Shown in pieces: positions 1 to 64,000 of a DNA stretch of 64,000 nucleotides (positions within the stretch are counted from its first letter, which is position 1; every line of letters starts with the position of its first letter). Location: NCBI RefSeq assembly GCF_004118265.1, contig NZ_SDHW01000003.1:124001-188000 (forward strand), in the 5' to 3' direction. The translations under genes were made by a program, and so were the position numbers. The notes below the pieces were generated by a model, which saw only the letters and a list, made by a program, of their open reading frames with translations, was not told the DNA's origin and did not search any database. This DNA comes from Lacibacter luteus. GTDB taxonomy: Bacteria > Bacteroidota > Bacteroidia > Chitinophagales > Chitinophagaceae.

Positions 1-2
1 CC

Positions 3-419
3 TTCTTTATCCAGAGCCGCATCTTTAATTTATTCGATCATTGGCTGGAGAAAGTGCCCGGCATCAAGTTTATTTATACCACGGTAAAAGATTTTTTTGA
101 AGCCTTTGCCGGAGAGAAGAAGAAATTTAACCGGCCGGTGCTGGCCAACATCGACGATAACGATGTTTGGCGTGTTGGTTTTTTAACCCGTGATGAAGCT
201 GATGAATTTGGACTTAAAGATTATGTGGCGGTATATGTACCCATGAGTTATTCCATTGCAGGTAATGTATACCTTATACCAGCTAGCAGAATTAAATCGC
301 TTGAAGGCCATTTAACAGGAACAGAAGCTATGAAGTTTGCCATCAGCGGTGGTGTTACAAAAATGGATGAGGAAATTGAAGAGGAAATAATTAAGGAAGA
401 CGAAGCTGTTAAGAAATAA
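3..419 (+). CDS. DUF502 family membrane protein, C-terminal part (5' end outside window)
   Basis: The reading frame is open from base 3 of the window, so the gene starts upstream and only about 138 C-terminal residues are seen. The segment LEKVPGIKFIYTTVKDFFEAF followed by a beta-rich part with VAVYVPMSYSIAGNVYLIP is typical of DUF502 proteins, which have two N-terminal membrane helices and a soluble tail. The tail here ends in an acidic and lysine-rich stretch (EEIEEEIIKEDEAVKK). The GTG at 54 is an internal valine of a longer frame and not the start. The next gene begins 6 bases after the stop, so the two are probably cotranscribed. The biochemical role of DUF502 is unknown. Confidence 0.8.
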   Translation, partial: FFIQSRIFNLFDHWLEKVPGIKFIYTTVKDFFEAFAGEKKKFNRPVLANIDDNDVWRVGFLTRDEADEFGLKDYVAVYVPMSYSIAGNVYLIPASRIKSLEGHLTGTEAMKFAISGGVTKMDEEIEEEIIKEDEAVKK

Positions 420-424
420 CCCGC

Positions 425-1390
425 ATGAAGAAAGCGTTGATTGTAGTTGTTCTCTTATGTATTTCGCAGCAATGTTTTTGCTGGGGCTTTTTCGGGCACC
501 GTAAAATCAACTATCTCGCTGTATTTCTGTTGCCACCCGAAATGATCGGGTTTTATAAAACGCATATCGATTTTTTAACCGAACATTCTGTTGATCCGGA
601 TAAACGACGCTATGCAATACCGGAAGAAGGTCCACGACATTATATAGATATTGATCATTACGGCGAATATCCGTACAAAGATCTGCCACATAATTACGAC
701 AGTGCTGTTGCCAAATTTTCTGCTGATACAGTGAATGCTTATGGTATTGTTCCCTGGTGGGTGCAAACAATGCTGGGACGTTTAACCAATGCGTTTAAAG
801 AAAAGAACCAGGTAAAAATTTTAAAGTTAAGTGCAGAAATCGGTCATTACATTGCCGATGCGCATGTGCCGTTGCATGCTTCGCATAATCACAATGGGCA
901 GTTCACGAATCAAAATGGCATTCATGGGTTTTGGGAAAGTCGTGTACCGGAATTGTTAGCGGATAAGGAATTTGATTTCTGGATGGACAAAGCACAGCAT
1001 ATTAAAAACCCGGGACAATTTATGTGGGCAAGAGTATTGGAAAGTGCTGCAGCGGCCGATACTGTGTTGCGTTTAGAAAAAGAGTTAACGCAAACTACTC
1101 CTGCCGATCAGAAGTATTCATTTGAAAACAGGAACGGTATTACCATACGCACATACTCTACTTCGTTTACGACTGCCTATAATACAAAACTAAACGGCAT
1201 GGTAGAACGCCGTATGCGGCAAAGCATTTTTGCTGTTGCCAGTTTTTGGTACACCGCATGGATCAATGCAGGGCAGCCCGATCTGAAAAAACTCAGTAAC
1301 AAAGAATTTACTGCAGAAGAACTGAAAGAGTTTGAAGAATTAAATACAAACTGGCGCAACGGGAAAATTGTTGGGCGTGATCATGAGTAA
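425..1390 (+). CDS. S1/P1-type nuclease / zinc-dependent phospholipase C-like secreted protein
   Basis: A 321-aa protein with a hydrophobic export signal (MKKALIVVVLLCISQQCFC) directly followed by WGFFGHRKIN. An N-terminal Trp followed by a Gly-His pair is the hallmark of mature S1/P1 nucleases and related zinc enzymes, where the Trp amine and the His bind zinc. A second ligand cluster is visible around residues 138-175 (IGHYIADAHVPLHASHNHNG, then HGFWESRVPE), with several His and an Asp. The predicted role is a periplasmic or secreted trinuclear-zinc phosphodiesterase acting on nucleic acid or phospholipid. The two families cannot be told apart by eye, although Bacteroidota members with this pattern are usually named S1/P1 nuclease. 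Confidence 0.75.
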   Translation: MKKALIVVVLLCISQQCFCWGFFGHRKINYLAVFLLPPEMIGFYKTHIDFLTEHSVDPDKRRYAIPEEGPRHYIDIDHYGEYPYKDLPHNYDSAVAKFSADTVNAYGIVPWWVQTMLGRLTNAFKEKNQVKILKLSAEIGHYIADAHVPLHASHNHNGQFTNQNGIHGFWESRVPELLADKEFDFWMDKAQHIKNPGQFMWARVLESAAAADTVLRLEKELTQTTPADQKYSFENRNGITIRTYSTSFTTAYNTKLNGMVERRMRQSIFAVASFWYTAWINAGQPDLKKLSNKEFTAEELKEFEELNTNWRNGKIVGRDHE

Positions 1391-1487
1391 AATTGCTGTG
1401 CAATCTTCTTATGCTGTACAGTGTGCGATAAATGATATCGAATGCCGGCATTCTTTTATCTGCATTAATCAGCAATGAACAAAGCTG

Positions 1488-1495
1488 TACATTTG
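1488..1495 (+). promoter_or_regulatory. Bacteroidota -7 promoter element
   Basis: TACATTTG matches the TAnnTTTG -7 consensus of Bacteroidota sigma-A promoters exactly. It lies 19 bases before the ATG of the Crp/Fnr gene. No good TTG -33 element is seen at the usual 19-base spacing. Confidence 0.5.
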
Positions 1496-1514
1496 AAGGC
1501 TCAACAGGCTGTTT

Positions 1515-2093
1515 ATGTTCGAACTTCTTATTAAGAGTATACAGGATAAAGTACCTTCTACCGAAGAGGAACTGCATTTGTGTAAAACGCATTTCACTCC
1601 AAAGCGGCTAAGACGCAAACAATTTCTGTTACAGGAAGGTGATGTATGCAACCGTATGGCCTTTATTGAAAAAGGAGCCTTATATTCTTATACTACCGAT
1701 GCAAAAGGCGGGCAACGTGTAATGCAGTTTGCTTTTGAAGGCTTCTGGATATCTGATCTGTATAGTTTTTTTACAAGAGAAGAATCGAAACTGAACATTG
1801 AAGCGCTGGAAGATTGTGAATTGTTACTGCTCGATCATGAACAACACGATTACCTGTTAAAAAACGTACGCCAGTACGAAACTTATATCCGCATTTTATA
1901 CCAGAATGCATATGTTGCCTTACAGCAAAGAATTGAAGGCACTCTTGGTTTAACAGCCGAAGAAAAATATTCTCACCTGGTTGAACAATATGCTACTATT
2001 GTAAACCGTGTGCCGCAACATTTAATTGCATCGTACTTAGGTATTACTCCCGAAACACTCAGCCGCATACGCAAGCAAATGGCTTCCCGTTAA
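1515..2093 (+). CDS. Crp/Fnr family transcriptional regulator
   Basis: A 192-aa protein of normal family length. Residues ~20-125 form the cyclic-nucleotide-binding-type barrel (LLQEGDVCNRMAFIEKGALY, then a beta-rich part). A long dimer helix follows, and the C-terminus holds the helix-turn-helix with recognition helix SYLGITPETLSRIRKQ. There is no Fnr-type cysteine cluster, and the PRxSR phosphate-binding signature of true CRP is absent, so the effector is unknown. The gene stands alone with its own promoter. Three palindromes of the TnnCA-N2-TGTCA type lie just past its stop codon, ahead of the redox gene group. Regulation of that group by this protein is an inference from position. Confidence 0.9.
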   Translation: MFELLIKSIQDKVPSTEEELHLCKTHFTPKRLRRKQFLLQEGDVCNRMAFIEKGALYSYTTDAKGGQRVMQFAFEGFWISDLYSFFTREESKLNIEALEDCELLLLDHEQHDYLLKNVRQYETYIRILYQNAYVALQQRIEGTLGLTAEEKYSHLVEQYATIVNRVPQHLIASYLGITPETLSRIRKQMASR

Positions 2094-2101
2094 TTTCTTC
2101 T

Positions 2102-2158
2102 TGACATATGTCAAGATTTCTCTTATCATATGTCAATACCTTTTCTTATCACATGTCA
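2102..2158. promoter_or_regulatory. Three tandem operator-like palindromes, 22-23 bp apart
   Basis: Three sites fit TnnCA-N2-TGTCA: 2102-2113 (perfect palindrome TTGACATATGTCAA with flanks), 2124-2135 (TATCATATGTCA) and 2147-2158 (TATCACATGTCA). The TGTCA halves are spaced 22 and 23 bases, about two helical turns, so a bound dimer would face the same side each time. They end 24 bases before the -7 element at 2183. Likely activator or repressor sites for the downstream group, with the adjacent Crp/Fnr protein as the obvious candidate. Confidence 0.6.
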
Positions 2159-2182
2159 TTGGAGCAGGGCCTGGACAGATGG

Positions 2183-2190
2183 TAGTTTTG
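2183..2190 (+). promoter_or_regulatory. Bacteroidota -7 promoter element
   Basis: TAGTTTTG is a perfect TAnnTTTG match, 19 bases before the ATG at 2210. An ATTG at 2158-2161 could serve as the -33 element with 21-base spacing. It overlaps the edge of the third palindrome. Confidence 0.6.
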
Positions 2191-2209
2191 CATTATCAAA
2201 TTGATTGAT

Positions 2210-2872
2210 ATGCAAACAAAAAGAACCATCGCAATTTTAGGAGCTTCCGGTAACATGGGCTCTGCAATTGCAAAGGCGCTTGCAAAAGGCAACGATCGTT
2301 TACTGCTCATCAGCAAAGAAGAAGAAAAGTTAGAGGCGTTAAAAACAGTAATTACGAACGAATATCCTTTAGCAGATATTGAAGGAATGACCTGTGCGAT
2401 GCATGGAAGTTGGGAAGCAGATATTATTATACTCGCCACACCTTACGAAGCACAAACCGATGTAGCAGAGAAGATACGTGAAGTTGCAAGTCAGAAAATT
2501 GTGATCAGTATTGCCAATCCGCTTAATGCAACATACGATGCGCTCGTAACCAATCCCGAAACAAGTGCTGCAGAAGAACTGCAGGCATTATTACCGCATT
2601 CGAAAGTGGTGAAAGCGTTTAATACAACCTACGCTGCAAATTTTGCACAAACAGTGATCGATGGTAAACAGGCCGATGCATTTATAGCAGGCAACAATGA
2701 ATCTGCTTTGGAAACAACAGCTGAGCTTGTAAAAACAACTGGCTTCAATCCCATTATTGCAGGTAAACTTTCTGTAAGCCGCACATTGGAAGCAATGCAG
2801 TTGTTGCTGATACAACTTACCATGAAATACAAATATAACTGGCTGGCTGGTTGGAAAATTCTGCATCAATAG
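2210..2872 (+). CDS. NADPH-dependent F420 reductase-like oxidoreductase
   Basis: A 220-aa protein with an N-terminal Rossmann fold (IAILGASGNMGSAIAKAL, residues ~6-24). Later come DIIILATPYEAQ and VVKAFNTTYAANF, characteristic of the coenzyme-F420-dependent NADP oxidoreductase family. Bacteroidota lack F420, so it probably acts on another NAD(P)H-coupled substrate. The ATG at 2210 is preferred over an in-frame TTG nine bases upstream, because it gives the usual short N-terminus and fits the promoter. It is the first gene of a same-strand group with YceI, DoxX and DODA proteins, suggesting a redox or quinone-stress role. Confidence 0.8.
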   Translation: MQTKRTIAILGASGNMGSAIAKALAKGNDRLLLISKEEEKLEALKTVITNEYPLADIEGMTCAMHGSWEADIIILATPYEAQTDVAEKIREVASQKIVISIANPLNATYDALVTNPETSAAEELQALLPHSKVVKAFNTTYAANFAQTVIDGKQADAFIAGNNESALETTAELVKTTGFNPIIAGKLSVSRTLEAMQLLLIQLTMKYKYNWLAGWKILHQ

Positions 2873-2942
2873 AAACGAAAACCCAAAACACAATATTCAA
2901 GACTTAAATCAAAAATCAAATAAACATAAACAAACAACAAAC

Positions 2943-3512
2943 ATGAAAAAGGTAGCAATTATTCTCTCGGTATTTTTTTTAGCAACTGCATTTACAACCG
3001 TTGCAGTATGGAAAAATGATAAAGCACACTCACAGCTTGCATTCACCGTAACACACTTAGGTGTTTCAGATGTATCAGGAACCTTCAACGATTTTGATGT
3101 GGAAGTAAAATCAGCAAAGCCCGATTTCAGCGATGCAGAGTTTACGCTGTCTGCAAAAGTTGCATCGATCGATACTAGAATTGAAATGCGTGACAACCAT
3201 TTAAAGAGCCCTGATTTTTTTGACGCAACAAAATATCCTGAACTTACTTTCAAGAGCACCGGCATTAAAAACGTTGGTAAGAACAAATACAAACTCAGCG
3301 GTAACCTTACATTAAAAGGCATCAGCAAACCGGTTGTGTTAGACTTAGTGTACAGAGGTGTTGTTGAAAATCCAATGAGCAAAAAACAAACTGCAGGTTT
3401 CCAGTTATCTGGAGTTATTAAGCGTTCTGACTTTGCATTGGGTAGTGGTTTTCCTGCTCCAATGCTCAGCGATGAAGTAGTAATTAAAGCAGATGGCGAA
3501 TTTGCACAATAA
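2943..3512 (+). CDS. YceI family periplasmic protein
   Basis: A 189-aa protein with an N-terminal signal (MKKVAIILSVFFLATAFTTV), then the lipocalin-like YceI fold: WKNDKAHSQLAFTVTHLGVS, then SGTFNDFD, and the late LTLKGISKPVVLDL segment. YceI proteins bind long isoprenoid chains such as polyprenyl or quinone-like lipids in the periplasm. The length and motifs are normal. It sits 70 bases behind the oxidoreductase and 21 bases ahead of the DoxX gene, in the same orientation. Confidence 0.92.
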   Translation: MKKVAIILSVFFLATAFTTVAVWKNDKAHSQLAFTVTHLGVSDVSGTFNDFDVEVKSAKPDFSDAEFTLSAKVASIDTRIEMRDNHLKSPDFFDATKYPELTFKSTGIKNVGKNKYKLSGNLTLKGISKPVVLDLVYRGVVENPMSKKQTAGFQLSGVIKRSDFALGSGFPAPMLSDEVVIKADGEFAQ

Positions 3513-3533
3513 TTAATTTAAAGAACTAAGTGT

Positions 3534-3977
3534 ATGAAGAAGTTATTAAGTATTGAGGCCGGCGGAAACGCAGTAAACATTGCAGCATTGTTTGTACGTA
3601 TTACAGCAGCAGCATTAATGTTATCACATGGATTACCTAAACTGGCTTATTTGTTTTCGGGCAGCCCGATACAGTTTCCTGAAGTGTTTGGTATGCGTTC
3701 GGATGTATCGTTGATGCTCACCGTATTTGCAGAAGTGATCTGTTCGTTTTTTATTCTGTTAGGATTGGGTACACGCCTTGCAGTTATTCCATTGATCGTT
3801 ACAATGCTGGTGGCAGTGTTATTGATCCATTCGGCCGATCCGTTTGCAAAACAGGAACCGGGTATTCATTATCTCATTTTGTATGTAATACTTTTTATTA
3901 CAGGCAGCGGTAAATATTCTGTCGATTATCTTTTACAACGTAAGCAACAGGCAGGAATGGTTTGGACAAACAGGTAA
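3534..3977 (+). CDS. DoxX family membrane protein
   Basis: A 147-aa integral membrane protein with four hydrophobic helices (residues ~18-38, 60-78, 84-103 and 113-130). The first helix contains RITAAALMLSHGLPKL, and FAEVICSFFILLGLGTRLA follows, the standard DoxX pattern. DoxX proteins are subunits of thiosulfate:quinone oxidoreductase or of redox-stress complexes. Its place between YceI and a dioxygenase, each within about 35 bases, supports a shared membrane redox function, but the substrate cannot be deduced. Confidence 0.9.
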   Translation: MKKLLSIEAGGNAVNIAALFVRITAAALMLSHGLPKLAYLFSGSPIQFPEVFGMRSDVSLMLTVFAEVICSFFILLGLGTRLAVIPLIVTMLVAVLLIHSADPFAKQEPGIHYLILYVILFITGSGKYSVDYLLQRKQQAGMVWTNR

Positions 3978-4011
3978 GGCAATCGTAAAAAGCAACGTAA
4001 GCAATCGTTCC

Positions 4012-4893
4012 ATGCAACGAAAACATTTTATAACAACTATTTTAACAGGAGCAGCAGGTATGACAGGCTTGGCAGCGTTCAATCGCTTTACAGATGATCT
4101 TACGGAAGAAGACCAATTGATGCCGGTACTGTTCATTGGACATGGTTCGCCCATGAATGGAATTGAAAACAATGAGTTTAGCAGAAGATGGGCGAAGATG
4201 GCTACTGAAATTCCAACACCCAAAGCGGTGTTGGTGGTATCGGCACATTGGTTTACGAAAGGCACGCATATTACTGCAATGGATTTTCCTGAAACCATTC
4301 ACGACTTTGGCGGTTTTCCACAAGCGTTGTTTGATGTTCAGTATCCGGCGCCCGGCGCTCCTGATTTAGCAAAAGAAACAAAGTCGTTGATCCATTCGGC
4401 AGATGTTGGATTGAGTCACGACTGGGGATTGGATCATGGTGCATGGACCATCATCCGTCATATGTATCCAAAAGCAAACATTCCGGTTTTGCAGTTGAGT
4501 ATTGATTATACAAAAGGGCCGCAATACCATTATGATCTTGCAAAGGAGTTGTACAGTTTACGTAAGAAAGGCGTGTTGATCATTGGCAGTGGTAACATGG
4601 TTCATAATTTACGAATGGTGGCATGGGATAAATTGGATGCACCGGAATATGGTTACGATTGGGCATTGCAGATGAATAATACATTTAAAGAGCTGATCGC
4701 AAATAAAACACACGATAAACTCATTCACTATTCTTTGCTGGGAAGAGAAGCACAACTTTCTATTCCAACACCTGAACATTACCTGCCTTTGTTATATACG
4801 TTGGGTTTACAAAACAGTAAAGAAGATGTTTCATTCTTTAATGATAAAGCCGTTGGCGGATCGTTAACGATGACATCGGTTAAAATAGGTTGA
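4012..4893 (+). CDS. ygiD: 4,5-DOPA dioxygenase extradiol family protein
   Basis: A 293-aa class III extradiol dioxygenase. After an N-terminal export-like stretch (MQRKHFITTILTGAAG) the fold begins at MPVLFIGHGSPMN, where the His is a metal ligand. VVSAHWFTKG and HDFGGFPQALFDVQYPAPG follow, and LDHGAWTIIRHMYPKA and GSGNMVHNLR carry further active-site His residues. The family opens catechol-type rings and is known as YgiD in enterobacteria. Most YgiD proteins are cytoplasmic, so the ~30-residue hydrophobic leader is unusual and suggests export. A strong terminator follows at 4913, closing the gene group. Confidence 0.88.
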   Translation: MQRKHFITTILTGAAGMTGLAAFNRFTDDLTEEDQLMPVLFIGHGSPMNGIENNEFSRRWAKMATEIPTPKAVLVVSAHWFTKGTHITAMDFPETIHDFGGFPQALFDVQYPAPGAPDLAKETKSLIHSADVGLSHDWGLDHGAWTIIRHMYPKANIPVLQLSIDYTKGPQYHYDLAKELYSLRKKGVLIIGSGNMVHNLRMVAWDKLDAPEYGYDWALQMNNTFKELIANKTHDKLIHYSLLGREAQLSIPTPEHYLPLLYTLGLQNSKEDVSFFNDKAVGGSLTMTSVKIG

Positions 4894-4912
4894 TGATGAT
4901 AAGGTTTAATGA

Positions 4913-4947
4913 AAAGGAGTTGCAGTACTGCAACTCCTTTGTTTTTT
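4913..4947 (+). terminator. Rho-independent terminator after the DODA gene
   Basis: A perfect palindrome covers 4913-4940 (AAAGGAGTTGCAG paired with CTGCAACTCCTTT around a central TA) and is followed by G and six T. It faces the convergent GH43-like gene, whose stop is at 4970. Confidence 0.85.
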
Positions 4948-4969
4948 AATGCTGTAATAGTTCAGTTTA

Positions 4970-6004
4970 TCAATCCATATCGGGTAAATGAAAATCAAAA
5001 GGTTCATCACGGGTTGCTTCCAATGTACCATTTACAAATTTTAAAGGGGCTACCTGTATGCTTGTGCGATGGTTGGTATGAAACCATTGTCCATCAGGAT
5101 CTGGTTTTGTTTCGCCATGAATTTTTCTGCCGGGATGTGTGAAGTAAAAGATGTAAGCTTTATCACCCACAACAACCACATCACCATGCGCACCACTTGG
5201 TGTATCATCTTCACGTTTACTTGGCTTGTCTAAAAGAAGTCCTTGTTTGTCCCAATGTTCCAGATCGGTTGAACGGTACAAACGCATGCCCTGCCACTCA
5301 TCCGTTAACATCCAGTAATAATCTTTATAGCGAAAAACTTTTGGTCCTTCATGTGCTTTGCCACCAATAGCTGGCTCTCGTGCTGTTTCCCAATTTTTTA
5401 AGTCGCTCGATTCAGACATCATCGTAACAGAACCTCTTGTTTCATCTTTATACCAAATGCGGAAACGTCCATCCGGTTTTTTATAGATCGTTGCATCAAT
5501 TACTTTATCCGATGAAAGTTTTAATGGCTGATCGTATTTCCAATCCCAAAGATCTTTGCTGGTAAAATGTACAATTTGTGAAGGGCCGCCCCAATGATTG
5601 CGTACTCCTTTTATATACACCACAAACATGTGGTACTCGTTATTGTGATAAATAATATCAGGAGCCCAGAATGTATTCATTCCTTTTTCAAACTCGAGAT
5701 CAAGATAACCTCTGAACAACCATGTTTGCCCATGATTGGAAGAGGAAGCTACACCAATGCGTGTACCATAATAAGCGGCAACATCCTGTGTTGGCATATT
5801 TGCTCTTCTTGCAGAATAAAACATCCACCAGTTTTTTTCAATCTTATTCCAAACCAAAACAGGATCGGCAGCACCATCGTAAATAGGATCACGAAAAAGC
5901 GGAGCAGGTGCTTTGTGAAAAACAGAATCGGTTTTTTGTGCAAGACTGTTTACACTTGATAAAACAGATAAAGCTAAAAGAAGAATATGAATTTGTTTTC
6001 TCAT
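4970..6004 (-). CDS. Glycoside hydrolase family 43-like secreted beta-propeller protein
   Basis: The mature protein follows a signal peptide (MRKQIHILLLALSVLSSVNS, cleavage near AQ). I chose the ATG at 6004 because it puts the basic end of the signal at the N-terminus; a longer frame reaches 6031. Repeated propeller blades are visible: GAADPVLVWNKIEKNWWMFY, FWAPDIIYHNNEYHMFV, IDATIYKKPDGRFRIWYKDE and HEGPKVFRYKDYYWMLTDEW. The DP in blade 1, the D in the IDATI blade and the E in HEGP fit the acidic catalytic layout of GH43/GH117-type enzymes. The substrate is unknown. The neighbouring PhyH, second propeller and GH32 genes suggest a plant or algal sugar locus. Confidence 0.75.
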   Translation of the reverse strand: MRKQIHILLLALSVLSSVNSLAQKTDSVFHKAPAPLFRDPIYDGAADPVLVWNKIEKNWWMFYSARRANMPTQDVAAYYGTRIGVASSSNHGQTWLFRGYLDLEFEKGMNTFWAPDIIYHNNEYHMFVVYIKGVRNHWGGPSQIVHFTSKDLWDWKYDQPLKLSSDKVIDATIYKKPDGRFRIWYKDETRGSVTMMSESSDLKNWETAREPAIGGKAHEGPKVFRYKDYYWMLTDEWQGMRLYRSTDLEHWDKQGLLLDKPSKREDDTPSGAHGDVVVVGDKAYIFYFTHPGRKIHGETKPDPDGQWFHTNHRTSIQVAPLKFVNGTLEATRDEPFDFHLPDMD

Positions 6005-6092
6005 AAAGAAAAGTTGTTGCTTTACCATCATTCTTTTTAACGCTGTTAAATTGAAATTAGTAATACAGCTATGTGCTCGTGTTAACAGTTAA

Positions 6093-6905
6093 TTAAATCA
6101 ACGGGTTTAATTCAGATGCAGCGAGGCTTCTCGGTTCTAAACCACAAAGCCATTTTTGTCTGTCGGCTTCCTGGTGTTCATTTTGTGGAGGAATAATTTT
6201 AGCACCATCAGCAAAATAAATAATGGTCATTACCTCTCTCGTGTTAGTAGATGTATTACCGGGAGCTGAGTGCAAAGTCCATCCATAATGCCAGGTAGCA
6301 TCGCCTGCCTGCATTGCTGTTGCCCGTTCAATGGCAAACTGTTTATCGTGGATGTATTGTTCAAGTATTTTTTCTGATTGATCGGAGATCGCAATGTTTT
6401 CAACGAAACCTGCTTTATGCGAACCAGATGCAAACGTAAGCATACCCATCTCTTCGTTAATATCAATCAACGGCATCCACATGGTAATTGTTTGCGTTGT
6501 ATCCAATGGCCAGTAATATTGATCCTGGTGCCAGGGAGTATAACCTCCGCCTGGTTCTTTATACAAAGCCTGGTCGTGGTAAATACGCACATGCTCAACA
6601 CCTAACAAGTCGGCAGCAATTTTTGCAAAACGTTTTGCAAGTGTAAACTGTTTTACTTCTTCATCAACCATCCACAAATTCATGATCTGCAAAAAAGCTT
6701 TGCCATACGTATCTCTATCCTGCAACGCACGTTTTTCTGTATTGTATTGGTAAGCTGCTTTGTTAATGCTGTTGCGGTAAACAGCTATTTCATCTTTACT
6801 TACAATTGAAGGAGTGAGTGTGTGGCCTTTTCTTTGGAAATCGGCGATCTGTTCTTCACTGATGTTTATTTCAGTATCTAATGCAGGCAATTCGTTAATG
6901 AGCAT
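6093..6905 (-). CDS. Phytanoyl-CoA dioxygenase (PhyH) family protein
   Basis: A 270-aa Fe(II)/2-oxoglutarate oxygenase. The HxD part of the iron triad is seen in YTPWHQDQYYWPL (residues ~124-136). The distal His is in WHYGWTLHSAPGN near residue 210, with an Arg nearby (TREVM) that would bind 2-oxoglutarate. TITMWMPLIDINEEMGMLTF and GSHKAGF are typical PhyH core segments. No signal peptide is seen, so it should be cytoplasmic. It lies between two exported glycosidase-like genes on the same strand, so it may oxidise a sugar-derived or other small metabolite. The actual substrate cannot be told. Confidence 0.88.
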   Translation of the reverse strand: MLINELPALDTEINISEEQIADFQRKGHTLTPSIVSKDEIAVYRNSINKAAYQYNTEKRALQDRDTYGKAFLQIMNLWMVDEEVKQFTLAKRFAKIAADLLGVEHVRIYHDQALYKEPGGGYTPWHQDQYYWPLDTTQTITMWMPLIDINEEMGMLTFASGSHKAGFVENIAISDQSEKILEQYIHDKQFAIERATAMQAGDATWHYGWTLHSAPGNTSTNTREVMTIIYFADGAKIIPPQNEHQEADRQKWLCGLEPRSLAASELNPLI

Positions 6906-6953
6906 AAAAAAATTGTTGAGTGATTGACAGGAATAGAATCATAGCAGAATTCT

Positions 6954-7958
6954 TTATAGCAACACAGGTTTATCTTTCTTCCAAACTACTTCACGTTTCG
7001 AAATAAACCAAGTTCTTCCTTTATCGTTATTTCCCTGGTAAAATAAATAGGTTCTTCCGTTAGTATCCGTAAAAATATCCGGGTGCCCCGATTCGCTTTC
7101 GTTCCAGCTTCCTTTTTCGCCATTTTTCAAAAAGGGTTCAGTAAAAACTCTTGTCCACTTAACACCATCTGTACTTCTTGCCAAACCAATTTGCTGTGGC
7201 TCGTTGTTGTAACCACCTGCGTAAAACATATAGAGATACTTTCCACGTTTTATACAGGCTGCTGCTTCAATACAATTCTTTTCCCATGGTAGTTCCGGTT
7301 TTAAAATGGAATAGTCGGTTAATTGCGTCCATTCATTTTGATTGAATGAAGTATTCAATGGTGTTGACGCTACACCCTGCATTTGAATTTTGTAGGAAGT
7401 ATCACGTGTAGCGAAATAGAGAAAATATTTGTTGTTGAATTGTACCACTTCTGCATCAATGGCTCTGCCGCAGGTCCAATCACCTTTCGGACTGAAGATG
7501 GGGTTGGTTGTATTGCGGGTGAATGCTAATCCATCATCCGATACTGCATGACAAATGGCATCTTTCTTTCCATTGCCATAGGTTTGATAAAACAGATGCA
7601 CTTTGCCATCTTTAATAATTGCACCGGCAGCACACAAACCATTCTTTTCATAATCTGCAGCAGGTTTCAGTTCGCCTACTTTTTTCCAGTGTGTCAGATC
7701 AGTGCTTGCTGCGATACCAATACTCCAATTCTGAAAACGTACACCCGGTACAGAATAGTACATGAGGTAACGATTTTGATGGAAAACAACTTTGGGATCT
7801 TTTGCATAAGGCACGCCAATAGTTGTGGTATCTGCAAAATACATTTCAGGTTTTTGTGCAGTAACATCAACATTGATCGTAGTTAGGAGAACAAGTAAAC
7901 AAAGTTTCAAAACATGCTTACCCGTAATGCGGAAAAGGCCGGTAGAATTTACAGACAT
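6954..7958 (-). CDS. Glycoside hydrolase family 43-like secreted protein
   Basis: A 334-aa protein from the ATG at 7958, which places a hydrophobic signal (KLCLLVLLTTINVDVTAQ) close to the N-terminus. The longer frame from 8021 adds 21 unlikely residues. Propeller blades with acidic residues are visible: VPYAKDPKVVFHQNRYLMYY, CGRAIDAEVVQFNNKYFLYF, NCIEAAACIKRGKYLYMFYA and SGHPDIFTDTNGRTYLFYQG. This fits GH43/GH32-clan five-bladed enzymes that cleave arabinose-, xylose- or fructose-type linkages. It is divergent to the GH32 gene across a 196-base spacer, so the two may share control. Confidence 0.75.
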   Translation of the reverse strand: MSVNSTGLFRITGKHVLKLCLLVLLTTINVDVTAQKPEMYFADTTTIGVPYAKDPKVVFHQNRYLMYYSVPGVRFQNWSIGIAASTDLTHWKKVGELKPAADYEKNGLCAAGAIIKDGKVHLFYQTYGNGKKDAICHAVSDDGLAFTRNTTNPIFSPKGDWTCGRAIDAEVVQFNNKYFLYFATRDTSYKIQMQGVASTPLNTSFNQNEWTQLTDYSILKPELPWEKNCIEAAACIKRGKYLYMFYAGGYNNEPQQIGLARSTDGVKWTRVFTEPFLKNGEKGSWNESESGHPDIFTDTNGRTYLFYQGNNDKGRTWFISKREVVWKKDKPVLL

Positions 7959-8154
7959 GTACACAATCGTTTTACCAAAGAAAGCAGTAATTGCAGGAAA
8001 ATCTTGCTCTTTCAATATCAATCTTCATGCAATTTGTATCAAACAAATCGAAAAGCAGGGTTTTTCTAAAAGCAAAAAGATAGAATGATTACATTGTACG
8101 AAGAAACGACTCGGCTGAATGTTTGCTGCTCCGGAGGTATAAAAATTAGAACGA

Positions 8155-9873
8155 ATGATCATGCTTGCAAGAAAACAACACTTGAAAAAAAGCGCTGCCA
8201 CTTTTTTCTGCCTGATAATGTTTACATCTTTATTGGTGGCACAGGAAAATAAAACATACAAAAACATCAGTGTGTATTTTACTGCTGAAAAAAAGTTTTT
8301 GGTATTGCCTGTAAAGAACGGTACAGCTAAACGCAATTTTGAATTGTGGGTTGATGGCGTGCAAAAACGTTTTTGGGATATGGAGTTGGCAGAAGGCAAA
8401 GCAGACTGGTATGCCTATATGCAAATTGATGAATGGAAGGGGAAATCGATTGAGCTGAGAGTAGATAAAGTGAATACAACTTCAAAAGTATTTGATCCTG
8501 TTCAGCAGAGCGATCTTGATACAAACGCCAATGAATACAACGAATCGTTAAGAGCACAGTTTCATTTTTCACCAAAGCGTGGCTGGACGAATGATCCGAA
8601 TGGAATGGTTTTTTTCAAAGGAGAATATCATCTTTTCTTTCAGCACAATCCTTATGGCTGCGAGTGGGGGAATATGACATGGGGGCATGCAGTAAGTAAA
8701 GACCTTGTGCATTGGAAAGAATTAGGTGAAGCACTTCATCCCGATCAGTTTGGCCCGGTTTACAGTGGGGGAGCAGTAGTGGATAGTAACAACACAAGTG
8801 GACTTGCTGCGAACGGAAACATGCCAATGCTGATGTTTCATACGGGTGCAAAAGCATGGGGACAATACCTGAGTTGGACGAATGATGGCAGAACATTCAA
8901 GAAGATGGATGAGAAAGCTGTTGTTCCAAGAATTAATAAAGACAACAGAGATCCGAAAGTTATCTGGCATGAACCAACAAAAAAATGGGTGATGGTATTT
9001 TGGGTGGAAAGAGGAAATGATGAACAGCATAGCATGCAATTTCTTACATCGCCTGATCTGATCAACTGGACACCTACTTCATCATTTAACGGAGGCAAAG
9101 GAGATGATCGTTATTTATTTGAATGCCCCGAGTTTTATGAATTGACAGTTGAAGGAACGAACGAAAAGAAATGGGTACTCACAGGTGCTAACAGTCAATA
9201 TGCAATCGGAACATTTGATGGGAAAACATTTGTACCAACGCAGGAACGTTTACAAGGACAGTATGGAAGAGATTTTTATGCTTCACAAACATTCAGCGAT
9301 GTGCCGGATGGCCGTCGTATCGAAATTGGTTGGTGGCGTACAAACACCAACAATGGTAAGATGTCTTTCAATCAATCGATGAGCATACCAATGGAGCATA
9401 CGCTTATAAAAACCCCGGAAGGTATCAGGCTATCACGAAAGCCGGCGAAAGAGTTGGAAAGTCTGCGAACAAAAACATATCAGCAAAAACAGTTGACGAT
9501 AAAGCCGAATGCTGTTAACCCGTTAAACAGTTTGAAAGTTGAATTGGCTGAAATACGTTTTACGTTAGAACCGGGAACAGCAAAAGAAATAATCTTAAAC
9601 GTACGTGGTGTCGCTATTAAATACAATACAACTGCTCAGCAGTTAGAAGTAGATGGTGTGAAAGCACCTGCTCCATTAACAAATGGAAAAGTTGATGTGA
9701 TCATTTTTGTTGATAAAGTTGGGTTTGAAATTTTTGCCAACAGTGGATTAACGTTTATGCCTGTTAACATTAATCTTTCTGCTGATGAGAATACGCTATC
9801 AATTTCTGCAAATGGCGGTACCGCTAAACTGCTGAATCTTTTTGTGTACGAATTAAAAAGTATCTGGAGATAG
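8155..9873 (+). CDS. Glycoside hydrolase family 32 fructan hydrolase (levanase/inulinase type)
   Basis: A 572-aa secreted enzyme with a signal peptide (SAATFFCLIMFTSLLVAQ). Residues ~35-120 form a small domain like the DUF4980 module at the front of Bacteroidota GH32 enzymes. The catalytic propeller then starts with FHFSPKRGWTNDPNG, whose Asp is the nucleophile. NRDPKVIWHEPTKKW (transition-state RDP) and FECPEFYEL (EC acid/base) follow, and a C-terminal beta-sandwich ends the protein. All three catalytic acids are present. A second ATG at 8161 is an equally possible start. No SusC/SusD pair or fructokinase is adjacent. Confidence 0.93.
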   Translation: MIMLARKQHLKKSAATFFCLIMFTSLLVAQENKTYKNISVYFTAEKKFLVLPVKNGTAKRNFELWVDGVQKRFWDMELAEGKADWYAYMQIDEWKGKSIELRVDKVNTTSKVFDPVQQSDLDTNANEYNESLRAQFHFSPKRGWTNDPNGMVFFKGEYHLFFQHNPYGCEWGNMTWGHAVSKDLVHWKELGEALHPDQFGPVYSGGAVVDSNNTSGLAANGNMPMLMFHTGAKAWGQYLSWTNDGRTFKKMDEKAVVPRINKDNRDPKVIWHEPTKKWVMVFWVERGNDEQHSMQFLTSPDLINWTPTSSFNGGKGDDRYLFECPEFYELTVEGTNEKKWVLTGANSQYAIGTFDGKTFVPTQERLQGQYGRDFYASQTFSDVPDGRRIEIGWWRTNTNNGKMSFNQSMSIPMEHTLIKTPEGIRLSRKPAKELESLRTKTYQQKQLTIKPNAVNPLNSLKVELAEIRFTLEPGTAKEIILNVRGVAIKYNTTAQQLEVDGVKAPAPLTNGKVDVIIFVDKVGFEIFANSGLTFMPVNINLSADENTLSISANGGTAKLLNLFVYELKSIWR

Positions 9874-9894
9874 AGTAGGAAAAAATTTGACATA

Positions 9895-9931
9895 AAAAAT
9901 CCCTGCCATTTTTTAATCGGCAGGGATTTTT
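9895..9931. terminator. Bidirectional terminator between GH32 and tRNA-Arg
   Basis: A 13-bp perfect stem (AAAAATCCCTGCC at 9895-9907 with GGCAGGGATTTTT at 9919-9931) has an 11-base loop. A-rich and T-rich arms on both sides let it end the GH32 transcript on the plus strand and the tRNA transcript on the minus strand. Confidence 0.85.
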
Positions 9932-9936
9932 AGTAG

Positions 9937-10008
9937 TAGCCTCGACAGGAATCGAACCTGTATCTGGAGCTTCGGAAACTCTTATACTATCCATTGTACT
10001 ACGAGGCC
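9937..10008 (-). tRNA. tRNA-Arg(CCG)
   Basis: Folded by eye on the minus strand. The acceptor GGCCTCG pairs with CGAGGCT (first pair G-U), with discriminator A. The D arm is GTAC/GTAT, the anticodon loop is TTCCGAA giving anticodon CCG, and the T arm is ACAGG/CCTGT around TTCGATT. The body is 72 nt without an encoded CCA. The A in the D loop fits arginine identity. It lies 61 bases downstream of marC on the same strand and just ahead of the bidirectional terminator. Confidence 0.93.
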
Positions 10009-10069
10009 GGGAAAGTTTGAAAATGGATCGATTTGAAAATTTGATAATTGTGAAAATTGCATTCTCAAA

Positions 10070-10654
10070 TTATTTGATCAATCCACCTGCATTACCTGCA
10101 AATATTTTTACGGCAATAGCCAGCAATATTACGCCAAAAAATTTCCGCACAGCAAGTAAACCTGCAGGGCCAAGCAATTTTTCTATGTATTGCAATGATT
10201 TTAATACAATAAACACCACCACGAGGTTGAAAAGGATGGCTATTAGAATAACAAGGTTGGAATAGTTGGCACCAAGCGACATAATCGTAGTCAGCGTTCC
10301 ACTCCCGGCAATGATCGGGAAGGCAATCGGAACCACTGTTCCGCTTTTTGCATTTTTATCGCTTTTGAAAAACTCATGACCTAATACCATTTCCAATCCC
10401 AGTACAAAGATCACGATGGAACCGGCCACTGCAAAGGAACGACGATCAACGCCGAGCATTTGTAAGAACGATTCGCCCACAAATAAAAACAGGATCATCA
10501 ACGCACCGGAGATGAGCGTGGCTTTGAATTCACGGATAGCGCCCATCTTATCTTTCATGGCAATAAGCAAGGGGATAGAGCCGATGATATCAATTACAGC
10601 AAATAACGTAAACGAAACTGTAAGCAGTTGGCTGAGGCTGAAGTCGAAGTTCAT
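10070..10654 (-). CDS. marC: MarC family integral membrane protein
   Basis: A 194-aa protein with six hydrophobic segments. FAVIDIIGSIPLLIAMKDK and FPIIAGSGTLTTIMSL are the signatures of the MarC/UPF0056 family, often labelled NAAT transporters. The transport function is not established for most members. The start at 10654 is favoured because a TATCTTTG -7 box occupies 10669-10676, which overlaps the only upstream alternative (GTG at 10669). The leader would then be about 10 bases. tRNA-Arg follows downstream and may be read through from this promoter. Confidence 0.9.
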   Translation of the reverse strand: MNFDFSLSQLLTVSFTLFAVIDIIGSIPLLIAMKDKMGAIREFKATLISGALMILFLFVGESFLQMLGVDRRSFAVAGSIVIFVLGLEMVLGHEFFKSDKNAKSGTVVPIAFPIIAGSGTLTTIMSLGANYSNLVILIAILFNLVVVFIVLKSLQYIEKLLGPAGLLAVRKFFGVILLAIAVKIFAGNAGGLIK

Positions 10655-10668
10655 GACGATTGTTTGCA

Positions 10669-10676
10669 CAAAGATA
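10669..10676 (-). promoter_or_regulatory. Bacteroidota -7 promoter element of marC
   Basis: On the minus strand this reads TATCTTTG, a perfect TAnnTTTG match 14 bases before the marC ATG. It decides the start codon, because the longer reading frame would begin inside it. Confidence 0.55.
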
Positions 10677-10714
10677 ACTTTTCTTTTGTGCCGCTTTGTT
10701 TAAGCAATCGTCAA

Positions 10715-11323
10715 CTATTTAAAACTGGGTTTATGCTGCTCCGATGTGCTTTGAATATTGTGTAAAATTTCGTGTATAAACTGATCATCTTTTAAAGATA
10801 GTTTTACAACACAGCCGTACTGCAGCTTAAATACATTGAACGATTCGATTAAAGCAGTATTGGTAAGGTGGGAGAGAATGCTACGCAATACACCGCCATG
10901 CGATACAATGGCCGCATGTTCTTTCTGTGCAACAATTTTTTCAAAGATTGCCGTGGTGCGGGCCAATAGATCGAGATAGCTTTCGCCGCCGGGTATACGC
11001 ACATTTACAAAATCATTCATCCAGGGCATTACGACTTCTTTCGGCAGATCATCCCATTTCTTTAATTCCCATTCACCACAATTGATCTCCTTTAATTCAT
11101 CATGAAAAGAAATGCTGTGTGATGGAAATAAATGTTGTGCCAGTTTGCTGCAACGCTGTAACGGACTTGAATATACGTTTTGAATATGTGCAGGTAAATG
11201 TTCTTTGATGCGTGCAGCTTCGCTCAAAAAACTTTCTGTTACATCCAGATCGGCCTGGCCGTAACAGGTTCCTTTTTCTACATCGGGTGTGGTATGTCGT
11301 ATTAAATAGATTTCTGTACTCAT
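10715..11323 (-). CDS. cobC: Alpha-ribazole phosphatase-like histidine phosphatase
   Basis: A 202-aa histidine phosphatase. The catalytic RHTTP lies at residues 9-13 (IYLIRHTTPDVEKGTCYGQ), the second His is in AAIVSHGGVLRSIL, and GEWELKKWDDLP carries the acid residue region. The ribazole phosphatase assignment rests on the TPDVEKGTCYGQ continuation, common in CobC proteins, and on its place as last gene of the cobalamin operon after cobT and cobS. CobC removes the 5'-phosphate of the lower-ligand nucleotide or of adenosylcobalamin phosphate. The gap to cobS (102 bases) holds an inverted repeat. Confidence 0.85.
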   Translation of the reverse strand: MSTEIYLIRHTTPDVEKGTCYGQADLDVTESFLSEAARIKEHLPAHIQNVYSSPLQRCSKLAQHLFPSHSISFHDELKEINCGEWELKKWDDLPKEVVMPWMNDFVNVRIPGGESYLDLLARTTAIFEKIVAQKEHAAIVSHGGVLRSILSHLTNTALIESFNVFKLQYGCVVKLSLKDDQFIHEILHNIQSTSEQHKPSFK

Positions 11324-11367
11324 GTTAATTTTTTATCACCGCCAAGAAAAAAGAACGCTGAGGTGAT

Positions 11368-11415
11368 CGCAGAGAAAACAACTCTTCAACAAACTCCTTT
11401 TCTTCATTCTCTGCG
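11368..11415. repeat. Imperfect hairpin repeat between cobS and cobC
   Basis: CGCAGAGAA at 11368-11376 is complementary to TTCTCTGCG at 11407-11415, with a T/C-rich loop between. It fills much of the cobS-cobC gap and may form a hairpin in the operon mRNA. It is unrelated in sequence to the ATGAGT-type repeats elsewhere in the operon. Confidence 0.5.
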
Positions 11416-11425
11416 GTAAAGACTC

Positions 11426-12199
11426 TCACAAAAGTATGTATTCAATTTTCCAGTATGCTATCAGGCCAATGTAAAACAATACTTCAGTTACCTGCTGTGT
11501 TGCACCTAAACAATCGCCTGTATATCCACCGATCCATTTATGAAAATATCTTCTTAAGAAAAACGTGGCAAGTAAAGGAAGAATGAGTGCATATAAAATT
11601 TCAAAGCGCTGAAAAAACAATAAAGGCGCTAATCCAAACAGTACAGCCGGAATAATTTCATAAGCGGTGATTGATTTTGCCAATGGTTTTGCTTTGGCAT
11701 CATCATTCTCCCGAACATATTTGCTTGTGACAACAATAAGCACTGCACACAAGCGGGAGAAACTATGTGCAGCCAATAATACCATCCACATTAAACTGAA
11801 AGGAATTGAACTCAACGAAGTGTACTTCAACAACAGAATCAGGATCATGCCAATAACACCGTAAGCCCCCACACGACTATCCTTCATAATGGTGAGGATC
11901 TTCTCTTTTGTCCAGCCACCACCGAAAGCATCACATACATCTGCAAAACCATCTTCGTGAAAAGCACCTGTTGTTAATACGCCTGCGATCATTGATAATA
12001 AAATGGCAATGGGTGCACCAAGAAAAAACTCTGTGCCCATGTACAGCAACGCACAAATGCCGCCAACGATCCAACCGATGAATGGAAAGAAACGTGTTGC
12101 TTTGTTGAGGTACTCCGGATCATGCGTTACCCATTCGGGGCAAGGAATCCTGGTGTAAAACATTAAGGCGGTGAAAAATATTTCGATCTGCTTTTTCAT
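11426..12199 (-). CDS. cobS: Adenosylcobinamide-GDP ribazoletransferase
   Basis: A 257-aa membrane protein with about six helices. The opening FFTALMFYTRIPCPEW is the standard CobS N-terminus. GAFHEDGFADVCDAFGGGWTKEKIL then gives the conserved acidic active site, and DSRVGAYGVIG and GGYTGDCLGATQQVTE are further family motifs. CobS joins adenosylcobinamide-GDP with alpha-ribazole (or its phosphate) at the inner membrane, the last step of the nucleotide loop. Length and motifs are complete. It lies between cobT and cobC on the minus strand. Confidence 0.96.
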   Translation of the reverse strand: MKKQIEIFFTALMFYTRIPCPEWVTHDPEYLNKATRFFPFIGWIVGGICALLYMGTEFFLGAPIAILLSMIAGVLTTGAFHEDGFADVCDAFGGGWTKEKILTIMKDSRVGAYGVIGMILILLLKYTSLSSIPFSLMWMVLLAAHSFSRLCAVLIVVTSKYVRENDDAKAKPLAKSITAYEIIPAVLFGLAPLLFFQRFEILYALILPLLATFFLRRYFHKWIGGYTGDCLGATQQVTEVLFYIGLIAYWKIEYILL

Positions 12200-12241
12200 G
12201 TTGCTGCAAGATAAATGATTGTGCCGCTATTCGTATTAAAC

Positions 12242-12308
12242 GCCGGGAAGACGGTAAGGCTGGAAGAAAAAATATAGATTCATCTTTCCGTCTCCTCGTC
12301 TTCCCGGC
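12242..12308. repeat. Inverted repeat between cobT and cobS
   Basis: A perfect 12-bp inverted repeat, GCCGGGAAGACG at 12242-12253 and CGTCTTCCCGGC at 12297-12308, with a partly complementary interior. It occupies most of the 117-base gap and could fold into a long hairpin in the operon transcript. No T run follows on the minus strand, so it does not look like a classical terminator. Confidence 0.6.
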
Positions 12309-12316
12309 TAAGTAAA

Positions 12317-13336
12317 TTATTCTTTTCCACTCACCCCTGCACTTTCAAAACTCGCCATTTCATTTAAGAATGCAACAGCACTTTGCAAGATGGGTATAGC
12401 CAATGCAGCACCGGTACCTTCTCCCAGTCGCATGCCTAACTGCAGTATAGGTTTTGCATAGAGATGCTCTAACATTTTACGATGACCGTTTTCATCGGAG
12501 CAATGTGCAAACACACAATGATCAGCAATCGATTTGTTGTATTGTTTGGCAACAAGCAATGCTGCGGTTGCAATAAAACCATCAACCACAATGATCATGT
12601 TTAACTCTGCTGCTTTGTGGTAAGCGCCGGCCATCATAGCAATTTCAAAGCCGCCAATGCGGCAAAGCAATTGATGCGGCGTAATATCATAACGATTGAG
12701 TTCATGCAACTTGCTTACATCTTCCAATGTATCCAGCTTGCGTTGCAGTTGTTCATCTGTTGAACCTGTTCCTCTTCCCACACAATCTTTCAATGGAAGA
12801 TTTAATAAATGATGCATGATGAGTGAAGCAGAAGAAGTATTACCGATACCCATTTCGCCAAAGCCGATGGTATTGCATCCTTCATCAAACAATGTCTGCA
12901 CAATGCTTCTGCCTTTTTCAATCGCTGCATTTACCTCATCAATACTCATGGCATTGTATTCACTGTAATCGGTAGTACCATGATTGATCTTTGCATGAAT
13001 GATTGGGAGTGATACATCAAAATCAAAATTCACACCTGCATCAACAACTGTTAGACCAATGTTATGTTGTTTGGTAAATACATTAATAGCTGCACCACCG
13101 TTTACAAAATTCAAAACCATTTGTGCTGTTACAGCCTGCGGGTATGGATTTACTTTACCACTTGCTGCAATACCGTGATCACCTGCAAACACAACGATAT
13201 GAGGTTTGCTGATGCGTGGTGATAAACTATGTTGTATTGTGCCGATTTTTAATGCCAGCTCTTCCAGCATACCCAATGCACCAACAGGTTTTGTTTTATT
13301 GTTGATCTTATGTTGCAGTTGTTGTTCAATTGTCAT
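12317..13336 (-). CDS. cobT: Nicotinate-nucleotide--dimethylbenzimidazole phosphoribosyltransferase
   Basis: A 339-aa CobT. TKPVGALGMLEELALKIG is the N-terminal substrate segment. VFAGDHGIAASGKVNPYPQ, NVFTKQHNIGLTVVDAGVN and GFGEMGIGNTSSASL are core signatures, and the catalytic Glu is expected in the late MRLGEGTGAALA segment. CobT makes alpha-ribazole phosphate for the B12 lower ligand. The start at 13336 overlaps the stop of the preceding gene as ATGA, indicating translational coupling. A longer in-frame extension to 13366 is rejected for that reason. Confidence 0.96.
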   Translation of the reverse strand: MTIEQQLQHKINNKTKPVGALGMLEELALKIGTIQHSLSPRISKPHIVVFAGDHGIAASGKVNPYPQAVTAQMVLNFVNGGAAINVFTKQHNIGLTVVDAGVNFDFDVSLPIIHAKINHGTTDYSEYNAMSIDEVNAAIEKGRSIVQTLFDEGCNTIGFGEMGIGNTSSASLIMHHLLNLPLKDCVGRGTGSTDEQLQRKLDTLEDVSKLHELNRYDITPHQLLCRIGGFEIAMMAGAYHKAAELNMIIVVDGFIATAALLVAKQYNKSIADHCVFAHCSDENGHRKMLEHLYAKPILQLGMRLGEGTGAALAIPILQSAVAFLNEMASFESAGVSGKE

Positions 13337-14058
13337 GATGATGGATTTTGTAAAACAAGATCGCAAAACCAGAAACCTTTCGTTCCAACATCTGCAATTG
13401 GAGTAGGATGATCGCTGGTTTTTATTTCTAAAGCTTTGTAGGTTTTTTCTCCGGTTGCAACAGGTATTGGTTGTTTAAAGACGGGGCCACTGAAACAAAA
13501 AGAATGAAACTCACCGTTCTCACCACACGGATCAACGTTTGATGGCAGTTCGTTGATGAATTGCTGATCGATGGTTCTGCCAACCCAGCTTTCATCTAAA
13601 TAACCATCGTTGATGCAACACAAGACAGATTCAAATCCTTTTGTCACAAAATCGTTGATCATCCATTGTGTATCGGTTTTCCAGATGGGAAATACGCAAT
13701 GCATATCGAGTTCTTTCATTTTGTTTTCACGGTAAGCACGCAGGTCTTCTAAAAAAAGATCGCCATACAACACATGGTTGATGCCTTCTGCTTTTGCCTG
13801 CAGCAAAATAGTTTTCATCTGTTGTTCATATTCAGCATTGCTTGCTTCGTACACGTATGCTTTCAGTAACGGAATACCAATGGATGCAGCCTGTGCTTCA
13901 ATCAGCTCTTCCCGCACACCATGCATCGATAAACGTTTGTAATTGCCGTTGAAAGTGCTGAGCAAATATTTTACATCGTACACGCCTTCCTGCAACACTT
14001 TGTGCAACGCATAACTACTGTCTTTTCCTCCGCTCCAACAGAATATTGATGAGATCAT
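13333..14058 (-). CDS. Dph6-like adenine nucleotide alpha-hydrolase (ATP pyrophosphatase) in the B12 operon
   Basis: A 241-aa PP-loop ATPase. The ATP motif is CWSGGKDSSYALHK near the N-terminus, and HGVREELIEAQAASIGIP, HVLYGDLFLEDLR and GRTIDQQFI follow. This matches the diphthine--ammonia ligase/MJ0570-like family. Bacteria do not make diphthamide, so the eukaryotic reaction does not apply and the bacterial substrate is unknown. A frame reaching 14157 only adds repeat-derived residues (His/Ser/Ile-rich), so the start at 14058 is chosen. It is coupled to cobT by an ATGA overlap and preceded by cobU, suggesting an amidation or adenylation step linked to cobalamin salvage. Confidence 0.82.
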   Translation of the reverse strand: MISSIFCWSGGKDSSYALHKVLQEGVYDVKYLLSTFNGNYKRLSMHGVREELIEAQAASIGIPLLKAYVYEASNAEYEQQMKTILLQAKAEGINHVLYGDLFLEDLRAYRENKMKELDMHCVFPIWKTDTQWMINDFVTKGFESVLCCINDGYLDESWVGRTIDQQFINELPSNVDPCGENGEFHSFCFSGPVFKQPIPVATGEKTYKALEIKTSDHPTPIADVGTKGFWFCDLVLQNPSS

Positions 14059-14178
14059 TTTATGAGTGATGGATAATGAATGATGAGTTGTGAATGATGT
14101 ATGATGAATAATGAGTGATGAGTGATGAATAATGAGTTGGTTGTCCGCACTGATCACTCATTACTCATCACTCATTTA
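14059..14178. repeat. ATGAGT/GATGA hairpin repeat, copy A (cobU / Dph6-like gap)
   Basis: A long degenerate run of ATGAGT, GATGA and ATAATGA units (14061-14137) is followed by a spacer and a complementary arm CACTCATTACTCATCACTCA (from 14155). AATGAGTGATGAGT at 14110-14123 pairs perfectly with ACTCATCACTCATT at 14163-14176. The element fills the whole gap and supplies the TGA stop codon of cobU. Related copies lie at 16208, 16841 and 19041. Confidence 0.8.
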
Positions 14179-14675
14179 ATTTTCACTGGAATCCCGCTTA
14201 CCATCAACACTACTTCCTCCGCTTTTGCTGCAATGTATTGATTGGCCCAGCCCTGCAGATCGGTGAACTTGCGACCGATCTCAGTATCGGCATGCACGCC
14301 CATTCCTATTTCATTGCTGATGATAAAAAAAGTGCCGGACTTTGTATGCAATGCATCAATTTCTTTCTTCAACAGTTCAAGCGATGCATGAATATCACTC
14401 TTTGTATCCACAAAAAAATTAGTGAGCCATAAGGTAACACAGTCGATCATAGCCACACGGTTATCGATGGGCAATGCACTTACGTTGCGTTGTTCTTCAA
14501 AGTTGGTCCAGCGTTCATCACGATCGTTTTGATGACGCTTTACACGTTGTTCAAAATCGTCGTCCCACACTTTGGCCGTTGCGACATACACAGGATTATT
14601 GCTGAGTGCCAATACACGTTCCTGCGCATACCTGCTTTTACCACTGCGTGCACCACCTGTAATAAAAATGATCAT
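14172..14675 (-). CDS. cobU: Bifunctional adenosylcobinamide kinase / guanylyltransferase
   Basis: A 167-aa CobU. The P-loop is FITGGARSGKSRYAQE at the N-terminus, and VYVATAKVWDDDFEQRVKRH carries the active-site His of the guanylyl intermediate. DCVTLWLTNFF and ISNEIGMGVHADTEIGRKF complete the family pattern. The enzyme phosphorylates adenosylcobinamide and then adds GMP. The start at 14675 overlaps the stop of the DUF5522 gene as ATGA. A longer frame to 14726 would overlap that gene further and is rejected. The stop codon lies in the repeat element of copy A, a sign that the element has eaten into the gene end. Confidence 0.95.
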   Translation of the reverse strand: MIIFITGGARSGKSRYAQERVLALSNNPVYVATAKVWDDDFEQRVKRHQNDRDERWTNFEEQRNVSALPIDNRVAMIDCVTLWLTNFFVDTKSDIHASLELLKKEIDALHTKSGTFFIISNEIGMGVHADTEIGRKFTDLQGWANQYIAAKAEEVVLMVSGIPVKIK

Positions 14676-15055
14676 GCTGTTTGTTTTTTGAAACCGTAGG
14701 GACAATGCCTGCATCCGCTTTTGCAACAGTAACCTCTACGTAAATGATGCCAGGTTGTAAATACAAAATAACCGTTCTCCATATAATAATCGATTCCTTC
14801 CACCATCTGCTTGCCATTGCGTGGAAGATCTTTGGCTTTATTGTCGTTCAATGCTTTTTCAACCGTCATGTCTGCAACATACGCATCGATCTTTTCTTTT
14901 GTTGCCTGGTGAAGACATTGCGGACACATGCAATTGATCACCGGATCGGGAGTAAACAATGGCGGATAAGTATTGCACCAGCAACCTCCTTCGGATCCAT
15001 CGGAACCACAACCAAACTCAACGCCACATTTGCTGCATGTTTTTACTCTTGTCAT
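14672..15055 (-). CDS. Cysteine-rich CWC protein with C-terminal DUF5522-like domain
   Basis: A 127-aa protein in two parts. Residues ~5-52 hold the cysteine pattern KTCSKCGVEFGCG, then GGCWCNTYPP, then NCMCPQCL, as in the CWC family and suggestive of metal binding. Residues ~75-127 carry FTTWHHLRRGYCCKSGCRHC followed by PYGF, the DUF5522 signature with four further cysteines. No export signal is seen. The function is unknown. It is coupled to cobU by ATGA and lies one base from a second CWC gene, so both are part of the cobalamin operon. A role in cobalt or Fe-S handling is possible but not shown. Confidence 0.78.
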   Translation of the reverse strand: MTRVKTCSKCGVEFGCGSDGSEGGCWCNTYPPLFTPDPVINCMCPQCLHQATKEKIDAYVADMTVEKALNDNKAKDLPRNGKQMVEGIDYYMENGYFVFTTWHHLRRGYCCKSGCRHCPYGFKKQTA

Positions 15056-15056
15056 T

Positions 15057-15281
15057 TCAACGGTTACTGTATAGATCTTTCTGTTCTGTAAATAAAGTGT
15101 ACCTGCTTTTTAATTGCTGCAGACAATTGCGGCATAAACAATCGGAAAATTGTTTGGTAATAAATGCTTCTTCATCCACACTCAATTCAATACCGTAGCA
15201 TTGGCAGTTCGTAATATCGCCTACTCTGCATTCGAAAGGCGTATTACAACGTGGACAGTTTTTTTGTTCATGCTTGCACAT
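15057..15281 (-). CDS. Small cysteine-rich CWC family protein
   Basis: A 74-aa protein with nine cysteines arranged as CKHEQKNCPRCNTPFEC, NCQC, and DCLCRNCLQQL. The spacing parallels the first half of the neighbouring 127-aa gene, so the two look like paralogs. The pattern suggests one or two zinc or iron sites. It overlaps the end of the BtuF-like gene by 14 bases and ends one base before the next start, so its expression is tightly tied to the B12 operon. No function is known for the family. Confidence 0.78.
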   Translation of the reverse strand: MCKHEQKNCPRCNTPFECRVGDITNCQCYGIELSVDEEAFITKQFSDCLCRNCLQQLKSRYTLFTEQKDLYSNR

Positions 15282-16209
15282 GTTCCTGCGTGGTTGAAAA
15301 GTGAAAGTATTTTGTTTGCAAGTGTTTTGGTACTCGGAATAAGGAAGGATGAAACAATGCAGCTAATAATTCAATACCATCAACCAATGTAGATGCTGAT
15401 GGTTGTGTAAACAGATCATAATCGCAGATGTACACCGCATTTGTTTTTACGGCTTCCAGTTGCTGCCATTCTTTTTTTGATGTAAGCAGGTGCAATTCTT
15501 CTTTTGTACGTTCAACAGTAAAACCACATGGAGCAATTACTAATACTTCAGGATTGTATTTCACAATTTTGTCCCACTGTGTAACTATGCTATCGCCACC
15601 GGGATTGCTGAGCATATCAATACCACCGGCCTGTGCAACCTGAAAAGGGATCCAGTGACCGCAATTGTAAATAGGTTGTATCCATTCCATCAGCAGCACA
15701 CGTTTTAAGGGCATGTGATGGCGACGAAGTTTATCAAGAATATGTAAAGTACGTTTCTGTAAACCGGAGAGATAATGATAGGCTGCTGATTCATGACCGA
15801 GAGCTGTTGCAATGGTTACAGCTGTGTAATACACATCATCAAGTGTTTGCGGTGTAAGTGTAACCAGCTTTGGTTGTTTTTCAAGATTGGCAACCGCTGC
15901 AGCAGTACAGGCAGTATCGATCTGGCATACTTCACATACATCCTGTGTAAAGATCACATCGGGTTGTATGGTTTGAAGTATTTCTTCATCAACATAATAC
16001 AGGCTTCTGCCTTCTGCTTTGCTGGCCGAAAATATTTTATCGATCTCATCGCTGCTGTAATTTTTTCCTTCCATGACACAACGCACTACTTTTTGTTTTT
16101 CTTCTAATGCAGTGTGAGGACATTCAAACGTTACGCCATGCAGTAAGTGTTGCAAACCCATGTCGTAGATCATTTGCGTAGCGGCCGGTAAAAAGGAACA
16201 AGCTTTCAT
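15268..16209 (-). CDS. BtuF-like cobalamin-binding protein lacking a signal peptide
   Basis: A 313-aa two-lobed helical-backbone binding protein. ACSFLPAATQMIYDMGLQHLL is the first lobe, IQPDVIFTQDVCEVC and YNPEVLVIAPCGF are typical BtuF/TroA-like segments, and QPSASTLVDGIELLAALFHP ends the second lobe. The start at 16209 is used because the longer frame to 16287 is read through repeat sequence and overlaps the upstream gene. With this start no signal peptide or lipobox exists, which is unusual for an ABC binding protein. No BtuC or BtuD is found nearby. It may bind corrinoid in the cytosol or deliver it to the DUF6580 protein encoded upstream. Confidence 0.8.
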   Translation of the reverse strand: MKACSFLPAATQMIYDMGLQHLLHGVTFECPHTALEEKQKVVRCVMEGKNYSSDEIDKIFSASKAEGRSLYYVDEEILQTIQPDVIFTQDVCEVCQIDTACTAAAVANLEKQPKLVTLTPQTLDDVYYTAVTIATALGHESAAYHYLSGLQKRTLHILDKLRRHHMPLKRVLLMEWIQPIYNCGHWIPFQVAQAGGIDMLSNPGGDSIVTQWDKIVKYNPEVLVIAPCGFTVERTKEELHLLTSKKEWQQLEAVKTNAVYICDYDLFTQPSASTLVDGIELLAALFHPSLFRVPKHLQTKYFHFSTTQEHVQA

Positions 16210-16247
16210 GATGAGTGATGAATGATCAGTAATGAGTGTGAATACAA
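16207..16247. repeat. ATGAGT/GATGA repeat, copy C (DUF6580 / BtuF-like gap)
   Basis: ATGATGAGTGATGAATGATC followed by AGTAATGAGTG occupies 16208-16238, between the DUF6580 stop (16248) and the BtuF-like start (16209). It is a single arm of the element seen at 14059 and 16841 and begins within the start codon of the BtuF-like gene. Confidence 0.7.
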
Positions 16248-16838
16248 TTAAGCTGTTTGCAACGATGGCTTGTTTGCTTTCATCCATTCAAATGCACCAA
16301 ACATGATACCACTGTACACTAATGTGCCGATCAGAAAGTTTTTCATGTAAGGCGCACCTTGTGCATAGCATTTAATAAGACTTGCAAAACTGTGATCCAT
16401 TGTTTGGCCCGTAGTAATATCGGTGCAGCCAAACAGGAAAACACCAAAATCAACAACCAACCAGTAAACCAATGTTCCTGCAATACCCGTAAGCACAACA
16501 TTCTGTACACTTACTTTTTTCAGGAACAGTCTTGCCAATAAAACGATCAACACAAAACCACCATATACCCAATACCAGCTGCCATACATAATTCCATACT
16601 GTCCATCATAAACAAATATGTTAATGATGAGATCACTAAGCAATAAAGTAAGCAAGGGGAAACCAAATGCTTTCCAGTGTTTGCTGAAATAAGCACCGCC
16701 AAACAAGCCCATTGCACCAATAGGTGTAAAGTTGCTCAACGGTCCGAGTTGGGCTGCATTGGGAATACGTAAAGCCGCAACAGCAATCATAATGATTGCC
16801 AGGATTGCAAAACGGGGATTGATTTTTTGTGTTGACAT
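16248..16838 (-). CDS. DUF6580 family putative transport protein
   Basis: A 196-aa membrane protein with about five to six helices. It contains LGPLSNFTPIGAMGLFGGAY near the start and PLLTLLLSDLIINIFVY, resembling the DUF6580 group of small putative transporters. Such proteins look like ECF-type substrate-binding membrane subunits, but that is an analogy. It follows btuB in the cobalamin operon and precedes the BtuF-like gene. It is therefore the best candidate here for moving a corrinoid across the inner membrane. No ECF ATPase is present in the window. Confidence 0.75.
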   Translation of the reverse strand: MSTQKINPRFAILAIIMIAVAALRIPNAAQLGPLSNFTPIGAMGLFGGAYFSKHWKAFGFPLLTLLLSDLIINIFVYDGQYGIMYGSWYWVYGGFVLIVLLARLFLKKVSVQNVVLTGIAGTLVYWLVVDFGVFLFGCTDITTGQTMDHSFASLIKCYAQGAPYMKNFLIGTLVYSGIMFGAFEWMKANKPSLQTA

Positions 16839-16840
16839 AT

Positions 16841-16903
16841 GATAATGAGTAATGAATGATGAGTAATGAGTGGGTTCAACTGATCACTCATTACTCATCA
16901 TTG
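16841..16903. repeat. ATGAGT/GATGA hairpin repeat, copy B (btuB / DUF6580 gap)
   Basis: This is the cleanest copy. AATGATGAGTAATGAGTG at 16855-16872 pairs perfectly over 18 bp with CACTCATTACTCATCATT at 16885-16902, with a 12-base loop. It fills the gap between the btuB stop (16908) and the DUF6580 start (16838). Confidence 0.85.
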
Positions 16904-16907
16904 GTTA

Positions 16908-18830
16908 TTAAAATTGAAAGCTTACGCCTCCTGTTACATTAAACTTGCGACTGTTATAGCCGGGAACATCATAATACACCTGATCTGTGATATTACGAAG
17001 ATCAACAAATAAACGCAGGTTTTTTGTTGCCTGATAACCGGTGTAAAAATCGATCGTGTAATAAGACGGCATTTGCGCAGGTCCCGGATCATAAGCACCT
17101 TTTAATCTTGAGCTGATGAAACGGAACGAAGGCATTAAGGTTAATCCTTTTACAGGTTCAAGTGTAAGTACACTGTTAAAACTGAAATTAGGACGACGAT
17201 ACAGGTTCTTCACTTTTACATTATTGTTTTTTCCTTCGCCATCAATATAAGTGAAGTTGTTTGTCCATGTGCCGATCTTACCGAGACCAATACTACTTTC
17301 CACTTCAAAACCATAATCGTGTTGTTCATCACGGTTGATATAGTAACTTTCCCATGAAGGACTGGTATAGAAAATGATGAGGTTTTTAATGTCTCGTTTG
17401 AATGCAACAAAACGGATTGCGTTTTTCCTGTCTGCACTAAACGATTGCACACCCACTTCGTAGTTCTGTGTTGCTTCAGGTTTCAGTTCCTTGTTTCCAT
17501 ACTCACTATACAGTTGGTAAAGTGAAGGAATTTTATAACCCGAAGAAATGTTTACAAACACTCTTGTTTTATTATCAATGTTATAAGATGGATTGAATGT
17601 GTACGTTGCATTTGTTCCATAAATGCTGTGGCTGTTTACACGAAAACCGGCTTCCATATTAAACCCGGCAAGTTCAGTTGCCAGTAACGAGGCATAAAAC
17701 GAAAAGTTATTTGCTTTTGCTGAATCGCCTAAAGCTGTTTCATAAGGGCCAAAGACACTGATGCTTTTGTACGATTGCGTTGTGTTTTGTGCAATGTTTT
17801 GTAAACCTGCTACTAACGACAACTGATCGATAAAGCGATAACTGCCGAATAACTCTGTAATACTGCTGTTACCTTCGTATGAACCTTTTGAATATTTAGC
17901 AAAGCCACCAACACTTGCGCTGTCATCTACATACAATCTTGTATTGTTAAGTAAATTTTGTGATAAAGTAAGATTCAGTTTATTGCCTTGGTACAGAAAT
18001 GAAAGTCCGTTGTTCCTGTTCTTTTGTGTTACGTTATTATCTGCATCATCAGCATAAGCACCTGCATCAATACCATTTTTATATTGACCAAAATTGCTGA
18101 ATCCTTTTACTGCAAAATGTTTATTGAAATCGTACCGAAGGTTGGCTACGAAGTTGTTTTGCTTAAATCCGTCTTTATCAAAATTCTTTGTACCGGTTGT
18201 ATCCTGTGCAGCAGAGAATCCTTTACTGTCTGTAAAATTGTAATTGAGGTTGTAAGAAAATGCATTCAGCTTTCCACCAACACCGGCATTTGCACGGAGT
18301 GTGTTGTAGCTTCCATAACTCAGCAAACCATTTACTTCAGCTTTTTTGCTGCCGCCTTTTTTGGTAATGATATTAATAACACCTGCAACAGCATCGCTTC
18401 CCCATAAAGTACTTTGTGCGCCTTTTAAAATTTCGATACGTTCTACCATACCTGTGCTGATATGGTTCAGGTCAAATGCATTGTTCGATTGCGATGCATC
18501 ACCTACAGGAACACCATCGATCAGAATCAACACATTTCCACTTGTTGCACCACGGAAATAAATATCCTGGTTGGTACCAAGTGTGTTGTTTGCACCATTG
18601 ATGAATACACTGGCCTGTTGGTTGATAATTTCAGAAACGGTACGGCCTGCATTACGTTGAATGGTTGCCTGATCGATAATGGCTATCACTTTACCTGTGG
18701 CACGTTGTTTTTGTGCAATACGATTGGCGGTTACAAATACTTCGCCTAACGATTTTGCAGTTGTGTCCTGGGCATTTAGCTGACTGCTGAAAAATAATCC
18801 GGCAGCCACTACAAGAAAATTCTTTTTCAT
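16908..18830 (-). CDS. btuB: TonB-dependent vitamin B12 receptor
   Basis: A 640-aa outer-membrane receptor with a signal peptide (MKKNFLVVAAGLFFSSQLNA). The plug starts at GEVFVTANRIAQKQ and includes IYFRGATSGNVLILIDGVPV and RIEILKGAQSTLWGSDAVAG. The ~500-residue barrel ends in GGVSFQF with a terminal Phe. No carboxypeptidase-like regulatory domain precedes the plug. The length (~610-650) and compact plug fit BtuB. The cobalamin riboswitch immediately upstream and the cob genes downstream make B12 or cobinamide the likely substrate. It heads the ten-gene minus-strand operon. Confidence 0.92.
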   Translation of the reverse strand: MKKNFLVVAAGLFFSSQLNAQDTTAKSLGEVFVTANRIAQKQRATGKVIAIIDQATIQRNAGRTVSEIINQQASVFINGANNTLGTNQDIYFRGATSGNVLILIDGVPVGDASQSNNAFDLNHISTGMVERIEILKGAQSTLWGSDAVAGVINIITKKGGSKKAEVNGLLSYGSYNTLRANAGVGGKLNAFSYNLNYNFTDSKGFSAAQDTTGTKNFDKDGFKQNNFVANLRYDFNKHFAVKGFSNFGQYKNGIDAGAYADDADNNVTQKNRNNGLSFLYQGNKLNLTLSQNLLNNTRLYVDDSASVGGFAKYSKGSYEGNSSITELFGSYRFIDQLSLVAGLQNIAQNTTQSYKSISVFGPYETALGDSAKANNFSFYASLLATELAGFNMEAGFRVNSHSIYGTNATYTFNPSYNIDNKTRVFVNISSGYKIPSLYQLYSEYGNKELKPEATQNYEVGVQSFSADRKNAIRFVAFKRDIKNLIIFYTSPSWESYYINRDEQHDYGFEVESSIGLGKIGTWTNNFTYIDGEGKNNNVKVKNLYRRPNFSFNSVLTLEPVKGLTLMPSFRFISSRLKGAYDPGPAQMPSYYTIDFYTGYQATKNLRLFVDLRNITDQVYYDVPGYNSRKFNVTGGVSFQF

Positions 18831-18944
18831 CTTTTTGAAAAAAGGGTTTTGTTGTGACTGCTTTCAGAAAAAGAATTAGAAAATATAAAAGCGATGTGCC
18901 GTTACATCTCCTGCCTTTCACCCGAAAGCAAATGATTAATGAAA

Positions 18945-19197
18945 TAGTATCGGCAGGTCTTCTGGCTTGTTCGCTGTTGAGCACCTTCCCATTCATGCGC
19001 CAAACAGCTTGCATGAACAGTGGTCTGTAGAAATCAACAGGATGAGTGATGAATGAAGAATAATGAGTGCGGAACCGCTTTACTCATCATTCATTACTGA
19101 TTACTCATCATTAGAACTTACAGCTACGGGGATAGCGCCGGATTTGCACCGGACTTCCCTTTTAATCCCGGCTATGACGCCGGAAACCGCTACGGCA
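18945..19197 (-). ncRNA. Cobalamin riboswitch with an inserted repeat hairpin
   Basis: On the minus strand the core reads GGGAAGTCCGGTGCAAATCC then GGCGCTATCCCCGTAGCTGTAA (19117-19160 region), matching the B12-box/core. The 3' part AGCCAGAAGACCTGCCGATA (18949-18968) matches the closing segment. Between them a conserved ACCACTG...ATGGGAAGG section (18984-19024) is kept. A downstream GGCAGG (18911-18916) could pair with CCTGCC for switching. The switch controls btuB and, through it, the B12 operon. An ATGAGT/GATGA element of ~74 bases sits at 19041-19114, in a peripheral loop that is normally short, so the core is preserved but enlarged. Confidence 0.93.
19041..19114. repeat. ATGAGT/GATGA hairpin repeat, copy in the riboswitch
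   Basis: GATGAGTGATGAATGAAGAA then TAATGAGTGCGG (19041-19072) is followed by CCGCTTTACTCATCATTCAT and TACTGATTACTCATCATTAG. The two arms are roughly three-quarters complementary, closing on GCGGAACCGC. The sequence family is the same as in three gaps of the downstream operon. Confidence 0.85.
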
Positions 19198-19198
19198 G

Positions 19199-19206
19199 CA
19201 AAAGTA
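19199..19206 (-). promoter_or_regulatory. Bacteroidota -7 element ahead of the cobalamin riboswitch
   Basis: The minus strand reads TACTTTTG, a perfect TAnnTTTG match. Transcription would start a few bases downstream, right at the beginning of the riboswitch. It is the probable promoter of the B12 operon. Confidence 0.6.
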
Positions 19207-19336
19207 GGGTTGCGGGGCTGGAAACAGAAAAAAGATTTTGCACAGACCTGTTGATTTCGCAGGCCATTCATCTGGTCATTTTACCTGCTCACCGATACTC
19301 TGTACATTCCCTTTTTTTAACGAACTTCATTTGCAC

Positions 19337-20422
19337 ATGAACCGTTCTACAGCCGTTACAGCAGCAGTGCATGCCACCGGGTGGATTCTTTTTTACAGCA
19401 TCATCTTTTTCTTTATTACCAATGGCAACCCCGATGGTACGGCTTCGTCCATTAACCTGTTTACGTTACCGGTTCTTTTTTTCTGCATCATTTTCCCTTC
19501 CATTTTTTATAGCAACAGGTTTGTATTTATTCCTTATCTGTTCGAGCGGAAACGATACATTTTGTATGCAGTTGTTTTTGCACTCCTTTTTTTACTGGTG
19601 TTTTGGTTAAAACCGTTTGATGCGGTGATGAGCGCTGCAAGAGAAACACATGCAGGTCCGCCACAGGGAATGATGGAGCAGGATTTTTTTACTGAGCCGC
19701 CACAGATGCCCGAACCGATGAAACGGGAGTCGCATTTCGATATTATGAGCATCATTCTCTTTATGCTGCTGTGGTTGCTTTCCTCGGCCATGTTTGTTTT
19801 CCGGCAGTGGCGATTAACCGAACAGCGGGCACTACTGGCCGAAGCAGAAAAAGCAAATGCAGAACTGTCGTTTTTAAAAGCGCAGGTGAATCCGCATTTT
19901 TTGTTTAACACACTCAACAATATTTATTCGCTGGCAGTAAGCAAAAGCGAACATACGGCCGACAGTATTATGAAGCTTTCGAACATTATGCGGTATATAA
20001 CCGATGATGCAAGAGAAGATAAAGTAGACTTGCAGCAGGAAGTAGATTGTATTCGTGATTATATTGATCTGCAACAGTTGAGGCTTGGAAAAAATGCACA
20101 GGTAATGTTTACTGCAAACGGGCAGCTGCAATGGAAAAAAATTCCGCCGTTATTATTGATGACGTTTGTGGAGAATGCATTTAAATATGGGGTAAGCAAT
20201 CACGAACCATCGCCAATTGTAATACGTATTGATGCAGGCGATAAAGAACTGCAGTTTGAAACAATGAATAAACTGTACGAAAAGAAAACACAGCTGGAAC
20301 GTACAGGTATTGGGCAGCAAAACGCATTGAAACGTTTGCAACACATTTACCCGGCAAAACACGATATCAGTATCGACACTAACAGCGGGTTTTATACCGT
20401 TAAACTAACTTTACAATTCTGA
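19337..20422 (+). CDS. LytS-type sensor histidine kinase
   Basis: A 361-aa membrane kinase. Four hydrophobic segments lie in residues ~5-160, a linker helix follows, and the His-kinase region contains KAQVNPHFLFNTLNNIYSLA with the phospho-accepting His. The ATP-binding part has PPLLLMTFVENAFKYGV (N-box) and GIGQQNALKRL. I use the ATG at 19337, since the longer frame to 19238 overlaps the riboswitch promoter region and adds a non-membrane tail. It is followed 19 bases on by a LytTR regulator, its likely partner. The signal sensed is unknown. Confidence 0.92.
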   Translation: MNRSTAVTAAVHATGWILFYSIIFFFITNGNPDGTASSINLFTLPVLFFCIIFPSIFYSNRFVFIPYLFERKRYILYAVVFALLFLLVFWLKPFDAVMSAARETHAGPPQGMMEQDFFTEPPQMPEPMKRESHFDIMSIILFMLLWLLSSAMFVFRQWRLTEQRALLAEAEKANAELSFLKAQVNPHFLFNTLNNIYSLAVSKSEHTADSIMKLSNIMRYITDDAREDKVDLQQEVDCIRDYIDLQQLRLGKNAQVMFTANGQLQWKKIPPLLLMTFVENAFKYGVSNHEPSPIVIRIDAGDKELQFETMNKLYEKKTQLERTGIGQQNALKRLQHIYPAKHDISIDTNSGFYTVKLTLQF

Positions 20423-20441
20423 TCTAAATTAAACCGCATCT

Positions 20442-21137
20442 ATGCCGTTAAAATGTGTAGCTATTGATGATGAGTTGCCGGCTTTGCAGTTAATGCAGAA
20501 GTATATTGGCGATCATCCGCAGCTGCAGTTGCTGCAAACCTTTACCGATGCGGTTTCTGCATCGGAATATCTTAAACAAACAACCGTCGATCTGTTGTTT
20601 GTTGATATTAATATGCCTGATATAACGGGGCTCGACCTGGTGCGTTCGCTCAGCAATCCGCCCATGATCATTTTCACCACTGCGTATAAAAAATTTGCCA
20701 TTGACGGGTTTGAGCTTGATGCGGTTGATTATTTACTAAAGCCCATCAGCTTCGAGCGCTTTTCGAAAGCAGTACAAAAGGCAAACGATTATCATCAATA
20801 CAAAAACAAACCAACCGAAATGGCCGACGAAGTGCTGATGGTTTTTTCGGAATACCAATTGGTGAAGATCAACTGCAGTACCATTGAATACATTGAAAGC
20901 CTCGACGATTATATCCGCATACATAGCAACAACAGCAAACCTGTAATGACGTTGATGACGCTGAAAGCTGTGCTGGAAAAACTTCCTGTTTCGTTTAAAC
21001 GTATCCACCGTGGTTATATCGTAAACAGCAGTAAAATAAAATCGGCAGTAAACCGAAAGCTCAAACTCGAATCGGGTATTGAACTACCCGTTAGCGATTC
21101 GTACACCGATGTAATTAAAGAATGGAAGCAGGCCTAA
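20442..21137 (+). CDS. LytTR family response regulator
   Basis: A 231-aa protein with an N-terminal receiver domain: VAIDDELPALQLM carries the acidic pair, DLLFVDINMPDITGLDLV the phospho-Asp, and TTAYKKFAIDGFELDAVDYL then LKPISFERF the switch Thr and Lys. Residues ~130-231 are a LytTR DNA-binding domain (YIESLDDYIRIHSN, FKRIHRGYIVNSSKI). It pairs with the LytS kinase directly upstream. Targets are unknown; the outer-membrane barrel gene at 21399 is the nearest downstream candidate. Confidence 0.95.
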   Translation: MPLKCVAIDDELPALQLMQKYIGDHPQLQLLQTFTDAVSASEYLKQTTVDLLFVDINMPDITGLDLVRSLSNPPMIIFTTAYKKFAIDGFELDAVDYLLKPISFERFSKAVQKANDYHQYKNKPTEMADEVLMVFSEYQLVKINCSTIEYIESLDDYIRIHSNNSKPVMTLMTLKAVLEKLPVSFKRIHRGYIVNSSKIKSAVNRKLKLESGIELPVSDSYTDVIKEWKQA

Positions 21138-21310
21138 CTCATCGGTACAAAGAGCCTGTTCGCCGATTCTTCTTTTTGCTGGTTTAGTTGTTGCTGTAGT
21201 TTCAATACATAATTTTTCTGCAGATGACCCAATTCTAAAACATCCACACGGTTATACTTTTCTTTTTCCAATGCTTTAACAAAGCCTGTATAATGAAAAC
21301 TTATTTTCAA
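21134..21310 (-). CDS. Possible small or remnant ORF (58 aa, TTG start)
   Basis: On the minus strand a frame from TTG at 21310 reads KISFHYTGFVKALEKEKYNR and continues as a Lys/Gln/Glu-rich helix (HLQKNYVLKLQQQLNQQKEE) to a TAG at 21134. A TAA lies two codons upstream of the TTG. The composition is protein-like and amphipathic, and the end overlaps the LytTR gene stop by a few bases. It may be the tail of a decayed gene or a real small protein. I do not recognise it. Confidence 0.3.
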   Translation of the reverse strand: MKISFHYTGFVKALEKEKYNRVDVLELGHLQKNYVLKLQQQLNQQKEESANRLFVPMS

Positions 21311-21398
21311 CGTTTACAGCAACACACCGTATAACCACCTCATTCGCATCCTTACCAAACTATTCTGCTTTCATTTTTCAAGATTAAACATTCATCGA

Positions 21399-22151
21399 AT
21401 GAAAGCAACATTCCAACCATTGTCTTTCGTGTTGATGGTATTCGTTACAACCGAAACCAACGCACAGTTACGCACATCGAAGTACGAAGCAGGGGCCAAC
21501 ATCGGCACATACATTTACCAGGGCGATCTTACACCAAGCCGTTTCGGATCGTTTAAAACCATGCGGCCAGGATTAGGTTTGTATGGCACTCGTTATCTCA
21601 ATTCATCGTGGGGTATAAGAGCGAATCTTTCTTTTGCAGGTTTAAGAGGCAATGATGCCAAATACAATACACCCGCATACAGGCAGCAACGCAATTTTAA
21701 TTTCCGCACACCGGTGCTTGAGTTTTCAGCAGTTGCAGTTTGGAAACCATTTGCAGATAATTATTTGAAAGAAGGCAAGGGCACATTATCGCCTTACCTG
21801 TTTGCTGGCGCCGGCTTCAGTTTGTTACGGGTGAGAAGAGACGCCTCAAATTTTAATGCCGATTATTTTGCAGAGGAGCCGGATGTTATTGCAGGTCTTG
21901 CAACTGATCTTGCACGAAGAACACCCCGCTTACTGCCCGTTATTCCTGTTGGTGGAGGTATACAATACGGGCTCACCGATCAATGGTTTCTGCATCTGGA
22001 AACAACTTACCGTTACAGCTTCAGCGATTATATTGATGGGTTTAGCCGTGCCGCAAATCCGCAGCGGAAAGATAAATACTACAATATTTCCATTGGCGCC
22101 ACTTTCAAATTCGGTAAAAGCAATAGCTGGAAATGCCCGCCGGTACGATAA
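21399..22151 (+). CDS. DUF6089-like outer-membrane beta-barrel protein
   Basis: A 250-aa exported protein with a signal ending near TNAQ. Alternating hydrophobic beta strands with aromatic ends run through the protein: YEAGANIGTYIYQGDLTPSR, GLGLYGTRYLNSSWGIRANL, SPYLFAGAGFSLLRV, WFLHLETTYRYSFSDY and YYNISIGATFKFG. The GTYIYQGDL start and the position-specific pattern are those of the DUF6089 group of Bacteroidota outer-membrane proteins. It is preceded by the LytS/LytTR pair on the same strand. No binding function can be read. Confidence 0.8.
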   Translation: MKATFQPLSFVLMVFVTTETNAQLRTSKYEAGANIGTYIYQGDLTPSRFGSFKTMRPGLGLYGTRYLNSSWGIRANLSFAGLRGNDAKYNTPAYRQQRNFNFRTPVLEFSAVAVWKPFADNYLKEGKGTLSPYLFAGAGFSLLRVRRDASNFNADYFAEEPDVIAGLATDLARRTPRLLPVIPVGGGIQYGLTDQWFLHLETTYRYSFSDYIDGFSRAANPQRKDKYYNISIGATFKFGKSNSWKCPPVR

Positions 22152-22276
22152 AGCAGCCGGTTCACCGATGCTTTATACCTGCTGGTCGGCAGATAAAAAA
22201 AAGCATTAAACCACAGAAATAGTTTTACATCAGAAAAAGTGAACAACGATTTTCAATCACCAAAAAACGCATTATT

Positions 22277-23005
22277 ATGGAACGCAAACACTTTTTAAAA
22301 AATATGTTCATCGGTGCTGCATCGGCCCCTGTTATTTTAGCCGCCTGCAAAAAAACAAGCACAACAGGCAGCAGCTCTTCTTCAGGTTCAGGCTCGGGCA
22401 GCGGCACCTGCACCGTTTCGCCCACAGAAACAGCAGGCCCTTTTCCAACCATCACGCCATCGTCGTTGGTGCGTACCGATATCCGTGACGACAGAACGGG
22501 TGTTGCACTTACGGTTAAAATAAATATTCTTAACACAAACGCAAGTTGTGCCGCATTGCAGGGCGCTATTGTTGATATCTGGCATTGCGATAAAGATGGT
22601 TATTATTCGGAGTACGGCGGCACAAGCATGCAATCGGTAAACTATACGGCAGTTCACTTTTTACGTGGAAGACAAACAACCGATGCAAACGGATTGGTAC
22701 AGTTTACATCGATTTTCCCAGGTTGGTACTCTGGCCGTGCAACGCATATTCATGTGCATGTGTATAAGGCAAATGGCACATCGTTATTAATTACACAGAT
22801 CGCTTTCCCCGAAGGAAGCGGAAGTGCAGTAGCAACGGTGAATGCTGCAACAACATACGGTTATACAAAAGGCATGACCGGTTATACCTACAATGCCAAC
22901 GATAATATTTTCAGTGATGATACAGCAGGCAAACAGCTTGCTTCAATTACCGGAAGTGTATCGGCAGGTTATGTGTTAACGAATAATATTTATGTGGCGG
23001 GTTAA
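22277..23005 (+). CDS. Intradiol ring-cleavage dioxygenase family lipoprotein
   Basis: A 242-aa protein with a lipoprotein-type leader (APVILAACKKTS), followed by a Ser/Gly-rich linker of about 15 residues. The intradiol fold follows, with TAGPFPT, VDIWHCDKDGYYSEYGG (first Tyr ligand) and FPGWYSGRATHIHVHVYKAN (second Tyr and two His). All four Fe(III) ligands of the family appear to be present. The family opens catechol rings between the hydroxyls, but exported members are poorly characterised. The linker suggests display on the cell envelope. The N-terminus MERKHFLKN resembles that of the exported DODA protein at 4012. Confidence 0.85.
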   Translation: MERKHFLKNMFIGAASAPVILAACKKTSTTGSSSSSGSGSGSGTCTVSPTETAGPFPTITPSSLVRTDIRDDRTGVALTVKINILNTNASCAALQGAIVDIWHCDKDGYYSEYGGTSMQSVNYTAVHFLRGRQTTDANGLVQFTSIFPGWYSGRATHIHVHVYKANGTSLLITQIAFPEGSGSAVATVNAATTYGYTKGMTGYTYNANDNIFSDDTAGKQLASITGSVSAGYVLTNNIYVAG

Positions 23006-23013
23006 ATCATGAT

Positions 23014-23200
23014 CGTCATTGCGAGTTTACAACTCCGGCCGAAGCGTCTGAGGTACGAAGCAATCTTTTCTAAGAGTCAAAATTTAATTGAGATTGCTTC
23101 GCCAAACAGCAAGGCTCGCAATGACGCTTCGATTGAAAAATTCGTAACGAAGACGGCAGCACAACGGTTACCGTCATTGCGAGGAACGAAGCAATCTGGG
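23014..23200. repeat. CGTCATTGCGAG-type intergenic inverted repeat
   Basis: This element occupies most of the 348-base gap between 23005 and 23354. CGTCATTGCGAG (23014-23025) and GAAGCAATCT lead into AGATTGCTTCG and CTCGCAATGACG (to 23126), giving a nested inverted repeat. A partial second unit, CGTCATTGCGAGGAACGAAG and CAATCT, lies at 23172-23197. Such CATTGCGAGG/GAAGCAATCT repeats are common in Bacteroidota intergenic DNA. I see no gene in the gap. Confidence 0.8.
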
Positions 23201-23353
23201 TTTAACAACACGGATTGATCAAGAAAGTAAATAGAACGAAATAACGGAAAAATAAATCGTATCCTTTTTCTCATACTTGTTCTCTTTTCATGTGTACGCA
23301 AGGCGTCGGCGGAGCACGGCAGCAAAACCGGCGTCTTATTTTCTTTTACTATT

Positions 23354-23863
23354 ATGCAGCAGAAATTAATTCGCATCAGTTATACAAAACAGATCAACAG
23401 CAGTAATACAGCGCTGTGGGATCAGCTTGTGTTTAACAGCAGCTGGCAGGAGTTAATGATGCAGGCACAGTTTTATAACCAGCAACAGCATACAACATTC
23501 AGGCAGCTCGTACAGCAGGTGCCGTCAGCAGAAAAGTTACATTTTCTGGTAAGTTCATCCGTGGTTGGATATCTCAGGCAGTTAAACGGTATTATACCCG
23601 ATGTACAAAGCAAACGGGGTGTACCGTTGCTGCCTTTTAATGATTTTAAGTTTGAAATTATTGACAGCGATTTTAACGATAAAAGCAAACACAATATACA
23701 GCTCACCTTCTTCAGCGATCCTGTTCTGTGGCACGAAACAATCGGCGACAGTATTTTGATTTCGAATGCAACTGAGCCGCAAACAACAGATGGCGCATTA
23801 ACGCATTTATTACAACTGCAACCGGCACTTGATATTTATTCATACAAAACAGTAACCGTATGA
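23354..23863 (+). CDS. Uncharacterised protein, coupled to the cupin gene
   Basis: A 169-aa protein I do not recognise. It is hydrophilic, Gln-rich in the first half (MQAQFYNQQQHTTFRQLVQQ), with no signal peptide or membrane helix. The second half has FEIIDSDFNDKSKHNIQL and ends VTV. Its stop overlaps the start of the cupin gene as ATGA, so the two proteins are made together and may act together. It follows the CGTCATTGCGAG repeat, and transcription probably begins in the gap. Confidence 0.7.
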   Translation: MQQKLIRISYTKQINSSNTALWDQLVFNSSWQELMMQAQFYNQQQHTTFRQLVQQVPSAEKLHFLVSSSVVGYLRQLNGIIPDVQSKRGVPLLPFNDFKFEIIDSDFNDKSKHNIQLTFFSDPVLWHETIGDSILISNATEPQTTDGALTHLLQLQPALDIYSYKTVTV

Positions 23864-24555
23864 TTGTACAGTCAACAGCAAAAATATTTTTAAGCGATGC
23901 GCATGCTGTAAACGAAACAGCAATGTTTCGCAACTCTTCTGTGTTTAATTATGGTGATGAGCAAAATGAAAACAGAACAGCATTTGGTCAACTGTATTTA
24001 CTCAACGATTATACAATTGATGGTGCATGTTCGGTTTCGGTTGAAGTGGAAGCCAATTCGTTTGTTGTTGTGCTGCCGGTAGTGGGAGCGGTAGAATATA
24101 AAAACGGAACGAACAAAGAAAAGTTAGTGATAGCAGGACAAACACTAATGCTGGAAAAAACTGCAGCAACATCGTTTACACTCACAAATATTTTTGAAGA
24201 TGCGTTGGTAAATATTGCTGTGATGGCGTTTAAAACAAAAGAAGAATACCAGTTGCCTTCGGGGTTTATTTATACATACGATGTTAATGAAAGACCCAAC
24301 GGCCTGGTGCGTGCCCTCACCGGCCGTTATGAATTACCTGTTCAGCTGCATGTAGGAAAATTTGAAGGACGAGGTGAAACAGCATACACTGTATCGAAAG
24401 AAAGCAACCGTGTTTTTGTATTTGTATTGACAGGTGCTTTTGAAGTGGAAGGCCGGTTGCTGCATGCGAGAGATGGATTGGCATTGGAGAACATTGATGT
24501 ATTGGAAATGGAAGCATTGAGTAATGATGCATTGATTGCCGTAGTTGAGTTCTGA
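23860..24555 (+). CDS. Pirin-like bicupin protein
   Basis: A 231-aa protein with two beta-rich halves. The C-terminal part (VFVFVLTGAFEVEGRLLHAR, then DGLALENIDVLEMEALSNDA) matches the quercetinase/pirin C-terminal cupin. The N-terminal half has FGQLYLLNDYTIDGACSVSV and VVVLPVVGAVEY, as in pirin cupins. No HxH metal pair is visible in the N-terminal half, so metal-dependent oxygenase activity is doubtful. It is coupled to the preceding gene by ATGA. A divergent copy of its last 17 codons occurs 2.5 kb downstream at 27095. Confidence 0.75.
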   Translation: MIVQSTAKIFLSDAHAVNETAMFRNSSVFNYGDEQNENRTAFGQLYLLNDYTIDGACSVSVEVEANSFVVVLPVVGAVEYKNGTNKEKLVIAGQTLMLEKTAATSFTLTNIFEDALVNIAVMAFKTKEEYQLPSGFIYTYDVNERPNGLVRALTGRYELPVQLHVGKFEGRGETAYTVSKESNRVFVFVLTGAFEVEGRLLHARDGLALENIDVLEMEALSNDALIAVVEF

Positions 24556-24801
24556 GGGTTATAGTTTATAGTTTATTGTTTTTGGTTGAGCTGCCATTTT
24601 GCAGGAACATAGATTTCCTCTAACACAATCAGCATGTTCATCCCCTCTTGGGAGGGGCAGCGGAGTCTTAAGCTTACAGCAAAATAGAAAGGGGTGGGTC
24701 TACCGTAACCCATAACTCGTAACTGTTTTCAAATGATCACTCTCTAGCCAAAACCTGACCAACATCAGTCCCCTAAATTCAGGAAAGAAAGCAGCCGCAA
24801 A

Positions 24802-24809
24802 TAATTTTG
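24802..24809 (+). promoter_or_regulatory. Bacteroidota -7 promoter element of queD
   Basis: TAATTTTG is a perfect TAnnTTTG match, 22 bases before the queD ATG. The 276-base gap before queD otherwise holds only low-complexity and palindromic sequence (for example CCCCTCTTGGGAGGGG near 24638). I see no gene in it. Confidence 0.5.
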
Positions 24810-24831
24810 TTCCGTTTTAAAAACGGCAACT

Positions 24832-25287
24832 ATGTTATTACTCACAAAAATCTTCGATTTTGAAACAGCACACGCCATTGATGGTTACAACGGTATGTGC
24901 AGAAACATTCACGGCCATTCGTACGAGCTGCATGTAACTGTTGGTTCGCTGGTAAACGAAAACATGTTCTTGCCTGCTCCCGGTTTTCTCCTCGACTTTA
25001 AAGACCTGAAACAGATTGTACAAAAAGCAGTGGTTGATCTCTTCGATCATAAACTGGTGCTTTCGCATAATTATATTGCACAACATCCCGAAGTGATGGA
25101 CCAGGAAAATCTTGTGGCGTGGGATGCAGAACCTACAGCCGAAAATTTATTACTCTTTATTAAATGGGCCATCCAGGACGAACTGCCCGATGATATGAAG
25201 CTGGTGGAACTGCGTTTGTACGAAACAAAAAATTCGTACGCTACCTGGAAAGAAGAAGTGGAAGTATACCAGGGCGATATCTGGTAA
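24832..25287 (+). CDS. queD: 6-carboxytetrahydropterin synthase (QueD/PTPS family)
   Basis: A 151-aa enzyme. FETAHAIDGYNGMCRNIHGH then SYELHVTV provides the zinc His residues (FETAH, IHGH) and the catalytic Cys, and GFLLDFKDLKQIV and DLFDHKLVLSH contribute further conserved residues. The C-terminal LRLYETKNSYATW is the substrate-binding Glu segment. It converts dihydroneopterin triphosphate to 6-carboxytetrahydropterin in queuosine/deazapurine synthesis. No other que genes are adjacent. It has its own promoter. Confidence 0.93.
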   Translation: MLLLTKIFDFETAHAIDGYNGMCRNIHGHSYELHVTVGSLVNENMFLPAPGFLLDFKDLKQIVQKAVVDLFDHKLVLSHNYIAQHPEVMDQENLVAWDAEPTAENLLLFIKWAIQDELPDDMKLVELRLYETKNSYATWKEEVEVYQGDIW

Positions 25288-25290
25288 CCC

Positions 25291-25328
25291 TGTCTGGACG
25301 TCGCAGGTGTCAGGCATTTTTAACTGTA
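25291..25328 (+). repeat. Direct repeat upstream of the GH109-like gene (copy 1)
   Basis: GTCTGGACGTCGCAGGTGTC then AGGCATTTTTAACTGT is matched at about 80% by the sequence at 27000-27035 in the same orientation. The two copies bracket the GH109-like gene. Confidence 0.6.
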
Positions 25329-25509
25329 CACCTGCAATTAAGCGATTGCAGAGATGTGTAACAACTCAACATAACTACTCCCCAAAACAGCTCCGGTCTG
25401 TCCGTTTCTTAGCAGAAACCGCTGTTCAACCGTTTGCGCCATTTTGTTTTTTTAGCGTTTCTCATTAATCTAAATGAGAACTTGCAGCTACAAAAAACAA
25501 CAGCTGATT

Positions 25510-26946
25510 ATGGCAACAGATCGTCGGAAATTTTTACGCAGCATTTCTATTGGTGGTGGTATGCTTGCTACAGGTTTGCCTGCATTTGCAGGTAATCTTG
25601 CAACTACAGATGATGAGATCGAACGTTCCAATCGTTCCGAATCGGGTAAACAACGTTTTAATATGTGTGGCTATGCTGCCCCCAAACTTCCTGTTGTACG
25701 GGTTGGTATTATTGGTGTGGGTATGCGTGGAAGCGGTGCGGTAGACCGTCTTAGTTATATTGAAGGTGTAGAAATAACAGCACTCTGCGATAAATCTGCC
25801 GACCGTGTAGCAAAAGCACAAAAAACATTAGAGAAAAAAGGACTTCCCAAAGCAAAAGAATACAGCGGCGAAGAAGGATGGAAAGCATTGTGCGAAAGCA
25901 ATGATGTTGATCTTGTTTATAATGCAACACCCTGGCATTTGCATGCACCCATTTCGTTGCTTGCAATGAAAAACGGAAAGCATGCAGCAAGTGAAGTAAA
26001 TGCAGCGTTAAGTGTGGATGGTTTGTGGGAGCTGGTAGAAACATCGGAAAACACCCGCAAGCACATGATGATGCTGGAAAACTGTTGTTACGATTTCTTT
26101 GAGTTGCTTACACTCAACATGGCACGCAATGGTTTGTTTGGCGATATTGTTCATGGCGAAGGCGCATACATTCATGATTTAAGCAGAAGCTACCTGTTCA
26201 ATAAAAATGCTTACACCGATATGTGGCGTTTGAAACAAAACTATGCGTTACACGGTAACCTTTATCCTACGCATGGTCTTGGTCCTATTGCTCAGTGTAT
26301 GGATATTAACCGTGGCGATAAACTGGATCACCTGGTAAGTATGAGCAGCAACGATTTTACATTGAATGCAATTGCAAAAGAAATGTCGGCGAAAGACAGC
26401 TTCTTTAATGAATATGTTGATAAACCATATCGTGGTAATATGAACACCAGCATCATCCGCACCAACAAAGGAAAGACGATCATGCTGCAGCACGATGTAT
26501 CTACTGTACGTCCTTATTCCCGTTTGCATACACTCAGCGGTACAAAAGGTATTGCACAGAAATATCCCGGTCCTGAGAAAATTGCATTTGGACACAGCTG
26601 GATCAAAAAAGAAGAACTCGACGAATTATACAAAAAATATACGCCACCGATTGTAAAGCATATCGGCGAAATAGCGAAGGAAGTAGGCGGTCATGGAGGC
26701 ATGGATTTTATTATGGATTGGCGCTTGATCGATTGTTTGCGTAACGGTTTACCACTCGACCAGGATGTGTACGATGCAGCTGCGTGGAGTGCGGTTATTC
26801 CGTTAAGCGGAAGATCGGTAGATAACAAATCAAGAACAGTTGACATTCCCGATTTTACGAGGGGTGCATGGAAAACCAACAAGCCCGTTGATCTTACTTT
26901 GAATGGTGGTGCCACCACTACCGTTCGGAAAGTAAGTAAATCGTAA
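25510..26946 (+). CDS. Gfo/Idh/MocA oxidoreductase, GH109 alpha-N-acetylgalactosaminidase-like
   Basis: A 478-aa protein with a Tat-type leader: DRRKFLRSISIGGGMLATGL after MAT, so the ATG at 25510 is chosen over an upstream one at 25474. The NAD-binding fold begins VVRVGIIGVGMRGSGAVDRL. YNATPWHLHAPIS, LYPTHGLGPIAQCMDINRGD, GHGGMDFIMDWRLIDC and PLDQDVYDAAAWSAVIPLSG are the specific signatures of GH109, whose members cleave alpha-GalNAc with bound NAD+. The Tat signal fits export of the folded cofactor-bound enzyme. It is bounded by direct repeats and followed by a terminator. Confidence 0.88.
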   Translation: MATDRRKFLRSISIGGGMLATGLPAFAGNLATTDDEIERSNRSESGKQRFNMCGYAAPKLPVVRVGIIGVGMRGSGAVDRLSYIEGVEITALCDKSADRVAKAQKTLEKKGLPKAKEYSGEEGWKALCESNDVDLVYNATPWHLHAPISLLAMKNGKHAASEVNAALSVDGLWELVETSENTRKHMMMLENCCYDFFELLTLNMARNGLFGDIVHGEGAYIHDLSRSYLFNKNAYTDMWRLKQNYALHGNLYPTHGLGPIAQCMDINRGDKLDHLVSMSSNDFTLNAIAKEMSAKDSFFNEYVDKPYRGNMNTSIIRTNKGKTIMLQHDVSTVRPYSRLHTLSGTKGIAQKYPGPEKIAFGHSWIKKEELDELYKKYTPPIVKHIGEIAKEVGGHGGMDFIMDWRLIDCLRNGLPLDQDVYDAAAWSAVIPLSGRSVDNKSRTVDIPDFTRGAWKTNKPVDLTLNGGATTTVRKVSKS

Positions 26947-26967
26947 CCCTGAGTTTTAAAAATGCAG

Positions 26968-26994
26968 GCCGGAACAATTTTGTTCCGGCTTTTT
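26968..26994 (+). terminator. Rho-independent terminator after the GH109-like gene
   Basis: GCCGGAACA (26968-26976) pairs with TGTTCCGGC (26981-26989) around a 4-base loop and is followed by TTTTT. Confidence 0.85.
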
Positions 26995-26999
26995 ATTTG

Positions 27000-27076
27000 T
27001 CAGAACGTCGCAGGCGTCAGACATTTTTCAACTATTAGTTTTAATGATTGCGCAAGCACAAGCGAGACGCTTGCGC
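27000..27076 (+). repeat. Direct repeat copy 2 with adjacent hairpin
   Basis: The segment 27000-27035 (CAGAACGTCGCAGGCGTCAG and ACATTTTTCAACTAT) repeats 25291-25328. Next to it GCGCAAGC (27050-27057) and GCTTGCGC (27069-27076) form a perfect 8-bp hairpin. Confidence 0.6.
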
Positions 27077-27094
27077 TAAAGAGAGGTTGATACA

Positions 27095-27148
27095 ATTGAA
27101 ATGGAAGCACTGAGTAACGATGCGTTGATTGCGGTAGTTGAGTTTTGA
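27095..27148 (+). pseudogene. Fragment matching the 3' end of the pirin-like cupin gene
   Basis: Seventeen codons plus stop encode IEMEALSNDALIAVVEF, against LEMEALSNDALIAVVEF at the end of the gene at 23860-24555. After the first residue every nucleotide difference is synonymous (for example GCA/GCG, TTC/TTT, AAT/AAC, TTG/CTG). Similarity fades upstream with small indels. It therefore looks like the tail of a once-functional homolog and not a recent copying event. Confidence 0.75.
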
Positions 27149-27205
27149 GGTAAACACTACGATCAGCAGAGTTGTCTTTTCGACAAAGGAGAAATCTGAT
27201 TGGTA

Positions 27206-27658
27206 TTATAAATACTCAATTTCATCATCGTTTAGCTCCTTATTAAAGACAGCTTTATTTGGGAACTGCATCAACATCATGACAACATCAATCAGGGCAA
27301 AATAGAAGAAAGTTTTGTAGCCGATTATTACAAACAGAATGCATGCAAGCAAACAATTAAGAAAGCCCCATAAAATCCGTTTTCGATACAAGATAATATG
27401 AGTTGCAATTTTTAAATCATAATCCTCAATCGCCTGTAATTTTTCACGTTGCTTTTTTAAATAGTACCCGTAAACAAAAGATGCTGCTACAATGATGATG
27501 AAGAAAATATTTTTATAAAGCCGTGCATCTTCTAATGGCAGATGGACATACAGATCTGCCGCAACAAGTGAGTAACTTATCAAGGTTAGCACACAGGCAG
27601 TAAACAATAATAGAAAAAAGTAGGGTCTATAGTTTTTTAAGAAAACGGTTTTTACCAT
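27206..27658 (-). CDS. Uncharacterised four-helix membrane protein
   Basis: A 150-aa protein with hydrophobic segments at residues ~13-33, 48-65, 96-112 and 116-130 and a basic loop (YYLKKQREKLQAIEDYDLK) between the second and third. The end is acidic (FNKELNDDEIEYL). I do not recognise a family. It lies downstream of the TonB receptor gene on the same strand with a 46-base gap, so it may be cotranscribed, but no functional link is evident. Confidence 0.7.
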   Translation of the reverse strand: MVKTVFLKNYRPYFFLLLFTACVLTLISYSLVAADLYVHLPLEDARLYKNIFFIIIVAASFVYGYYLKKQREKLQAIEDYDLKIATHIILYRKRILWGFLNCLLACILFVIIGYKTFFYFALIDVVMMLMQFPNKAVFNKELNDDEIEYL

Positions 27659-27704
27659 AGTCGAAGTTTTAAACAGGTTTTTTATTCAGATCAAATGGAC
27701 TCTA

Positions 27705-29771
27705 TTACTTCTTACAGCCCAAAAACATCGCCACACCAACAGCATAATTCCTTCCTGGTGCTACATTGTAAAAACGATTGGCTGCAGCATTAATATCATT
27801 ACCCAAACTGTACACTTCGTTAAACAGGTTGTCGCCGCTAACAAAAAAATCGAAACGGTAACCTTTTGCATACACTTGTTTAAAACCAACACGTGCAGAC
27901 AGTAAATGAAAATCGTTGCCGTAGAATGTATTGGCATCATTCAACGGTGTTTTGCTGTTGTAGGTATAGGTAAGGTTGGCATAAATACCAGGTTTCAAAA
28001 CAACATCAACACCTGCTGCAAAAATATTATCGGGCACACTGGGTAAATGTTTGCCACTGAAATCTGTTGTTAACTGCTTGAAGGATGTGTACGTAAAATC
28101 ATTCAGTGTATAACTCGCCCATGCAGAAAGGTTCGATACAAACTGCTTTGCATCATCCAATACAATATAACGTGCATTGGCTTCAATGCCCTGTTGTTTG
28201 GTGTTGCCGGCATTTACAAAATAATCGGCACCACCTGCATCTCTGCGCTGCACAATGGTGTTGTTAAGTTTGAAGTAAAAAGCATTCACATCCACAAACA
28301 GTTTTTGTTGATAGCTGTAACGTACACCTGCTTCATAGTTCCAGCCCTCTTCTGCATTTAAGTCAGTTGAGATAACACCTGTGCTTGGTAACACTTCCGC
28401 AGAGGTAGGTGCAGAAAAACCTTTCGCCACCGATGCATAAACCGACAAACTGTTGCGGAATTTTTTCAACAAAGAAAAACGTGGTGCCAGTTCATTCGCA
28501 TACGTTCTGCGTTGCGGACTTAATGGAAATTTATTGAGTCGTGTAATTTCGATTCTGTTCTGGTTACTGCTGGCGCCGGCAGTAATGATCCAGTCGTTGG
28601 GTAATTTCCAATCGGCCTGTGCAAGCACACTCCACAAAAACGGGTTCACTTCATCTTCTGTTTGCAGGCTATCACTTTTGCCATTTACATTTTTATATAC
28701 ACGAATGTTGTACCAGCCACGTTGCAACTCTGCACCGGCAACAAATTTCAATTCACCAATACCAATTGTTGGCGTGTACGCAAAGCTTGTTCTTCCACCG
28801 GTATGTGGTTCGCTGCGGCGTTCGTAGTTACGTACGGTTGGATTTGCAAACTGAGAGAACGCACCATAAACCGATGTCGTGTTTTTAAAGTTGGATGCAA
28901 TGTTGTAATCATAACTCACACCTGCTAAAAAACTATTCTGGTTCACACTTGCATTGGCCTGCGGACTTGATGGTGTTGCACCCACACGTGGACGAGCCTG
29001 TTTGGGATTAGCAGCAAATTCAGCAGCAGTTAAACCGCCGGGAGTTTGGTACGAAAGATCAGCATACATTAAATAGGTGCGGATGCTCTGCTTTTCATCA
29101 ATGGCAAAACGACTGTCCCATGAAAACACGCTGCGATCAAGCCTTGTCCATTCACGGTAACCATCGCTGTACAGTTTGCTAAAGCTGATGGTTTGTTGTG
29201 CATTGCCTTCGCCAATGCGTGCATACACATTTGCATTGTGCAAACCAAAACTGCCGAATGTATAATCAACACCAACACCTGCCGGTTGATTGGCTGTATT
29301 TGTTTTCAATAACACTGCACCACCACTGCCTGCACCATATAAACTGCCCGATGGTCCTTTCAACACTTCAATAGAATGAATATTATAAAAGCCGAGCAGG
29401 TTCAAATACGTTGAGCCGCCGGGTTCTGTAAACGGAATATCGTTGAGATACACTTTTACATTACGCACACCAAACGGCGAACGCAACGAACTGCCACGGA
29501 TATTCAACCGATAACTGCCAGGACTACGTTCTTCCATACGCACACCAGGCGCTGTGTTCATCGCCGGAACAATAGAAGCGGGTGTAAAACGGTTGAGTTG
29601 CTTATTACCGATATAACTGATAGCTGCCGGAACATCCATCAACTTACGGTTCTGTTCAAACGCTGTAATCACTACTTCGCCTAATTCTTTGGTTGAATCG
29701 GGTTGGGTTTGGGCAAAAGAAGAAACTGCAGATGAAGTTGCAGCAAGCAGGGCTAGTAATTGGTTCTTCAT
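27705..29771 (-). CDS. TonB-dependent outer-membrane receptor (iron/siderophore type)
   Basis: A 688-aa receptor with a signal peptide (MKNQLLALLAATSSAVSSFA). The ATG at 29771 is used because the longer frame to 29888 runs through repetitive intergenic sequence. TELGEVVITAFEQNRKLMDV-like TonB-box sequence, the plug (MEERSPGSYRLNIRGSSLRS, VEVLKGPSGSLYGAGSGGAV-like) and a long barrel are visible. The SLRSPFGVRNVKVYLNDIPF segment resembles FecA/siderophore receptors of Bacteroidota. The substrate is uncertain: siderophore, haem or metal complexes are possible. The APC permease gene diverges from it across 166 bases. Confidence 0.85.
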   Translation of the reverse strand: MKNQLLALLAATSSAVSSFAQTQPDSTKELGEVVITAFEQNRKLMDVPAAISYIGNKQLNRFTPASIVPAMNTAPGVRMEERSPGSYRLNIRGSSLRSPFGVRNVKVYLNDIPFTEPGGSTYLNLLGFYNIHSIEVLKGPSGSLYGAGSGGAVLLKTNTANQPAGVGVDYTFGSFGLHNANVYARIGEGNAQQTISFSKLYSDGYREWTRLDRSVFSWDSRFAIDEKQSIRTYLMYADLSYQTPGGLTAAEFAANPKQARPRVGATPSSPQANASVNQNSFLAGVSYDYNIASNFKNTTSVYGAFSQFANPTVRNYERRSEPHTGGRTSFAYTPTIGIGELKFVAGAELQRGWYNIRVYKNVNGKSDSLQTEDEVNPFLWSVLAQADWKLPNDWIITAGASSNQNRIEITRLNKFPLSPQRRTYANELAPRFSLLKKFRNSLSVYASVAKGFSAPTSAEVLPSTGVISTDLNAEEGWNYEAGVRYSYQQKLFVDVNAFYFKLNNTIVQRRDAGGADYFVNAGNTKQQGIEANARYIVLDDAKQFVSNLSAWASYTLNDFTYTSFKQLTTDFSGKHLPSVPDNIFAAGVDVVLKPGIYANLTYTYNSKTPLNDANTFYGNDFHLLSARVGFKQVYAKGYRFDFFVSGDNLFNEVYSLGNDINAAANRFYNVAPGRNYAVGVAMFLGCKK

Positions 29772-29937
29772 GCGATAAAGATAAGTACGAAATATGAAGT
29801 AAGAGTTATGAACCTCGTCGGCAACAAAAAACAAGAAACCAAAAACCAGAAACCTGCAACCGGAAACCTGCAACAAATCACAAATCAAACATCCTAAATC
29901 AACTATCCTTCGTTATCTTCAAAGCCGAACAAAAAGC

Positions 29938-31275
29938 ATGAAGACAACCAACAACAAACTCAACCTGTTTTCTTTTACCATGATTGTGGTGGGACTGGTG
30001 ATAGGCATGGGTATTTTCCGTACGGCAGCAACCAGTGCAAAAGATGCACTCGATCCAACTGTTTATTTCAGTGCATGGCTTATTGGTGGTTTGGTGGCGT
30101 TGTGTGGTGCGCTAACGTACGCAGAGATCGGCAGCCGGTTTCCTGTAACCGGTGGTTATTACAAAGTGTTTGCGCAAGCTTATCATCCCAGCATTGCCTT
30201 TGCCATTAATTGTTTGATACTGGTGAGCAATGCTGCCAGCTTAAGTGGTGTGGCATTGATCGGCAGTGGTTATTTATTAAAACTTTTTCCCGGCGATTGG
30301 AACGATACACATAAAGCATTGCTGAGTTGTGTGGCCATTCTCATTTTTTACCTCATCAATCTGCGGGGTTTGAAGCTGAGTTCAATGGCGCAGAATATTT
30401 TAATGATCATCAAGATCGGAATGATACTGGTGCTCATTGCTGCACTCTTCTTCCCTGATCAATATGCAGTGCAGGAAACAACAGCAACTGCAACAACAAG
30501 TTTCAGTACTATCGATTGGATAAAAAGTTTAGGTGTGAGTCTGATCGCTGTTTCGTTCACATACGGTGGTTATCAGCAAACCATCAACTTTGGTAACGAA
30601 GTACAAAACCCAACTAAAAATATTCCACGTGGTATTTTCATGGGTATTGCCATCATCATTGGTTTGTATTTGCTCGTGAACATGAGCTATTACAATCTTG
30701 TTGGCTTTAACCAGATGAAAGGCGAACGGGAAATTGCGTATGTGGTGATTGATAAGATATTTGGTACAACCGGCGCTACTGTTTTTTCTGCCTTTTTGTT
30801 TTTAGGTGTGCTGGCGTATGTAAATGGTTTGCTTATGAGTAACCCACGGGTGATGTATGCAATGGGTGATGATGGAAGTCTGCCGAAAATATTTGCCAAA
30901 CAAAATGAGAAAACCAATGTGCTCACGTTTTCACTCACTGTGTTTGCTGCTATCTGTATTGTGATCCTGTTTTTTGCACAGGAGTTTGAAAAGATATTAT
31001 CCTTTACCATCTTCCTCGATTGTTTTGGTATGATCTTAAGCAGTGCAACTATTTTCTGGTTCAGAAAAAAAACAAAGCACCTCGATGGTACTGGTATTTA
31101 TAAAATGAAACTGTTTCCGATAATGCCGCTCATCTTTATGGCTGCTTATGTGTTTGTAGGAACGAGCATTGCGATTGATGATCCGTCGGCTGCCTTGACA
31201 GGCGTGGCGGTGTTGGCAGGGTTTGTATTGATCTATTTCATCCTGCATCGGAAAAAGAAAACAGTAAATCTTTGA
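29938..31275 (+). CDS. APC family amino acid permease
   Basis: A 445-aa transporter with about twelve hydrophobic helices. It opens FTMIVVGLVIGMGIFRTAAT, the conserved TM1 unwound motif of the LAT/APC superfamily. GALTYAEIGSRFPVTGGYYK (TM2-loop) and LGVSLIAVSFTYGGYQQTIN with FGNEVQNPTKNIPRGI follow, as in amino acid/polyamine antiporters. It ends in a basic tail (HRKKKTVNL). The substrate cannot be specified from sequence. Tandem hairpins just downstream probably end transcription. Confidence 0.92.
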   Translation: MKTTNNKLNLFSFTMIVVGLVIGMGIFRTAATSAKDALDPTVYFSAWLIGGLVALCGALTYAEIGSRFPVTGGYYKVFAQAYHPSIAFAINCLILVSNAASLSGVALIGSGYLLKLFPGDWNDTHKALLSCVAILIFYLINLRGLKLSSMAQNILMIIKIGMILVLIAALFFPDQYAVQETTATATTSFSTIDWIKSLGVSLIAVSFTYGGYQQTINFGNEVQNPTKNIPRGIFMGIAIIIGLYLLVNMSYYNLVGFNQMKGEREIAYVVIDKIFGTTGATVFSAFLFLGVLAYVNGLLMSNPRVMYAMGDDGSLPKIFAKQNEKTNVLTFSLTVFAAICIVILFFAQEFEKILSFTIFLDCFGMILSSATIFWFRKKTKHLDGTGIYKMKLFPIMPLIFMAAYVFVGTSIAIDDPSAALTGVAVLAGFVLIYFILHRKKKTVNL

Positions 31276-31276
31276 T

Positions 31277-31347
31277 GACTGTTCACCCAACGGGTGACTG
31301 TTCATCAAAAAAATAAATATTGTACAGTCATCCTGTGGATGAACAGA
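31277..31347. repeat. Tandem small palindromes between the permease and the toxin gene
   Basis: CACCCAACGGGTG (31284-31296) with outer TGATGA/TCATCA arms is followed at about 31326-31345 by a second, related palindrome, CATCCTGTGGATG with AACAG. An A-rich stretch lies between. They fill the 77-base gap between two convergent genes and may end both transcripts. Confidence 0.55.
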
Positions 31348-31352
31348 CAATA

Positions 31353-31670
31353 TTAACCTTGTTTCCGGATTTTTCTGTAACGACTTTTCATAACGGACGG
31401 CTTACGTCGATTATGAATAACAGCGCAGATAAGAATACTGTTTTCTTTCAGTTGAAAGAAAATGATGTAAGGAAATTTCTTCAGAAATGCTTTCCTGGTT
31501 TCATCAGTTGCTTTGTTATGTGCTGTAGGGTTCTTTTGAATGGCAGTTAAGGCAATTTCAAGTTGCAATGCAAACCTGTTACCAAGCCCTGCCAACTGCA
31601 GGTCGTACCATCGTGCAATTTCAAGAATATCTTCTGCAGCAAGTGCATGAATAGTTAAAGTGTATTCCAA
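31353..31670 (-). CDS. RelE/ParE-family toxin
   Basis: A 105-aa basic protein with the RelE/ParE pattern: an N-terminal strand (YTLTIHALAAEDILEIARWY), a helical pair, and a C-terminal beta part (FLKKFPYIIFFQLKENSILI, CAVIHNRRKP). Toxins of this fold cleave mRNA at the ribosome or inhibit gyrase. It overlaps the upstream antitoxin gene by 16 bases, the usual toxin-antitoxin arrangement, with the antitoxin translated first. Confidence 0.88.
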   Translation of the reverse strand: MEYTLTIHALAAEDILEIARWYDLQLAGLGNRFALQLEIALTAIQKNPTAHNKATDETRKAFLKKFPYIIFFQLKENSILICAVIHNRRKPSVMKSRYRKIRKQG

Positions 31671-31891
31671 CGGTTAGCCAGTTTTTCTTTTAACTCATTT
31701 AAAGTTAAAGTTTGTGCGGGGCTGTTATTGATCTGTTGCATACGTTGCTGAATAAACTCAAGTTGCTCTTTACTGAGTGTGCGGTCTTCTGCAAAATCAT
31801 CATCAAGATTATCCTGAATGGCTTCCATAATTTCCACTTGCTTTGCTTTTGGAAGTTTTAATATTTCTTCAATACTGAGCATATCATACAT
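31655..31891 (-). CDS. Addiction-module antitoxin
   Basis: A 78-aa acidic protein of the addiction module component type. It has SIEEILKLPKAKQVEIMEAI and ends with LNELKEKLANRWNTL, a helix that would wrap the toxin. It sits immediately upstream of the RelE/ParE toxin with coding overlap. Its start is only 39 bases from the divergent trans-sulfuration gene, so autoregulation might affect that promoter too. Confidence 0.85.
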   Translation of the reverse strand: MYDMLSIEEILKLPKAKQVEIMEAIQDNLDDDFAEDRTLSKEQLEFIQQRMQQINNSPAQTLTLNELKEKLANRWNTL

Positions 31892-31930
31892 TTGATTACC
31901 CTAATTTACAATTTTATTCCCGTTTTCAGA

Positions 31931-33100
31931 ATGGACTTATCATATATCCTCAACGAACTGGGCGAAGACCGTGAGCATTATTTCAATGCCATTGCTCCGC
32001 CTATTATGCAAACCAGCAATTTCCGTTTTAATAAGGTAGATGAATTGCGTGCTGCCTTTGCCGATGAAATGAGCACCTATATCTACAGTCGTGGATTAAA
32101 CCCCACTGCAGATATTCTGCGCAAAAAATTAGCGGCATTGGATGGAGCCGAAGATTGTTTGGTATTCAACAATGGTGCAGCAGCCATCTTTGCTGCGGTA
32201 TTGGCCAATGTAAAAGCAGGCGATCATATTGTAAGTGTAAGCAAACCTTACAGCTGGGTGCAACGTATGTTCGATATTATTCTTCCACGCTTTGCTGTAA
32301 CAACCACTTATGTAGACGGGCGTGATGCAAACAATTATTTCAATGCAACTAAACCCAATACCACATTCTATTATTTAGAAAGTCCGAACAGCTGGGATTT
32401 TGCTTTGCAGGATATTGCAACAATTGCAGCTTACGCAAAACAGCACAACATCACCACACTTATCGATAACAGTTACTGTACACCGTTATACCAGCAGCCG
32501 ATTGCAATGGGTATTGATCTGGCTATGCAAACAGCTACCAAGTATATCGGCGGGCATAGTGATACACTGGGTGGTGTACTCAGCGGCAGCAAAACAATCA
32601 TCAAAAAAATATTCGACAGCGAGTACCTCAACATCGGCAGCGGTATTCAACCCTTCAATGCATGGTTGCTCATTCGTGGTTTGCGAACCTTGCCCACAAG
32701 GCTTGAACGTATTAACCGCACAATCAAAGAAGTGTTGGCTTTTGTAAAAATACATCCTGCTGTAAAACGCATTCTTTATCCGTTTGATGAAAGCTTTCCG
32801 CAATATGCGTTAGCAAAGCGGCAGATGAAAGAAGCTCCGGGTTTGTTTTCATTTTTTGTACAGGCCGAAAGCAGGCAGCAGATTGTAACATTCTGCGAAA
32901 GTCTGCAACATATACAGATGGCGGTGAGCTGGGGCGGGCACGAGAGTTTGCTCTTGCCCAAATGTGCAGGATTGCAGGATGCTGAGTTTGATGCAGCCAA
33001 CCCCGAACACCAGATGATGCGGATCTATGTTGGTTTAGAAGAGGCGTCGTACATAATAGCTGATTTGGATCAGGCTTTTGAAAAAGCCGGTTTGAAATAG
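31931..33100 (+). CDS. Trans-sulfuration family PLP-dependent enzyme (Cys/Met metabolism)
   Basis: A 389-aa fold-type I PLP enzyme. YIYSRGLNPTADILRKKLAA (substrate/PLP contacts), LVFNNGAAAIFAAVLANVKA, TLIDNSYCTPLYQQPIAMGI (PLP Asp) and DLAMQTATKYIGGHSDTLGG with the Schiff-base Lys in TATKYIGGHSD all fit cystathionine gamma-synthase/lyase relatives. The ATG at 31931 gives the family-like N-terminus; the frame open to 31892 adds unlikely residues. The exact reaction (cystathionine lyase, synthase or methionine lyase) cannot be chosen from sequence alone. Confidence 0.88.
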   Translation: MDLSYILNELGEDREHYFNAIAPPIMQTSNFRFNKVDELRAAFADEMSTYIYSRGLNPTADILRKKLAALDGAEDCLVFNNGAAAIFAAVLANVKAGDHIVSVSKPYSWVQRMFDIILPRFAVTTTYVDGRDANNYFNATKPNTTFYYLESPNSWDFALQDIATIAAYAKQHNITTLIDNSYCTPLYQQPIAMGIDLAMQTATKYIGGHSDTLGGVLSGSKTIIKKIFDSEYLNIGSGIQPFNAWLLIRGLRTLPTRLERINRTIKEVLAFVKIHPAVKRILYPFDESFPQYALAKRQMKEAPGLFSFFVQAESRQQIVTFCESLQHIQMAVSWGGHESLLLPKCAGLQDAEFDAANPEHQMMRIYVGLEEASYIIADLDQAFEKAGLK

Positions 33101-33196
33101 TTACAGAAGACGAAAACTTTATAACAGCGTCTCCCCGCTAATCAAAAATCAATAAATTCGTGGCCCAAGGTCATTATATTGTCATTAATTTGATAT

Positions 33197-34657
33197 ATGA
33201 AAAAAACGCTGCTTACAATCTTATCATCCATCTTTCTGTTAACCGGTACCCGGCTCCTCGCCCAGGAGAAGTGGGACTTGGTGCGTTGTGTGGATTATGC
33301 AATTGCTAATAATATTTCTGTTCGCCAGGCCGATGTACAGGCACGCATCTCCAATCTTACGTACGAGCAAAACAAGCTGAGCAGGTATCCCAATGCTAAT
33401 TTCAGTACATCAACCGGTACCAACTTTGGCCGTGCGGTAAACCCAACAACCAACTTGTTCGAAACAACAACTTTGCTGTTTCAGAATTATGGTCTAAACG
33501 CCAATGTGCTTTTGTATAACTGGAATAGTGTAAAGAATGGTATCCTTAGTGCCAAATACAATCTTGAAGCATCGAAAGCAAGTGTGGAAAGTGCAAAGAA
33601 TGATATTGCATTGAGCGTGGCAACAACATTCCTGCAGGCATTACTTGCAAAAGAACAGGCCCGTATAGCGCAGGTGCAGATGCAGCAAACGAGAGCCCGG
33701 TTGGTTGATACAAGAAAAAGGGTGGATGCGGGTTCTTTGCCTGAATTAAATGCGTTGGAACTGGAATCGCAATATGCAGCAGATAGTGCTACCTATATTA
33801 ATGCAAGTACAACTGCACAGCAAACTTTACTTACGTTAAAAGCAACACTTAATCTTGATGCTGCACAACCCTTCGATATTTCGGAGCCTCCTGTTTCTCT
33901 GATTCCTGTTGAATCCATTGGCGATCTGCAGCCCGATGTTGTGTACAATCTTGCATTGCAAACACAACCCAAACAAAAAGTAAACGATCTGCGTATAAAA
34001 GGAATTGAAGCAAATATCAAATCAGTTCGTGGTCAACTATACCCGTCGATTTCTGCATTTGGGGGATTGTCAACAAGATTTGGTAGCTCAAACGTTAATA
34101 CCATCATCCTGCCAGGTACATACGGGACACAACCACTAGGACCTCGGGTAAATGTTAACGGAACAAATTACCCGGTTGAATTTTATGGGTATGATGTGAT
34201 ACAATCAAAAAAGAATTTAGGCCAGATGTGGACAGGCTGGGGTAATCAGCTGAACGAAAACTTCAGTCAGAATATAGGTATCCAGATTTCGGTTCCTATT
34301 TTCAATGGTGCTTCTGTACGTACCAATTACAACCGCAGCAAGCTCGATCTTGTAAATGCGAAACTGGTAAAAGAACAGGCGGACATGCAGTTGAAGAACG
34401 ATATTTACCAGGCATATAATGCGGCGGTAAATGCACTGCAACGTTACAACGCAAGTAAGAAAACGCTGGAAGTATCGGAACGTGCAAGTGTGCTTGCACA
34501 GAAACGTTACGAAGCCGGATTGTTGCAGACAATTGAATTAATTACAAACCAGAATAACCTGTTCCGTGCACGTATTCAAAACTTAGCCGATCAGTTCGAT
34601 TATGTATTTCGTATGAAAGTGCTGGAGTTTTACAAAGGGCAGGGCTTGAAATTATAA
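33197..34657 (+). CDS. TolC-family outer-membrane efflux protein
   Basis: A 486-aa exported protein with signal (MKKTLLTILSSIFLLTGTRL, then LAQ). It starts WDLVRCVDYAIANNISVRQA, the typical outer-membrane factor opening, and has two long helical repeats: residues ~110-215 with ARLVDTRKRVDAGSLPELNA, and ~390-470 with AQKRYEAGLLQTIELITNQN. It forms the channel of a tripartite exporter together with the adaptor encoded 34 bases downstream. The inner-membrane pump is not encoded next to them. Confidence 0.93.
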   Translation: MKKTLLTILSSIFLLTGTRLLAQEKWDLVRCVDYAIANNISVRQADVQARISNLTYEQNKLSRYPNANFSTSTGTNFGRAVNPTTNLFETTTLLFQNYGLNANVLLYNWNSVKNGILSAKYNLEASKASVESAKNDIALSVATTFLQALLAKEQARIAQVQMQQTRARLVDTRKRVDAGSLPELNALELESQYAADSATYINASTTAQQTLLTLKATLNLDAAQPFDISEPPVSLIPVESIGDLQPDVVYNLALQTQPKQKVNDLRIKGIEANIKSVRGQLYPSISAFGGLSTRFGSSNVNTIILPGTYGTQPLGPRVNVNGTNYPVEFYGYDVIQSKKNLGQMWTGWGNQLNENFSQNIGIQISVPIFNGASVRTNYNRSKLDLVNAKLVKEQADMQLKNDIYQAYNAAVNALQRYNASKKTLEVSERASVLAQKRYEAGLLQTIELITNQNNLFRARIQNLADQFDYVFRMKVLEFYKGQGLKL

Positions 34658-34691
34658 TTATCATCATTTACAACCGGAATAACAGAAATAT

Positions 34692-36074
34692 ATGAGTAAG
34701 AAAATATGGTGGATTCTTGGCATCCTCTTAGTACTGGCGATTGTATTGATTGTTCTTAAAAAGAAAGAAATAATCGGCAAGAAAGAAGCGGTAAAAGTTG
34801 CAACAGAAAAAGTTGAACGCAGAACAATTATAGAAACCGTAAGTGCAAGTGGTAAAGTTTATCCTGAAGATGAACGTAAGGTAAGCTCCGATGTAAGTGG
34901 TGAAGTTGTGGAGATGTATGTGGAAGAGGGCGACAGTGTTCGTAAAGGTCAGCTGCTGGCAAAAGTGTTTGCTGATGTATTAACATCAGACAGAGACCGT
35001 GCTGCATCGGTTGTAAATCAGCAGGAGGCACAGGTTGGTAATACAGAAGCTTCGCTCCGTGCATTTGAAGCAAGATTGAACCAGGCGAAACTTGCATACG
35101 ATCGTCAGAAAAAACTCTTTGATGATAAAGTAATTTCAAGAGCAGAGTTTGAAACTGCAGAAAGCAGTTACCTCACAGCAAAGGCCGATCTGGATGCAGC
35201 AAGGCAAACCATCCGCAGTGGTAAGGCAAGTGTGCAAAGTGCACAGGCCAGCTTAACAGCAGCTAATAAAAATCTATCCCGTACAACTGTTGTTTCGCCA
35301 ATGGATGGTATTGTATCATTGCTTGCAGTTAAAAAAGGTGAGCGTGTTGCAGGCAACAGCTTCAGTCTCGGTACAGAAATTATGCGTGTTGCCGATATGA
35401 GTAAAATTGAAGTGCGTGTAGATGTGGGTGAAAACGATATTCCGAAAGTAAAGATCGGCGACAGTGCAATTGTGGAAGTAGACGCATACAACGATCGTAA
35501 ATTTAAAGGCGTTGTAACACAAATTTCCAGCAGCAGCACTTCTGCACAAACACAGGCCGCAGCAACATCAACCGATGTTACAAATTATAAAGTGTATATC
35601 CGTATCGATCCGGCATCATATGCCGATCTCATCGATCCTGCAAAAGGAAAAAATCTTCCTTTCCGTCCGGGCATGAGTGCAAGTGCAGATATTATGACGA
35701 CCAAACAGGCCAATGTAATTGCAGTACCTATTCTTGCTGTTACAACAAGAGATAAGAATGAGCAGGTATCAAAAACAAAAGCCAAAGCAGAAGAAGATAA
35801 AAAGAAAGCGCAGGGTCAGGAAACTGCTGCTGCAGCCAATGCAGTGTTAACTGATGAGATGGAAGAAGTAGTATTTATTATGCAGAAAGATGGCACGGTA
35901 AAGAAAGTTGCAATTAAAACTCATATCCAGGATAATGAATATATCGAGGTGTTGAGTGGTGTAAAAGAAGGCGACGAAGTGATCAGTGCACCATACAATA
36001 CCATCAGCAAAACACTGAAGGACGGAATGAAAGTGACCGTTGTTCCAAAAGACAAAGTATACGAAGAAAAATAA
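34692..36074 (+). CDS. Efflux periplasmic adaptor (HlyD/MacA-like membrane fusion protein)
   Basis: A 460-aa protein with one N-terminal membrane helix (WWILGILLVLAIVLIVL). The lipoyl half-motifs are GKVYPEDERKVSSDVSGEVV and SRTTVVSPMDGIVSLLAVKK. A long coiled-coil hairpin at residues ~85-195 (AEFETAESSYLTAKADLDAA) would contact TolC. A Lys/Ala-rich insertion (KTKAKAEEDKKKAQGQETAA, residues ~355-380) interrupts the membrane-proximal domain and is unusual. MacA-type adaptors usually precede an ABC permease, but here a terminator follows at once. Confidence 0.92.
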   Translation: MSKKIWWILGILLVLAIVLIVLKKKEIIGKKEAVKVATEKVERRTIIETVSASGKVYPEDERKVSSDVSGEVVEMYVEEGDSVRKGQLLAKVFADVLTSDRDRAASVVNQQEAQVGNTEASLRAFEARLNQAKLAYDRQKKLFDDKVISRAEFETAESSYLTAKADLDAARQTIRSGKASVQSAQASLTAANKNLSRTTVVSPMDGIVSLLAVKKGERVAGNSFSLGTEIMRVADMSKIEVRVDVGENDIPKVKIGDSAIVEVDAYNDRKFKGVVTQISSSSTSAQTQAAATSTDVTNYKVYIRIDPASYADLIDPAKGKNLPFRPGMSASADIMTTKQANVIAVPILAVTTRDKNEQVSKTKAKAEEDKKKAQGQETAAAANAVLTDEMEEVVFIMQKDGTVKKVAIKTHIQDNEYIEVLSGVKEGDEVISAPYNTISKTLKDGMKVTVVPKDKVYEEK

Positions 36075-36096
36075 ATCGTAAAAAAGCAACACGAAA

Positions 36097-36124
36097 AATC
36101 CCGCCGAGAGGCGGGATTCTTTAT
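36097..36124 (+). terminator. Rho-independent terminator after the adaptor gene
   Basis: AATCCCGCC (36097-36105) pairs with GGCGGGATT (36110-36118) around a 4-base loop, followed by a T-rich CTTTATTTT. It closes the TolC-adaptor pair without an ABC gene. Confidence 0.85.
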
Positions 36125-36247
36125 TTTAGTTGCTCTGAAATATCCGGAAAAATAATAAGTGCATTTATTACAACACTGATGTTTATTTTTATGGATATAC
36201 TTGCGGCATTTAAATGTCCGTTCTGTTAAACAAGAGAAACTATTTGC

Positions 36248-37327
36248 TTGAAAAAGGAAGGGAATAATACAAAAGCGATTTCGGTTATTGGCAGTGGCAG
36301 TTTTGCTACCGCACTTGCAAAAATTCTTAACGGCAACGGTGTTGAGTTGCTTTGGTGTGTACGTAACCGGCACATCATCGATCATTTGCAGAAGTACGGG
36401 CATAACCCGAGTTACCTGCGTTCGGCAACATTTAATGTATCGTTGCTGCAGCTGAGTACAAACATGGAAGAAACCATCCGTGAAACAGAGTTTATTATTC
36501 TTACAGTTCCATCAGCCTATATTGAGGATGTGTTGGAAGCTTTGCCAAAAGATATTTTTAAAGGAAAGAAAATCGTTTCGGCAATTAAAGGTATTCTTCC
36601 AAAACGCAACATGTTGCTGAACGATTACCTGAAAGCAGAGTTTGATTTTGATGCCAATGATTATTACACCATCATGGGGCCCTGCCATGCAGAAGAAGTG
36701 GCATCGGAAAAATTATCGTACCTCACCTTTACCGGTTTAAATCAAACAACTACACAAAGGATTGCCGATCAGTTCCGCAATCATTACATCAACACTGTTA
36801 CAAACGATGATGTGTACGGTGTGCAGTTTGCAGCCATTCTTAAAAATATTTATGCATTAGGCAGTGGTATTGCGCACGGGCTTGAATACGGGGATAATTT
36901 TTTAAGTGTATTGATCGCCAATGCAGCCGATGAAATGGCAGGTTTTTTACGCAAAGTAGGTATCCGTAATATTGAAGTGGGTGTGCATAAAGAACCCATA
37001 CCCGGCGTACAGTTATTAAAAACATCGTTACGAAAATCGGCTAACTATGCAGCAAGTGTATACATGGGCGATCTGCTGGTAACCTGTTATTCGTTATACA
37101 GCCGCAACCGTACGTTTGGCAATATGATCGGTAAAGGATTTAGTGTAAAGGCAGCCCAACTTGAAATGAACATGGTGGCAGAAGGTTATAATGCAAGCAA
37201 ATGTTTCTACCTCATCAATAAAGAACTTGGCGCCGATATGCCGATTGCCACAGCTGTATATAAAATTTTGTGGGAAGATGTGCAGCCTGCCGAAGCATTT
37301 GAACAATTGGAGCAGGTGTTGATCTGA
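36248..37327 (+). CDS. gpsA: NAD(P)H-dependent glycerol-3-phosphate dehydrogenase
   Basis: A 359-aa enzyme. The Rossmann motif is ISVIGSGSFATALAKIL. FIILTVPSAYIEDVLEALPK, KIVSAIKGILPKRNMLLNDY, YYTIMGPCHAEEVASEK and AAILKNIYALGSGIAHGLEY (catalytic Lys) are standard GpsA segments. It makes sn-glycerol-3-phosphate for phospholipids. The start is a TTG at 36248, since a stop lies in frame seven codons upstream and no ATG precedes the fold. The protein is slightly longer than E. coli GpsA (339 aa). Confidence 0.93.
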   Translation: MKKEGNNTKAISVIGSGSFATALAKILNGNGVELLWCVRNRHIIDHLQKYGHNPSYLRSATFNVSLLQLSTNMEETIRETEFIILTVPSAYIEDVLEALPKDIFKGKKIVSAIKGILPKRNMLLNDYLKAEFDFDANDYYTIMGPCHAEEVASEKLSYLTFTGLNQTTTQRIADQFRNHYINTVTNDDVYGVQFAAILKNIYALGSGIAHGLEYGDNFLSVLIANAADEMAGFLRKVGIRNIEVGVHKEPIPGVQLLKTSLRKSANYAASVYMGDLLVTCYSLYSRNRTFGNMIGKGFSVKAAQLEMNMVAEGYNASKCFYLINKELGADMPIATAVYKILWEDVQPAEAFEQLEQVLI

Positions 37328-37334
37328 TGTTCGC

Positions 37335-37372
37335 CGGAACTTTTATAAAAATCCTCTTTTTATAGTTCGGTT
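37335..37372 (+). terminator. Possible terminator after gpsA
   Basis: CCGGAACTTTTATAAAAA and TTTTTATAGTTCGG can pair with a few unpaired bases. The stem is A/T-rich and the T run is inside the stem, so the call is weak. Confidence 0.4.
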
Positions 37373-37420
37373 GTCAGCGGTAATACTTTTTAGTTTTAAT
37401 GTTGCAGCAGTTTCTGTTAC

Positions 37421-37451
37421 ATGAAACAAGATTTCTTATCCATTGTTTCAT
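37421..37451. promoter_or_regulatory. Perfect inverted repeat ahead of the secreted hydrolase gene
   Basis: ATGAAACAA (37421-37429) and TTGTTTCAT (37443-37451) are perfectly complementary with a 13-base spacer, 45 bases before the start of the 829-aa hydrolase gene. It could be an operator or a leader hairpin. Confidence 0.4.
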
Positions 37452-37495
37452 TACGGAAACGAACCACAGAATTTTTATCATATTAACCGGATAGC

Positions 37496-39985
37496 ATGAC
37501 ACGAATCTTTGCGGCTGTTGTATTCTTTCTTTTTTTCAATGAAGTTTTTGCCCAGGACACTATTCATTTTACACAAGGCCTTGCTGTTGCAAGTGGCAGT
37601 CGCTATGGTCGTGAAGCAATTTATACTGATCTGCTAGCATGGAAAATGTATAATGGCACATTAGTAAAACCAGCAGCAAACGCAGAGTTCGCAACAAATG
37701 AAAAAGGCGATAAGATTTTGTGGCGTGAAATAACTGCTGACAGCACCGGACGCTTTCGTGTATTTGGCAGAAATTTTCAACGTACGACTAATCCTTTTTT
37801 AAATCCGGGTTCTGCCGATAGAGGAAGTGATTATTTATATCTCACTTACAACAGCAGCAAAGCGCAACCGGCATTGTTGAATATTGCAGGTAATAGTGCC
37901 GTATATATAAATGGTGCACCGCACATGGGTGATCCTTACAGCTCGGGTTATATGTATGTTCCTGTAATGCTCAAAAATGGATTGAACGAATTTTATGTAC
38001 GTGCTGCAAATGTGTTACCGCTACTCATTTTAAATGTAAAGCCAGTACAAATTTTAACCAACGATCTTACATTGCCGATTGTTGTAGTTAATCAACAGAA
38101 CAATAAACTGAAAGGCGCATTGGTTGTTGCCAATACATCATCAACAGATTTAAAAAACCTGCAACTGAAAACTTCAATCAATGGAAAAGAAACAACAGTT
38201 GAAATTGCTTCCATTCCTGCAGTTGGTACAAGAAAAGTAATATTTGAATTTGATGCATCAGGCATTACTGCAAAAGGAAAATATGATTGCAAAGTTTCTT
38301 TGTTGCAAAATGGAAAAGTTGTTGATGAAAAGATCATGACCATTGAAGCAGTTGATAACGGCAGTCACTACAGCAACACATTCATCAGTGCTATCGATGG
38401 CAGTTTACAATACTTTGCTGTTACACCACAACTCGGCGGATGGAAAAATAATGCAGCTTTGTTTCTTTCAGTGCATGGTGCAGGCGTTGAAGCAATAGGA
38501 CAAGCTCGTGCATACAAACCAAAAGATTGGGGAACATTGGTAGCTGCTACCAATCGTCGGCCACGTGGTTTTAACTGGGAAGATTGGGGCAGACTTGATG
38601 CATTGGAAGTGCTGGCTATTGCTAAGCAAACATTTCAACCCGATCCTGCACATATTTATTTAACCGGACATTCAATGGGAGGGCATGGTACCTGGTTTCT
38701 TGGTGCAACGTATGCTGATAAATGGGCAGCCATTGCTCCCGCAGCAGGTTATGCTTCATTAAAAGATTATGGTTCTGCTGATGGCCGCATACCGGATAGC
38801 AGTCGTTCTTTATCGGAAAAAATATTATTGCGTTCCGGTAATCAAAGTGATGTGCCAAAACTTGCGTTCAATTACAAACCGCTTGGTGTTTATATTCTGC
38901 ATGGCGATTCAGATAGAGTAGTTCCTGTAACGTATGCAAGGCAGATGCGCAAAGTGCTCGCCGATTTTCACAGCGATTATAATTATTATGAATATCCCGG
39001 TGGTGAACATTGGTTTGGCGATCAGAGTGTGGATTGGCCACATATCTTCAGTTTCTTTAAATGGCACAGCATCGCTCATGATACTGCAGTAAATACAATT
39101 GACTTTACTACATCAAGTCCGGGCATTTCATCAAGCTATCGATGGGCAACAGTCTATCAACAACAACATCCGTTGCAGTATAGTCGCATTCAGTTAAAAA
39201 GAAATCGCACATCAAAGACAATTACAGGTTCAACAGAAAATGTATTGTTACTTCAATTGGCTTTGAATGATTTTGGTGCAGAGGCAGATGTGAAAATTGT
39301 ATTAGACAGTACTCAAGCTGTTTCGTACAAAACCATTTCAACCAACGACACGGTGTTCGTGTTGAAAGAAAATGGAAAATGGTCTGTTGCTGCAAAGCCT
39401 GGTGCTCATGAAAAAAATCCACAGCGTTATGGAACTTTCAAAGAAGCATTCAATCATCACATGTTATTTGTAGTGGCGACAGGCGGCAGCAGGGAAGAAA
39501 AAGAAGTGGTGATGAACAAGGCTGTGTACGATGCCGAAACCTGGTATTACCGTGGCAATGGTGCCGTTGATATTATTACCGATAAAGAATACACAGCAGA
39601 AAAATATAAAGGAAGAAATGTTATTCTTTATGGCAATGCAAATACAAACTCAGCCTGGAAAATTTTATTGAACGATTGCCCGATACAGGTAAGCAATAAT
39701 GAAGTGAAAGCCGGCGATGCAAAATGGAATGGGAATGATCTGGCTGCTTATTTCATCTGGCCGCAGAAAGATTCGAAATTGCTCGTTGGAATAGTTGCAG
39801 CGTCAGGTGTAACAGGTATGAAAGCAGCCTATGCCAACCAGTATTTTGCTGGCGGTAGTGGGTTTCCGGACTTTATGATCTTTAACAACGATATGTTGAA
39901 GGGTGATGATAAAGCCATCAAGCTGGCAGGTTTTTTTGATAATCAATGGGAACTCACGTCAACGGAATATGTGTTACAGAAATAA
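37496..39985 (+). CDS. Large secreted alpha/beta-hydrolase (S9/esterase-like)
   Basis: An 829-aa protein with a signal (IFAAVVFFLFFNEVFAQ). Residues ~30-280 are beta-rich. The hydrolase core at ~290-530 contains IYLTGHSMGGHGTWFLGATY (nucleophile Ser), GVYILHGDSDRVVPVTYARQ (Asp) and YPGGEHWFGD (His), a complete triad. GQARAYKPKDWGTLVAATNR and GFNWEDWGRLDALEVL precede it. The last ~300 residues are a further uncharacterised domain. It may be a secreted peptidase, feruloyl-type or polyester-type esterase. It has no clear T9SS C-terminal sorting domain. Confidence 0.78.
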   Translation: MTRIFAAVVFFLFFNEVFAQDTIHFTQGLAVASGSRYGREAIYTDLLAWKMYNGTLVKPAANAEFATNEKGDKILWREITADSTGRFRVFGRNFQRTTNPFLNPGSADRGSDYLYLTYNSSKAQPALLNIAGNSAVYINGAPHMGDPYSSGYMYVPVMLKNGLNEFYVRAANVLPLLILNVKPVQILTNDLTLPIVVVNQQNNKLKGALVVANTSSTDLKNLQLKTSINGKETTVEIASIPAVGTRKVIFEFDASGITAKGKYDCKVSLLQNGKVVDEKIMTIEAVDNGSHYSNTFISAIDGSLQYFAVTPQLGGWKNNAALFLSVHGAGVEAIGQARAYKPKDWGTLVAATNRRPRGFNWEDWGRLDALEVLAIAKQTFQPDPAHIYLTGHSMGGHGTWFLGATYADKWAAIAPAAGYASLKDYGSADGRIPDSSRSLSEKILLRSGNQSDVPKLAFNYKPLGVYILHGDSDRVVPVTYARQMRKVLADFHSDYNYYEYPGGEHWFGDQSVDWPHIFSFFKWHSIAHDTAVNTIDFTTSSPGISSSYRWATVYQQQHPLQYSRIQLKRNRTSKTITGSTENVLLLQLALNDFGAEADVKIVLDSTQAVSYKTISTNDTVFVLKENGKWSVAAKPGAHEKNPQRYGTFKEAFNHHMLFVVATGGSREEKEVVMNKAVYDAETWYYRGNGAVDIITDKEYTAEKYKGRNVILYGNANTNSAWKILLNDCPIQVSNNEVKAGDAKWNGNDLAAYFIWPQKDSKLLVGIVAASGVTGMKAAYANQYFAGGSGFPDFMIFNNDMLKGDDKAIKLAGFFDNQWELTSTEYVLQK

Positions 39986-40039
39986 AGGCCGGTAACTGTT
40001 AAAGTTGAAGATTGGTGTGCGGCAGCGGGCATCTCTTCG

Positions 40040-40047
40040 TAACTTTA
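40040..40047 (+). promoter_or_regulatory. Bacteroidota -7 element ahead of the 37-aa ORF
   Basis: TAACTTTA is a near-consensus TAnnTTTG element 15 bases before the small ORF start. No -33 element is seen at the optimal spacing. Confidence 0.4.
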
Positions 40048-40062
40048 TACAAACAAAAAACA

Positions 40063-40176
40063 ATGCCTCTTTCATTTACAGGTTTTGGCGCTTGGGCTCT
40101 CTTGCTGATGCTGTTGGTGGGTATTGTACATTACTTCATTACACAGCGTGCCGCTAAAAAGCATTTGGTTGATTAA
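40063..40176 (+). CDS. 37-aa single-pass membrane protein
   Basis: A small frame (ATG at 40063, TAA at 40174-40176) encodes MPLSFTGFGAWALLLMLLVG and then IVHYFITQRAAKKHLVD. It has one strongly hydrophobic helix (residues ~9-26) and a basic C-terminal tail, so the N-terminus is probably outside and the tail in the cytoplasm. A promoter-like TAACTTTA lies just upstream. The stop falls three bases before the end of the convergent membrane-protein gene. I do not recognise it. The tidy topology and promoter make it more likely real than chance. Confidence 0.6.
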   Translation: MPLSFTGFGAWALLLMLLVGIVHYFITQRAAKKHLVD

Positions 40177-40179
40177 TGC

Positions 40180-40890
40180 TTAACCGGTTGGCGGTTTCTC
40201 ATTTCCATACAATTTCAGTTTTAAAGCCATTTTGTAATAACAGAAAATAGATGCGGTCATAAACAAATGACTGATGTCGTTATAATTAAACCAGCGGTTA
40301 ATGTTCAGCTTTAATGCATGGCAAAGCGCAGCGGCAAAACCCAAAACTGTTGCTGCAAGTAAATATTGAAAGGATGCCTGTTTTGTTTTAAGGTACACAT
40401 ACAATTCAAAACAGAATACTACCACAAACAAGCCGTAAGTGGCATGCAGTTCAACAAATAAAAAATTCAGCGTAAAAAGCGAGAGTAACATAAAGCTGCA
40501 TATTTCTACAATGTTGAGTATTGAAAAAAAGCGACCAACTTTTTTATGCATAAATGGCCTGCCATGCGCAATAGCTGCTCGCTCAAAAGCAGCAACACCT
40601 GCCATGCTGATGTACCAGCCGGGAATTTTTCCGTACAATCCTGTGGCATACAAAAATGCATGCCCAATAACACCACCTATAATGGTTGCCCAACCAATTA
40701 AAACAAAAAAATACACAATGTAACGATGCGTGAATGATTGATTTAGCTTTCGCTTCTTTAAACTATAATAAGCATAAAAGCAAGCAAAGGCAATAAACAG
40801 ATTGGTAAGCACTGTGAACGGCTCAAGTACGGTAATACCAAACAAACGAATGCGTGGCATCTCGGAAAGATTGGAAGCTACTTCGTACAT
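40180..40890 (-). CDS. Seven-helix membrane protein (DUF6962/ceramidase-like)
   Basis: A 236-aa integral membrane protein with about seven helices. TVLTNLFIAFACFYAYYSLK is helix 1. GVIGHAFLYATGLYG and the late FNYNDISHLFMTASIFCYYK carry His and Asp residues placed like those in CREST-type membrane hydrolases (alkaline ceramidases and related proteins). This supports only a tentative assignment. It is on the minus strand, 60 bases downstream of hemW? No: hemW lies at higher coordinates (40951) and ends 60 bases before this gene starts, so the two may be cotranscribed. Confidence 0.65.
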   Translation of the reverse strand: MYEVASNLSEMPRIRLFGITVLEPFTVLTNLFIAFACFYAYYSLKKRKLNQSFTHRYIVYFFVLIGWATIIGGVIGHAFLYATGLYGKIPGWYISMAGVAAFERAAIAHGRPFMHKKVGRFFSILNIVEICSFMLLSLFTLNFLFVELHATYGLFVVVFCFELYVYLKTKQASFQYLLAATVLGFAAALCHALKLNINRWFNYNDISHLFMTASIFCYYKMALKLKLYGNEKPPTG

Positions 40891-40950
40891 ACAGTGTGGT
40901 ATTTGAGAAATACACTTGTAAAATAAAAAAACGTTCTTTCGAATAAAAGC

Positions 40951-42090
40951 TTATTCAAAAAATAAATCTGCAGCAATGCTATCAGCAAACAGTTTGCCTT
41001 CCTGTGTTAAAACAAGATGATTGTTTTGCAACAGCATTTGCTTGCGATTAATAAAAACAGCCGCCTCATTTTTTAACTGCAAGGCTTTTTCTATGCTAAA
41101 TTGTCCTGCTATTGCATCAATGCTGCAACCTTCGAGCAGGCGAAGACTTGTCATAATGTATTCATTCAGCTGTTGTGCGGCCGTAAGTTCTTCCTTTTCG
41201 AATGGAATTATATTTTGCTGTAATGCCTGAATGTATTGCTGGTTATTGGCAATATTCCATTGGCGGCTTATACCATTGAATGAATGAGCTGATGGACCAA
41301 GGCCAAGATAGTGTACTCCCTTCCAGTAACTGCTGTTGTGTTTGCTCCTGTAGCCAGGTTTAGCAAAGTTGGAAATTTCGTAATGCTCAAAGCCGGCTTT
41401 CTGCAATTCGTTCATTAAAATAATAAACTGCCTGCTTTGCTGTTCTGCATCAACATCGGCTTTTTTATGTTGCCTGATAAGTTTATCCAACGGTGTTTTT
41501 TCTTCTACTGTTAATGCATAACAGGAAAGATGGGTAATGTTTTGCTGCAGCACCCAGTTGATATTGCTTAACCATTTTTCATCAGTTAAACCAGGTGTGC
41601 CATAAATAAGATCAACTGTAAAACTATCAAAGCCGGCTGCTCTTGCTTTGCTAATTACCTGTTTGGCTTCTTCGGCTGTATGCGCCCTGTTCATCCATTG
41701 CAGGTCTTCTTCAAACAACGATTGTATACCGATGCTGAGCCTGTTAATGCCCAGCGATCTCCAACCCGTAAGCTTTTCATCCGTTACATCGTCGGGATTA
41801 GCTTCAAGCGTTATCTCTGCATCTGCGGAAATAATATACTGCTGCTGTAATGTTTGGATGATCTGCTGCAGTTCTTCAATTGTTAAAAGGCTGGGCGTAC
41901 CACCACCGAAATAAATTGTTTCGATCTGCTGACTTTGTAAATAGTTGGCAGCAGATTGTAACTGTATCTCTTTCAATAAAGCTGCAACAAAATCGTTCTT
42001 ATAATGCAAGCTGGTACTGAAATGAAAATTACAGTAATTGCATGCCTGCCTGCAAAAGGGAATATGTATATAAATGCCCGCCATCATCAA
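40951..42090 (-). CDS. hemW: Radical SAM haem chaperone HemW (coproporphyrinogen oxidase-like)
   Basis: A 379-aa protein. The radical SAM cluster is GIYIHIPFCRQACNYCNFHF, with the CxxxCxxC cysteines and the extra Cys missing after it, replaced by FHF as in HemW. IETIYFGGGTPSLLTIEELQ, LEANPDDVTDEKL, LGINRLSIGIQSLFEEDLQW and the C-terminal HemN-type winged domain follow. True HemN has a longer N-terminus, so HemW is preferred. HemW is thought to deliver haem. Three Met codons in a row (42084-42090) make the exact start uncertain. It diverges from the barrel gene at 42124 across ~33 bases. Confidence 0.9.
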   Translation of the reverse strand: MMMAGIYIHIPFCRQACNYCNFHFSTSLHYKNDFVAALLKEIQLQSAANYLQSQQIETIYFGGGTPSLLTIEELQQIIQTLQQQYIISADAEITLEANPDDVTDEKLTGWRSLGINRLSIGIQSLFEEDLQWMNRAHTAEEAKQVISKARAAGFDSFTVDLIYGTPGLTDEKWLSNINWVLQQNITHLSCYALTVEEKTPLDKLIRQHKKADVDAEQQSRQFIILMNELQKAGFEHYEISNFAKPGYRSKHNSSYWKGVHYLGLGPSAHSFNGISRQWNIANNQQYIQALQQNIIPFEKEELTAAQQLNEYIMTSLRLLEGCSIDAIAGQFSIEKALQLKNEAAVFINRKQMLLQNNHLVLTQEGKLFADSIAADLFFE

Positions 42091-42123
42091 CCCGAAACCT
42101 TAATTTCGATTTTGCAAAACTAA

Positions 42124-43935
42124 TTGTTCGTGCATCAACTTTGTTCAGCTGTTTATAAAACCGGGATTTTAATTGCATTATGTTGCTTGCTGTTGCTATG
42201 CGGTAATGCACAAACGAAGTATTTGCTCAACTATCGCTTTGTTGATACAACAGATGTATCAGCATCAATCGGTTTAAAGAACGAATTTGACGATAAAGCA
42301 CTTTGCTCCCAATACATTTTTGAATTGCCAGCTGTTTTGCAGAAAAAAGGATTTGTTGCAGCATCTGTTGATTCGGTTAAAATGGATTCAGCATGGGCAA
42401 CAGTTGTATTGTATCTCGGTAAGCCATGGCGCTGGGCAATGTTGAATACTTCATCGGTGCCGTTGGAACTACTGAATGCTGTGGGTTACAGAGACCGCAA
42501 CTTTAATAAACAATCGCTCGATTATGCAGCTGTGCAGCAACTGCAGGTAAAAATGCTTGATAAACTCGAAAATACCGGCTATCCCTTTGCCAATGTGCAT
42601 CTCGATAGTTTTGCAATACAGGATGGAAATGTTACTGCTGTGTTGAAAGTAGATAAAGGCCCGGAGTATAAAGTAGACAGTATTCGGATTTACGGTGATG
42701 TAAAGATCAGTAACCGTTTTCTGCAACGTTATCTTGAAATACCTGCAGGTTCTATTTATCAAAAGCAAAAGCTGTTGAATATTTCATCACGATTATTACA
42801 GCTGCCTTATCTGTTTGAAGAACAGAAATGGAATATGACCTATCTCGGTACAGGGTCAATCGTAAATCTTTATTTGAAAGAACGAAAAAGCAGCCAGGTA
42901 AACGGGCTGATTGGTTTTTTACCTGCTACCGACGAAGCCGGCCGAAACAAATTGCTGGTTACAGGCGATTTTAATCTCAATCTTAAAAACGGTTTTGGTT
43001 TAGGCGAATCGTTAACCATGCTGTTTCAGCAAATACAGGTGCAGAGCCCACGGTTACAGTTAGGTTATCAGCAGCCATTTCTTTTTGGTTCGCCGTTTGG
43101 TGTGGATGTAAGTTTTGATGGCTTGAAAAAAGACAGCAGCTTTCTCAACATTAATATGCAGGTGGGTGTGCAATATGCATTTGGCGGCAACAGAAGCGCA
43201 AAAATTTTTTATCAGCAATTTATCTCCAACCTGCTTACTGTAGATACGGTGGCAATACGAAACAGTAAAAGATTGCCCGATCAGATCGATCAAACAACAT
43301 CAAATATTGGTATTGAGTACGAATGGTACAATACCGATTATCGCTTCAATCCACGAAAAGGATTTGATGTGAAGTTTACGGGTTCGGCTGGTATACGAAA
43401 AATACGAGCCAACAATAATATCACTTCATTAAAAGATCCGCTCAATCCTTCATTCAATTACCAATCACTTTACGATTCTGTTGGTACAAGAGCGTATACG
43501 TTTCGGTTAAAAGTTAGTGCGGCCCGCTATTTTAAAACAGGTAAGCAAACAACGTTTAAAACAGCAGTGAATGCAGGAATGATTCAAAGTCCACGCATTT
43601 TCCGTAACGAGCTATACCAGGTTGGTGGTTTTCGTTTGCTGCGTGGGTTCGATGAGGAAAGCATTTTTGCATCGGCCTATGCAGTGCTTACAACAGAGTA
43701 TCGTATTCTTTTGGGTTTAAACAGTTATTTATACGCTTTTGCCGATGGTGGTTTGGTGCGCAACAACAGCCAGTCTGCCAATACAAGTAACAGGCTGATG
43801 GGTGCCGGCTTTGGTATGGCTTTCGAAACCAAAGCAGGCATTTTTAATATTGCATTTGCGGCAGGTAAACGAAACGATCTACCCTTTAACCTGCGGCAAA
43901 GTAAAATTCATTTTGGTTACGTGAATTTTTTCTGA
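42124..43935 (+). CDS. BamA/TamA-like outer-membrane barrel protein with POTRA domains
   Basis: A 603-aa exported protein with a signal (ILIALCCLLLLCGNAQ). Residues ~60-230 contain POTRA-like alpha/beta repeats, for example KMLDKLENTGYPFANVHLDS and YKVDSIRIYGDVKISNRFLQ. The rest is a barrel ending LRQSKIHFGYVNFF with a terminal Phe. GGFRLLRGFDEESIFASAYA contains the RGF motif of loop 6 of the Omp85 family. It is shorter than BamA, so a TamA-like or surface-assembly role is likely. The frame starts at TTG 42124 or GTG 42130; no ATG precedes the signal. Confidence 0.82.
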   Translation: MFVHQLCSAVYKTGILIALCCLLLLCGNAQTKYLLNYRFVDTTDVSASIGLKNEFDDKALCSQYIFELPAVLQKKGFVAASVDSVKMDSAWATVVLYLGKPWRWAMLNTSSVPLELLNAVGYRDRNFNKQSLDYAAVQQLQVKMLDKLENTGYPFANVHLDSFAIQDGNVTAVLKVDKGPEYKVDSIRIYGDVKISNRFLQRYLEIPAGSIYQKQKLLNISSRLLQLPYLFEEQKWNMTYLGTGSIVNLYLKERKSSQVNGLIGFLPATDEAGRNKLLVTGDFNLNLKNGFGLGESLTMLFQQIQVQSPRLQLGYQQPFLFGSPFGVDVSFDGLKKDSSFLNINMQVGVQYAFGGNRSAKIFYQQFISNLLTVDTVAIRNSKRLPDQIDQTTSNIGIEYEWYNTDYRFNPRKGFDVKFTGSAGIRKIRANNNITSLKDPLNPSFNYQSLYDSVGTRAYTFRLKVSAARYFKTGKQTTFKTAVNAGMIQSPRIFRNELYQVGGFRLLRGFDEESIFASAYAVLTTEYRILLGLNSYLYAFADGGLVRNNSQSANTSNRLMGAGFGMAFETKAGIFNIAFAAGKRNDLPFNLRQSKIHFGYVNFF

Positions 43936-43953
43936 TGGATGATTGCGCTTAAT

Positions 43954-43961
43954 TACTTTTG
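43954..43961 (+). promoter_or_regulatory. Bacteroidota -7 element of the DUF4271 gene
   Basis: TACTTTTG is a perfect TAnnTTTG match, only 10 bases before the ATG at 43972. It supports that start and implies a leader of just a few bases. Confidence 0.5.
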
Positions 43962-43971
43962 CAAACAACCC

Positions 43972-44856
43972 ATGCGCTTTACATTACTATTCATTTCAAT
44001 AATAGCTTGTTTGTTTACTACCGCACAGGATTCTGCTGCTGTTAAACAATCGGCCGATAGTGTATTGCAGGCCCATGCGCCGGTTGCAGACACACTTACA
44101 AAAACAACAGCTCTTGTTTCAATCGATTCCTGTTATAAAGCGGTTTTGTCAACATCAAAACTTAACCTGTTTACAAAAGCGGAGTTCCAGATCGAAAAAG
44201 AAAAGCAGGCAGAAAAAAGAGATTGGTTGTTTTATTATTTGCTGGGCATTGCATTAATGTTTGGACTGTTGCGCTTAAGTTACCTGCGTTACTTTAACGA
44301 TATGTTCCGGGTGTTCTTCCGCACATCATTACGTGTAAATCAAATACGGGAGCAGCTGGTGCAATCGGGTCTTCAATCGTTGTTGTTTAACAGCCTGTTT
44401 GCTATTGTTGCCGGAGCATATGTTTATTTGCTTATCCGCTTTTTCAACGTATCTATTCAGTTGCCCGAAGTGTTTATTCCGTTAATTACGGCTGCAGTTG
44501 TTGCCGTTTTGTATATAGCCAAGTATCTTTTCCTGGAGTTCAGCGGGTGGTTGTTCAGTATTAAAAATGCAGCCGGAACCTATTCGTTCATCGTGTTTCT
44601 CATCAATAAGATCATCGGAATTCTGCTGTTGCCTTTCCTGTTTGTGATAGCTTTTGCCAACCGTGAGCTGGCCGGGGTGGCAATTACCATATCGTTGGTT
44701 ATAGTGGGCGGGCTTTTCTTATATCGCTTTCTCAGAGCTTACAGCCCGGTTCAGTCTGATGTGAAAGTTGGGCGCTTTCATTTCTTTTTATTTTTTCTGG
44801 CGTTTGAAGTTGCCCCCTTAATGGTCATCTACAAACTGGTGCTTGGATTTTTGTAA
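43972..44856 (+). CDS. DUF4271 membrane protein
   Basis: A 294-aa protein with a cleavable signal (MRFTLLFISIIACLFTTAQ), an extended periplasmic part (~20-85), and seven or so membrane helices from ~residue 88 (DWLFYYLLGIALMFGLLRLS) to the end. RYFNDMFRVFFRTSLRVNQI and FLAFEVAPLMVIYKLVLGFL are the typical DUF4271 elements. The family is nearly confined to Bacteroidota and is often next to uroporphyrinogen-III synthase, as here with 39 bases between. No function is known. The start is fixed by the -7 element at 43954. Confidence 0.85.
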   Translation: MRFTLLFISIIACLFTTAQDSAAVKQSADSVLQAHAPVADTLTKTTALVSIDSCYKAVLSTSKLNLFTKAEFQIEKEKQAEKRDWLFYYLLGIALMFGLLRLSYLRYFNDMFRVFFRTSLRVNQIREQLVQSGLQSLLFNSLFAIVAGAYVYLLIRFFNVSIQLPEVFIPLITAAVVAVLYIAKYLFLEFSGWLFSIKNAAGTYSFIVFLINKIIGILLLPFLFVIAFANRELAGVAITISLVIVGGLFLYRFLRAYSPVQSDVKVGRFHFFLFFLAFEVAPLMVIYKLVLGFL

Positions 44857-44867
44857 AGAATTGTACT

Positions 44868-44875
44868 TACCTTTG
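44868..44875 (+). promoter_or_regulatory. Bacteroidota -7 element of hemD
   Basis: TACCTTTG matches TAnnTTTG, 20 bases before the hemD ATG. A TTG at 44843-44845 could be the -33 element with 22-base spacing. Confidence 0.5.
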
Positions 44876-44895
44876 CAGAAATTTTCCAAGTACGT

Positions 44896-45681
44896 ATGGG
44901 AAAAACCGGTATGAAGCCACAAAAAGAAAAAGCTATCAAAAGCATCCTCATTACGCAGCCAAGGCCCGAATCCGACAAGTCACCATACTATGAACTTGCC
45001 CGGAAATATAATCTTGACCTTGCATTTCAGCCTTTTATTCGCATTGAAGGTGTTCCTGCTAAAGACTTCAGAAAACAAAAGATCGACATTACTGCTTTTT
45101 CAGCTGTAATTTTTACCAGTCGTAATGCTATCGATCATTTTTTCCGTACTTGCGAAGAGATGCGGATATCTGTTTCGCAGGAAACAAAATATTTCTGTAT
45201 TACCGAAGCTGTGGCATTGTACCTGCAAAAGTTTATCCTTTACCGCAAACGCAAAGTATTTTATGGTGCAGACGGTACCAATAAAAGTTTGTTTGATGTT
45301 GTGAACAAACACAAAAGCAACGAAAAATTTTTATATCCCTGCAGCGAAAATGTAGATAACGAAATAACCACCTGGTTACGTAACCACAACTGCGAATTTG
45401 CGACACCTATTCTTTACAAAACAGTAAGTAACGATGTAAAGGAGCTTATTACAGAAGGCGATTTTGATGTGATTTGCTTTTTTACACCAAGTGGCGTTAA
45501 AAGCCTGTTTGAGAACCTGCCTAAGTATCAACAAAACGGAACATTTATCGGCGCCTTTGGAGCAAACACATTTAAAGCAGTTGAAGAAGCAGGTTTGCAG
45601 TTGCAAATAAAAGCACCCGAGCCACAAGCCCCAAGTATGGTTTCTGCATTAGATCGCTTTTTAGCCCAGCTTACAAAATAA
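44896..45681 (+). CDS. hemD: Uroporphyrinogen-III synthase
   Basis: A 261-aa HemD-like protein. ILITQPRPESDKSPYYELAR is the N-terminal lobe, and AVIFTSRNAIDHFFRTCEEM, LYPCSENVDNEITTWL and VICFFTPSGVKSLFENLPKY are the characteristic lobe segments. C-terminal GAFGANTFKAVEEAG continues the second lobe. It closes the tetrapyrrole macrocycle with ring-D inversion. Bacteroidota HemD is divergent, so the assignment rests on the double-lobed pattern and the DUF4271 neighbour. Confidence 0.88.
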   Translation: MGKTGMKPQKEKAIKSILITQPRPESDKSPYYELARKYNLDLAFQPFIRIEGVPAKDFRKQKIDITAFSAVIFTSRNAIDHFFRTCEEMRISVSQETKYFCITEAVALYLQKFILYRKRKVFYGADGTNKSLFDVVNKHKSNEKFLYPCSENVDNEITTWLRNHNCEFATPILYKTVSNDVKELITEGDFDVICFFTPSGVKSLFENLPKYQQNGTFIGAFGANTFKAVEEAGLQLQIKAPEPQAPSMVSALDRFLAQLTK

Positions 45682-45742
45682 TTCCATTTATTCTTTAAGG
45701 AAAGAAACGAGCTTTGTTCATTCAAACATTGCTTAAATCGTT

Positions 45743-47803
45743 ATGCTACATACCAACAGGCTATCGAAAGAAAACAGCCCTTATTTATTACAGCATGCTC
45801 ACAATCCTGTCGATTGGTATCCATGGAGCGATGAGGCGTTGCAAAAAGCAAAAACGGAAGATAAGCCGGTACTGGTTAGTATTGGATATTCATCTTGTCA
45901 TTGGTGTCATGTAATGGAGCGGGAGAGTTTTGAAGATGTTGCCACCGCAGACATTATGAACAGGCATTTTATTAATATCAAGATCGATCGGGAAGAACGC
46001 CCCGACCTTGATCATATTTACATGGATGCAGTACAGTCGATGACGGGTAGTGGTGGCTGGCCATTGAATGTTTTTCTTACACCCGATCTCAAACCTTTTT
46101 ACGGCGGTACTTATTTTCCACCTGTAAGAGCGTATAACAGAAGTTCGTGGAAAGAAGTGTTGTACGGCATTGCCAATGCATTTAAAGAAAGGCGAGACGA
46201 AATTGAACAACAGGCAAATGAGTTGATACAGCATCTGCAAAACGCAAACTCGTTTGGTACACAAAACGTATTAAAGTTTGATTTGCCTGCCGAAGAATTA
46301 TTTCCTGACAGGCAGAACGATTTGATGTTTGAAGCTATTCTGAAAACAGCAGATAAAGAGTGGGGCGGTTTTGGGCGTGCACCAAAATTTCCACAGACGT
46401 TTACCATCAGCTACCTGTTGAAATACCATCACTTTTCTTCAAACAAGGAAGCGTTGAGCCAGGCTTGTCTTAGTTTAAATAAAATGATCGAAGGTGGATT
46501 GTACGATCATATTGGAGGTGGTTTTGCACGCTACAGCACCGATACAGAATGGCTTGTTCCGCACTTTGAAAAAATGCTTTACGACAATGCTTTGCTGGTA
46601 GCCGTTTTGAGTGAGGCTTACCAGGTAACAAAAGATCCGTTGTATAAAAAAACAATTGAAGAAACACTTGCTTTTACCGAAAGGGAAATGACTTCGCCTG
46701 AAAACGGTTTTTATTCTGCATTGGATGCCGATAGTGAGGGAGTGGAAGGTAAATTTTATACCTGGAGTAAAAAGGAAGTTGCAGCAATACTGCAAGAACA
46801 TGCTGAATTGTTTTGCAACTACTACAACATTTCCGAAGCAGGTAATTGGGAAGAAGTAAACATTCCGCACATACGAATAACGGCAAAAGCTTTTTGCCTG
46901 CAAAATGGTTTGGATGAAGTGGAGTTTAACAGCATTATTGAACAATGCAAAGCGAAGTTGCTTACGGTCCGTAATCAAAGAATAAGACCTTTGCTCGACG
47001 ATAAAATTATCCTTGGCTGGAATGCATTGATGAATGCAGCATACAGCTCGGCCTTTGCAGCTCTGGGTATGGAAGTATACAGGCAAAAGGCAATAGCCAA
47101 TATGGAATTTATTCTGCAAACATTTCGTAAAGAAGCTGGTTGTTGGCATGTGTACAAAGAAGGCGTACAAAAGTTCCCCGCTTTCTTAGACGATTATGCG
47201 TATCTGATTAAAGCTTTGTTGCAGCTGCAGGAAATAACCTCGAACCAGGATTACCTGCTTGCGGCGAAAGCATTAAGCAAATATGTAATTGCACAGTTTG
47301 GCGAAGAGAAAACCGGTTATTTCTACTTTACTGCACAAGGGCAGCAGGATATTGTGGTCCGTAAAAAGGAAGTATATGATGGTGCTGTGCCATCTGGTAA
47401 TGCGGTTATGGCCGATAACTTAGCCCAGCTTGCAATCCTTTTCGACTTACCCGAATGGAAAGAGAGAAGTGCAAAAATGTTGCTTGGATTACAGGATACC
47501 ATCGTTCACTACCCCGGTTCTTTTGCTGTTTGGGCATCGCTGTTGTTTAAAAAAAGCAAGGGTTTTACCGAGCTGGCAGTGGTGGGCCCCGATCATGAAG
47601 CTAAACGTGATGGAATTTTAAAGCTTTTTCGGCCACATGTAATTCTGCAGTCTTCCGCAGGAAACAATCGTACTTTCCCGCTATTATCGAATAGGGAAAC
47701 ACCCGAAGGAAATACACTTTTCTATCTATGCAAAGAGTACAATTGCTTACGGCCTACTGCTGAAATTGAGGAAATACGGGCACTTTTAAGTTCTATATCA
47801 TAA
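45743..47803 (+). CDS. YyaL/SSP411-like thioredoxin-domain protein (DUF255)
   Basis: A 686-aa cytoplasmic protein. The N-terminal DUF255 thioredoxin-like domain contains [40 protein letters not shown] (CxxC) and [20 protein letters not shown]. The remaining ~500 residues form an alpha/alpha-barrel like that of sugar epimerases ([48 protein letters not shown]). The family is widespread but its substrate is unknown. It is complete and of normal length, 61 bases after hemD, and precedes the gld operon. Confidence 0.9.
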
Positions 47804-47924
47804 TAAAACAATAAAAAAATCAATTCCCCGTTATCGTTCTGATGCCTAAAAACATTTTGAATAATTAAAAATTAATTATTAGCATTGCGATGAATTTTAA
47901 GGTGATCTCCAAGGCCGGAGTACT

Positions 47925-47932
47925 TAAATTTG
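47925..47932 (+). promoter_or_regulatory. Bacteroidota -7 element of the gldKLMN operon
   Basis: TAAATTTG matches TAnnTTTG, 37 bases before the gldK ATG. No TTG is found at the ideal -33 spacing. Confidence 0.5.
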
Positions 47933-47969
47933 TCCAATACCTTAATCAAGAAAATTAAATTCTTAACAA

Positions 47970-49238
47970 ATGAAGAACCAACTGTTAAGTTGCCTAACAA
48001 TCGCCGCCCTATCCGTACTGGCAGTAAGCTGCGGTAAGTCTAAGTCTTCTTCCAAATCTGCAAACAACGGACAACTTGTTGGTGCTGCTTATGGAGCAAA
48101 GCAAAACAACAATACTCACTACGGTATGGTAATGATTCCGCAGGGAACCTTTCATATGGGCCCCAGCGATGAAGACATTAACTATGCTTATACAGCCCGT
48201 AACCGTCAGGTATCTATCAGCGGTTTCTGGATGGATGCAACAGAAGTAACCAACAGCGAGTACAAGCAGTTTGTGTTCTATGTAAGGGACTCTATTGCTG
48301 CAACGATCCTCGGCTACAAGGATGCTAAAACCAACAACATCGATAAAAAGAAAGCTGCTGGTATCTGGAAAGAAAAAAATGTATACGAAAAGCTGGGTCA
48401 AATGATGATGGCACCGGACGATCGTATTTTCGGTAAAATGGAAATCGATCCTGATAAATTAATTTACCAGGAAGAGTATGTAGATTACAAAGCTGCTGCT
48501 TACCGTAAGCCAAATGAACCCCGTTCTAAATTTATTATCAAAAACCCCGTAAAGGTTTATCCCGATACATTGGTATGGGTACGTGATTTCTCATACAGTT
48601 ATAATGAACCAATGAGCCAACGTTATTTTGCGCATCCTGCATTTGCCAATTACCCCGTTGTAGGTGTAACATGGAAACAGGCTACTGCTTTCTGTAACTG
48701 GCGTTCACGCTATCTTAACGATTATAACGATTCAAAAGGTTACGCTACAGAATCGAGCTATCGTTTACCTTCTGAAGCAGAATGGGAATATGCAGCACGT
48801 GGCGGTCGCTCACAATCAATGTTCCCTTGGGGTAACTATTATCTCCGCAACCGCAAAGGTTGTTTAATGGCCAACTTTAAACCGGGCCGTGGTAACTATC
48901 CGGAGGATGGTGGTTTCTATACTGTGCGTGCCGATGCTTATTGGCCAAACGATTTCGGCTTATACAACATGGCCGGTAACGTTGCAGAATGGACAGGTTC
49001 TTTATACTACGAAGGTGCTTACAACTTTGCACACGACATGAACCCCGACATTCGCTATAATGCAAAAGACAGCGATCCTCCCCGTATGAAACGTAAAGTT
49101 GTACGTGGTGGCAGCTGGCAGAGTGTAGGTTATTTCCTGCAAACAAGTACACGTAACTACGAGTACCAGGATACAGCTAAGTCTTACATCGGCTTCCGCT
49201 GCGTAATTAACCTTCCTCCAATGATGCGTAAGCGTTAA
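47970..49238 (+). CDS. gldK: Gliding motility / T9SS lipoprotein GldK
   Basis: A 422-aa lipoprotein with lipobox LSVLAVSC (Cys ~21). The remainder is an SUMF1/formylglycine-enzyme fold: MVMIPQGTFHMGPSDEDINY, GFWMDATEVTNSEYKQFVFY, YPVVGVTWKQATAFCNWRSR, YRLPSEAEWEYAARGG, YNMAGNVAEWTGSLYY and KVVRGGSWQSVGYFL. GldK with GldN forms the outer-membrane-associated ring of the type IX secretion system. It is first in the gldKLMN order that is standard in Bacteroidota. The Cys used by real formylglycine enzymes is not needed for this structural role. Confidence 0.97.
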   Translation: MKNQLLSCLTIAALSVLAVSCGKSKSSSKSANNGQLVGAAYGAKQNNNTHYGMVMIPQGTFHMGPSDEDINYAYTARNRQVSISGFWMDATEVTNSEYKQFVFYVRDSIAATILGYKDAKTNNIDKKKAAGIWKEKNVYEKLGQMMMAPDDRIFGKMEIDPDKLIYQEEYVDYKAAAYRKPNEPRSKFIIKNPVKVYPDTLVWVRDFSYSYNEPMSQRYFAHPAFANYPVVGVTWKQATAFCNWRSRYLNDYNDSKGYATESSYRLPSEAEWEYAARGGRSQSMFPWGNYYLRNRKGCLMANFKPGRGNYPEDGGFYTVRADAYWPNDFGLYNMAGNVAEWTGSLYYEGAYNFAHDMNPDIRYNAKDSDPPRMKRKVVRGGSWQSVGYFLQTSTRNYEYQDTAKSYIGFRCVINLPPMMRKR

Positions 49239-49343
49239 TAAAACAGTACACAATTTTTTAAACCCAATATTTATTTTTTAGAACAAAAGCGTTGTTTTTG
49301 AGCTAATCTCAAACCATCATTTACCTTTTTAAAACCAACTTTT

Positions 49344-50093
49344 ATGGCAGTTTCTAGATCAACCGAAAAAATCACAAACATCATCGTATCAGCAGGTGCA
49401 GCCGTTGTAATCTTTGGCGCATGGGCAAAAATCTTACACCTTTCTTTTGCCGATATGATGCTTACAGTAGGACTTTTAACCGAGGCAGGCATTTTCGTTG
49501 TATATGCGTACTTAGCAACACAGGGCTATGGCTTACACGACGACGGTCATAAAGCAGCAGCTCCTGCAGGAACTCCTGCATTAGCATCTTTAGATAAAAT
49601 GTTACACGAAGCAGATATTACACCTTCTAACCTGAAAAGCCTGGGCGAAAACTTCCAGAAACTGAACAGCACAGTTGGTGGTATTAAAGATGTAAGCGAT
49701 GTAGTTGCTTCTACAGGCGAACTCAGCGCATCATCAAAAGAAGCTGCAAAAGTTTTAACCGGAATGAAAGATGCTTACCAACAGGCAGCATCAACTGTTT
49801 CTTCTTTCAACCTTGCTGCAGAAGGTACAAAAGCTTACCACGAGCAAGTACAGGTAATGACAAAAAATCTCGGTTCGTTAAACACGATTTATGAACTGGA
49901 ATTACAGGATACCAATAACCATCTTAAGGCAATGAATAAATTCTACGGTAACCTTACACAGGCTTCTGAAGCAATGTTGGGTAGCGTAGATGATGCCAAA
50001 AAAGCGCAAGAGCAAATTGGCAACCTTGCTAAAAACCTCGGTACACTTAATAACATCTACGGAAATATGATCAACGCCATGCAAGGCCGTTAA
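49344..50093 (+). CDS. gldL: T9SS/gliding motor protein GldL
   Basis: A 249-aa inner-membrane protein with two N-terminal helices (IIVSAGAAVVIFGAWAKILH and MMLTVGLLTEAGIFVVYAYL). The second carries the Glu that is important for the proton channel. A long cytoplasmic helical domain follows. The family core GAWAKILHLSFADMMLTVGL is intact. GldL is the proton-driven rotary stator of T9SS, paired with GldM. It is 105 bases after gldK and 66 bases before gldM. Confidence 0.97.
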   Translation: MAVSRSTEKITNIIVSAGAAVVIFGAWAKILHLSFADMMLTVGLLTEAGIFVVYAYLATQGYGLHDDGHKAAAPAGTPALASLDKMLHEADITPSNLKSLGENFQKLNSTVGGIKDVSDVVASTGELSASSKEAAKVLTGMKDAYQQAASTVSSFNLAAEGTKAYHEQVQVMTKNLGSLNTIYELELQDTNNHLKAMNKFYGNLTQASEAMLGSVDDAKKAQEQIGNLAKNLGTLNNIYGNMINAMQGR

Positions 50094-50159
50094 TAATGAA
50101 TCAACAGACGAATTAATTACCAAAACTATTTCCTGATTTAAAACCAAAATCCGAAAAAG

Positions 50160-51683
50160 ATGGCACTACCTAAAGAGCCCCGGCAGAAGATGATTAACCT
50201 GATGTATCTGGTGTTAACAGCATTGTTGGCACTCAACGTATCAGCCGAAATCATCAATGCATTTAAAGTTGTAGATAATAGCCTTTCCACTACCAACGCA
50301 GTTGTTGACCGTGCAACGGGAACAATTATGGAGTCGTTCAAACTGAAAATGCAGGATCCAACTTCTAGAGCAAAAGCAGAAGTTTGGATGCCTAAAGCGC
50401 AAACTGCTGTACAGCTTACAAAAGAAATGAGCGACTATATTGATCAGATCAAAATGAAAATAAAAGTTGAAGCAGGATATAATCCAAACGATCCTGAATC
50501 GACTTTTAAAGAAGATAATGTAGATATTGCTACCCGTATCATGGACAAGCAAGGCGAAGGCGAAAAGCTGCGTAAAAAACTGGAAGAATATAAAATCAAA
50601 ATGCTTGCTATTGATCCTGAAGTAGGAAAAATGTTTGCAAGTAATTTGCCGGTAAATACCGAAATACCAAAATTGAAAAACAGCAGTATTAAAAATCCTT
50701 CATGGGCATACGCTTATTTTCACATGACGCCTACAGTAGCGGCATTAACAATGCTGAGCAAATTCCAGAACGACGTTAAAACAACCGAAAGCCGTTTGGT
50801 GAATGAGTTCCACAACCGTGTAGGCCAGGTAGTTGTACGTTTCGATGCGTTTGAACCAATTGTGGGTTCTAACACCACTTACCTTTTCCCGGGTCAGGAA
50901 ATGGAAATTACTGCCGGTTTAGGAGCTTTTAGCAAAACAAAACTTCCTACTGTTTCTATTGCAGGTGCGCCAGTAACATTAAATGAAAAAGGCTTAGCTG
51001 TTAAGAAATTTAAAGTGGGCAGCACTAGCGGATCGGTGAAAGTAGTTGTAAACTATACCGACCAGGATGGTAATCCGCAAACAAAAGAATCTGAAATCAA
51101 CTATACCGTTGGTACTGCAACAGGCGCTTTTGTAAGTGCTGAAAAAGTAAAAGTATTATACATTGGTTTAGATAACGAACTCGCTGTTAGCGGTGGTAAT
51201 GTAGGCGATGAAAAAGTAAGCGTTAGCATCAACAACGGTACATTAGCTAAAATCGGCCCCGGCCGTTATGTTGCAAAACCTGCTTCGCCCGGTAAAGCAA
51301 TCGTAACCGTAAATGCAGATGGTAGACCAAGCAGCTTCGAGTTCCGTGTTAAATCGGTTCCTGATCCTGTTGCGATGGTTGGTCCAAGTAAGGGTGGTCG
51401 TATGCAGTCAAACGTATTTAAAGCGCAGCAAGGTGTTCGTGCCGAATTGGAAAACTTTGTGTTTGAAGGAGTTCAGTATACTGTTACGGGATATGTTATC
51501 TACATGACAGGTGCAGGTTTCCCTGATCCGCAATTCCGTCAGGTAAGCGGTAATACATTCTCTGCTGTACAAGATCTCATTAATAAGGCAAAACCTGGCA
51601 CAACGGTTACTTTGGATGAAGTACAGGTACAGGGTCCTGGAGGTCGCAGAAGAATCCCCGGTATATTCTTTAACCTTTATTAA
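50160..51683 (+). CDS. gldM: T9SS/gliding motor protein GldM
   Basis: A 507-aa protein with one N-terminal helix (INLMYLVLTALLALNVSAEI) and a periplasmic chain of four domains. The N-terminal signature is PKEPRQKMINLMYLVLTALL. Helical D1 occupies residues ~40-220 and beta-rich Ig-like domains follow (VGQVVVRFDAFEPIVGSNTT, KVLYIGLDNELAVSGGNVGD). The C-terminal domain has GPGGRRRIPGIFFNLY. Transmembrane force from GldL is passed through GldM to the GldKN ring. Length and order are normal. Confidence 0.97.
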   Translation: MALPKEPRQKMINLMYLVLTALLALNVSAEIINAFKVVDNSLSTTNAVVDRATGTIMESFKLKMQDPTSRAKAEVWMPKAQTAVQLTKEMSDYIDQIKMKIKVEAGYNPNDPESTFKEDNVDIATRIMDKQGEGEKLRKKLEEYKIKMLAIDPEVGKMFASNLPVNTEIPKLKNSSIKNPSWAYAYFHMTPTVAALTMLSKFQNDVKTTESRLVNEFHNRVGQVVVRFDAFEPIVGSNTTYLFPGQEMEITAGLGAFSKTKLPTVSIAGAPVTLNEKGLAVKKFKVGSTSGSVKVVVNYTDQDGNPQTKESEINYTVGTATGAFVSAEKVKVLYIGLDNELAVSGGNVGDEKVSVSINNGTLAKIGPGRYVAKPASPGKAIVTVNADGRPSSFEFRVKSVPDPVAMVGPSKGGRMQSNVFKAQQGVRAELENFVFEGVQYTVTGYVIYMTGAGFPDPQFRQVSGNTFSAVQDLINKAKPGTTVTLDEVQVQGPGGRRRIPGIFFNLY

Positions 51684-51742
51684 TTGTGCGTTTGCATATT
51701 ATTTCAAAGAAAATTGCGTTTAAACAGAATAAAACGGACAAA

Positions 51743-52816
51743 ATGAAAATGAAAAACCTGGGTATTGGATTGGTAGCGCTCTTACTGATTTCTTCAGTAG
51801 ATGCTGTTGCTCAGACTCAGCCAAGAAAGAAAACAACCAAGAAGACGACAACTCAACCGTCTTCTGGTTATGGAAGTTCCGGCTACGGAGCACCTGCAAA
51901 TACGCAGCAACAACCTACGCAGAACTCTGCTTATGGTAACAATAACCAACCGCAGCAATCCAATCAGCCGCAAGCCAATATTCCAATTGTTGTTGTCCCT
52001 AAATCAGGAAACAATTCTTTAGATACTGTTATCCCTTCTTTACGTAACGATGCGTCAATTGAACGTAACCTGATCAAGGACCGTCAGCCATTGGCATATG
52101 AGCACATTCGTGAGGATGATGCGGTTTACCGCCAGCGTGTGTGGAGAGAAATTGATACACGTGAAAAAATGAATCTTCCTTTCCGTTATTCGGCAGATGA
52201 AGACAACGGTAACCAGCGTTTCATTGCAATTATTTTAAAAGCAATCAGAGACAGAGAAATAACAGCATTTGATGCAAATGACGATCGTTTTACAACACCT
52301 CTTACTCCGGCTAAAGTAATGGAAGCATTTGCCGGTGGTGTTGATACTGTTCCGGTTTATGATATGCAGGGTAATATCGAACGTTACGAAGTACGTACAC
52401 GTGAGTTTGATCCTGACAGTATTTACCAGTTCCGTATTAAAGAAGAATGGGTGTTCGATAAAGAATCGTCACGCATGTTTGTAAGAATCCTGGGTATTTG
52501 TCCTGTTAAACCTGTTTACACAACACAAGGTACGTTTGTAGGTATGTTCCCGATGTTCTGGGTTTATTATCCTGATGCACGTGGTGTTCTTTCACGCTAC
52601 GAAGCATTTAATGGTAAAAACTTTGGTGCACGTATGACATGGGAAGAGTTGTTCGAGAACCGTATGTTCAGCAGCTATATTACCAAGTCAACAATGGATA
52701 ATCCTTACGATCGTCGTTTGAAAGATTATATCAAAGATCCGATCCTTCGTTTACTTGAAGGTGAAAATATCAAAGAGAAAATCTTTAACTACGAACAAGA
52801 TCTTTGGCCGTACTAA
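51743..52816 (+). CDS. gldN: T9SS/gliding ring protein GldN
   Basis: A 357-aa protein from the ATG at 51743, with a signal (KNLGIGLVALLLISSVDAVA). The frame open from a GTG at 51686 lacks a signal at its N-terminus and is rejected. Residues ~25-90 are a Lys/Thr-, then Gln/Asn/Pro/Ser-rich linker. The conserved domain starts near PSLRNDASIERNLIKDRQPL and includes REDDAVYRQRVWREIDTREK and RILGICPVKPVYTTQGTFVG. It partners GldK in the periplasmic ring. The linker makes it longer than many GldN proteins. Confidence 0.96.
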   Translation: MKMKNLGIGLVALLLISSVDAVAQTQPRKKTTKKTTTQPSSGYGSSGYGAPANTQQQPTQNSAYGNNNQPQQSNQPQANIPIVVVPKSGNNSLDTVIPSLRNDASIERNLIKDRQPLAYEHIREDDAVYRQRVWREIDTREKMNLPFRYSADEDNGNQRFIAIILKAIRDREITAFDANDDRFTTPLTPAKVMEAFAGGVDTVPVYDMQGNIERYEVRTREFDPDSIYQFRIKEEWVFDKESSRMFVRILGICPVKPVYTTQGTFVGMFPMFWVYYPDARGVLSRYEAFNGKNFGARMTWEELFENRMFSSYITKSTMDNPYDRRLKDYIKDPILRLLEGENIKEKIFNYEQDLWPY

Positions 52817-52829
52817 TAATATCACTTTT

Positions 52830-52860
52830 AAAAAAGCCGTCTGAATAAGACGGCTTTTTT
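52830..52860 (+). terminator. Rho-independent terminator after gldN
   Basis: AAAAAAGCCGTC (52830-52841) pairs with GACGGCTTTTTT (52849-52860) around a 7-base loop. It closes the gldKLMN operon. Confidence 0.9.
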
Positions 52861-52965
52861 AATGCAGGAACCCCAGCAAAACTGACTTTCAATTTGTTGA
52901 AGTATGTATAATCAGTAGGTTGAAAAATAGATAAAAATAGGTGCAAAAATACTCGCATAAGGGTA

Positions 52966-52995
52966 TTGCACTTTTCTCATGAGTTTGTATCTTTA
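52966..52995 (+). promoter_or_regulatory. Full Bacteroidota promoter in the gldN-uvrC gap
   Basis: TTG (52966-52968), a 19-base spacer and TATCTTTA (52988-52995) fit the TTG-N19-TAnnTTTG layout. No gene start follows on the plus strand, but a terminator does at 53031. Confidence 0.65.
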
Positions 52996-53000
52996 CCTCG

Positions 53001-53062
53001 GTTTTTCATAGGATATTGGATTTTAAAGACGGGGCTGGATTTCTATCCTGGCCCCATTTTTT
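53001..53062 (+). ncRNA. Candidate small RNA of about 60 nt
   Basis: The unit runs from just after a complete promoter (52966-52995) to the end of a strong terminator (53031-53062). It contains no plausible ORF and lies between two convergent protein genes (gldN and uvrC). Length and layout are those of a small regulatory RNA or a stable terminator-derived RNA. There is no homology-based support. Confidence 0.5.
53031..53062 (+). terminator. Rho-independent terminator of the candidate small RNA
   Basis: GGGGC and GGAT pair with ATCC and GCCCC (53031-53055, small internal bulge, TTCT loop), followed by A and seven T. The T run is on the plus-strand 3' side, so it does not serve uvrC. Confidence 0.85.
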
Positions 53063-53074
53063 TGCCCTTTTGAT

Positions 53075-54889
53075 TCATTGCGCTTCTGTTTCTTCCAATG
53101 CCTTTTTTACGATCATTGCTTTGCTTTCGCCAATTACTTTACTCAACTCTTCAACAGATGCTTTACGGATATTGTTAACCGATTTAAACGCTTTTAAAAG
53201 CATTGTAATTGTTGCTTCTCCAACTCCCTTAATACTGTCGAGTTCAGTTTTAAACGTGCCCTTACTTCTTTTGGCACGGTGAAAAGTAATGCCAAAACGA
53301 TGTACTTCATCACGTATGCTGCGGATAAGACGTAAGCTCTCACTGTTATAATCAAGTTTAAGCGATTGCTGATCGCCGGTAAAGAAAATTTCTTCTACGT
53401 TTTTTGCAAGTCCAACAACCGTCATTTTACTTTCCAGCTGTAATGCTTTAATACTTTCCATTGCAGATGATAGTTGCCCCTTACCACCATCGATAATTAC
53501 AAGCTGAGGAAGAGCTTCACCTTCTTCAACCAAACGTTTATAACGGCGCATCACAACTTCTTTCATTGAAGCGAAGTCGTTAATACCTTCAACTGTCTTA
53601 ATATTAAACTTGCGGTAATCGTTCTTACTCGGCTCTCCGTTTTTAAAACAGACCATTGCTGAAACGGGGTAAGAGCCCTGGAAGTTCGAGTTGTCGAAAC
53701 ACTCGATATGCACCGGCAATTGCGGAAGATGAAGATCTTTTTGCAGCTGCTCAATAATGCGCAGATTGTTTTCTTTTTTTCGATCAGTTAACTGCAGTGC
53801 TTTTTTACGTTTGTATTCTTCAAAGAAAATAGCTGCATTTTTTTGGGAGAGTTCCAACAATTTTTTCTTTTCACCAGCCTTTGGTACAGTTATTTTTAAT
53901 TGTTCATCGAGCAACTCGATTTCTACTGGCAAGATCAATTCGGGCGAAAAACTCTCGAACCTGTTCCGGATATAACTCACAGCAAACTCGAGGATCTCTT
54001 TTTCGTTTTCACCGAGTCTGCTTTGCAGTTGAAGATTTTCTGTTTGGATGATGCTGCCGTTCTGCACCATCATATAATTGAGAAAAGCTTTTTCTTCGTG
54101 TATAACCAATGATATTACATCTGCATCGCCAAGCTTTGGATTAACTACTGTTGATGTAGCACGGTAGCTTTCGAGGTGTTCAATTTTTTTCCGGTTGATC
54201 TCTGCTTTTTCAAAATTCATATCGGCTGCAAACTGTTTCATTTCTTCTTTGAGATGACGGATAACAGGCGACAGGTTTCCTTTGAGGATATTCTTTACCT
54301 GTTCGAGGTTTTCTCCATAATCTGCTTCTGTTTGTAATCGCTCACAAGGTCCTTTACAGTTGCCTAAATGATATTCCAGGCAAACCTTATACTTGCCCTT
54401 TTTCAATTGTGATTCTGCAAGGTTTAGTTTACAGTTACGGATGGGGATGTGCTGACGAATAAAATCAATCAGGTCTCTCACCTTCGCAACCGATGTAAAC
54501 GGACCTAAATAAGTTGAACCATCTGCAATTTTCTTTCGGGTAAGAAAAACACGGGGAAAGGGTTCGTTTTTAATAACGATAAAAGGATAACTCTTATCAT
54601 CTTTCAGATCAATATTAAAAACAGGTTGAAACTGTTTAATGAGTGAGTTCTCTAAAAAGAAAGCATCCTGTTCTGAATTAACAACTGTAAACTCAATACT
54701 GTTAATGCGACGAACAAGCTCCTGTGTTTTGTACGACTGAAGTGTTTTTGTAAAGTAAGATGAAACACGCTTTCGCAGGTGCTTGGCTTTTCCTACGTAC
54801 AGTAGCTTTTTATCTGCATCGTAGTACTTGTAAATTCCCGGTTGAGCAGGAATGCCCGGCAATACTTTTTTTAATTCAGCTTCGGTCAT
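53075..54889 (-). CDS. uvrC: Excinuclease ABC subunit C
   Basis: A 604-aa UvrC. The GIY-YIG nuclease is PAQPGIYKYYDADKKLLYVG, and the Cys-rich loop is CLEYHLGNCKGPCERL. UvrBC-interaction helix MKQFAADMNFEKAEINRKKI, RNase H-like nuclease IECFDNSNFQGSYPVSAMVC and LVIIDGGKGQLSSAM, and C-terminal helix-hairpin-helix DSIKGVGEATITMLLKAFKS follow. It makes the dual incisions of nucleotide-excision repair with UvrAB. The length is normal. It lies two bases downstream of a lipoprotein gene on the same strand. Confidence 0.97.
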   Translation of the reverse strand: MTEAELKKVLPGIPAQPGIYKYYDADKKLLYVGKAKHLRKRVSSYFTKTLQSYKTQELVRRINSIEFTVVNSEQDAFFLENSLIKQFQPVFNIDLKDDKSYPFIVIKNEPFPRVFLTRKKIADGSTYLGPFTSVAKVRDLIDFIRQHIPIRNCKLNLAESQLKKGKYKVCLEYHLGNCKGPCERLQTEADYGENLEQVKNILKGNLSPVIRHLKEEMKQFAADMNFEKAEINRKKIEHLESYRATSTVVNPKLGDADVISLVIHEEKAFLNYMMVQNGSIIQTENLQLQSRLGENEKEILEFAVSYIRNRFESFSPELILPVEIELLDEQLKITVPKAGEKKKLLELSQKNAAIFFEEYKRKKALQLTDRKKENNLRIIEQLQKDLHLPQLPVHIECFDNSNFQGSYPVSAMVCFKNGEPSKNDYRKFNIKTVEGINDFASMKEVVMRRYKRLVEEGEALPQLVIIDGGKGQLSSAMESIKALQLESKMTVVGLAKNVEEIFFTGDQQSLKLDYNSESLRLIRSIRDEVHRFGITFHRAKRSKGTFKTELDSIKGVGEATITMLLKAFKSVNNIRKASVEELSKVIGESKAMIVKKALEETEAQ

Positions 54890-54891
54890 AA

Positions 54892-55461
54892 TCAGTTTTC
54901 TTCACGTTCATCCCAGATCACCTTTTCGGTAATTGTTTTTTCCGGCTGATCCTTTTTTGCTTTAGAAGTAATAAGCACTAAACTTTTATTATGCTTCCAC
55001 AGTAACTGCTGAACAATAGATGAGTCGCCTTTCTCTTCGTGTCTTACGAGGTATAATTGTGTAATCGTTTCTTTTTCGGGATTTACATAAATATCAACAC
55101 GTGTTACAGGAATATCTTCATCTGTTGCTTCGTAGTTAAGTGTGAGTGATTCTATTGTTTCGTCGGCAAACGTTACTTCTTTGAAATATTCCTCAAAGTT
55201 TTTCTTTTCTATTTCTTTTACCAGGAACGGCTGCAGTATTGCTCTAACCTGTTCTTTTGTAATAAACTGAGAATCGGTGTAAATGCTGTCTTGCTGTACA
55301 ACTTTTAAAAATGCAAAAGGAACTGTATCAATATATTTCAGCTGCCCTTTTAAGTAAGAAGAAACATCAACATAATCTCTTGGTTCTTTTGGCTTGCGTT
55401 TACAACTTCCTAAAAGCGATAATGCAGTAATGGTTACAGCAATGAATAATAAATGCTTCAT
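54892..55461 (-). CDS. Uncharacterised lipoprotein
   Basis: A 189-aa protein from the ATG at 55461 (the frame to 55539 adds 26 unlikely residues). The lipobox is TALSLLGSCKRK. The mature part is hydrophilic, with DYVDVSSYLKGQLKYIDTVP and DIPVTRVDIYVNPEKETITQ, plus a likely two-layer sheet. I do not recognise a family. It ends two bases before uvrC, so it is probably cotranscribed with it but need not share its function. Confidence 0.75.
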   Translation of the reverse strand: MKHLLFIAVTITALSLLGSCKRKPKEPRDYVDVSSYLKGQLKYIDTVPFAFLKVVQQDSIYTDSQFITKEQVRAILQPFLVKEIEKKNFEEYFKEVTFADETIESLTLNYEATDEDIPVTRVDIYVNPEKETITQLYLVRHEEKGDSSIVQQLLWKHNKSLVLITSKAKKDQPEKTITEKVIWDEREEN

Positions 55462-55519
55462 GCTGTAAAAATATCGAAAACTACTGTGAATAGTAAAGGC
55501 TGTAAACTTCCTGTATTGC

Positions 55520-56884
55520 CTAGCGTAGTGTTTTAACAAGGCCTATCCTGAAGCCATAATCAACCAGGTGTTCCTTGATTGGGTAATCGCCTCTGGTATT
55601 AGAGAAGAGCTGGTACCGGAGTTGAGGACCTGCCTGCAATTGAATGTCGTTCATATTCCAACGAAAGAATGTTTCGATGGATGAGTTTAAGTTAAGGTTA
55701 CTCAGTAAATCGGGAGCTTTTACGTATTTCTTCAGATCGTTGGTAAGAAAGTATCCCGAAGCAGAAAGTAAATAAGTAGGCTGAACATTTGCAGCCATAT
55801 GGAACTGCAGGTTACGTTTGCCGGCCAATTTAAATTCAAAGCCAACAGGTATTGCTAATTGGAAGGTTTCGTTTTTAACAACGCTTAAACTGCCCGAATC
55901 GGCTCTTAAAGCAGAAATACGCTGTACTGTTCCTGATGAACCAAAAGAAATCGTTGCAACCTGTGGACTTGATCTGAACACTTCAACATTATAGCGTGTA
56001 TAATTTAACTGTAACCCTGTGCGGAAACGTACATTTTTTGATGCTGGGAAAAGTATAGCCGCACCTGCTTCCATACCAATGGAAGGCGTATGCCTGGCAA
56101 CATTTTCCGGGTTTTGATTTTGCAGGTTGCCAAACGTTAAACGGTTATCGCTATAAAGAACCCTGTAGCTTGCGCTGGAGGTAAGATAAAACTGGATCTG
56201 TTTTTTTAGTGGCTGTTTTACAATAACAGGAACATTTACCTCGTAGTTAAGTTCTGCATCAGTTAATGTAGAAGCAGCGGCGGGTTCAGTTATAGTTGTA
56301 TGCGATGGTTCTGCAGGTGCAGCAATCAATTCAGGTAATGCTGATTTTACCTGCGGAATGCGTTGTGCAGGATCAACAGACATTAACCTGCTGTCTGCAG
56401 AAATTTTTTCAAGCAAAACTGTATTTTCCGGTTCTTCATTTTTTACTACAGGAGCTGTAACCTGCGCTACATTTATTTCTGCAATCGATTCTGTTAACGA
56501 TTCATCAACTGATGCTGTTACAGTGTGCTCGTCGTCTTTAATTATGACCTCTGCAGATTTTTTATTGTTGTTTTTGTGTATGGAAATAACAGGAGTTTCG
56601 TTTGCCGCAACATTTTCGTCTGCATCTGTATCAATAAACTGTTGTCCGGCATTTGAACTGAAGAGTTCGGTATTGCTCAACTCATCATCACCCGTAGAAA
56701 TTGCAATACCAAGAAGAAGTAAAGTGCTTAAACCAAAAGATTTGAAATTGAATGTGCGGTTACGGCGACGGATCTGTTTTTGAATATGCTCCCACGATTG
56801 CTGGGATGGGTACATACGATACTCATCGGCCTTTTCCTTAAGCGATCCTTCAAATGATTCATCCCTGTACATAAAGCGCTCCAT
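55520..56884 (-). CDS. Membrane-anchored beta-barrel protein, probable ECF-sigma partner
   Basis: A 454-aa protein. Residues 1-42 are hydrophilic and basic (MERFMYRDESFEGSLKEKAD, QSWEHIQKQIRRRNRTFNFK). One membrane helix follows (FGLSTLLLLGIAIST), then a ~190-residue Glu/Ala/Val-rich linker. The C-terminal ~220 residues are beta strands of outer-membrane-barrel type (FYLTSSASYRVLYSDNRLTF, RFRTGLQLNYTRYNVEVFRS), ending at LVDYGFRIGLVKTLR. The start at 56884 follows the sigma gene by 32 bases. The cytoplasmic head may bind the sigma factor as an anti-sigma. A barrel tethered to an inner-membrane helix is odd. Confidence 0.75.
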   Translation of the reverse strand: MERFMYRDESFEGSLKEKADEYRMYPSQQSWEHIQKQIRRRNRTFNFKSFGLSTLLLLGIAISTGDDELSNTELFSSNAGQQFIDTDADENVAANETPVISIHKNNNKKSAEVIIKDDEHTVTASVDESLTESIAEINVAQVTAPVVKNEEPENTVLLEKISADSRLMSVDPAQRIPQVKSALPELIAAPAEPSHTTITEPAAASTLTDAELNYEVNVPVIVKQPLKKQIQFYLTSSASYRVLYSDNRLTFGNLQNQNPENVARHTPSIGMEAGAAILFPASKNVRFRTGLQLNYTRYNVEVFRSSPQVATISFGSSGTVQRISALRADSGSLSVVKNETFQLAIPVGFEFKLAGKRNLQFHMAANVQPTYLLSASGYFLTNDLKKYVKAPDLLSNLNLNSSIETFFRWNMNDIQLQAGPQLRYQLFSNTRGDYPIKEHLVDYGFRIGLVKTLR

Positions 56885-56916
56885 AATCAGTTTTTGGTTT
56901 GGTTGTACGGACAATG

Positions 56917-57501
56917 TTAAAACCGAACATGGGCTGCTGCAACCCATTCATCCTGTCTCTGTGGCCGGATAATAATTTTCTTTTGAACTAAAATCTGCTC
57001 CAGCATGGCCTTGGCTCTTGTGTATTGCGAGCGGCTTGTACTTTCTTCAATATCCAGCATTTGTGCAATTTCACGATGCGTGTAACCGTCAATCGCAAAA
57101 AGGTTCAATACCGTTCGGTAACCAATAGGCAGCATACGAATACATTCTACAACCTGTTTGGCCTGGATAATTGAAGGAACACTATCTTCTCTTACCTGTA
57201 TGGTATGGGCTTGAGAAATGTCCACACTGTCGTTAAACTTCTTGTGTTTTTTAAGATGATTAATACAGGTGTGTACGATAATGCGCCTGATCCAACCTTC
57301 AAAAGAGCCTTTGCTTTGAAACTGATGAATTTGTGTAAACACCCTGATGAAACCTTCCTGCAGCATGTCTTCTGCATCTTCCCTGTTGCGGGCAAAACGA
57401 TAACAAACAGCCAACATTTTAGGGCTGTATTTGCTATACAACTCTTGCTGTGCGGCGGGCTGATTTTTAAGACATCCCAGTAAGATTGCTTCCTCAGTCA
57501 T
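56917..57501 (-). CDS. ECF-type RNA polymerase sigma factor
   Basis: A 194-aa sigma-70 protein. Region 2 is YSKYSPKMLAVCYRFARNRE then DAEDMLQEGFIRVFTQIHQF and GSFEGWIRRIIVHTCINHLK. Region 4 is MLPIGYRTVLNLFAIDGYTH then REIAQMLDIEESTSRSQYTR, the helix-turn-helix. There is no N-terminal region 1, as expected for ECF factors. It lies just upstream of a membrane-anchored barrel protein that may act as its anti-sigma factor. No target promoter can be named. Confidence 0.95.
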   Translation of the reverse strand: MTEEAILLGCLKNQPAAQQELYSKYSPKMLAVCYRFARNREDAEDMLQEGFIRVFTQIHQFQSKGSFEGWIRRIIVHTCINHLKKHKKFNDSVDISQAHTIQVREDSVPSIIQAKQVVECIRMLPIGYRTVLNLFAIDGYTHREIAQMLDIEESTSRSQYTRAKAMLEQILVQKKIIIRPQRQDEWVAAAHVRF

Positions 57502-57611
57502 TTACAGATGGGTTTGCAACCCTGAATTTAGACAAATTAGTTGAAAATACTGCTGCTTTCCTGTCAAAAAAAAAGCAGGAAAGCAGCAGTATTTAAATGG
57601 AGAAAAAGGGA

Positions 57612-59885
57612 CTAGAATTCTACCCTTGCAGCTATAATAAAGTTTCTGCCGGGAGCCGAAAAGCCCGAAGCAAAATAGCGGTAGTTGCGATCGAAGATGT
57701 TTTCAACAGTAAACTGTAAGGTAACAGGTTTAAAACTGTAAGAAGTGCGCAGGTTAAATGTTGCCCAACCCGGCATTCCATCAGCTGTTGCGTATTGTGC
57801 ATTGTCCTCACCGTCTGCATTGTAGTCGTCCAGTTTTTTCCAGCCATTGTAAAGTGCAAATGCTTCGGCAAAAAAGTTTTTGTTCTGATAACTGATACTT
57901 GTTTTACCAAATGCAGGAGGTATATGATCGAGTGGTTTGGAAGAAACCTTTTTGCTCACTAACGCATACGTTCCATTTGCTTGTTTTTCGTAAACAGATG
58001 AATTTTTTGTTGCATCGGTTTGAAAACGTCCTTCGGTGAAATTGATTTGGCTGCTGAACGTGAAATGTGTTGCAAAGTTGGCATACACAGCGCCCGATAC
58101 ACCAAACAGGTAAGCTTTGTTTGCATTGGTATTTGCTAACACCTGGCTTAATACACCGTTATACACAATAGAATCCTGTCCGTTTAAACGATAAGGGGCT
58201 TTTACCAACGCATTGCGGAACCAGGTATAGAATGCAGTAGCTTCAATACGGATAAGCTTGCCAATGTTTTGACTGATGCCGAGATCGATGTTATACGTTC
58301 TCTCCGGTTTTATGTTCGCATTTGGTACAACCACCTGGCGGGCTGCTGTGCTCGATTCGAAGATTTTTGCAAGATCATCAACGTTTGGTGCACGAAAACC
58401 ACTTGCCAAATTGACGCTTAGTTTTGTACCTGCTGCAGGTAAATAAACTAACCCAACATTACCTGTAACAGTTGTGTTGTTCTGCTCAATTTCTGTAAAC
58501 GGAAGATTCAGAAATGAGTTATCGGTAATGGTTGATTGCAGACGTATGGTTTGTAAACGCAAGCCATCATTCAGCACAAGCTTTTTGTTTTTGAATTTGT
58601 ACACGTGCTGTGCAAATAAGCCTGCGTTAAGTTGGCTGTTCTTACCATTTGGATAACGTGTATCGAGCTTGGTTGATGCGCCTGTGTTGATGTTTACCCG
58701 TGAGGCTGTTGATTTAAGTGTGTTGTATTGCCCATCAATTCCAACTGTAAGTTCATTGCCACCCCAGATCTTACGTGTATCTAAAACAAAGCCTGCTACC
58801 TTTACTTTTTCAACTCTTCCGTCTAAACGATCATAACGGCGATAGTCACGTGTGTAGCGGCTTTCTTCAATATCCTGGTAATTGAGGTTGAGGTTAATAT
58901 TATCGAACCAACCAGCTTTCGCAATGCTCAATTCATAAGCCGTAAGCAAACGTTCCTGCGGGCCATAATACCATTCTGCATAACGTAAAGTGCCATTACG
59001 TTTATCCTGTAAACGATCATAGCGGGGAACATTTGTTGTGTTTGAATACTGAACATTCAGTGTATGCGAAACGTTCTCCGATTGTTTGAACAACAACTTC
59101 TGCAACATATCCCATTGTTTATATCCCGAGAATTTCTGTACCTGCGGATCTGGATTTTTTACAACAGTATCGATGCCATTAATGCGTGTCATAAACGAAT
59201 CTCTTCTGCCAAAGGTTGGATAATCGGAAGGATAGTTTTTGCCCATGCGCATATCGCCAAAATCGCTGTAAGTGTACGATTGCAGCCATGCAAATTTTTT
59301 CCATCCGAGATTGATGTCTTCATGCACAGTTTTTTCGTTGTTGGCAGAACTGTAGCGTGCAAAACCCGATCCTTTTACAAGTGTGTTACTGTTGCTTGAT
59401 AAAACAGGATCTTTTGTACGGAAATGAACTACACCACCCAATGCATCGCTGCCGTAGATAGTTGATGCAGGCCCGTACAATACTTCCATACTGCTTAACA
59501 TGTTCTGATCAACAGTAATGGCATTCTGCAAATGCCCTGCACGATATATAAGGTTGTTCATACGAACACCATCGACAACCAGCAATACACGGCTTGCTTC
59601 AAAACCACGTATAACCGGGCTGCTGCCGCCTTGTTGACTTTTTTGTACAAATACATTACCTGTATTGATCAGCAGGTCGCCTGTGTTCTGTGCATTAACA
59701 CGGCTGATGTATTTTGAACTGATCACATCAATACGTTGTGAAACGTTTAATTTTTTTTCGGGAAACTTGCTTGCACTGATCACTACTTCCGATAATTCTT
59801 TTGAAGCGCTATCGCTTACTGTTTCCTGCGCATTTGCCCATAAGCCGGCAACACTTGCCAGGAAAGCAATTGTAATTTTTCTCAT
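57612..59885 (-). CDS. TonB-dependent hemoglobin/haem-type receptor
   Basis: A 757-aa receptor with a signal (MRKITIAFLASVAGLWANAQ). The start at 59885 is used instead of 59927. The plug has KFPEKKLNVSQRIDVISSKY, SSPVIRGFEASRVLLVVDGV and MEVLYGPASTIYGSDALGGV. In the barrel, ASGFRAPNVDDLAKIFESS contains the FRAP box, and PNANIKPERTYNIDLG resembles the NPNL box of hemoglobin/haem/transferrin receptors. It ends FIIAARVEF with terminal Phe. Haem or hemoglobin uptake is the likely role, unproven. An uncharacterised 165-aa gene is upstream on the same strand. Confidence 0.85.
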   Translation of the reverse strand: MRKITIAFLASVAGLWANAQETVSDSASKELSEVVISASKFPEKKLNVSQRIDVISSKYISRVNAQNTGDLLINTGNVFVQKSQQGGSSPVIRGFEASRVLLVVDGVRMNNLIYRAGHLQNAITVDQNMLSSMEVLYGPASTIYGSDALGGVVHFRTKDPVLSSNSNTLVKGSGFARYSSANNEKTVHEDINLGWKKFAWLQSYTYSDFGDMRMGKNYPSDYPTFGRRDSFMTRINGIDTVVKNPDPQVQKFSGYKQWDMLQKLLFKQSENVSHTLNVQYSNTTNVPRYDRLQDKRNGTLRYAEWYYGPQERLLTAYELSIAKAGWFDNINLNLNYQDIEESRYTRDYRRYDRLDGRVEKVKVAGFVLDTRKIWGGNELTVGIDGQYNTLKSTASRVNINTGASTKLDTRYPNGKNSQLNAGLFAQHVYKFKNKKLVLNDGLRLQTIRLQSTITDNSFLNLPFTEIEQNNTTVTGNVGLVYLPAAGTKLSVNLASGFRAPNVDDLAKIFESSTAARQVVVPNANIKPERTYNIDLGISQNIGKLIRIEATAFYTWFRNALVKAPYRLNGQDSIVYNGVLSQVLANTNANKAYLFGVSGAVYANFATHFTFSSQINFTEGRFQTDATKNSSVYEKQANGTYALVSKKVSSKPLDHIPPAFGKTSISYQNKNFFAEAFALYNGWKKLDDYNADGEDNAQYATADGMPGWATFNLRTSYSFKPVTLQFTVENIFDRNYRYFASGFSAPGRNFIIAARVEF

Positions 59886-59980
59886 TCGTTTGGTTTGATG
59901 AATATAAATACCAATACCTGTCAACAAGATGTTTAAGCATCAGTTGCAGATATCATTTTTTAAAAACAGACTACATGTAT

Positions 59981-60478
59981 TTATACAAACCGGGGAGGAG
60001 GTTTCAGAAAACCGATATAAGGGTTATAATAACGGCTCTTATGAAATGAAGGATAGCTCTTTTTAATAACACTTATTTGAGGTTGGGGAGAGAGGTAATC
60101 CGGAGTTACATCTGCAAGCGAGAACAGTTTAATGCAATAACGTGCTTGTTTTGATTGTTCCTGCGAATGTGTTGCAGCAAGTTTTTTCAGTTCTTTTTCT
60201 TTTGCATCGTACAGGCCGGTAAGTACAAGCATATCGCCTTCCTGCTTTATGCATTTTACATCAAACATCTCCGTACCAACTACGCATTCTTTGCCGGGCT
60301 TTACCCATTGTATTGAACTTGCTTTTATACGAATGCTTACGAGTTCTTCCTTCTCCAGTTTCTCCAGCATTTCGTGTTGAACATGCAGCTGTTTTATCTG
60401 CAGATAAACCGGTATTACTACCGGAATCAGCATACAAACAAATAAAACAGCTGCAGTTATGGTTCTTAGTACATACAT
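59981..60478 (-). CDS. Uncharacterised membrane-anchored protein
   Basis: A 165-aa protein with one N-terminal helix (ITAAVLFVCMLIPVVIPVYL), then a short coiled coil (VQHEMLEKLEKEELVSIRIK). A soluble part includes WVKPGKECVVGTEMFDVKCI and a long helix (YDAKEKELKKLAATHSQEQS). It ends in a Tyr/Pro-rich tail (GFLKPPPRFV). I do not recognise a family. It sits between gpmI and the haem-type receptor on the minus strand, one base after the gpmI stop. A role tied to the receptor is possible. Confidence 0.65.
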   Translation of the reverse strand: MYVLRTITAAVLFVCMLIPVVIPVYLQIKQLHVQHEMLEKLEKEELVSIRIKASSIQWVKPGKECVVGTEMFDVKCIKQEGDMLVLTGLYDAKEKELKKLAATHSQEQSKQARYCIKLFSLADVTPDYLSPQPQISVIKKSYPSFHKSRYYNPYIGFLKPPPRFV

Positions 60479-60479
60479 T

Positions 60480-61997
60480 TTAGGAGATCAATACATCACC
60501 AGTCATTTCAGCCGGAACGGGCAAGCCCATCATGGCTAAAATAGTAGGTGCAATATCTCCTAATTTGCCCGGTTTTACTGTTCCTTTCCATGAGCGGTCG
60601 ATAACAAACAACGGAACAAGATTTAATGTATGAGCAGTATTAGGAGTTCCATCTTCGTTAATAAGATAATCGGCATTGCCATGATCGGCTGTAAGAAAAA
60701 CAGTATAGCCATGATCTAATGCTGCGGTAACAACACGCTTCACACAAGCATCTACAGTTTCAACTGCTTTAACCGCTGCACTAAAAACACCAGTATGGCC
60801 AACCATGTCTGCATTGGCATAATTCAAACAAATAAAGTCTGCTGTTTCGTCCTGTATTTCGGGCACAATAGCATCTGTAACTTCTACAGCACTCATCTCC
60901 GGTTGCAGATCGTAAGTAGCTACTTTTGGTGAAGGGATCATAATTCGTTTTTCACCTTCAAATGGTTTTTCTCTGCCGCCGCTGAAGAAGAAACTTACAT
61001 GCGGATATTTCTCCGTTTCAGCAATACGTATTTGTGTACGGCTGTGTTCTTCCAAAACTTCGCCTAATGTTTTTGTAAGATTGTCTGTAGCAAAAATAAC
61101 GTTTACATGCTTGTATGTTTTGTCATACTCCGTCATAGTGGTGTAATGAAGGTTGAGTTTCTTCATACCAAAGTCCGGCATATCCTGTTGCGTTAACACC
61201 TGTGTTATTTCACGGCAACGATCGGTACGGAAGTTGAAACAAATCACTGCATCACCATCTTCAATTTTTGTATTCTCAACTTTTGTATTGATGATCGGTT
61301 TCAGAAACTCATCGGTTACTTCGTTAGCGTACGAAGTTTCAACTGCTTTCAATACATCATCTGTTTGTTCGCCCACAGCATTTACCAATGCATCGTAAGC
61401 CAGCTTTACACGCTCCCAACGTTTATCCCGGTCCATTGCATAATAACGCCCCGTAACGGTTGCAATGGCACCAACTGTTTTATCGAGGTGTTGTTGTACG
61501 TCGGTTAAATATCCTAATCCGCTTTTAGGGTCTGTATCACGGCCATCGGTAAACGCATGTACCAATACGTTGCTGAAACCTTTCTCTTTGCAAAGCGTAG
61601 TAATAGCTTTTAAATGACTGGTGTGTGAGTGTACACCACCATCGCTTACCAAACCAATGATGTGTAATGTTTTATTGTTGCTGATGGCATAATCAATACT
61701 GTTATTTAATGCCTTGCTCGCTGAAAATTCGCCGCTACGTACAGCTACATGAATACGCTGTAATTCCTGGTACACAATGCGGCCTGCACCAAGGTTTAAG
61801 TGTCCAACTTCACTGTTACCCATTTGTCCATCGGGTAAACCAACTGCTTCACCACAAGTAATAAGGGTTGTGTTTGGGTACTGGCTGTAAAGACTACTAA
61901 CGAATGGTACATTGGCGTTTTGGATGGCGTCGGCGGTGGGTACTTGTCCGAGTCCCCATCCATCCATTATTACGAGAATTGCTTTTTTCTTTGTCAT
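60480..61997 (-). CDS. gpmI: 2,3-bisphosphoglycerate-independent phosphoglycerate mutase
   Basis: A 505-aa alkaline-phosphatase-superfamily enzyme. ILVIMDGWGLGQVPTADAIQ holds the first metal Asp, DGQMGNSEVGHLNLGAGRIV the nucleophile Ser, and HAFTDGRDTDPKSGLGYL, NYANADMVGHTGVFSAAVKA and LTADHGNADYLI the remaining metal ligands. It interconverts 3- and 2-phosphoglycerate in glycolysis. Length and motifs are complete. A TAATTTTG -7 element ends only five bases before the ATG, so the mRNA may have almost no leader. Confidence 0.96.
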   Translation of the reverse strand: MTKKKAILVIMDGWGLGQVPTADAIQNANVPFVSSLYSQYPNTTLITCGEAVGLPDGQMGNSEVGHLNLGAGRIVYQELQRIHVAVRSGEFSASKALNNSIDYAISNNKTLHIIGLVSDGGVHSHTSHLKAITTLCKEKGFSNVLVHAFTDGRDTDPKSGLGYLTDVQQHLDKTVGAIATVTGRYYAMDRDKRWERVKLAYDALVNAVGEQTDDVLKAVETSYANEVTDEFLKPIINTKVENTKIEDGDAVICFNFRTDRCREITQVLTQQDMPDFGMKKLNLHYTTMTEYDKTYKHVNVIFATDNLTKTLGEVLEEHSRTQIRIAETEKYPHVSFFFSGGREKPFEGEKRIMIPSPKVATYDLQPEMSAVEVTDAIVPEIQDETADFICLNYANADMVGHTGVFSAAVKAVETVDACVKRVVTAALDHGYTVFLTADHGNADYLINEDGTPNTAHTLNLVPLFVIDRSWKGTVKPGKLGDIAPTILAMMGLPVPAEMTGDVLIS

Positions 61998-62002
61998 ACC
62001 GC

Positions 62003-62010
62003 CAAAATTA
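62003..62010 (-). promoter_or_regulatory. Bacteroidota -7 element directly before gpmI
   Basis: On the minus strand this reads TAATTTTG, a perfect TAnnTTTG match, with five bases to the gpmI ATG. The transcript would have at most a few leader bases. Confidence 0.5.
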
Positions 62011-62170
62011 CTTTATTTGGGTCAAAATCATTTGATTAGAAAAGCTGACAACTAACAGCCAACTTTATGCGTCTGAATAGTTGGTTTGTGGCATGTTTTT
62101 CGTACTCATTGCATGCAGACGTGACCGTAAATCCGGGTCGCATGCAGAAAACTTAATTAAACAGGAACGT

Positions 62171-62557
62171 ATGAAAATGAAACATTTTTTACACTCGATG
62201 TTTTTGATGTTGTTGGTAACGGCCTTGGTTGCTTTTACCCAAAAAGACGATATTGTTGCTGCGCTTAAAACAGGAAGCGTAGAAAAAATGTCGAAGCACT
62301 TTGATAACATGGTTGATGTTACATTGCCCGGCAAAAGCAACTCTTTCAGTAAAGGACAGGCAGAGTTAGTGATTAAAGATTTCTTCACGTTAAATAAAGT
62401 AAAGGGATTTGAGTTACAGCATTCCGGAAGTAACTCTTCTTCTAACTTTATCATCGGTACATTAGTAACCAGCGGCGGCACTTACCGAACAACGGTTTAT
62501 ATGCGTACCAAAGGCGATAAAAATCTCATTCAGGGAGTAGAATTCGAACAAAAATAA
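62171..62557 (+). CDS. DUF4783 domain protein, exported
   Basis: A 128-aa protein from the ATG at 62171 with a signal (HSMFLMLLVTALVAFTQ). The frame open from 62081 adds 30 unlikely residues. The mature part has DDIVAALKTGSVEKMSKHFD, GQAELVIKDFFTLNKVKGFE and a C-terminal sheet (YRTTVYMRTKGDKNLIQGVE). This is the cone-shaped, NTF2-like pattern of the DUF4783 family of Bacteroidota. No function is known. A terminator follows. Confidence 0.88.
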   Translation: MKMKHFLHSMFLMLLVTALVAFTQKDDIVAALKTGSVEKMSKHFDNMVDVTLPGKSNSFSKGQAELVIKDFFTLNKVKGFELQHSGSNSSSNFIIGTLVTSGGTYRTTVYMRTKGDKNLIQGVEFEQK

Positions 62558-62577
62558 AAGAGAACATAAATATGAGG

Positions 62578-62609
62578 AGGCCCACTGTTTCAGAACAGCG
62601 GGCCTTTTA
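62578..62609 (+). terminator. Rho-independent terminator after the DUF4783 gene
   Basis: AGGCCC and CTGTT pair with AACAG and GGGCCT (62578-62605, one mismatch) and are followed by TTTT. It is the last feature before the nadC promoter. Confidence 0.8.
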
Positions 62610-62632
62610 CATTTTAGTGCTCACTATTCCTT

Positions 62633-62640
62633 TAGTTTTG
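62633..62640 (+). promoter_or_regulatory. Bacteroidota -7 element directly before nadC
   Basis: TAGTTTTG is a perfect TAnnTTTG match and ends four bases before the nadC ATG at 62645. Transcription should begin at or very near the start codon. Confidence 0.55.
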
Positions 62641-62644
62641 TAAC

Positions 62645-63505
62645 ATGGTAGCCAATTACAACGAACTGTTACAGGAACTTATTTCTTCGGCATTAAAAGA
62701 AGATATTGGCGAAGGCGATCATTCAACACTCAGTTGTATATCGGCCGATGCAAAGGGGAAAGCTGTTTTAAAAATTAAGGAAGCAGGAGTGTTGGCAGGT
62801 ATGAAGTTGGCAGAAGCCGTTTTTCGTCATCGCCAGCCCGATATTGTTTTTCATGCGCATAAACATGATGGTGATGCGATGCAGCCCGGCGAAATTGCTT
62901 TTGATGTAGAAGCATCTGTACATACCATTTTACAATGCGAACGGTTGGTGTTGAATTGTATGCAACGCATGAGCGGTATTGCTACCCTTACACGTACCTA
63001 TGCAGAAAAGCTGAAAGGCTATAAAACACGTATTCTCGATACACGGAAAACAACACCCAATTTTCGTTTGCTGGAAAAAGATGCTGTGGCTATTGGTGGA
63101 GGGTACAATCATCGTTTTGCTTTGTACGATATGATTATGCTGAAGGATAATCATATCGATTACTGCGGTGGTATTGAAGCCGCTGTTGAAAAAGCATACA
63201 ACTATGTACAAACAGTAAAACCCGGTTTAAAAATTGAAGTTGAAACCCGCAACATCGACGATGTAAAGCGTGTGCTTGCAACAGGCAAAGCTAACCGCAT
63301 AATGCTCGATAACTTTACTCCCGAGTTGATAAAAGAAGCGGTAGCGTTAATAGGCGAACAGGCCGAAACAGAAGCAAGCGGAGGAATTAATCTCAACAAT
63401 ATTGAAACCTATGCGGCAACAGGTGTAGATTTTATTAGTGTAGGCGCATTAATACACCAGGCACGCAGTTTGGATTTAAGTTTAAAAGCAGTTATAAACA
63501 ATTAA
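62645..63505 (+). CDS. nadC: Nicotinate-nucleotide pyrophosphorylase (quinolinate phosphoribosyltransferase)
   Basis: A 286-aa enzyme. ALKEDIGEGDHSTLSCISAD is the N-terminal part. ERLVLNCMQRMSGIATLTRT, ILDTRKTTPNFRLLEKDAVA with the PRPP/quinolinate-binding RKTTP, and GGGYNHRFALYDMIMLKDNH follow. LKIEVETRNIDDV and ASGGINLNNIETYAATGVDF complete the barrel. It makes nicotinate mononucleotide from quinolinate in NAD synthesis. The normal start matches the family length. The SUI1 gene follows three bases later. Confidence 0.97.
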   Translation: MVANYNELLQELISSALKEDIGEGDHSTLSCISADAKGKAVLKIKEAGVLAGMKLAEAVFRHRQPDIVFHAHKHDGDAMQPGEIAFDVEASVHTILQCERLVLNCMQRMSGIATLTRTYAEKLKGYKTRILDTRKTTPNFRLLEKDAVAIGGGYNHRFALYDMIMLKDNHIDYCGGIEAAVEKAYNYVQTVKPGLKIEVETRNIDDVKRVLATGKANRIMLDNFTPELIKEAVALIGEQAETEASGGINLNNIETYAATGVDFISVGALIHQARSLDLSLKAVINN

Positions 63506-63508
63506 ACG

Positions 63509-63853
63509 ATGAGTAAGAAAAATAAACCGGATAACAGGGGCTTTGTGTTTAGCACCGATCCGAACTTTCGTTTTGAAGAAGAGCGTGAAGAACAGGAAAC
63601 CTTACCGCCGGCACAGCAAAATTTACGGGTGAAACTGGAAACCAAACATCGTGCTGGTAAAACGGTTACATTGGTAGATGGTTTTGCAGGTACAGATGAA
63701 GATGCAGAGAAGCTGGGCAAACAGCTAAAGAATTTGTGTGGCACAGGAGGTTCGGTAAAAGACGGCGAAATAATTGTGCAGGGCGATCATAGGGAAAAAG
63801 TGCTGCAGTTTCTTTTGAAGAACGGTTACAGTAAAACGAAAAAAGCAGGGTAA
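63509..63853 (+). CDS. SUI1/eIF1-like translation initiation factor
   Basis: A 114-aa protein. The C-terminal ~75 residues (LRVKLETKHRAGKTVTLVDG, LKNLCGTGGSVKDGEIIVQG, DHREKVLQFLLKNGYSKTKK) are a complete SUI1/YciH domain. The first ~40 residues are a charged, probably disordered extension. Bacterial YciH affects start-site fidelity; its exact role is unclear. It is three bases after nadC and likely cotranscribed. Confidence 0.92.
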   Translation: MSKKNKPDNRGFVFSTDPNFRFEEEREEQETLPPAQQNLRVKLETKHRAGKTVTLVDGFAGTDEDAEKLGKQLKNLCGTGGSVKDGEIIVQGDHREKVLQFLLKNGYSKTKKAG

Positions 63854-63915
63854 GTCTTTTTTTGTTTTAATTACCTTTACAATCATTCAAAGCTATAAAA
63901 ACCAACTGACCCGTG

Positions 63916-64000
63916 ATGTCTATTATTCTTCTTGGAGCATATACTGCAAGACTTGAACTGTTTAAATTCTTTTTCTTTTTCTCCTTTGGTATGCTAATCT
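63916..64000 (+). CDS. Start of an unknown gene (3' end outside window)
   Basis: A frame opens at ATG 63916 and stays open to the window end (28 codons): MSIILLGAYTARLELFKFFF and more Phe residues. A TACCTTTA promoter-like element lies at 63872-63879. The Phe-rich stretch suggests a membrane segment. Too little is visible to name it. Confidence 0.4.
   Translation, partial: MSIILLGAYTARLELFKFFFFFSFGMLI

Follow-up and report, generated by a model that had tools for sequence, protein, structure and literature searches.

A candidate peripheral arm made of dispersed heptanucleotide repeats in a cobalamin riboswitch of Lacibacter luteus

Riboswitches are usually viewed as conserved folds that carry idle variable loops. 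The cobalamin riboswitch (RF00174) is described with "variable insertions" (Barrick and Breaker 2007, PMC2258182), and the repeat arm reported here, placed at a permissive junction, agrees with that description; however, neither an origin of such insertions in dispersed repeats, nor the swapping of repeat classes, nor the exchange of a whole periphery is described in the accessible part of that source. The closest parallel is the P6b hairpin of the Nostoc trnL intron, a variable hairpin in a structured RNA that is formed by the pairing of degenerate 7-nt repeats; its site is occupied by two repeat classes (Class 1 and Class 2), as is that of the arms described below; that case differs in being a cyanobacterial intron and, in the accessible part of the account, does not involve a riboswitch (PMC3488679). 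The STRR repeats in cyanobacterial RNase P RNA (Vioque 1997) are likewise short tandem repeats in a structured RNA gene, although the RNA and the phylum are others. In pneumococci, a BOX element, which is a dispersed structured repeat, lies between two T-box riboswitches in a leader judged by the authors to be still functional; the BOX separates two aptamers, whereas the arm considered here lies inside the peripheral domain of one (PMC3049150). The TAACTGA heptamers of Beggiatoaceae, cyanobacteria and five Bacteroidetes are mostly intergenic and occur, as here, in some Bacteroidetes, but they represent another heptamer, are arranged as direct repeats and, in the main genome, lie mostly just upstream of start codons, with riboswitches unmentioned in the accessible part of the paper (PMC4679880). 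Among the matches listed in searches of the open-access literature, the titles and abstracts contained no report of a riboswitch arm built from dispersed heptamer repeats.

The window analyzed here, a stretch of 64,000 nt from Lacibacter luteus (contig NZ_SDHW01000003.1, positions 124,001 to 188,000), belongs to a genome of 28 contigs and 5.07 Mb. By its sequence features, the element on the minus strand (Table 1) is a genuine cobalamin riboswitch: it scores above the curated cut-off of RF00174 over model positions 1-189 (cmscan, E 2e-18), its core is present together with the B12-box segment AGCCAGAAGACCTGCC that closes the aptamer, and it is located upstream of the B12-related genes for a btuB-like receptor, cobU, cobT, cobS and cobC. 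In this respect, the first-pass annotation, which had recognized a real switch with its core and closing segment, was correct. The order and common strand of the genes from the btuB-like receptor to cobC point to one putative operon. The possible hairpin that directly follows the aptamer is probably the regulatory hairpin (P13), and the motif CTTTCGG is found within 60 nt after all 20 B12 switches identified in the genus.

Table 1. Positions of the riboswitch, its peripheral elements, the neighboring genes and the dispersed repeats in the window
Feature	Position	Strand	Evidence
Cobalamin riboswitch aptamer (RF00174)	18935..19206	-	cmscan, 81.2 bits (gathering cut-off 31.5)
Hairpin arm of heptamer repeats (ATGAGTN class), inserted between peripheral stems 1 and 2	19041..19113	-	base pairing, lag-7 score, fold
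Peripheral stem 1, 5' strand GTTC (partner 18969-18972)	19114..19117	-	base pairing
Peripheral stem 1, 3' strand GAAC	18969..18972	-	base pairing
Peripheral stem 2, 5' strand CTGTTGA (partner 18974-18980)	19034..19040	-	base pairing
Peripheral stem 2, 3' strand TCAACAG	18974..18980	-	base pairing
Possible hairpin (GCTTTCGGGTGAAAGGC) directly after the aptamer	18913..18929	-	sequence
btuB-like TonB-dependent receptor, first gene downstream of the switch	16908..18830	-	TIGR01779 E 7.6e-67, below its curated cut-off
Remaining genes of the putative B12 operon: DUF6580, periplasmic binding protein, cobU, Dph6-like, cobT, cobS, cobC	10718..16838	-	gene searches
Dispersed ATGAGT hairpin, gap between btuB and the DUF6580 gene	16841..16907	.	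repeat matches
Dispersed ATGAGT element, gap separating the DUF6580 and binding-protein genes	16207..16238	.	repeat matches
Dispersed ATGAGT element (both tandem and inverted), gap separating cobU from the Dph6-like gene	14058..14176	.	repeat matches

The arm is an insert of 73 nt, bounded on the basis of pairing by the stems GTTC/GAAC and CTGTTGA/TCAACAG, and corresponds to what is understood as a variable insertion, that is, a non-conserved stem-loop outside the core, between peripheral stems 1 and 2. It is predicted to fold as a hairpin of -24.9 kcal/mol (z = -3.98), a value for which none of 200 shuffles was as good, with the pairs confined to 19041-19109; its 7-nt periodicity, expressed as a lag-7 score, was reached by none of 500 dinucleotide shuffles. 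The earlier proposal of an ATGAGT repeat hairpin in a non-conserved peripheral site is in agreement with these data, and its extent (19041-19114) is supported in part by the covariance model: cmscan leaves unmodelled an insert of 107 nt (19099-18993) that includes most of this stretch, whereas 19100-19114 are aligned to the RF00174 model, mostly with low posterior.

The same repeat family recurs at three gaps within the downstream gene cluster, as the first-pass annotation had noted, and it is dispersed through the genome. Pattern RATGAGTRATGAATRATGA, with two mismatches allowed, has 100 genome matches versus five for the reversed pattern, and a second class, represented by pattern RGTGAATRGTGAATRGTGA, has 78 versus eight in the control, both counts being pattern matches of which adjacent ones may share one element; a pattern slightly different from RATGAGTRATGAATRATGA has 106 matches versus 20. 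Chance similarity as the source of the arm and its family is ruled out by the shuffles and by these reversed-pattern controls. The dispersed copies avoid open reading frames, with one of 19 places inside an ORF of at least 150 amino acids and a mean ORF cover of the loci of 76%, and the combination of 7-nt periodicity with many intergenic genome copies is that of dispersed heptanucleotide repeats of the STRR type. The repeat sequences of the Nostoc trnL intron probably differ from the heptamers of the window arm. The possibility that the dispersed copies are parts of other known RNAs was rejected, since an Rfam search of the 19 loci detected only a tRNA about 0.4 kb and a TPP switch about 1.1 kb from an element. 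The longest ORFs at 13333-14157 and 15268-16287 extend into repeats and show an apparent artificial N-terminus of the LIIHHSSLIIHH type; by eye, their likely true starts are near 14058 and 16209, respectively.

The first-pass annotation had described such a repeat, in a switch and in the operon it regulates, as uncommon; it is not a peculiarity of this switch or of this gene cluster. Within the genus, 20 B12 switches were recovered from 14 genomes by a search that may lose weak switches, and 11 of them carry a heptamer arm of 62-79 nt, in every case between the same two stems; six are of the ATGAGT class (one of them, G003a, eroded) and five of the GTGAATG class. An arm is also present in the second B12 switch of the window genome (L081, G000:C24:315460-321729, riboswitch at 3001-3270 on the minus strand), upstream of an nrdB gene assigned by Pfam, and this ATGAGT arm is 81% identical to that of the window. 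The switches are of two types: those of type A precede a btuB-like gene, those of type B ribonucleotide reductase genes, and both arm classes are found in both types. The objection foreseen in the first-pass annotation, that relatives might carry another sequence of similar length at this place, holds by half: it applies to the five of the 11 arms that belong to the other heptamer class, and not to the nine of the 20 switches without a heptamer arm, whose segments are shorter (26-53 nt versus 84-100).

The kinship of the arms is also informative. In BLAST comparisons with the genus, the window arm matches four other riboswitch arms best (E 6e-28 to 2e-16), and the first dispersed copy follows at 3e-11; the GTGAATG arm of G013 similarly retrieves the other four arms of its class (4e-26 to 4e-13) before dispersed copies, which start at 2e-7; the eroded arm of G003a, with E 6.5e-6 against the window arm, ranks below many dispersed copies. 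Since they are closer to each other than to the dispersed copies, ten of the 11 arms look inherited with their switch and not re-inserted each time, and this kinship, together with the arms in the second switch and in 11 of the 20 genus switches, excludes a lone recent insertion in the window switch. The repeat load of the genomes and the presence of the arm roughly go together within the genus: the genomes with few ATGAGT repeats (G001, G004, G005, G007, G008 and G010, with 0-9 matches, none clearly above control) have no arm, although G012 (77 ATGAGT matches), G010 (38 GTGAATG, control 19) and G008 (23, control 1) are arm-less despite their repeats.

Comparisons between close relatives point to mosaic switches. 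In G011 and G012, the 5' cores are 99% and the 130 nt beginning at the B12 box 98% identical, whereas the peripheries share 46%, and the periphery of G012 (L079) is 87% identical to that of G010a. In the pair G002b and G006a, the core (99%) and the downstream sequence (94%) contrast in the same way with a periphery of 45% identity, and the G006a periphery (L070) shares 82% identity with the periphery of L234, which belongs to another genus; for reference, random periphery pairs outside the genus have a mean identity of 55%, with the 95th percentile at 68%. The switches of G013 and G002a, whose 5' cores are 98% identical, have arms of different classes, and the gap after the btuB gene of G013 contains an ATGAGT-class repeat, unlike its GTGAATG arm. 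Whole peripheral domains thus appear, from their sequences, to have been swapped between switches, and homologous recombination between the conserved core blocks would be the route of exchange.

The position of the arm was compared in a wider set of switches. From 115 extracted peripheries, of which at least two (at L184 and L022) are spurious starts, 12 without the landmark and seven without a stem by the simple rule were set aside. Heptamer arms are present in 14 of the remaining 96, occupying 61-90 nt on the 5' side between stems 1 and 2; in the other 82 switches, the stem 1/stem 2 junction holds 4-91 nt (median 14, quartiles 7 and 24, the value of 91 coming from a spurious extraction), often as a small unrelated hairpin. 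On the 3' side, 12 of the 14 switches with heptamer arms and 61 of the other 82 have a gap of 1 nt or less, and this arrangement, with the arm on the 5' side, indicates a three-way junction at a permissive site. Among 103 switches with clear landmarks, a set enriched for the genus of the window and for long switches, 7-periodicity was detected in 16 junctions (each matched by at most four of 500 shuffles), in no terminal loop and in no return strand, and in three cases in the 150 nt upstream.

Other arrangements were also observed. L019 (G016) has a heptamer array not in the junction but immediately before the aptamer, within the 150 nt upstream of CTGTRA, in a genome with 949 heptamer matches (control 20). 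L026 and L215 are B12 switches expanded elsewhere in the periphery, by a 3' gap of 22 nt and a long terminal loop, respectively, with sequences that are non-heptamer by eye, and in L100 (G027) the same junction is filled by a long, nearly perfect non-heptamer hairpin. CCCC/GGGG palindromes are also found at this junction in L020/L076 (G010a), L079 (G012) and others. The palindrome CCCCTNAAGGGGA, present in 12 of the 14 genus genomes with up to 24 matches and none for the reversed control, is itself dispersed (17 matches in G012 and ten in G010, control 0) and lies inside the G010a and G012 switches.

Taken together, these results suggest that the arm is probably a variable insertion that the switch tolerates, one that was captured from dispersed repeats, is inherited and can be exchanged by recombination, and that it is most likely near-neutral, although its near-neutrality is something that we infer. 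A heptanucleotide-repeat palindrome dispersed in the genome would supply an optional peripheral hairpin of the cobalamin riboswitch, seated in a permissive three-way junction of the peripheral domain and remote from the binding core. This hairpin is predicted to form largely on its own; given this location and this predicted independence, the switch most likely still works with the arm. In our judgement, the arm would have been captured one or a few times in the genus and then inherited with the switch, and it may have been exchanged between switches within a peripheral domain that recombines and has conserved blocks of the core on either side.

Folding predictions are consistent with an autonomous hairpin, with some reservations. 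In whole-switch ensembles of the ten switches folded (of the 11), the arm bases have 20.5-24.5 expected pairs inside the arm versus 1.0-7.4 outside. In the thermodynamic model, adding the arm lowers the pair probability of peripheral stem 2 from 0.80 to 0.02 in the window switch, from 0.98 to 0.01 in G002b and from 0.98 to 0.44 in G009b, so that this stem is displaced in two and weakened in one of the ten switches and folding may be affected by the arm; the model is blind to tertiary contacts and ligand, and its placement of the closing stem is poor in many switches whether or not the arm is included, which makes it weak evidence either way.

An alternative, which we consider unlikely, is that the arm has been domesticated for a benefit to the switch, such as stabilizing the peripheral domain, insulating it during transcription, or protecting the leader from an RNase or exposing it to one. 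The hairpin is kept across the classes, and consensus folding yields 27 pairs among five ATGAGT arms, 23 among five of the GTGAATG class and ten among all 11, three of the latter being changed on both sides and two of them from A-U to G-C between classes; in addition, an apical pair covaries within the GTGAATG class, and other heptamers fill the junction in switches of several genera. The 5' strand of the ATGAGT arm is near-invariant across five switches of two gene types, which could reflect constraint and not neutrality. Nevertheless, palindromes pair by construction, so pairing and covariation are weak evidence for selection, and the covariation term amounts to an unfavorable +1 (ATGAGT), -0.24 (GTGAATG) and -0.96 kcal/mol (all 11 arms). 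Moreover, the switches that dispense with a heptamer arm include G012 and G006a, close relatives of arm-bearing ones, and the arm of G003a has eroded; both observations speak against a domesticated arm.

The occurrence of similar hairpins beyond the genus bears on the mode of insertion. Heptamer hairpins of other classes are present in the same region in several further genera of Chitinophagaceae, namely in G026 (GATTCAC units), G063 and G109 (GTGAATG), G107 (GTCGATT) and, in short form, G020, as well as in the Chitinophagaceae MAGs L183 (AAAAGTC/TTTCACC) and L188 (GTGAGTG); their placement between the stems was established by rule for L188, G107 and G109, and by eye for L183, G063, G020 (no stem by rule) and G026 (no CCACTG landmark). 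The genome of L188 has 209 matches to its own arm class, with a control of 95 inflated by the near-palindromic unit, and that of L183 has 30 versus 7; heptamer arms are absent in L185 (18 heptamer matches versus 5), L181 (0 versus 2) and L182 (3 versus 2).

The relation with genome load was assessed by considering as loaded those genomes with at least 20 matches to GTGAANNGTGAANNGTGA and three times the control, by which the repeat-rich G064 (556 versus 201) does not count as loaded. In a first sample, enriched for long switches, arms were detected in seven of 20 loaded genomes versus one of 40 others (p 0.0013), and in five of 18 versus one of 40 when the genus of the window was excluded (p 0.009). 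The association was weaker in a second sample, drawn from the 150 strongest matches for 107 genomes of the family, which comprised 95 genomes and 125 extracted switches (none of the 25 failed extractions scores 7 or more over the stretch checked): five of 26 genomes loaded with GTGAA-type repeats versus one of 64 others (p = 0.007), and three of 24 versus one of 64 without the genus (p = 0.06). The sole positive outside loaded genomes in both tests, L231, represents a CCCC/GGGG palindrome instead of an array of heptamers; in the second sample, the clear heptamer arm of L223 (8 of 500 shuffles) fell below the threshold, and the long switch of G026 was absent.

These data could be read as the signature of an active mobile repeat that prefers this junction, with heptamers copied in repeatedly through recognition of the hairpin or of the junction, as might be suggested by the finding that several genera have filled one junction with different heptamer classes and by the tie between arm presence and genome load. 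We regard this as improbable, because the closeness of ten genus arms to each other makes recent insertion unnecessary, the association with load has p = 0.06 once the genus is removed, and the site bias is equally well explained if insertions survive only where the site is permissive. Furthermore, a spread into riboswitches of every kind was rejected: TPP switches (41 matches of 92-145 nt in 22 genomes) were heptamer-free by eye in the eight read. That the switch is a decaying or non-functional copy marked by the repeat, as the modelled displacement of stem 2 might imply, is highly improbable in view of the high Rfam score, the intact core and B12 box, the CTTTCGG motif conserved after all the genus switches, the open B12 genes downstream and the retention of heptamer arms in several species.

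With a tolerated insertion of dispersed repeats as the favored reading, the variable part of this riboswitch has a traceable origin and changes class between close relatives, and its whole periphery appears to be mobile. The Bacteroidota riboswitch described here joins the cyanobacterial cases in which heptamer repeats are found in structured RNAs, and the natural pairs of switches with the same core and a different periphery allow direct testing of the role of the peripheral domain in B12 riboswitches. A bolder extension, possible but doubtful, is that the junction is a recurrent acceptor for dispersed heptamer hairpins across the Chitinophagaceae, in which lineages have used different classes, the arms have been kept as useful to the switch and the periphery recombines as a cassette; if this were true, selfish repeats would have been repeatedly reused as riboswitch parts.
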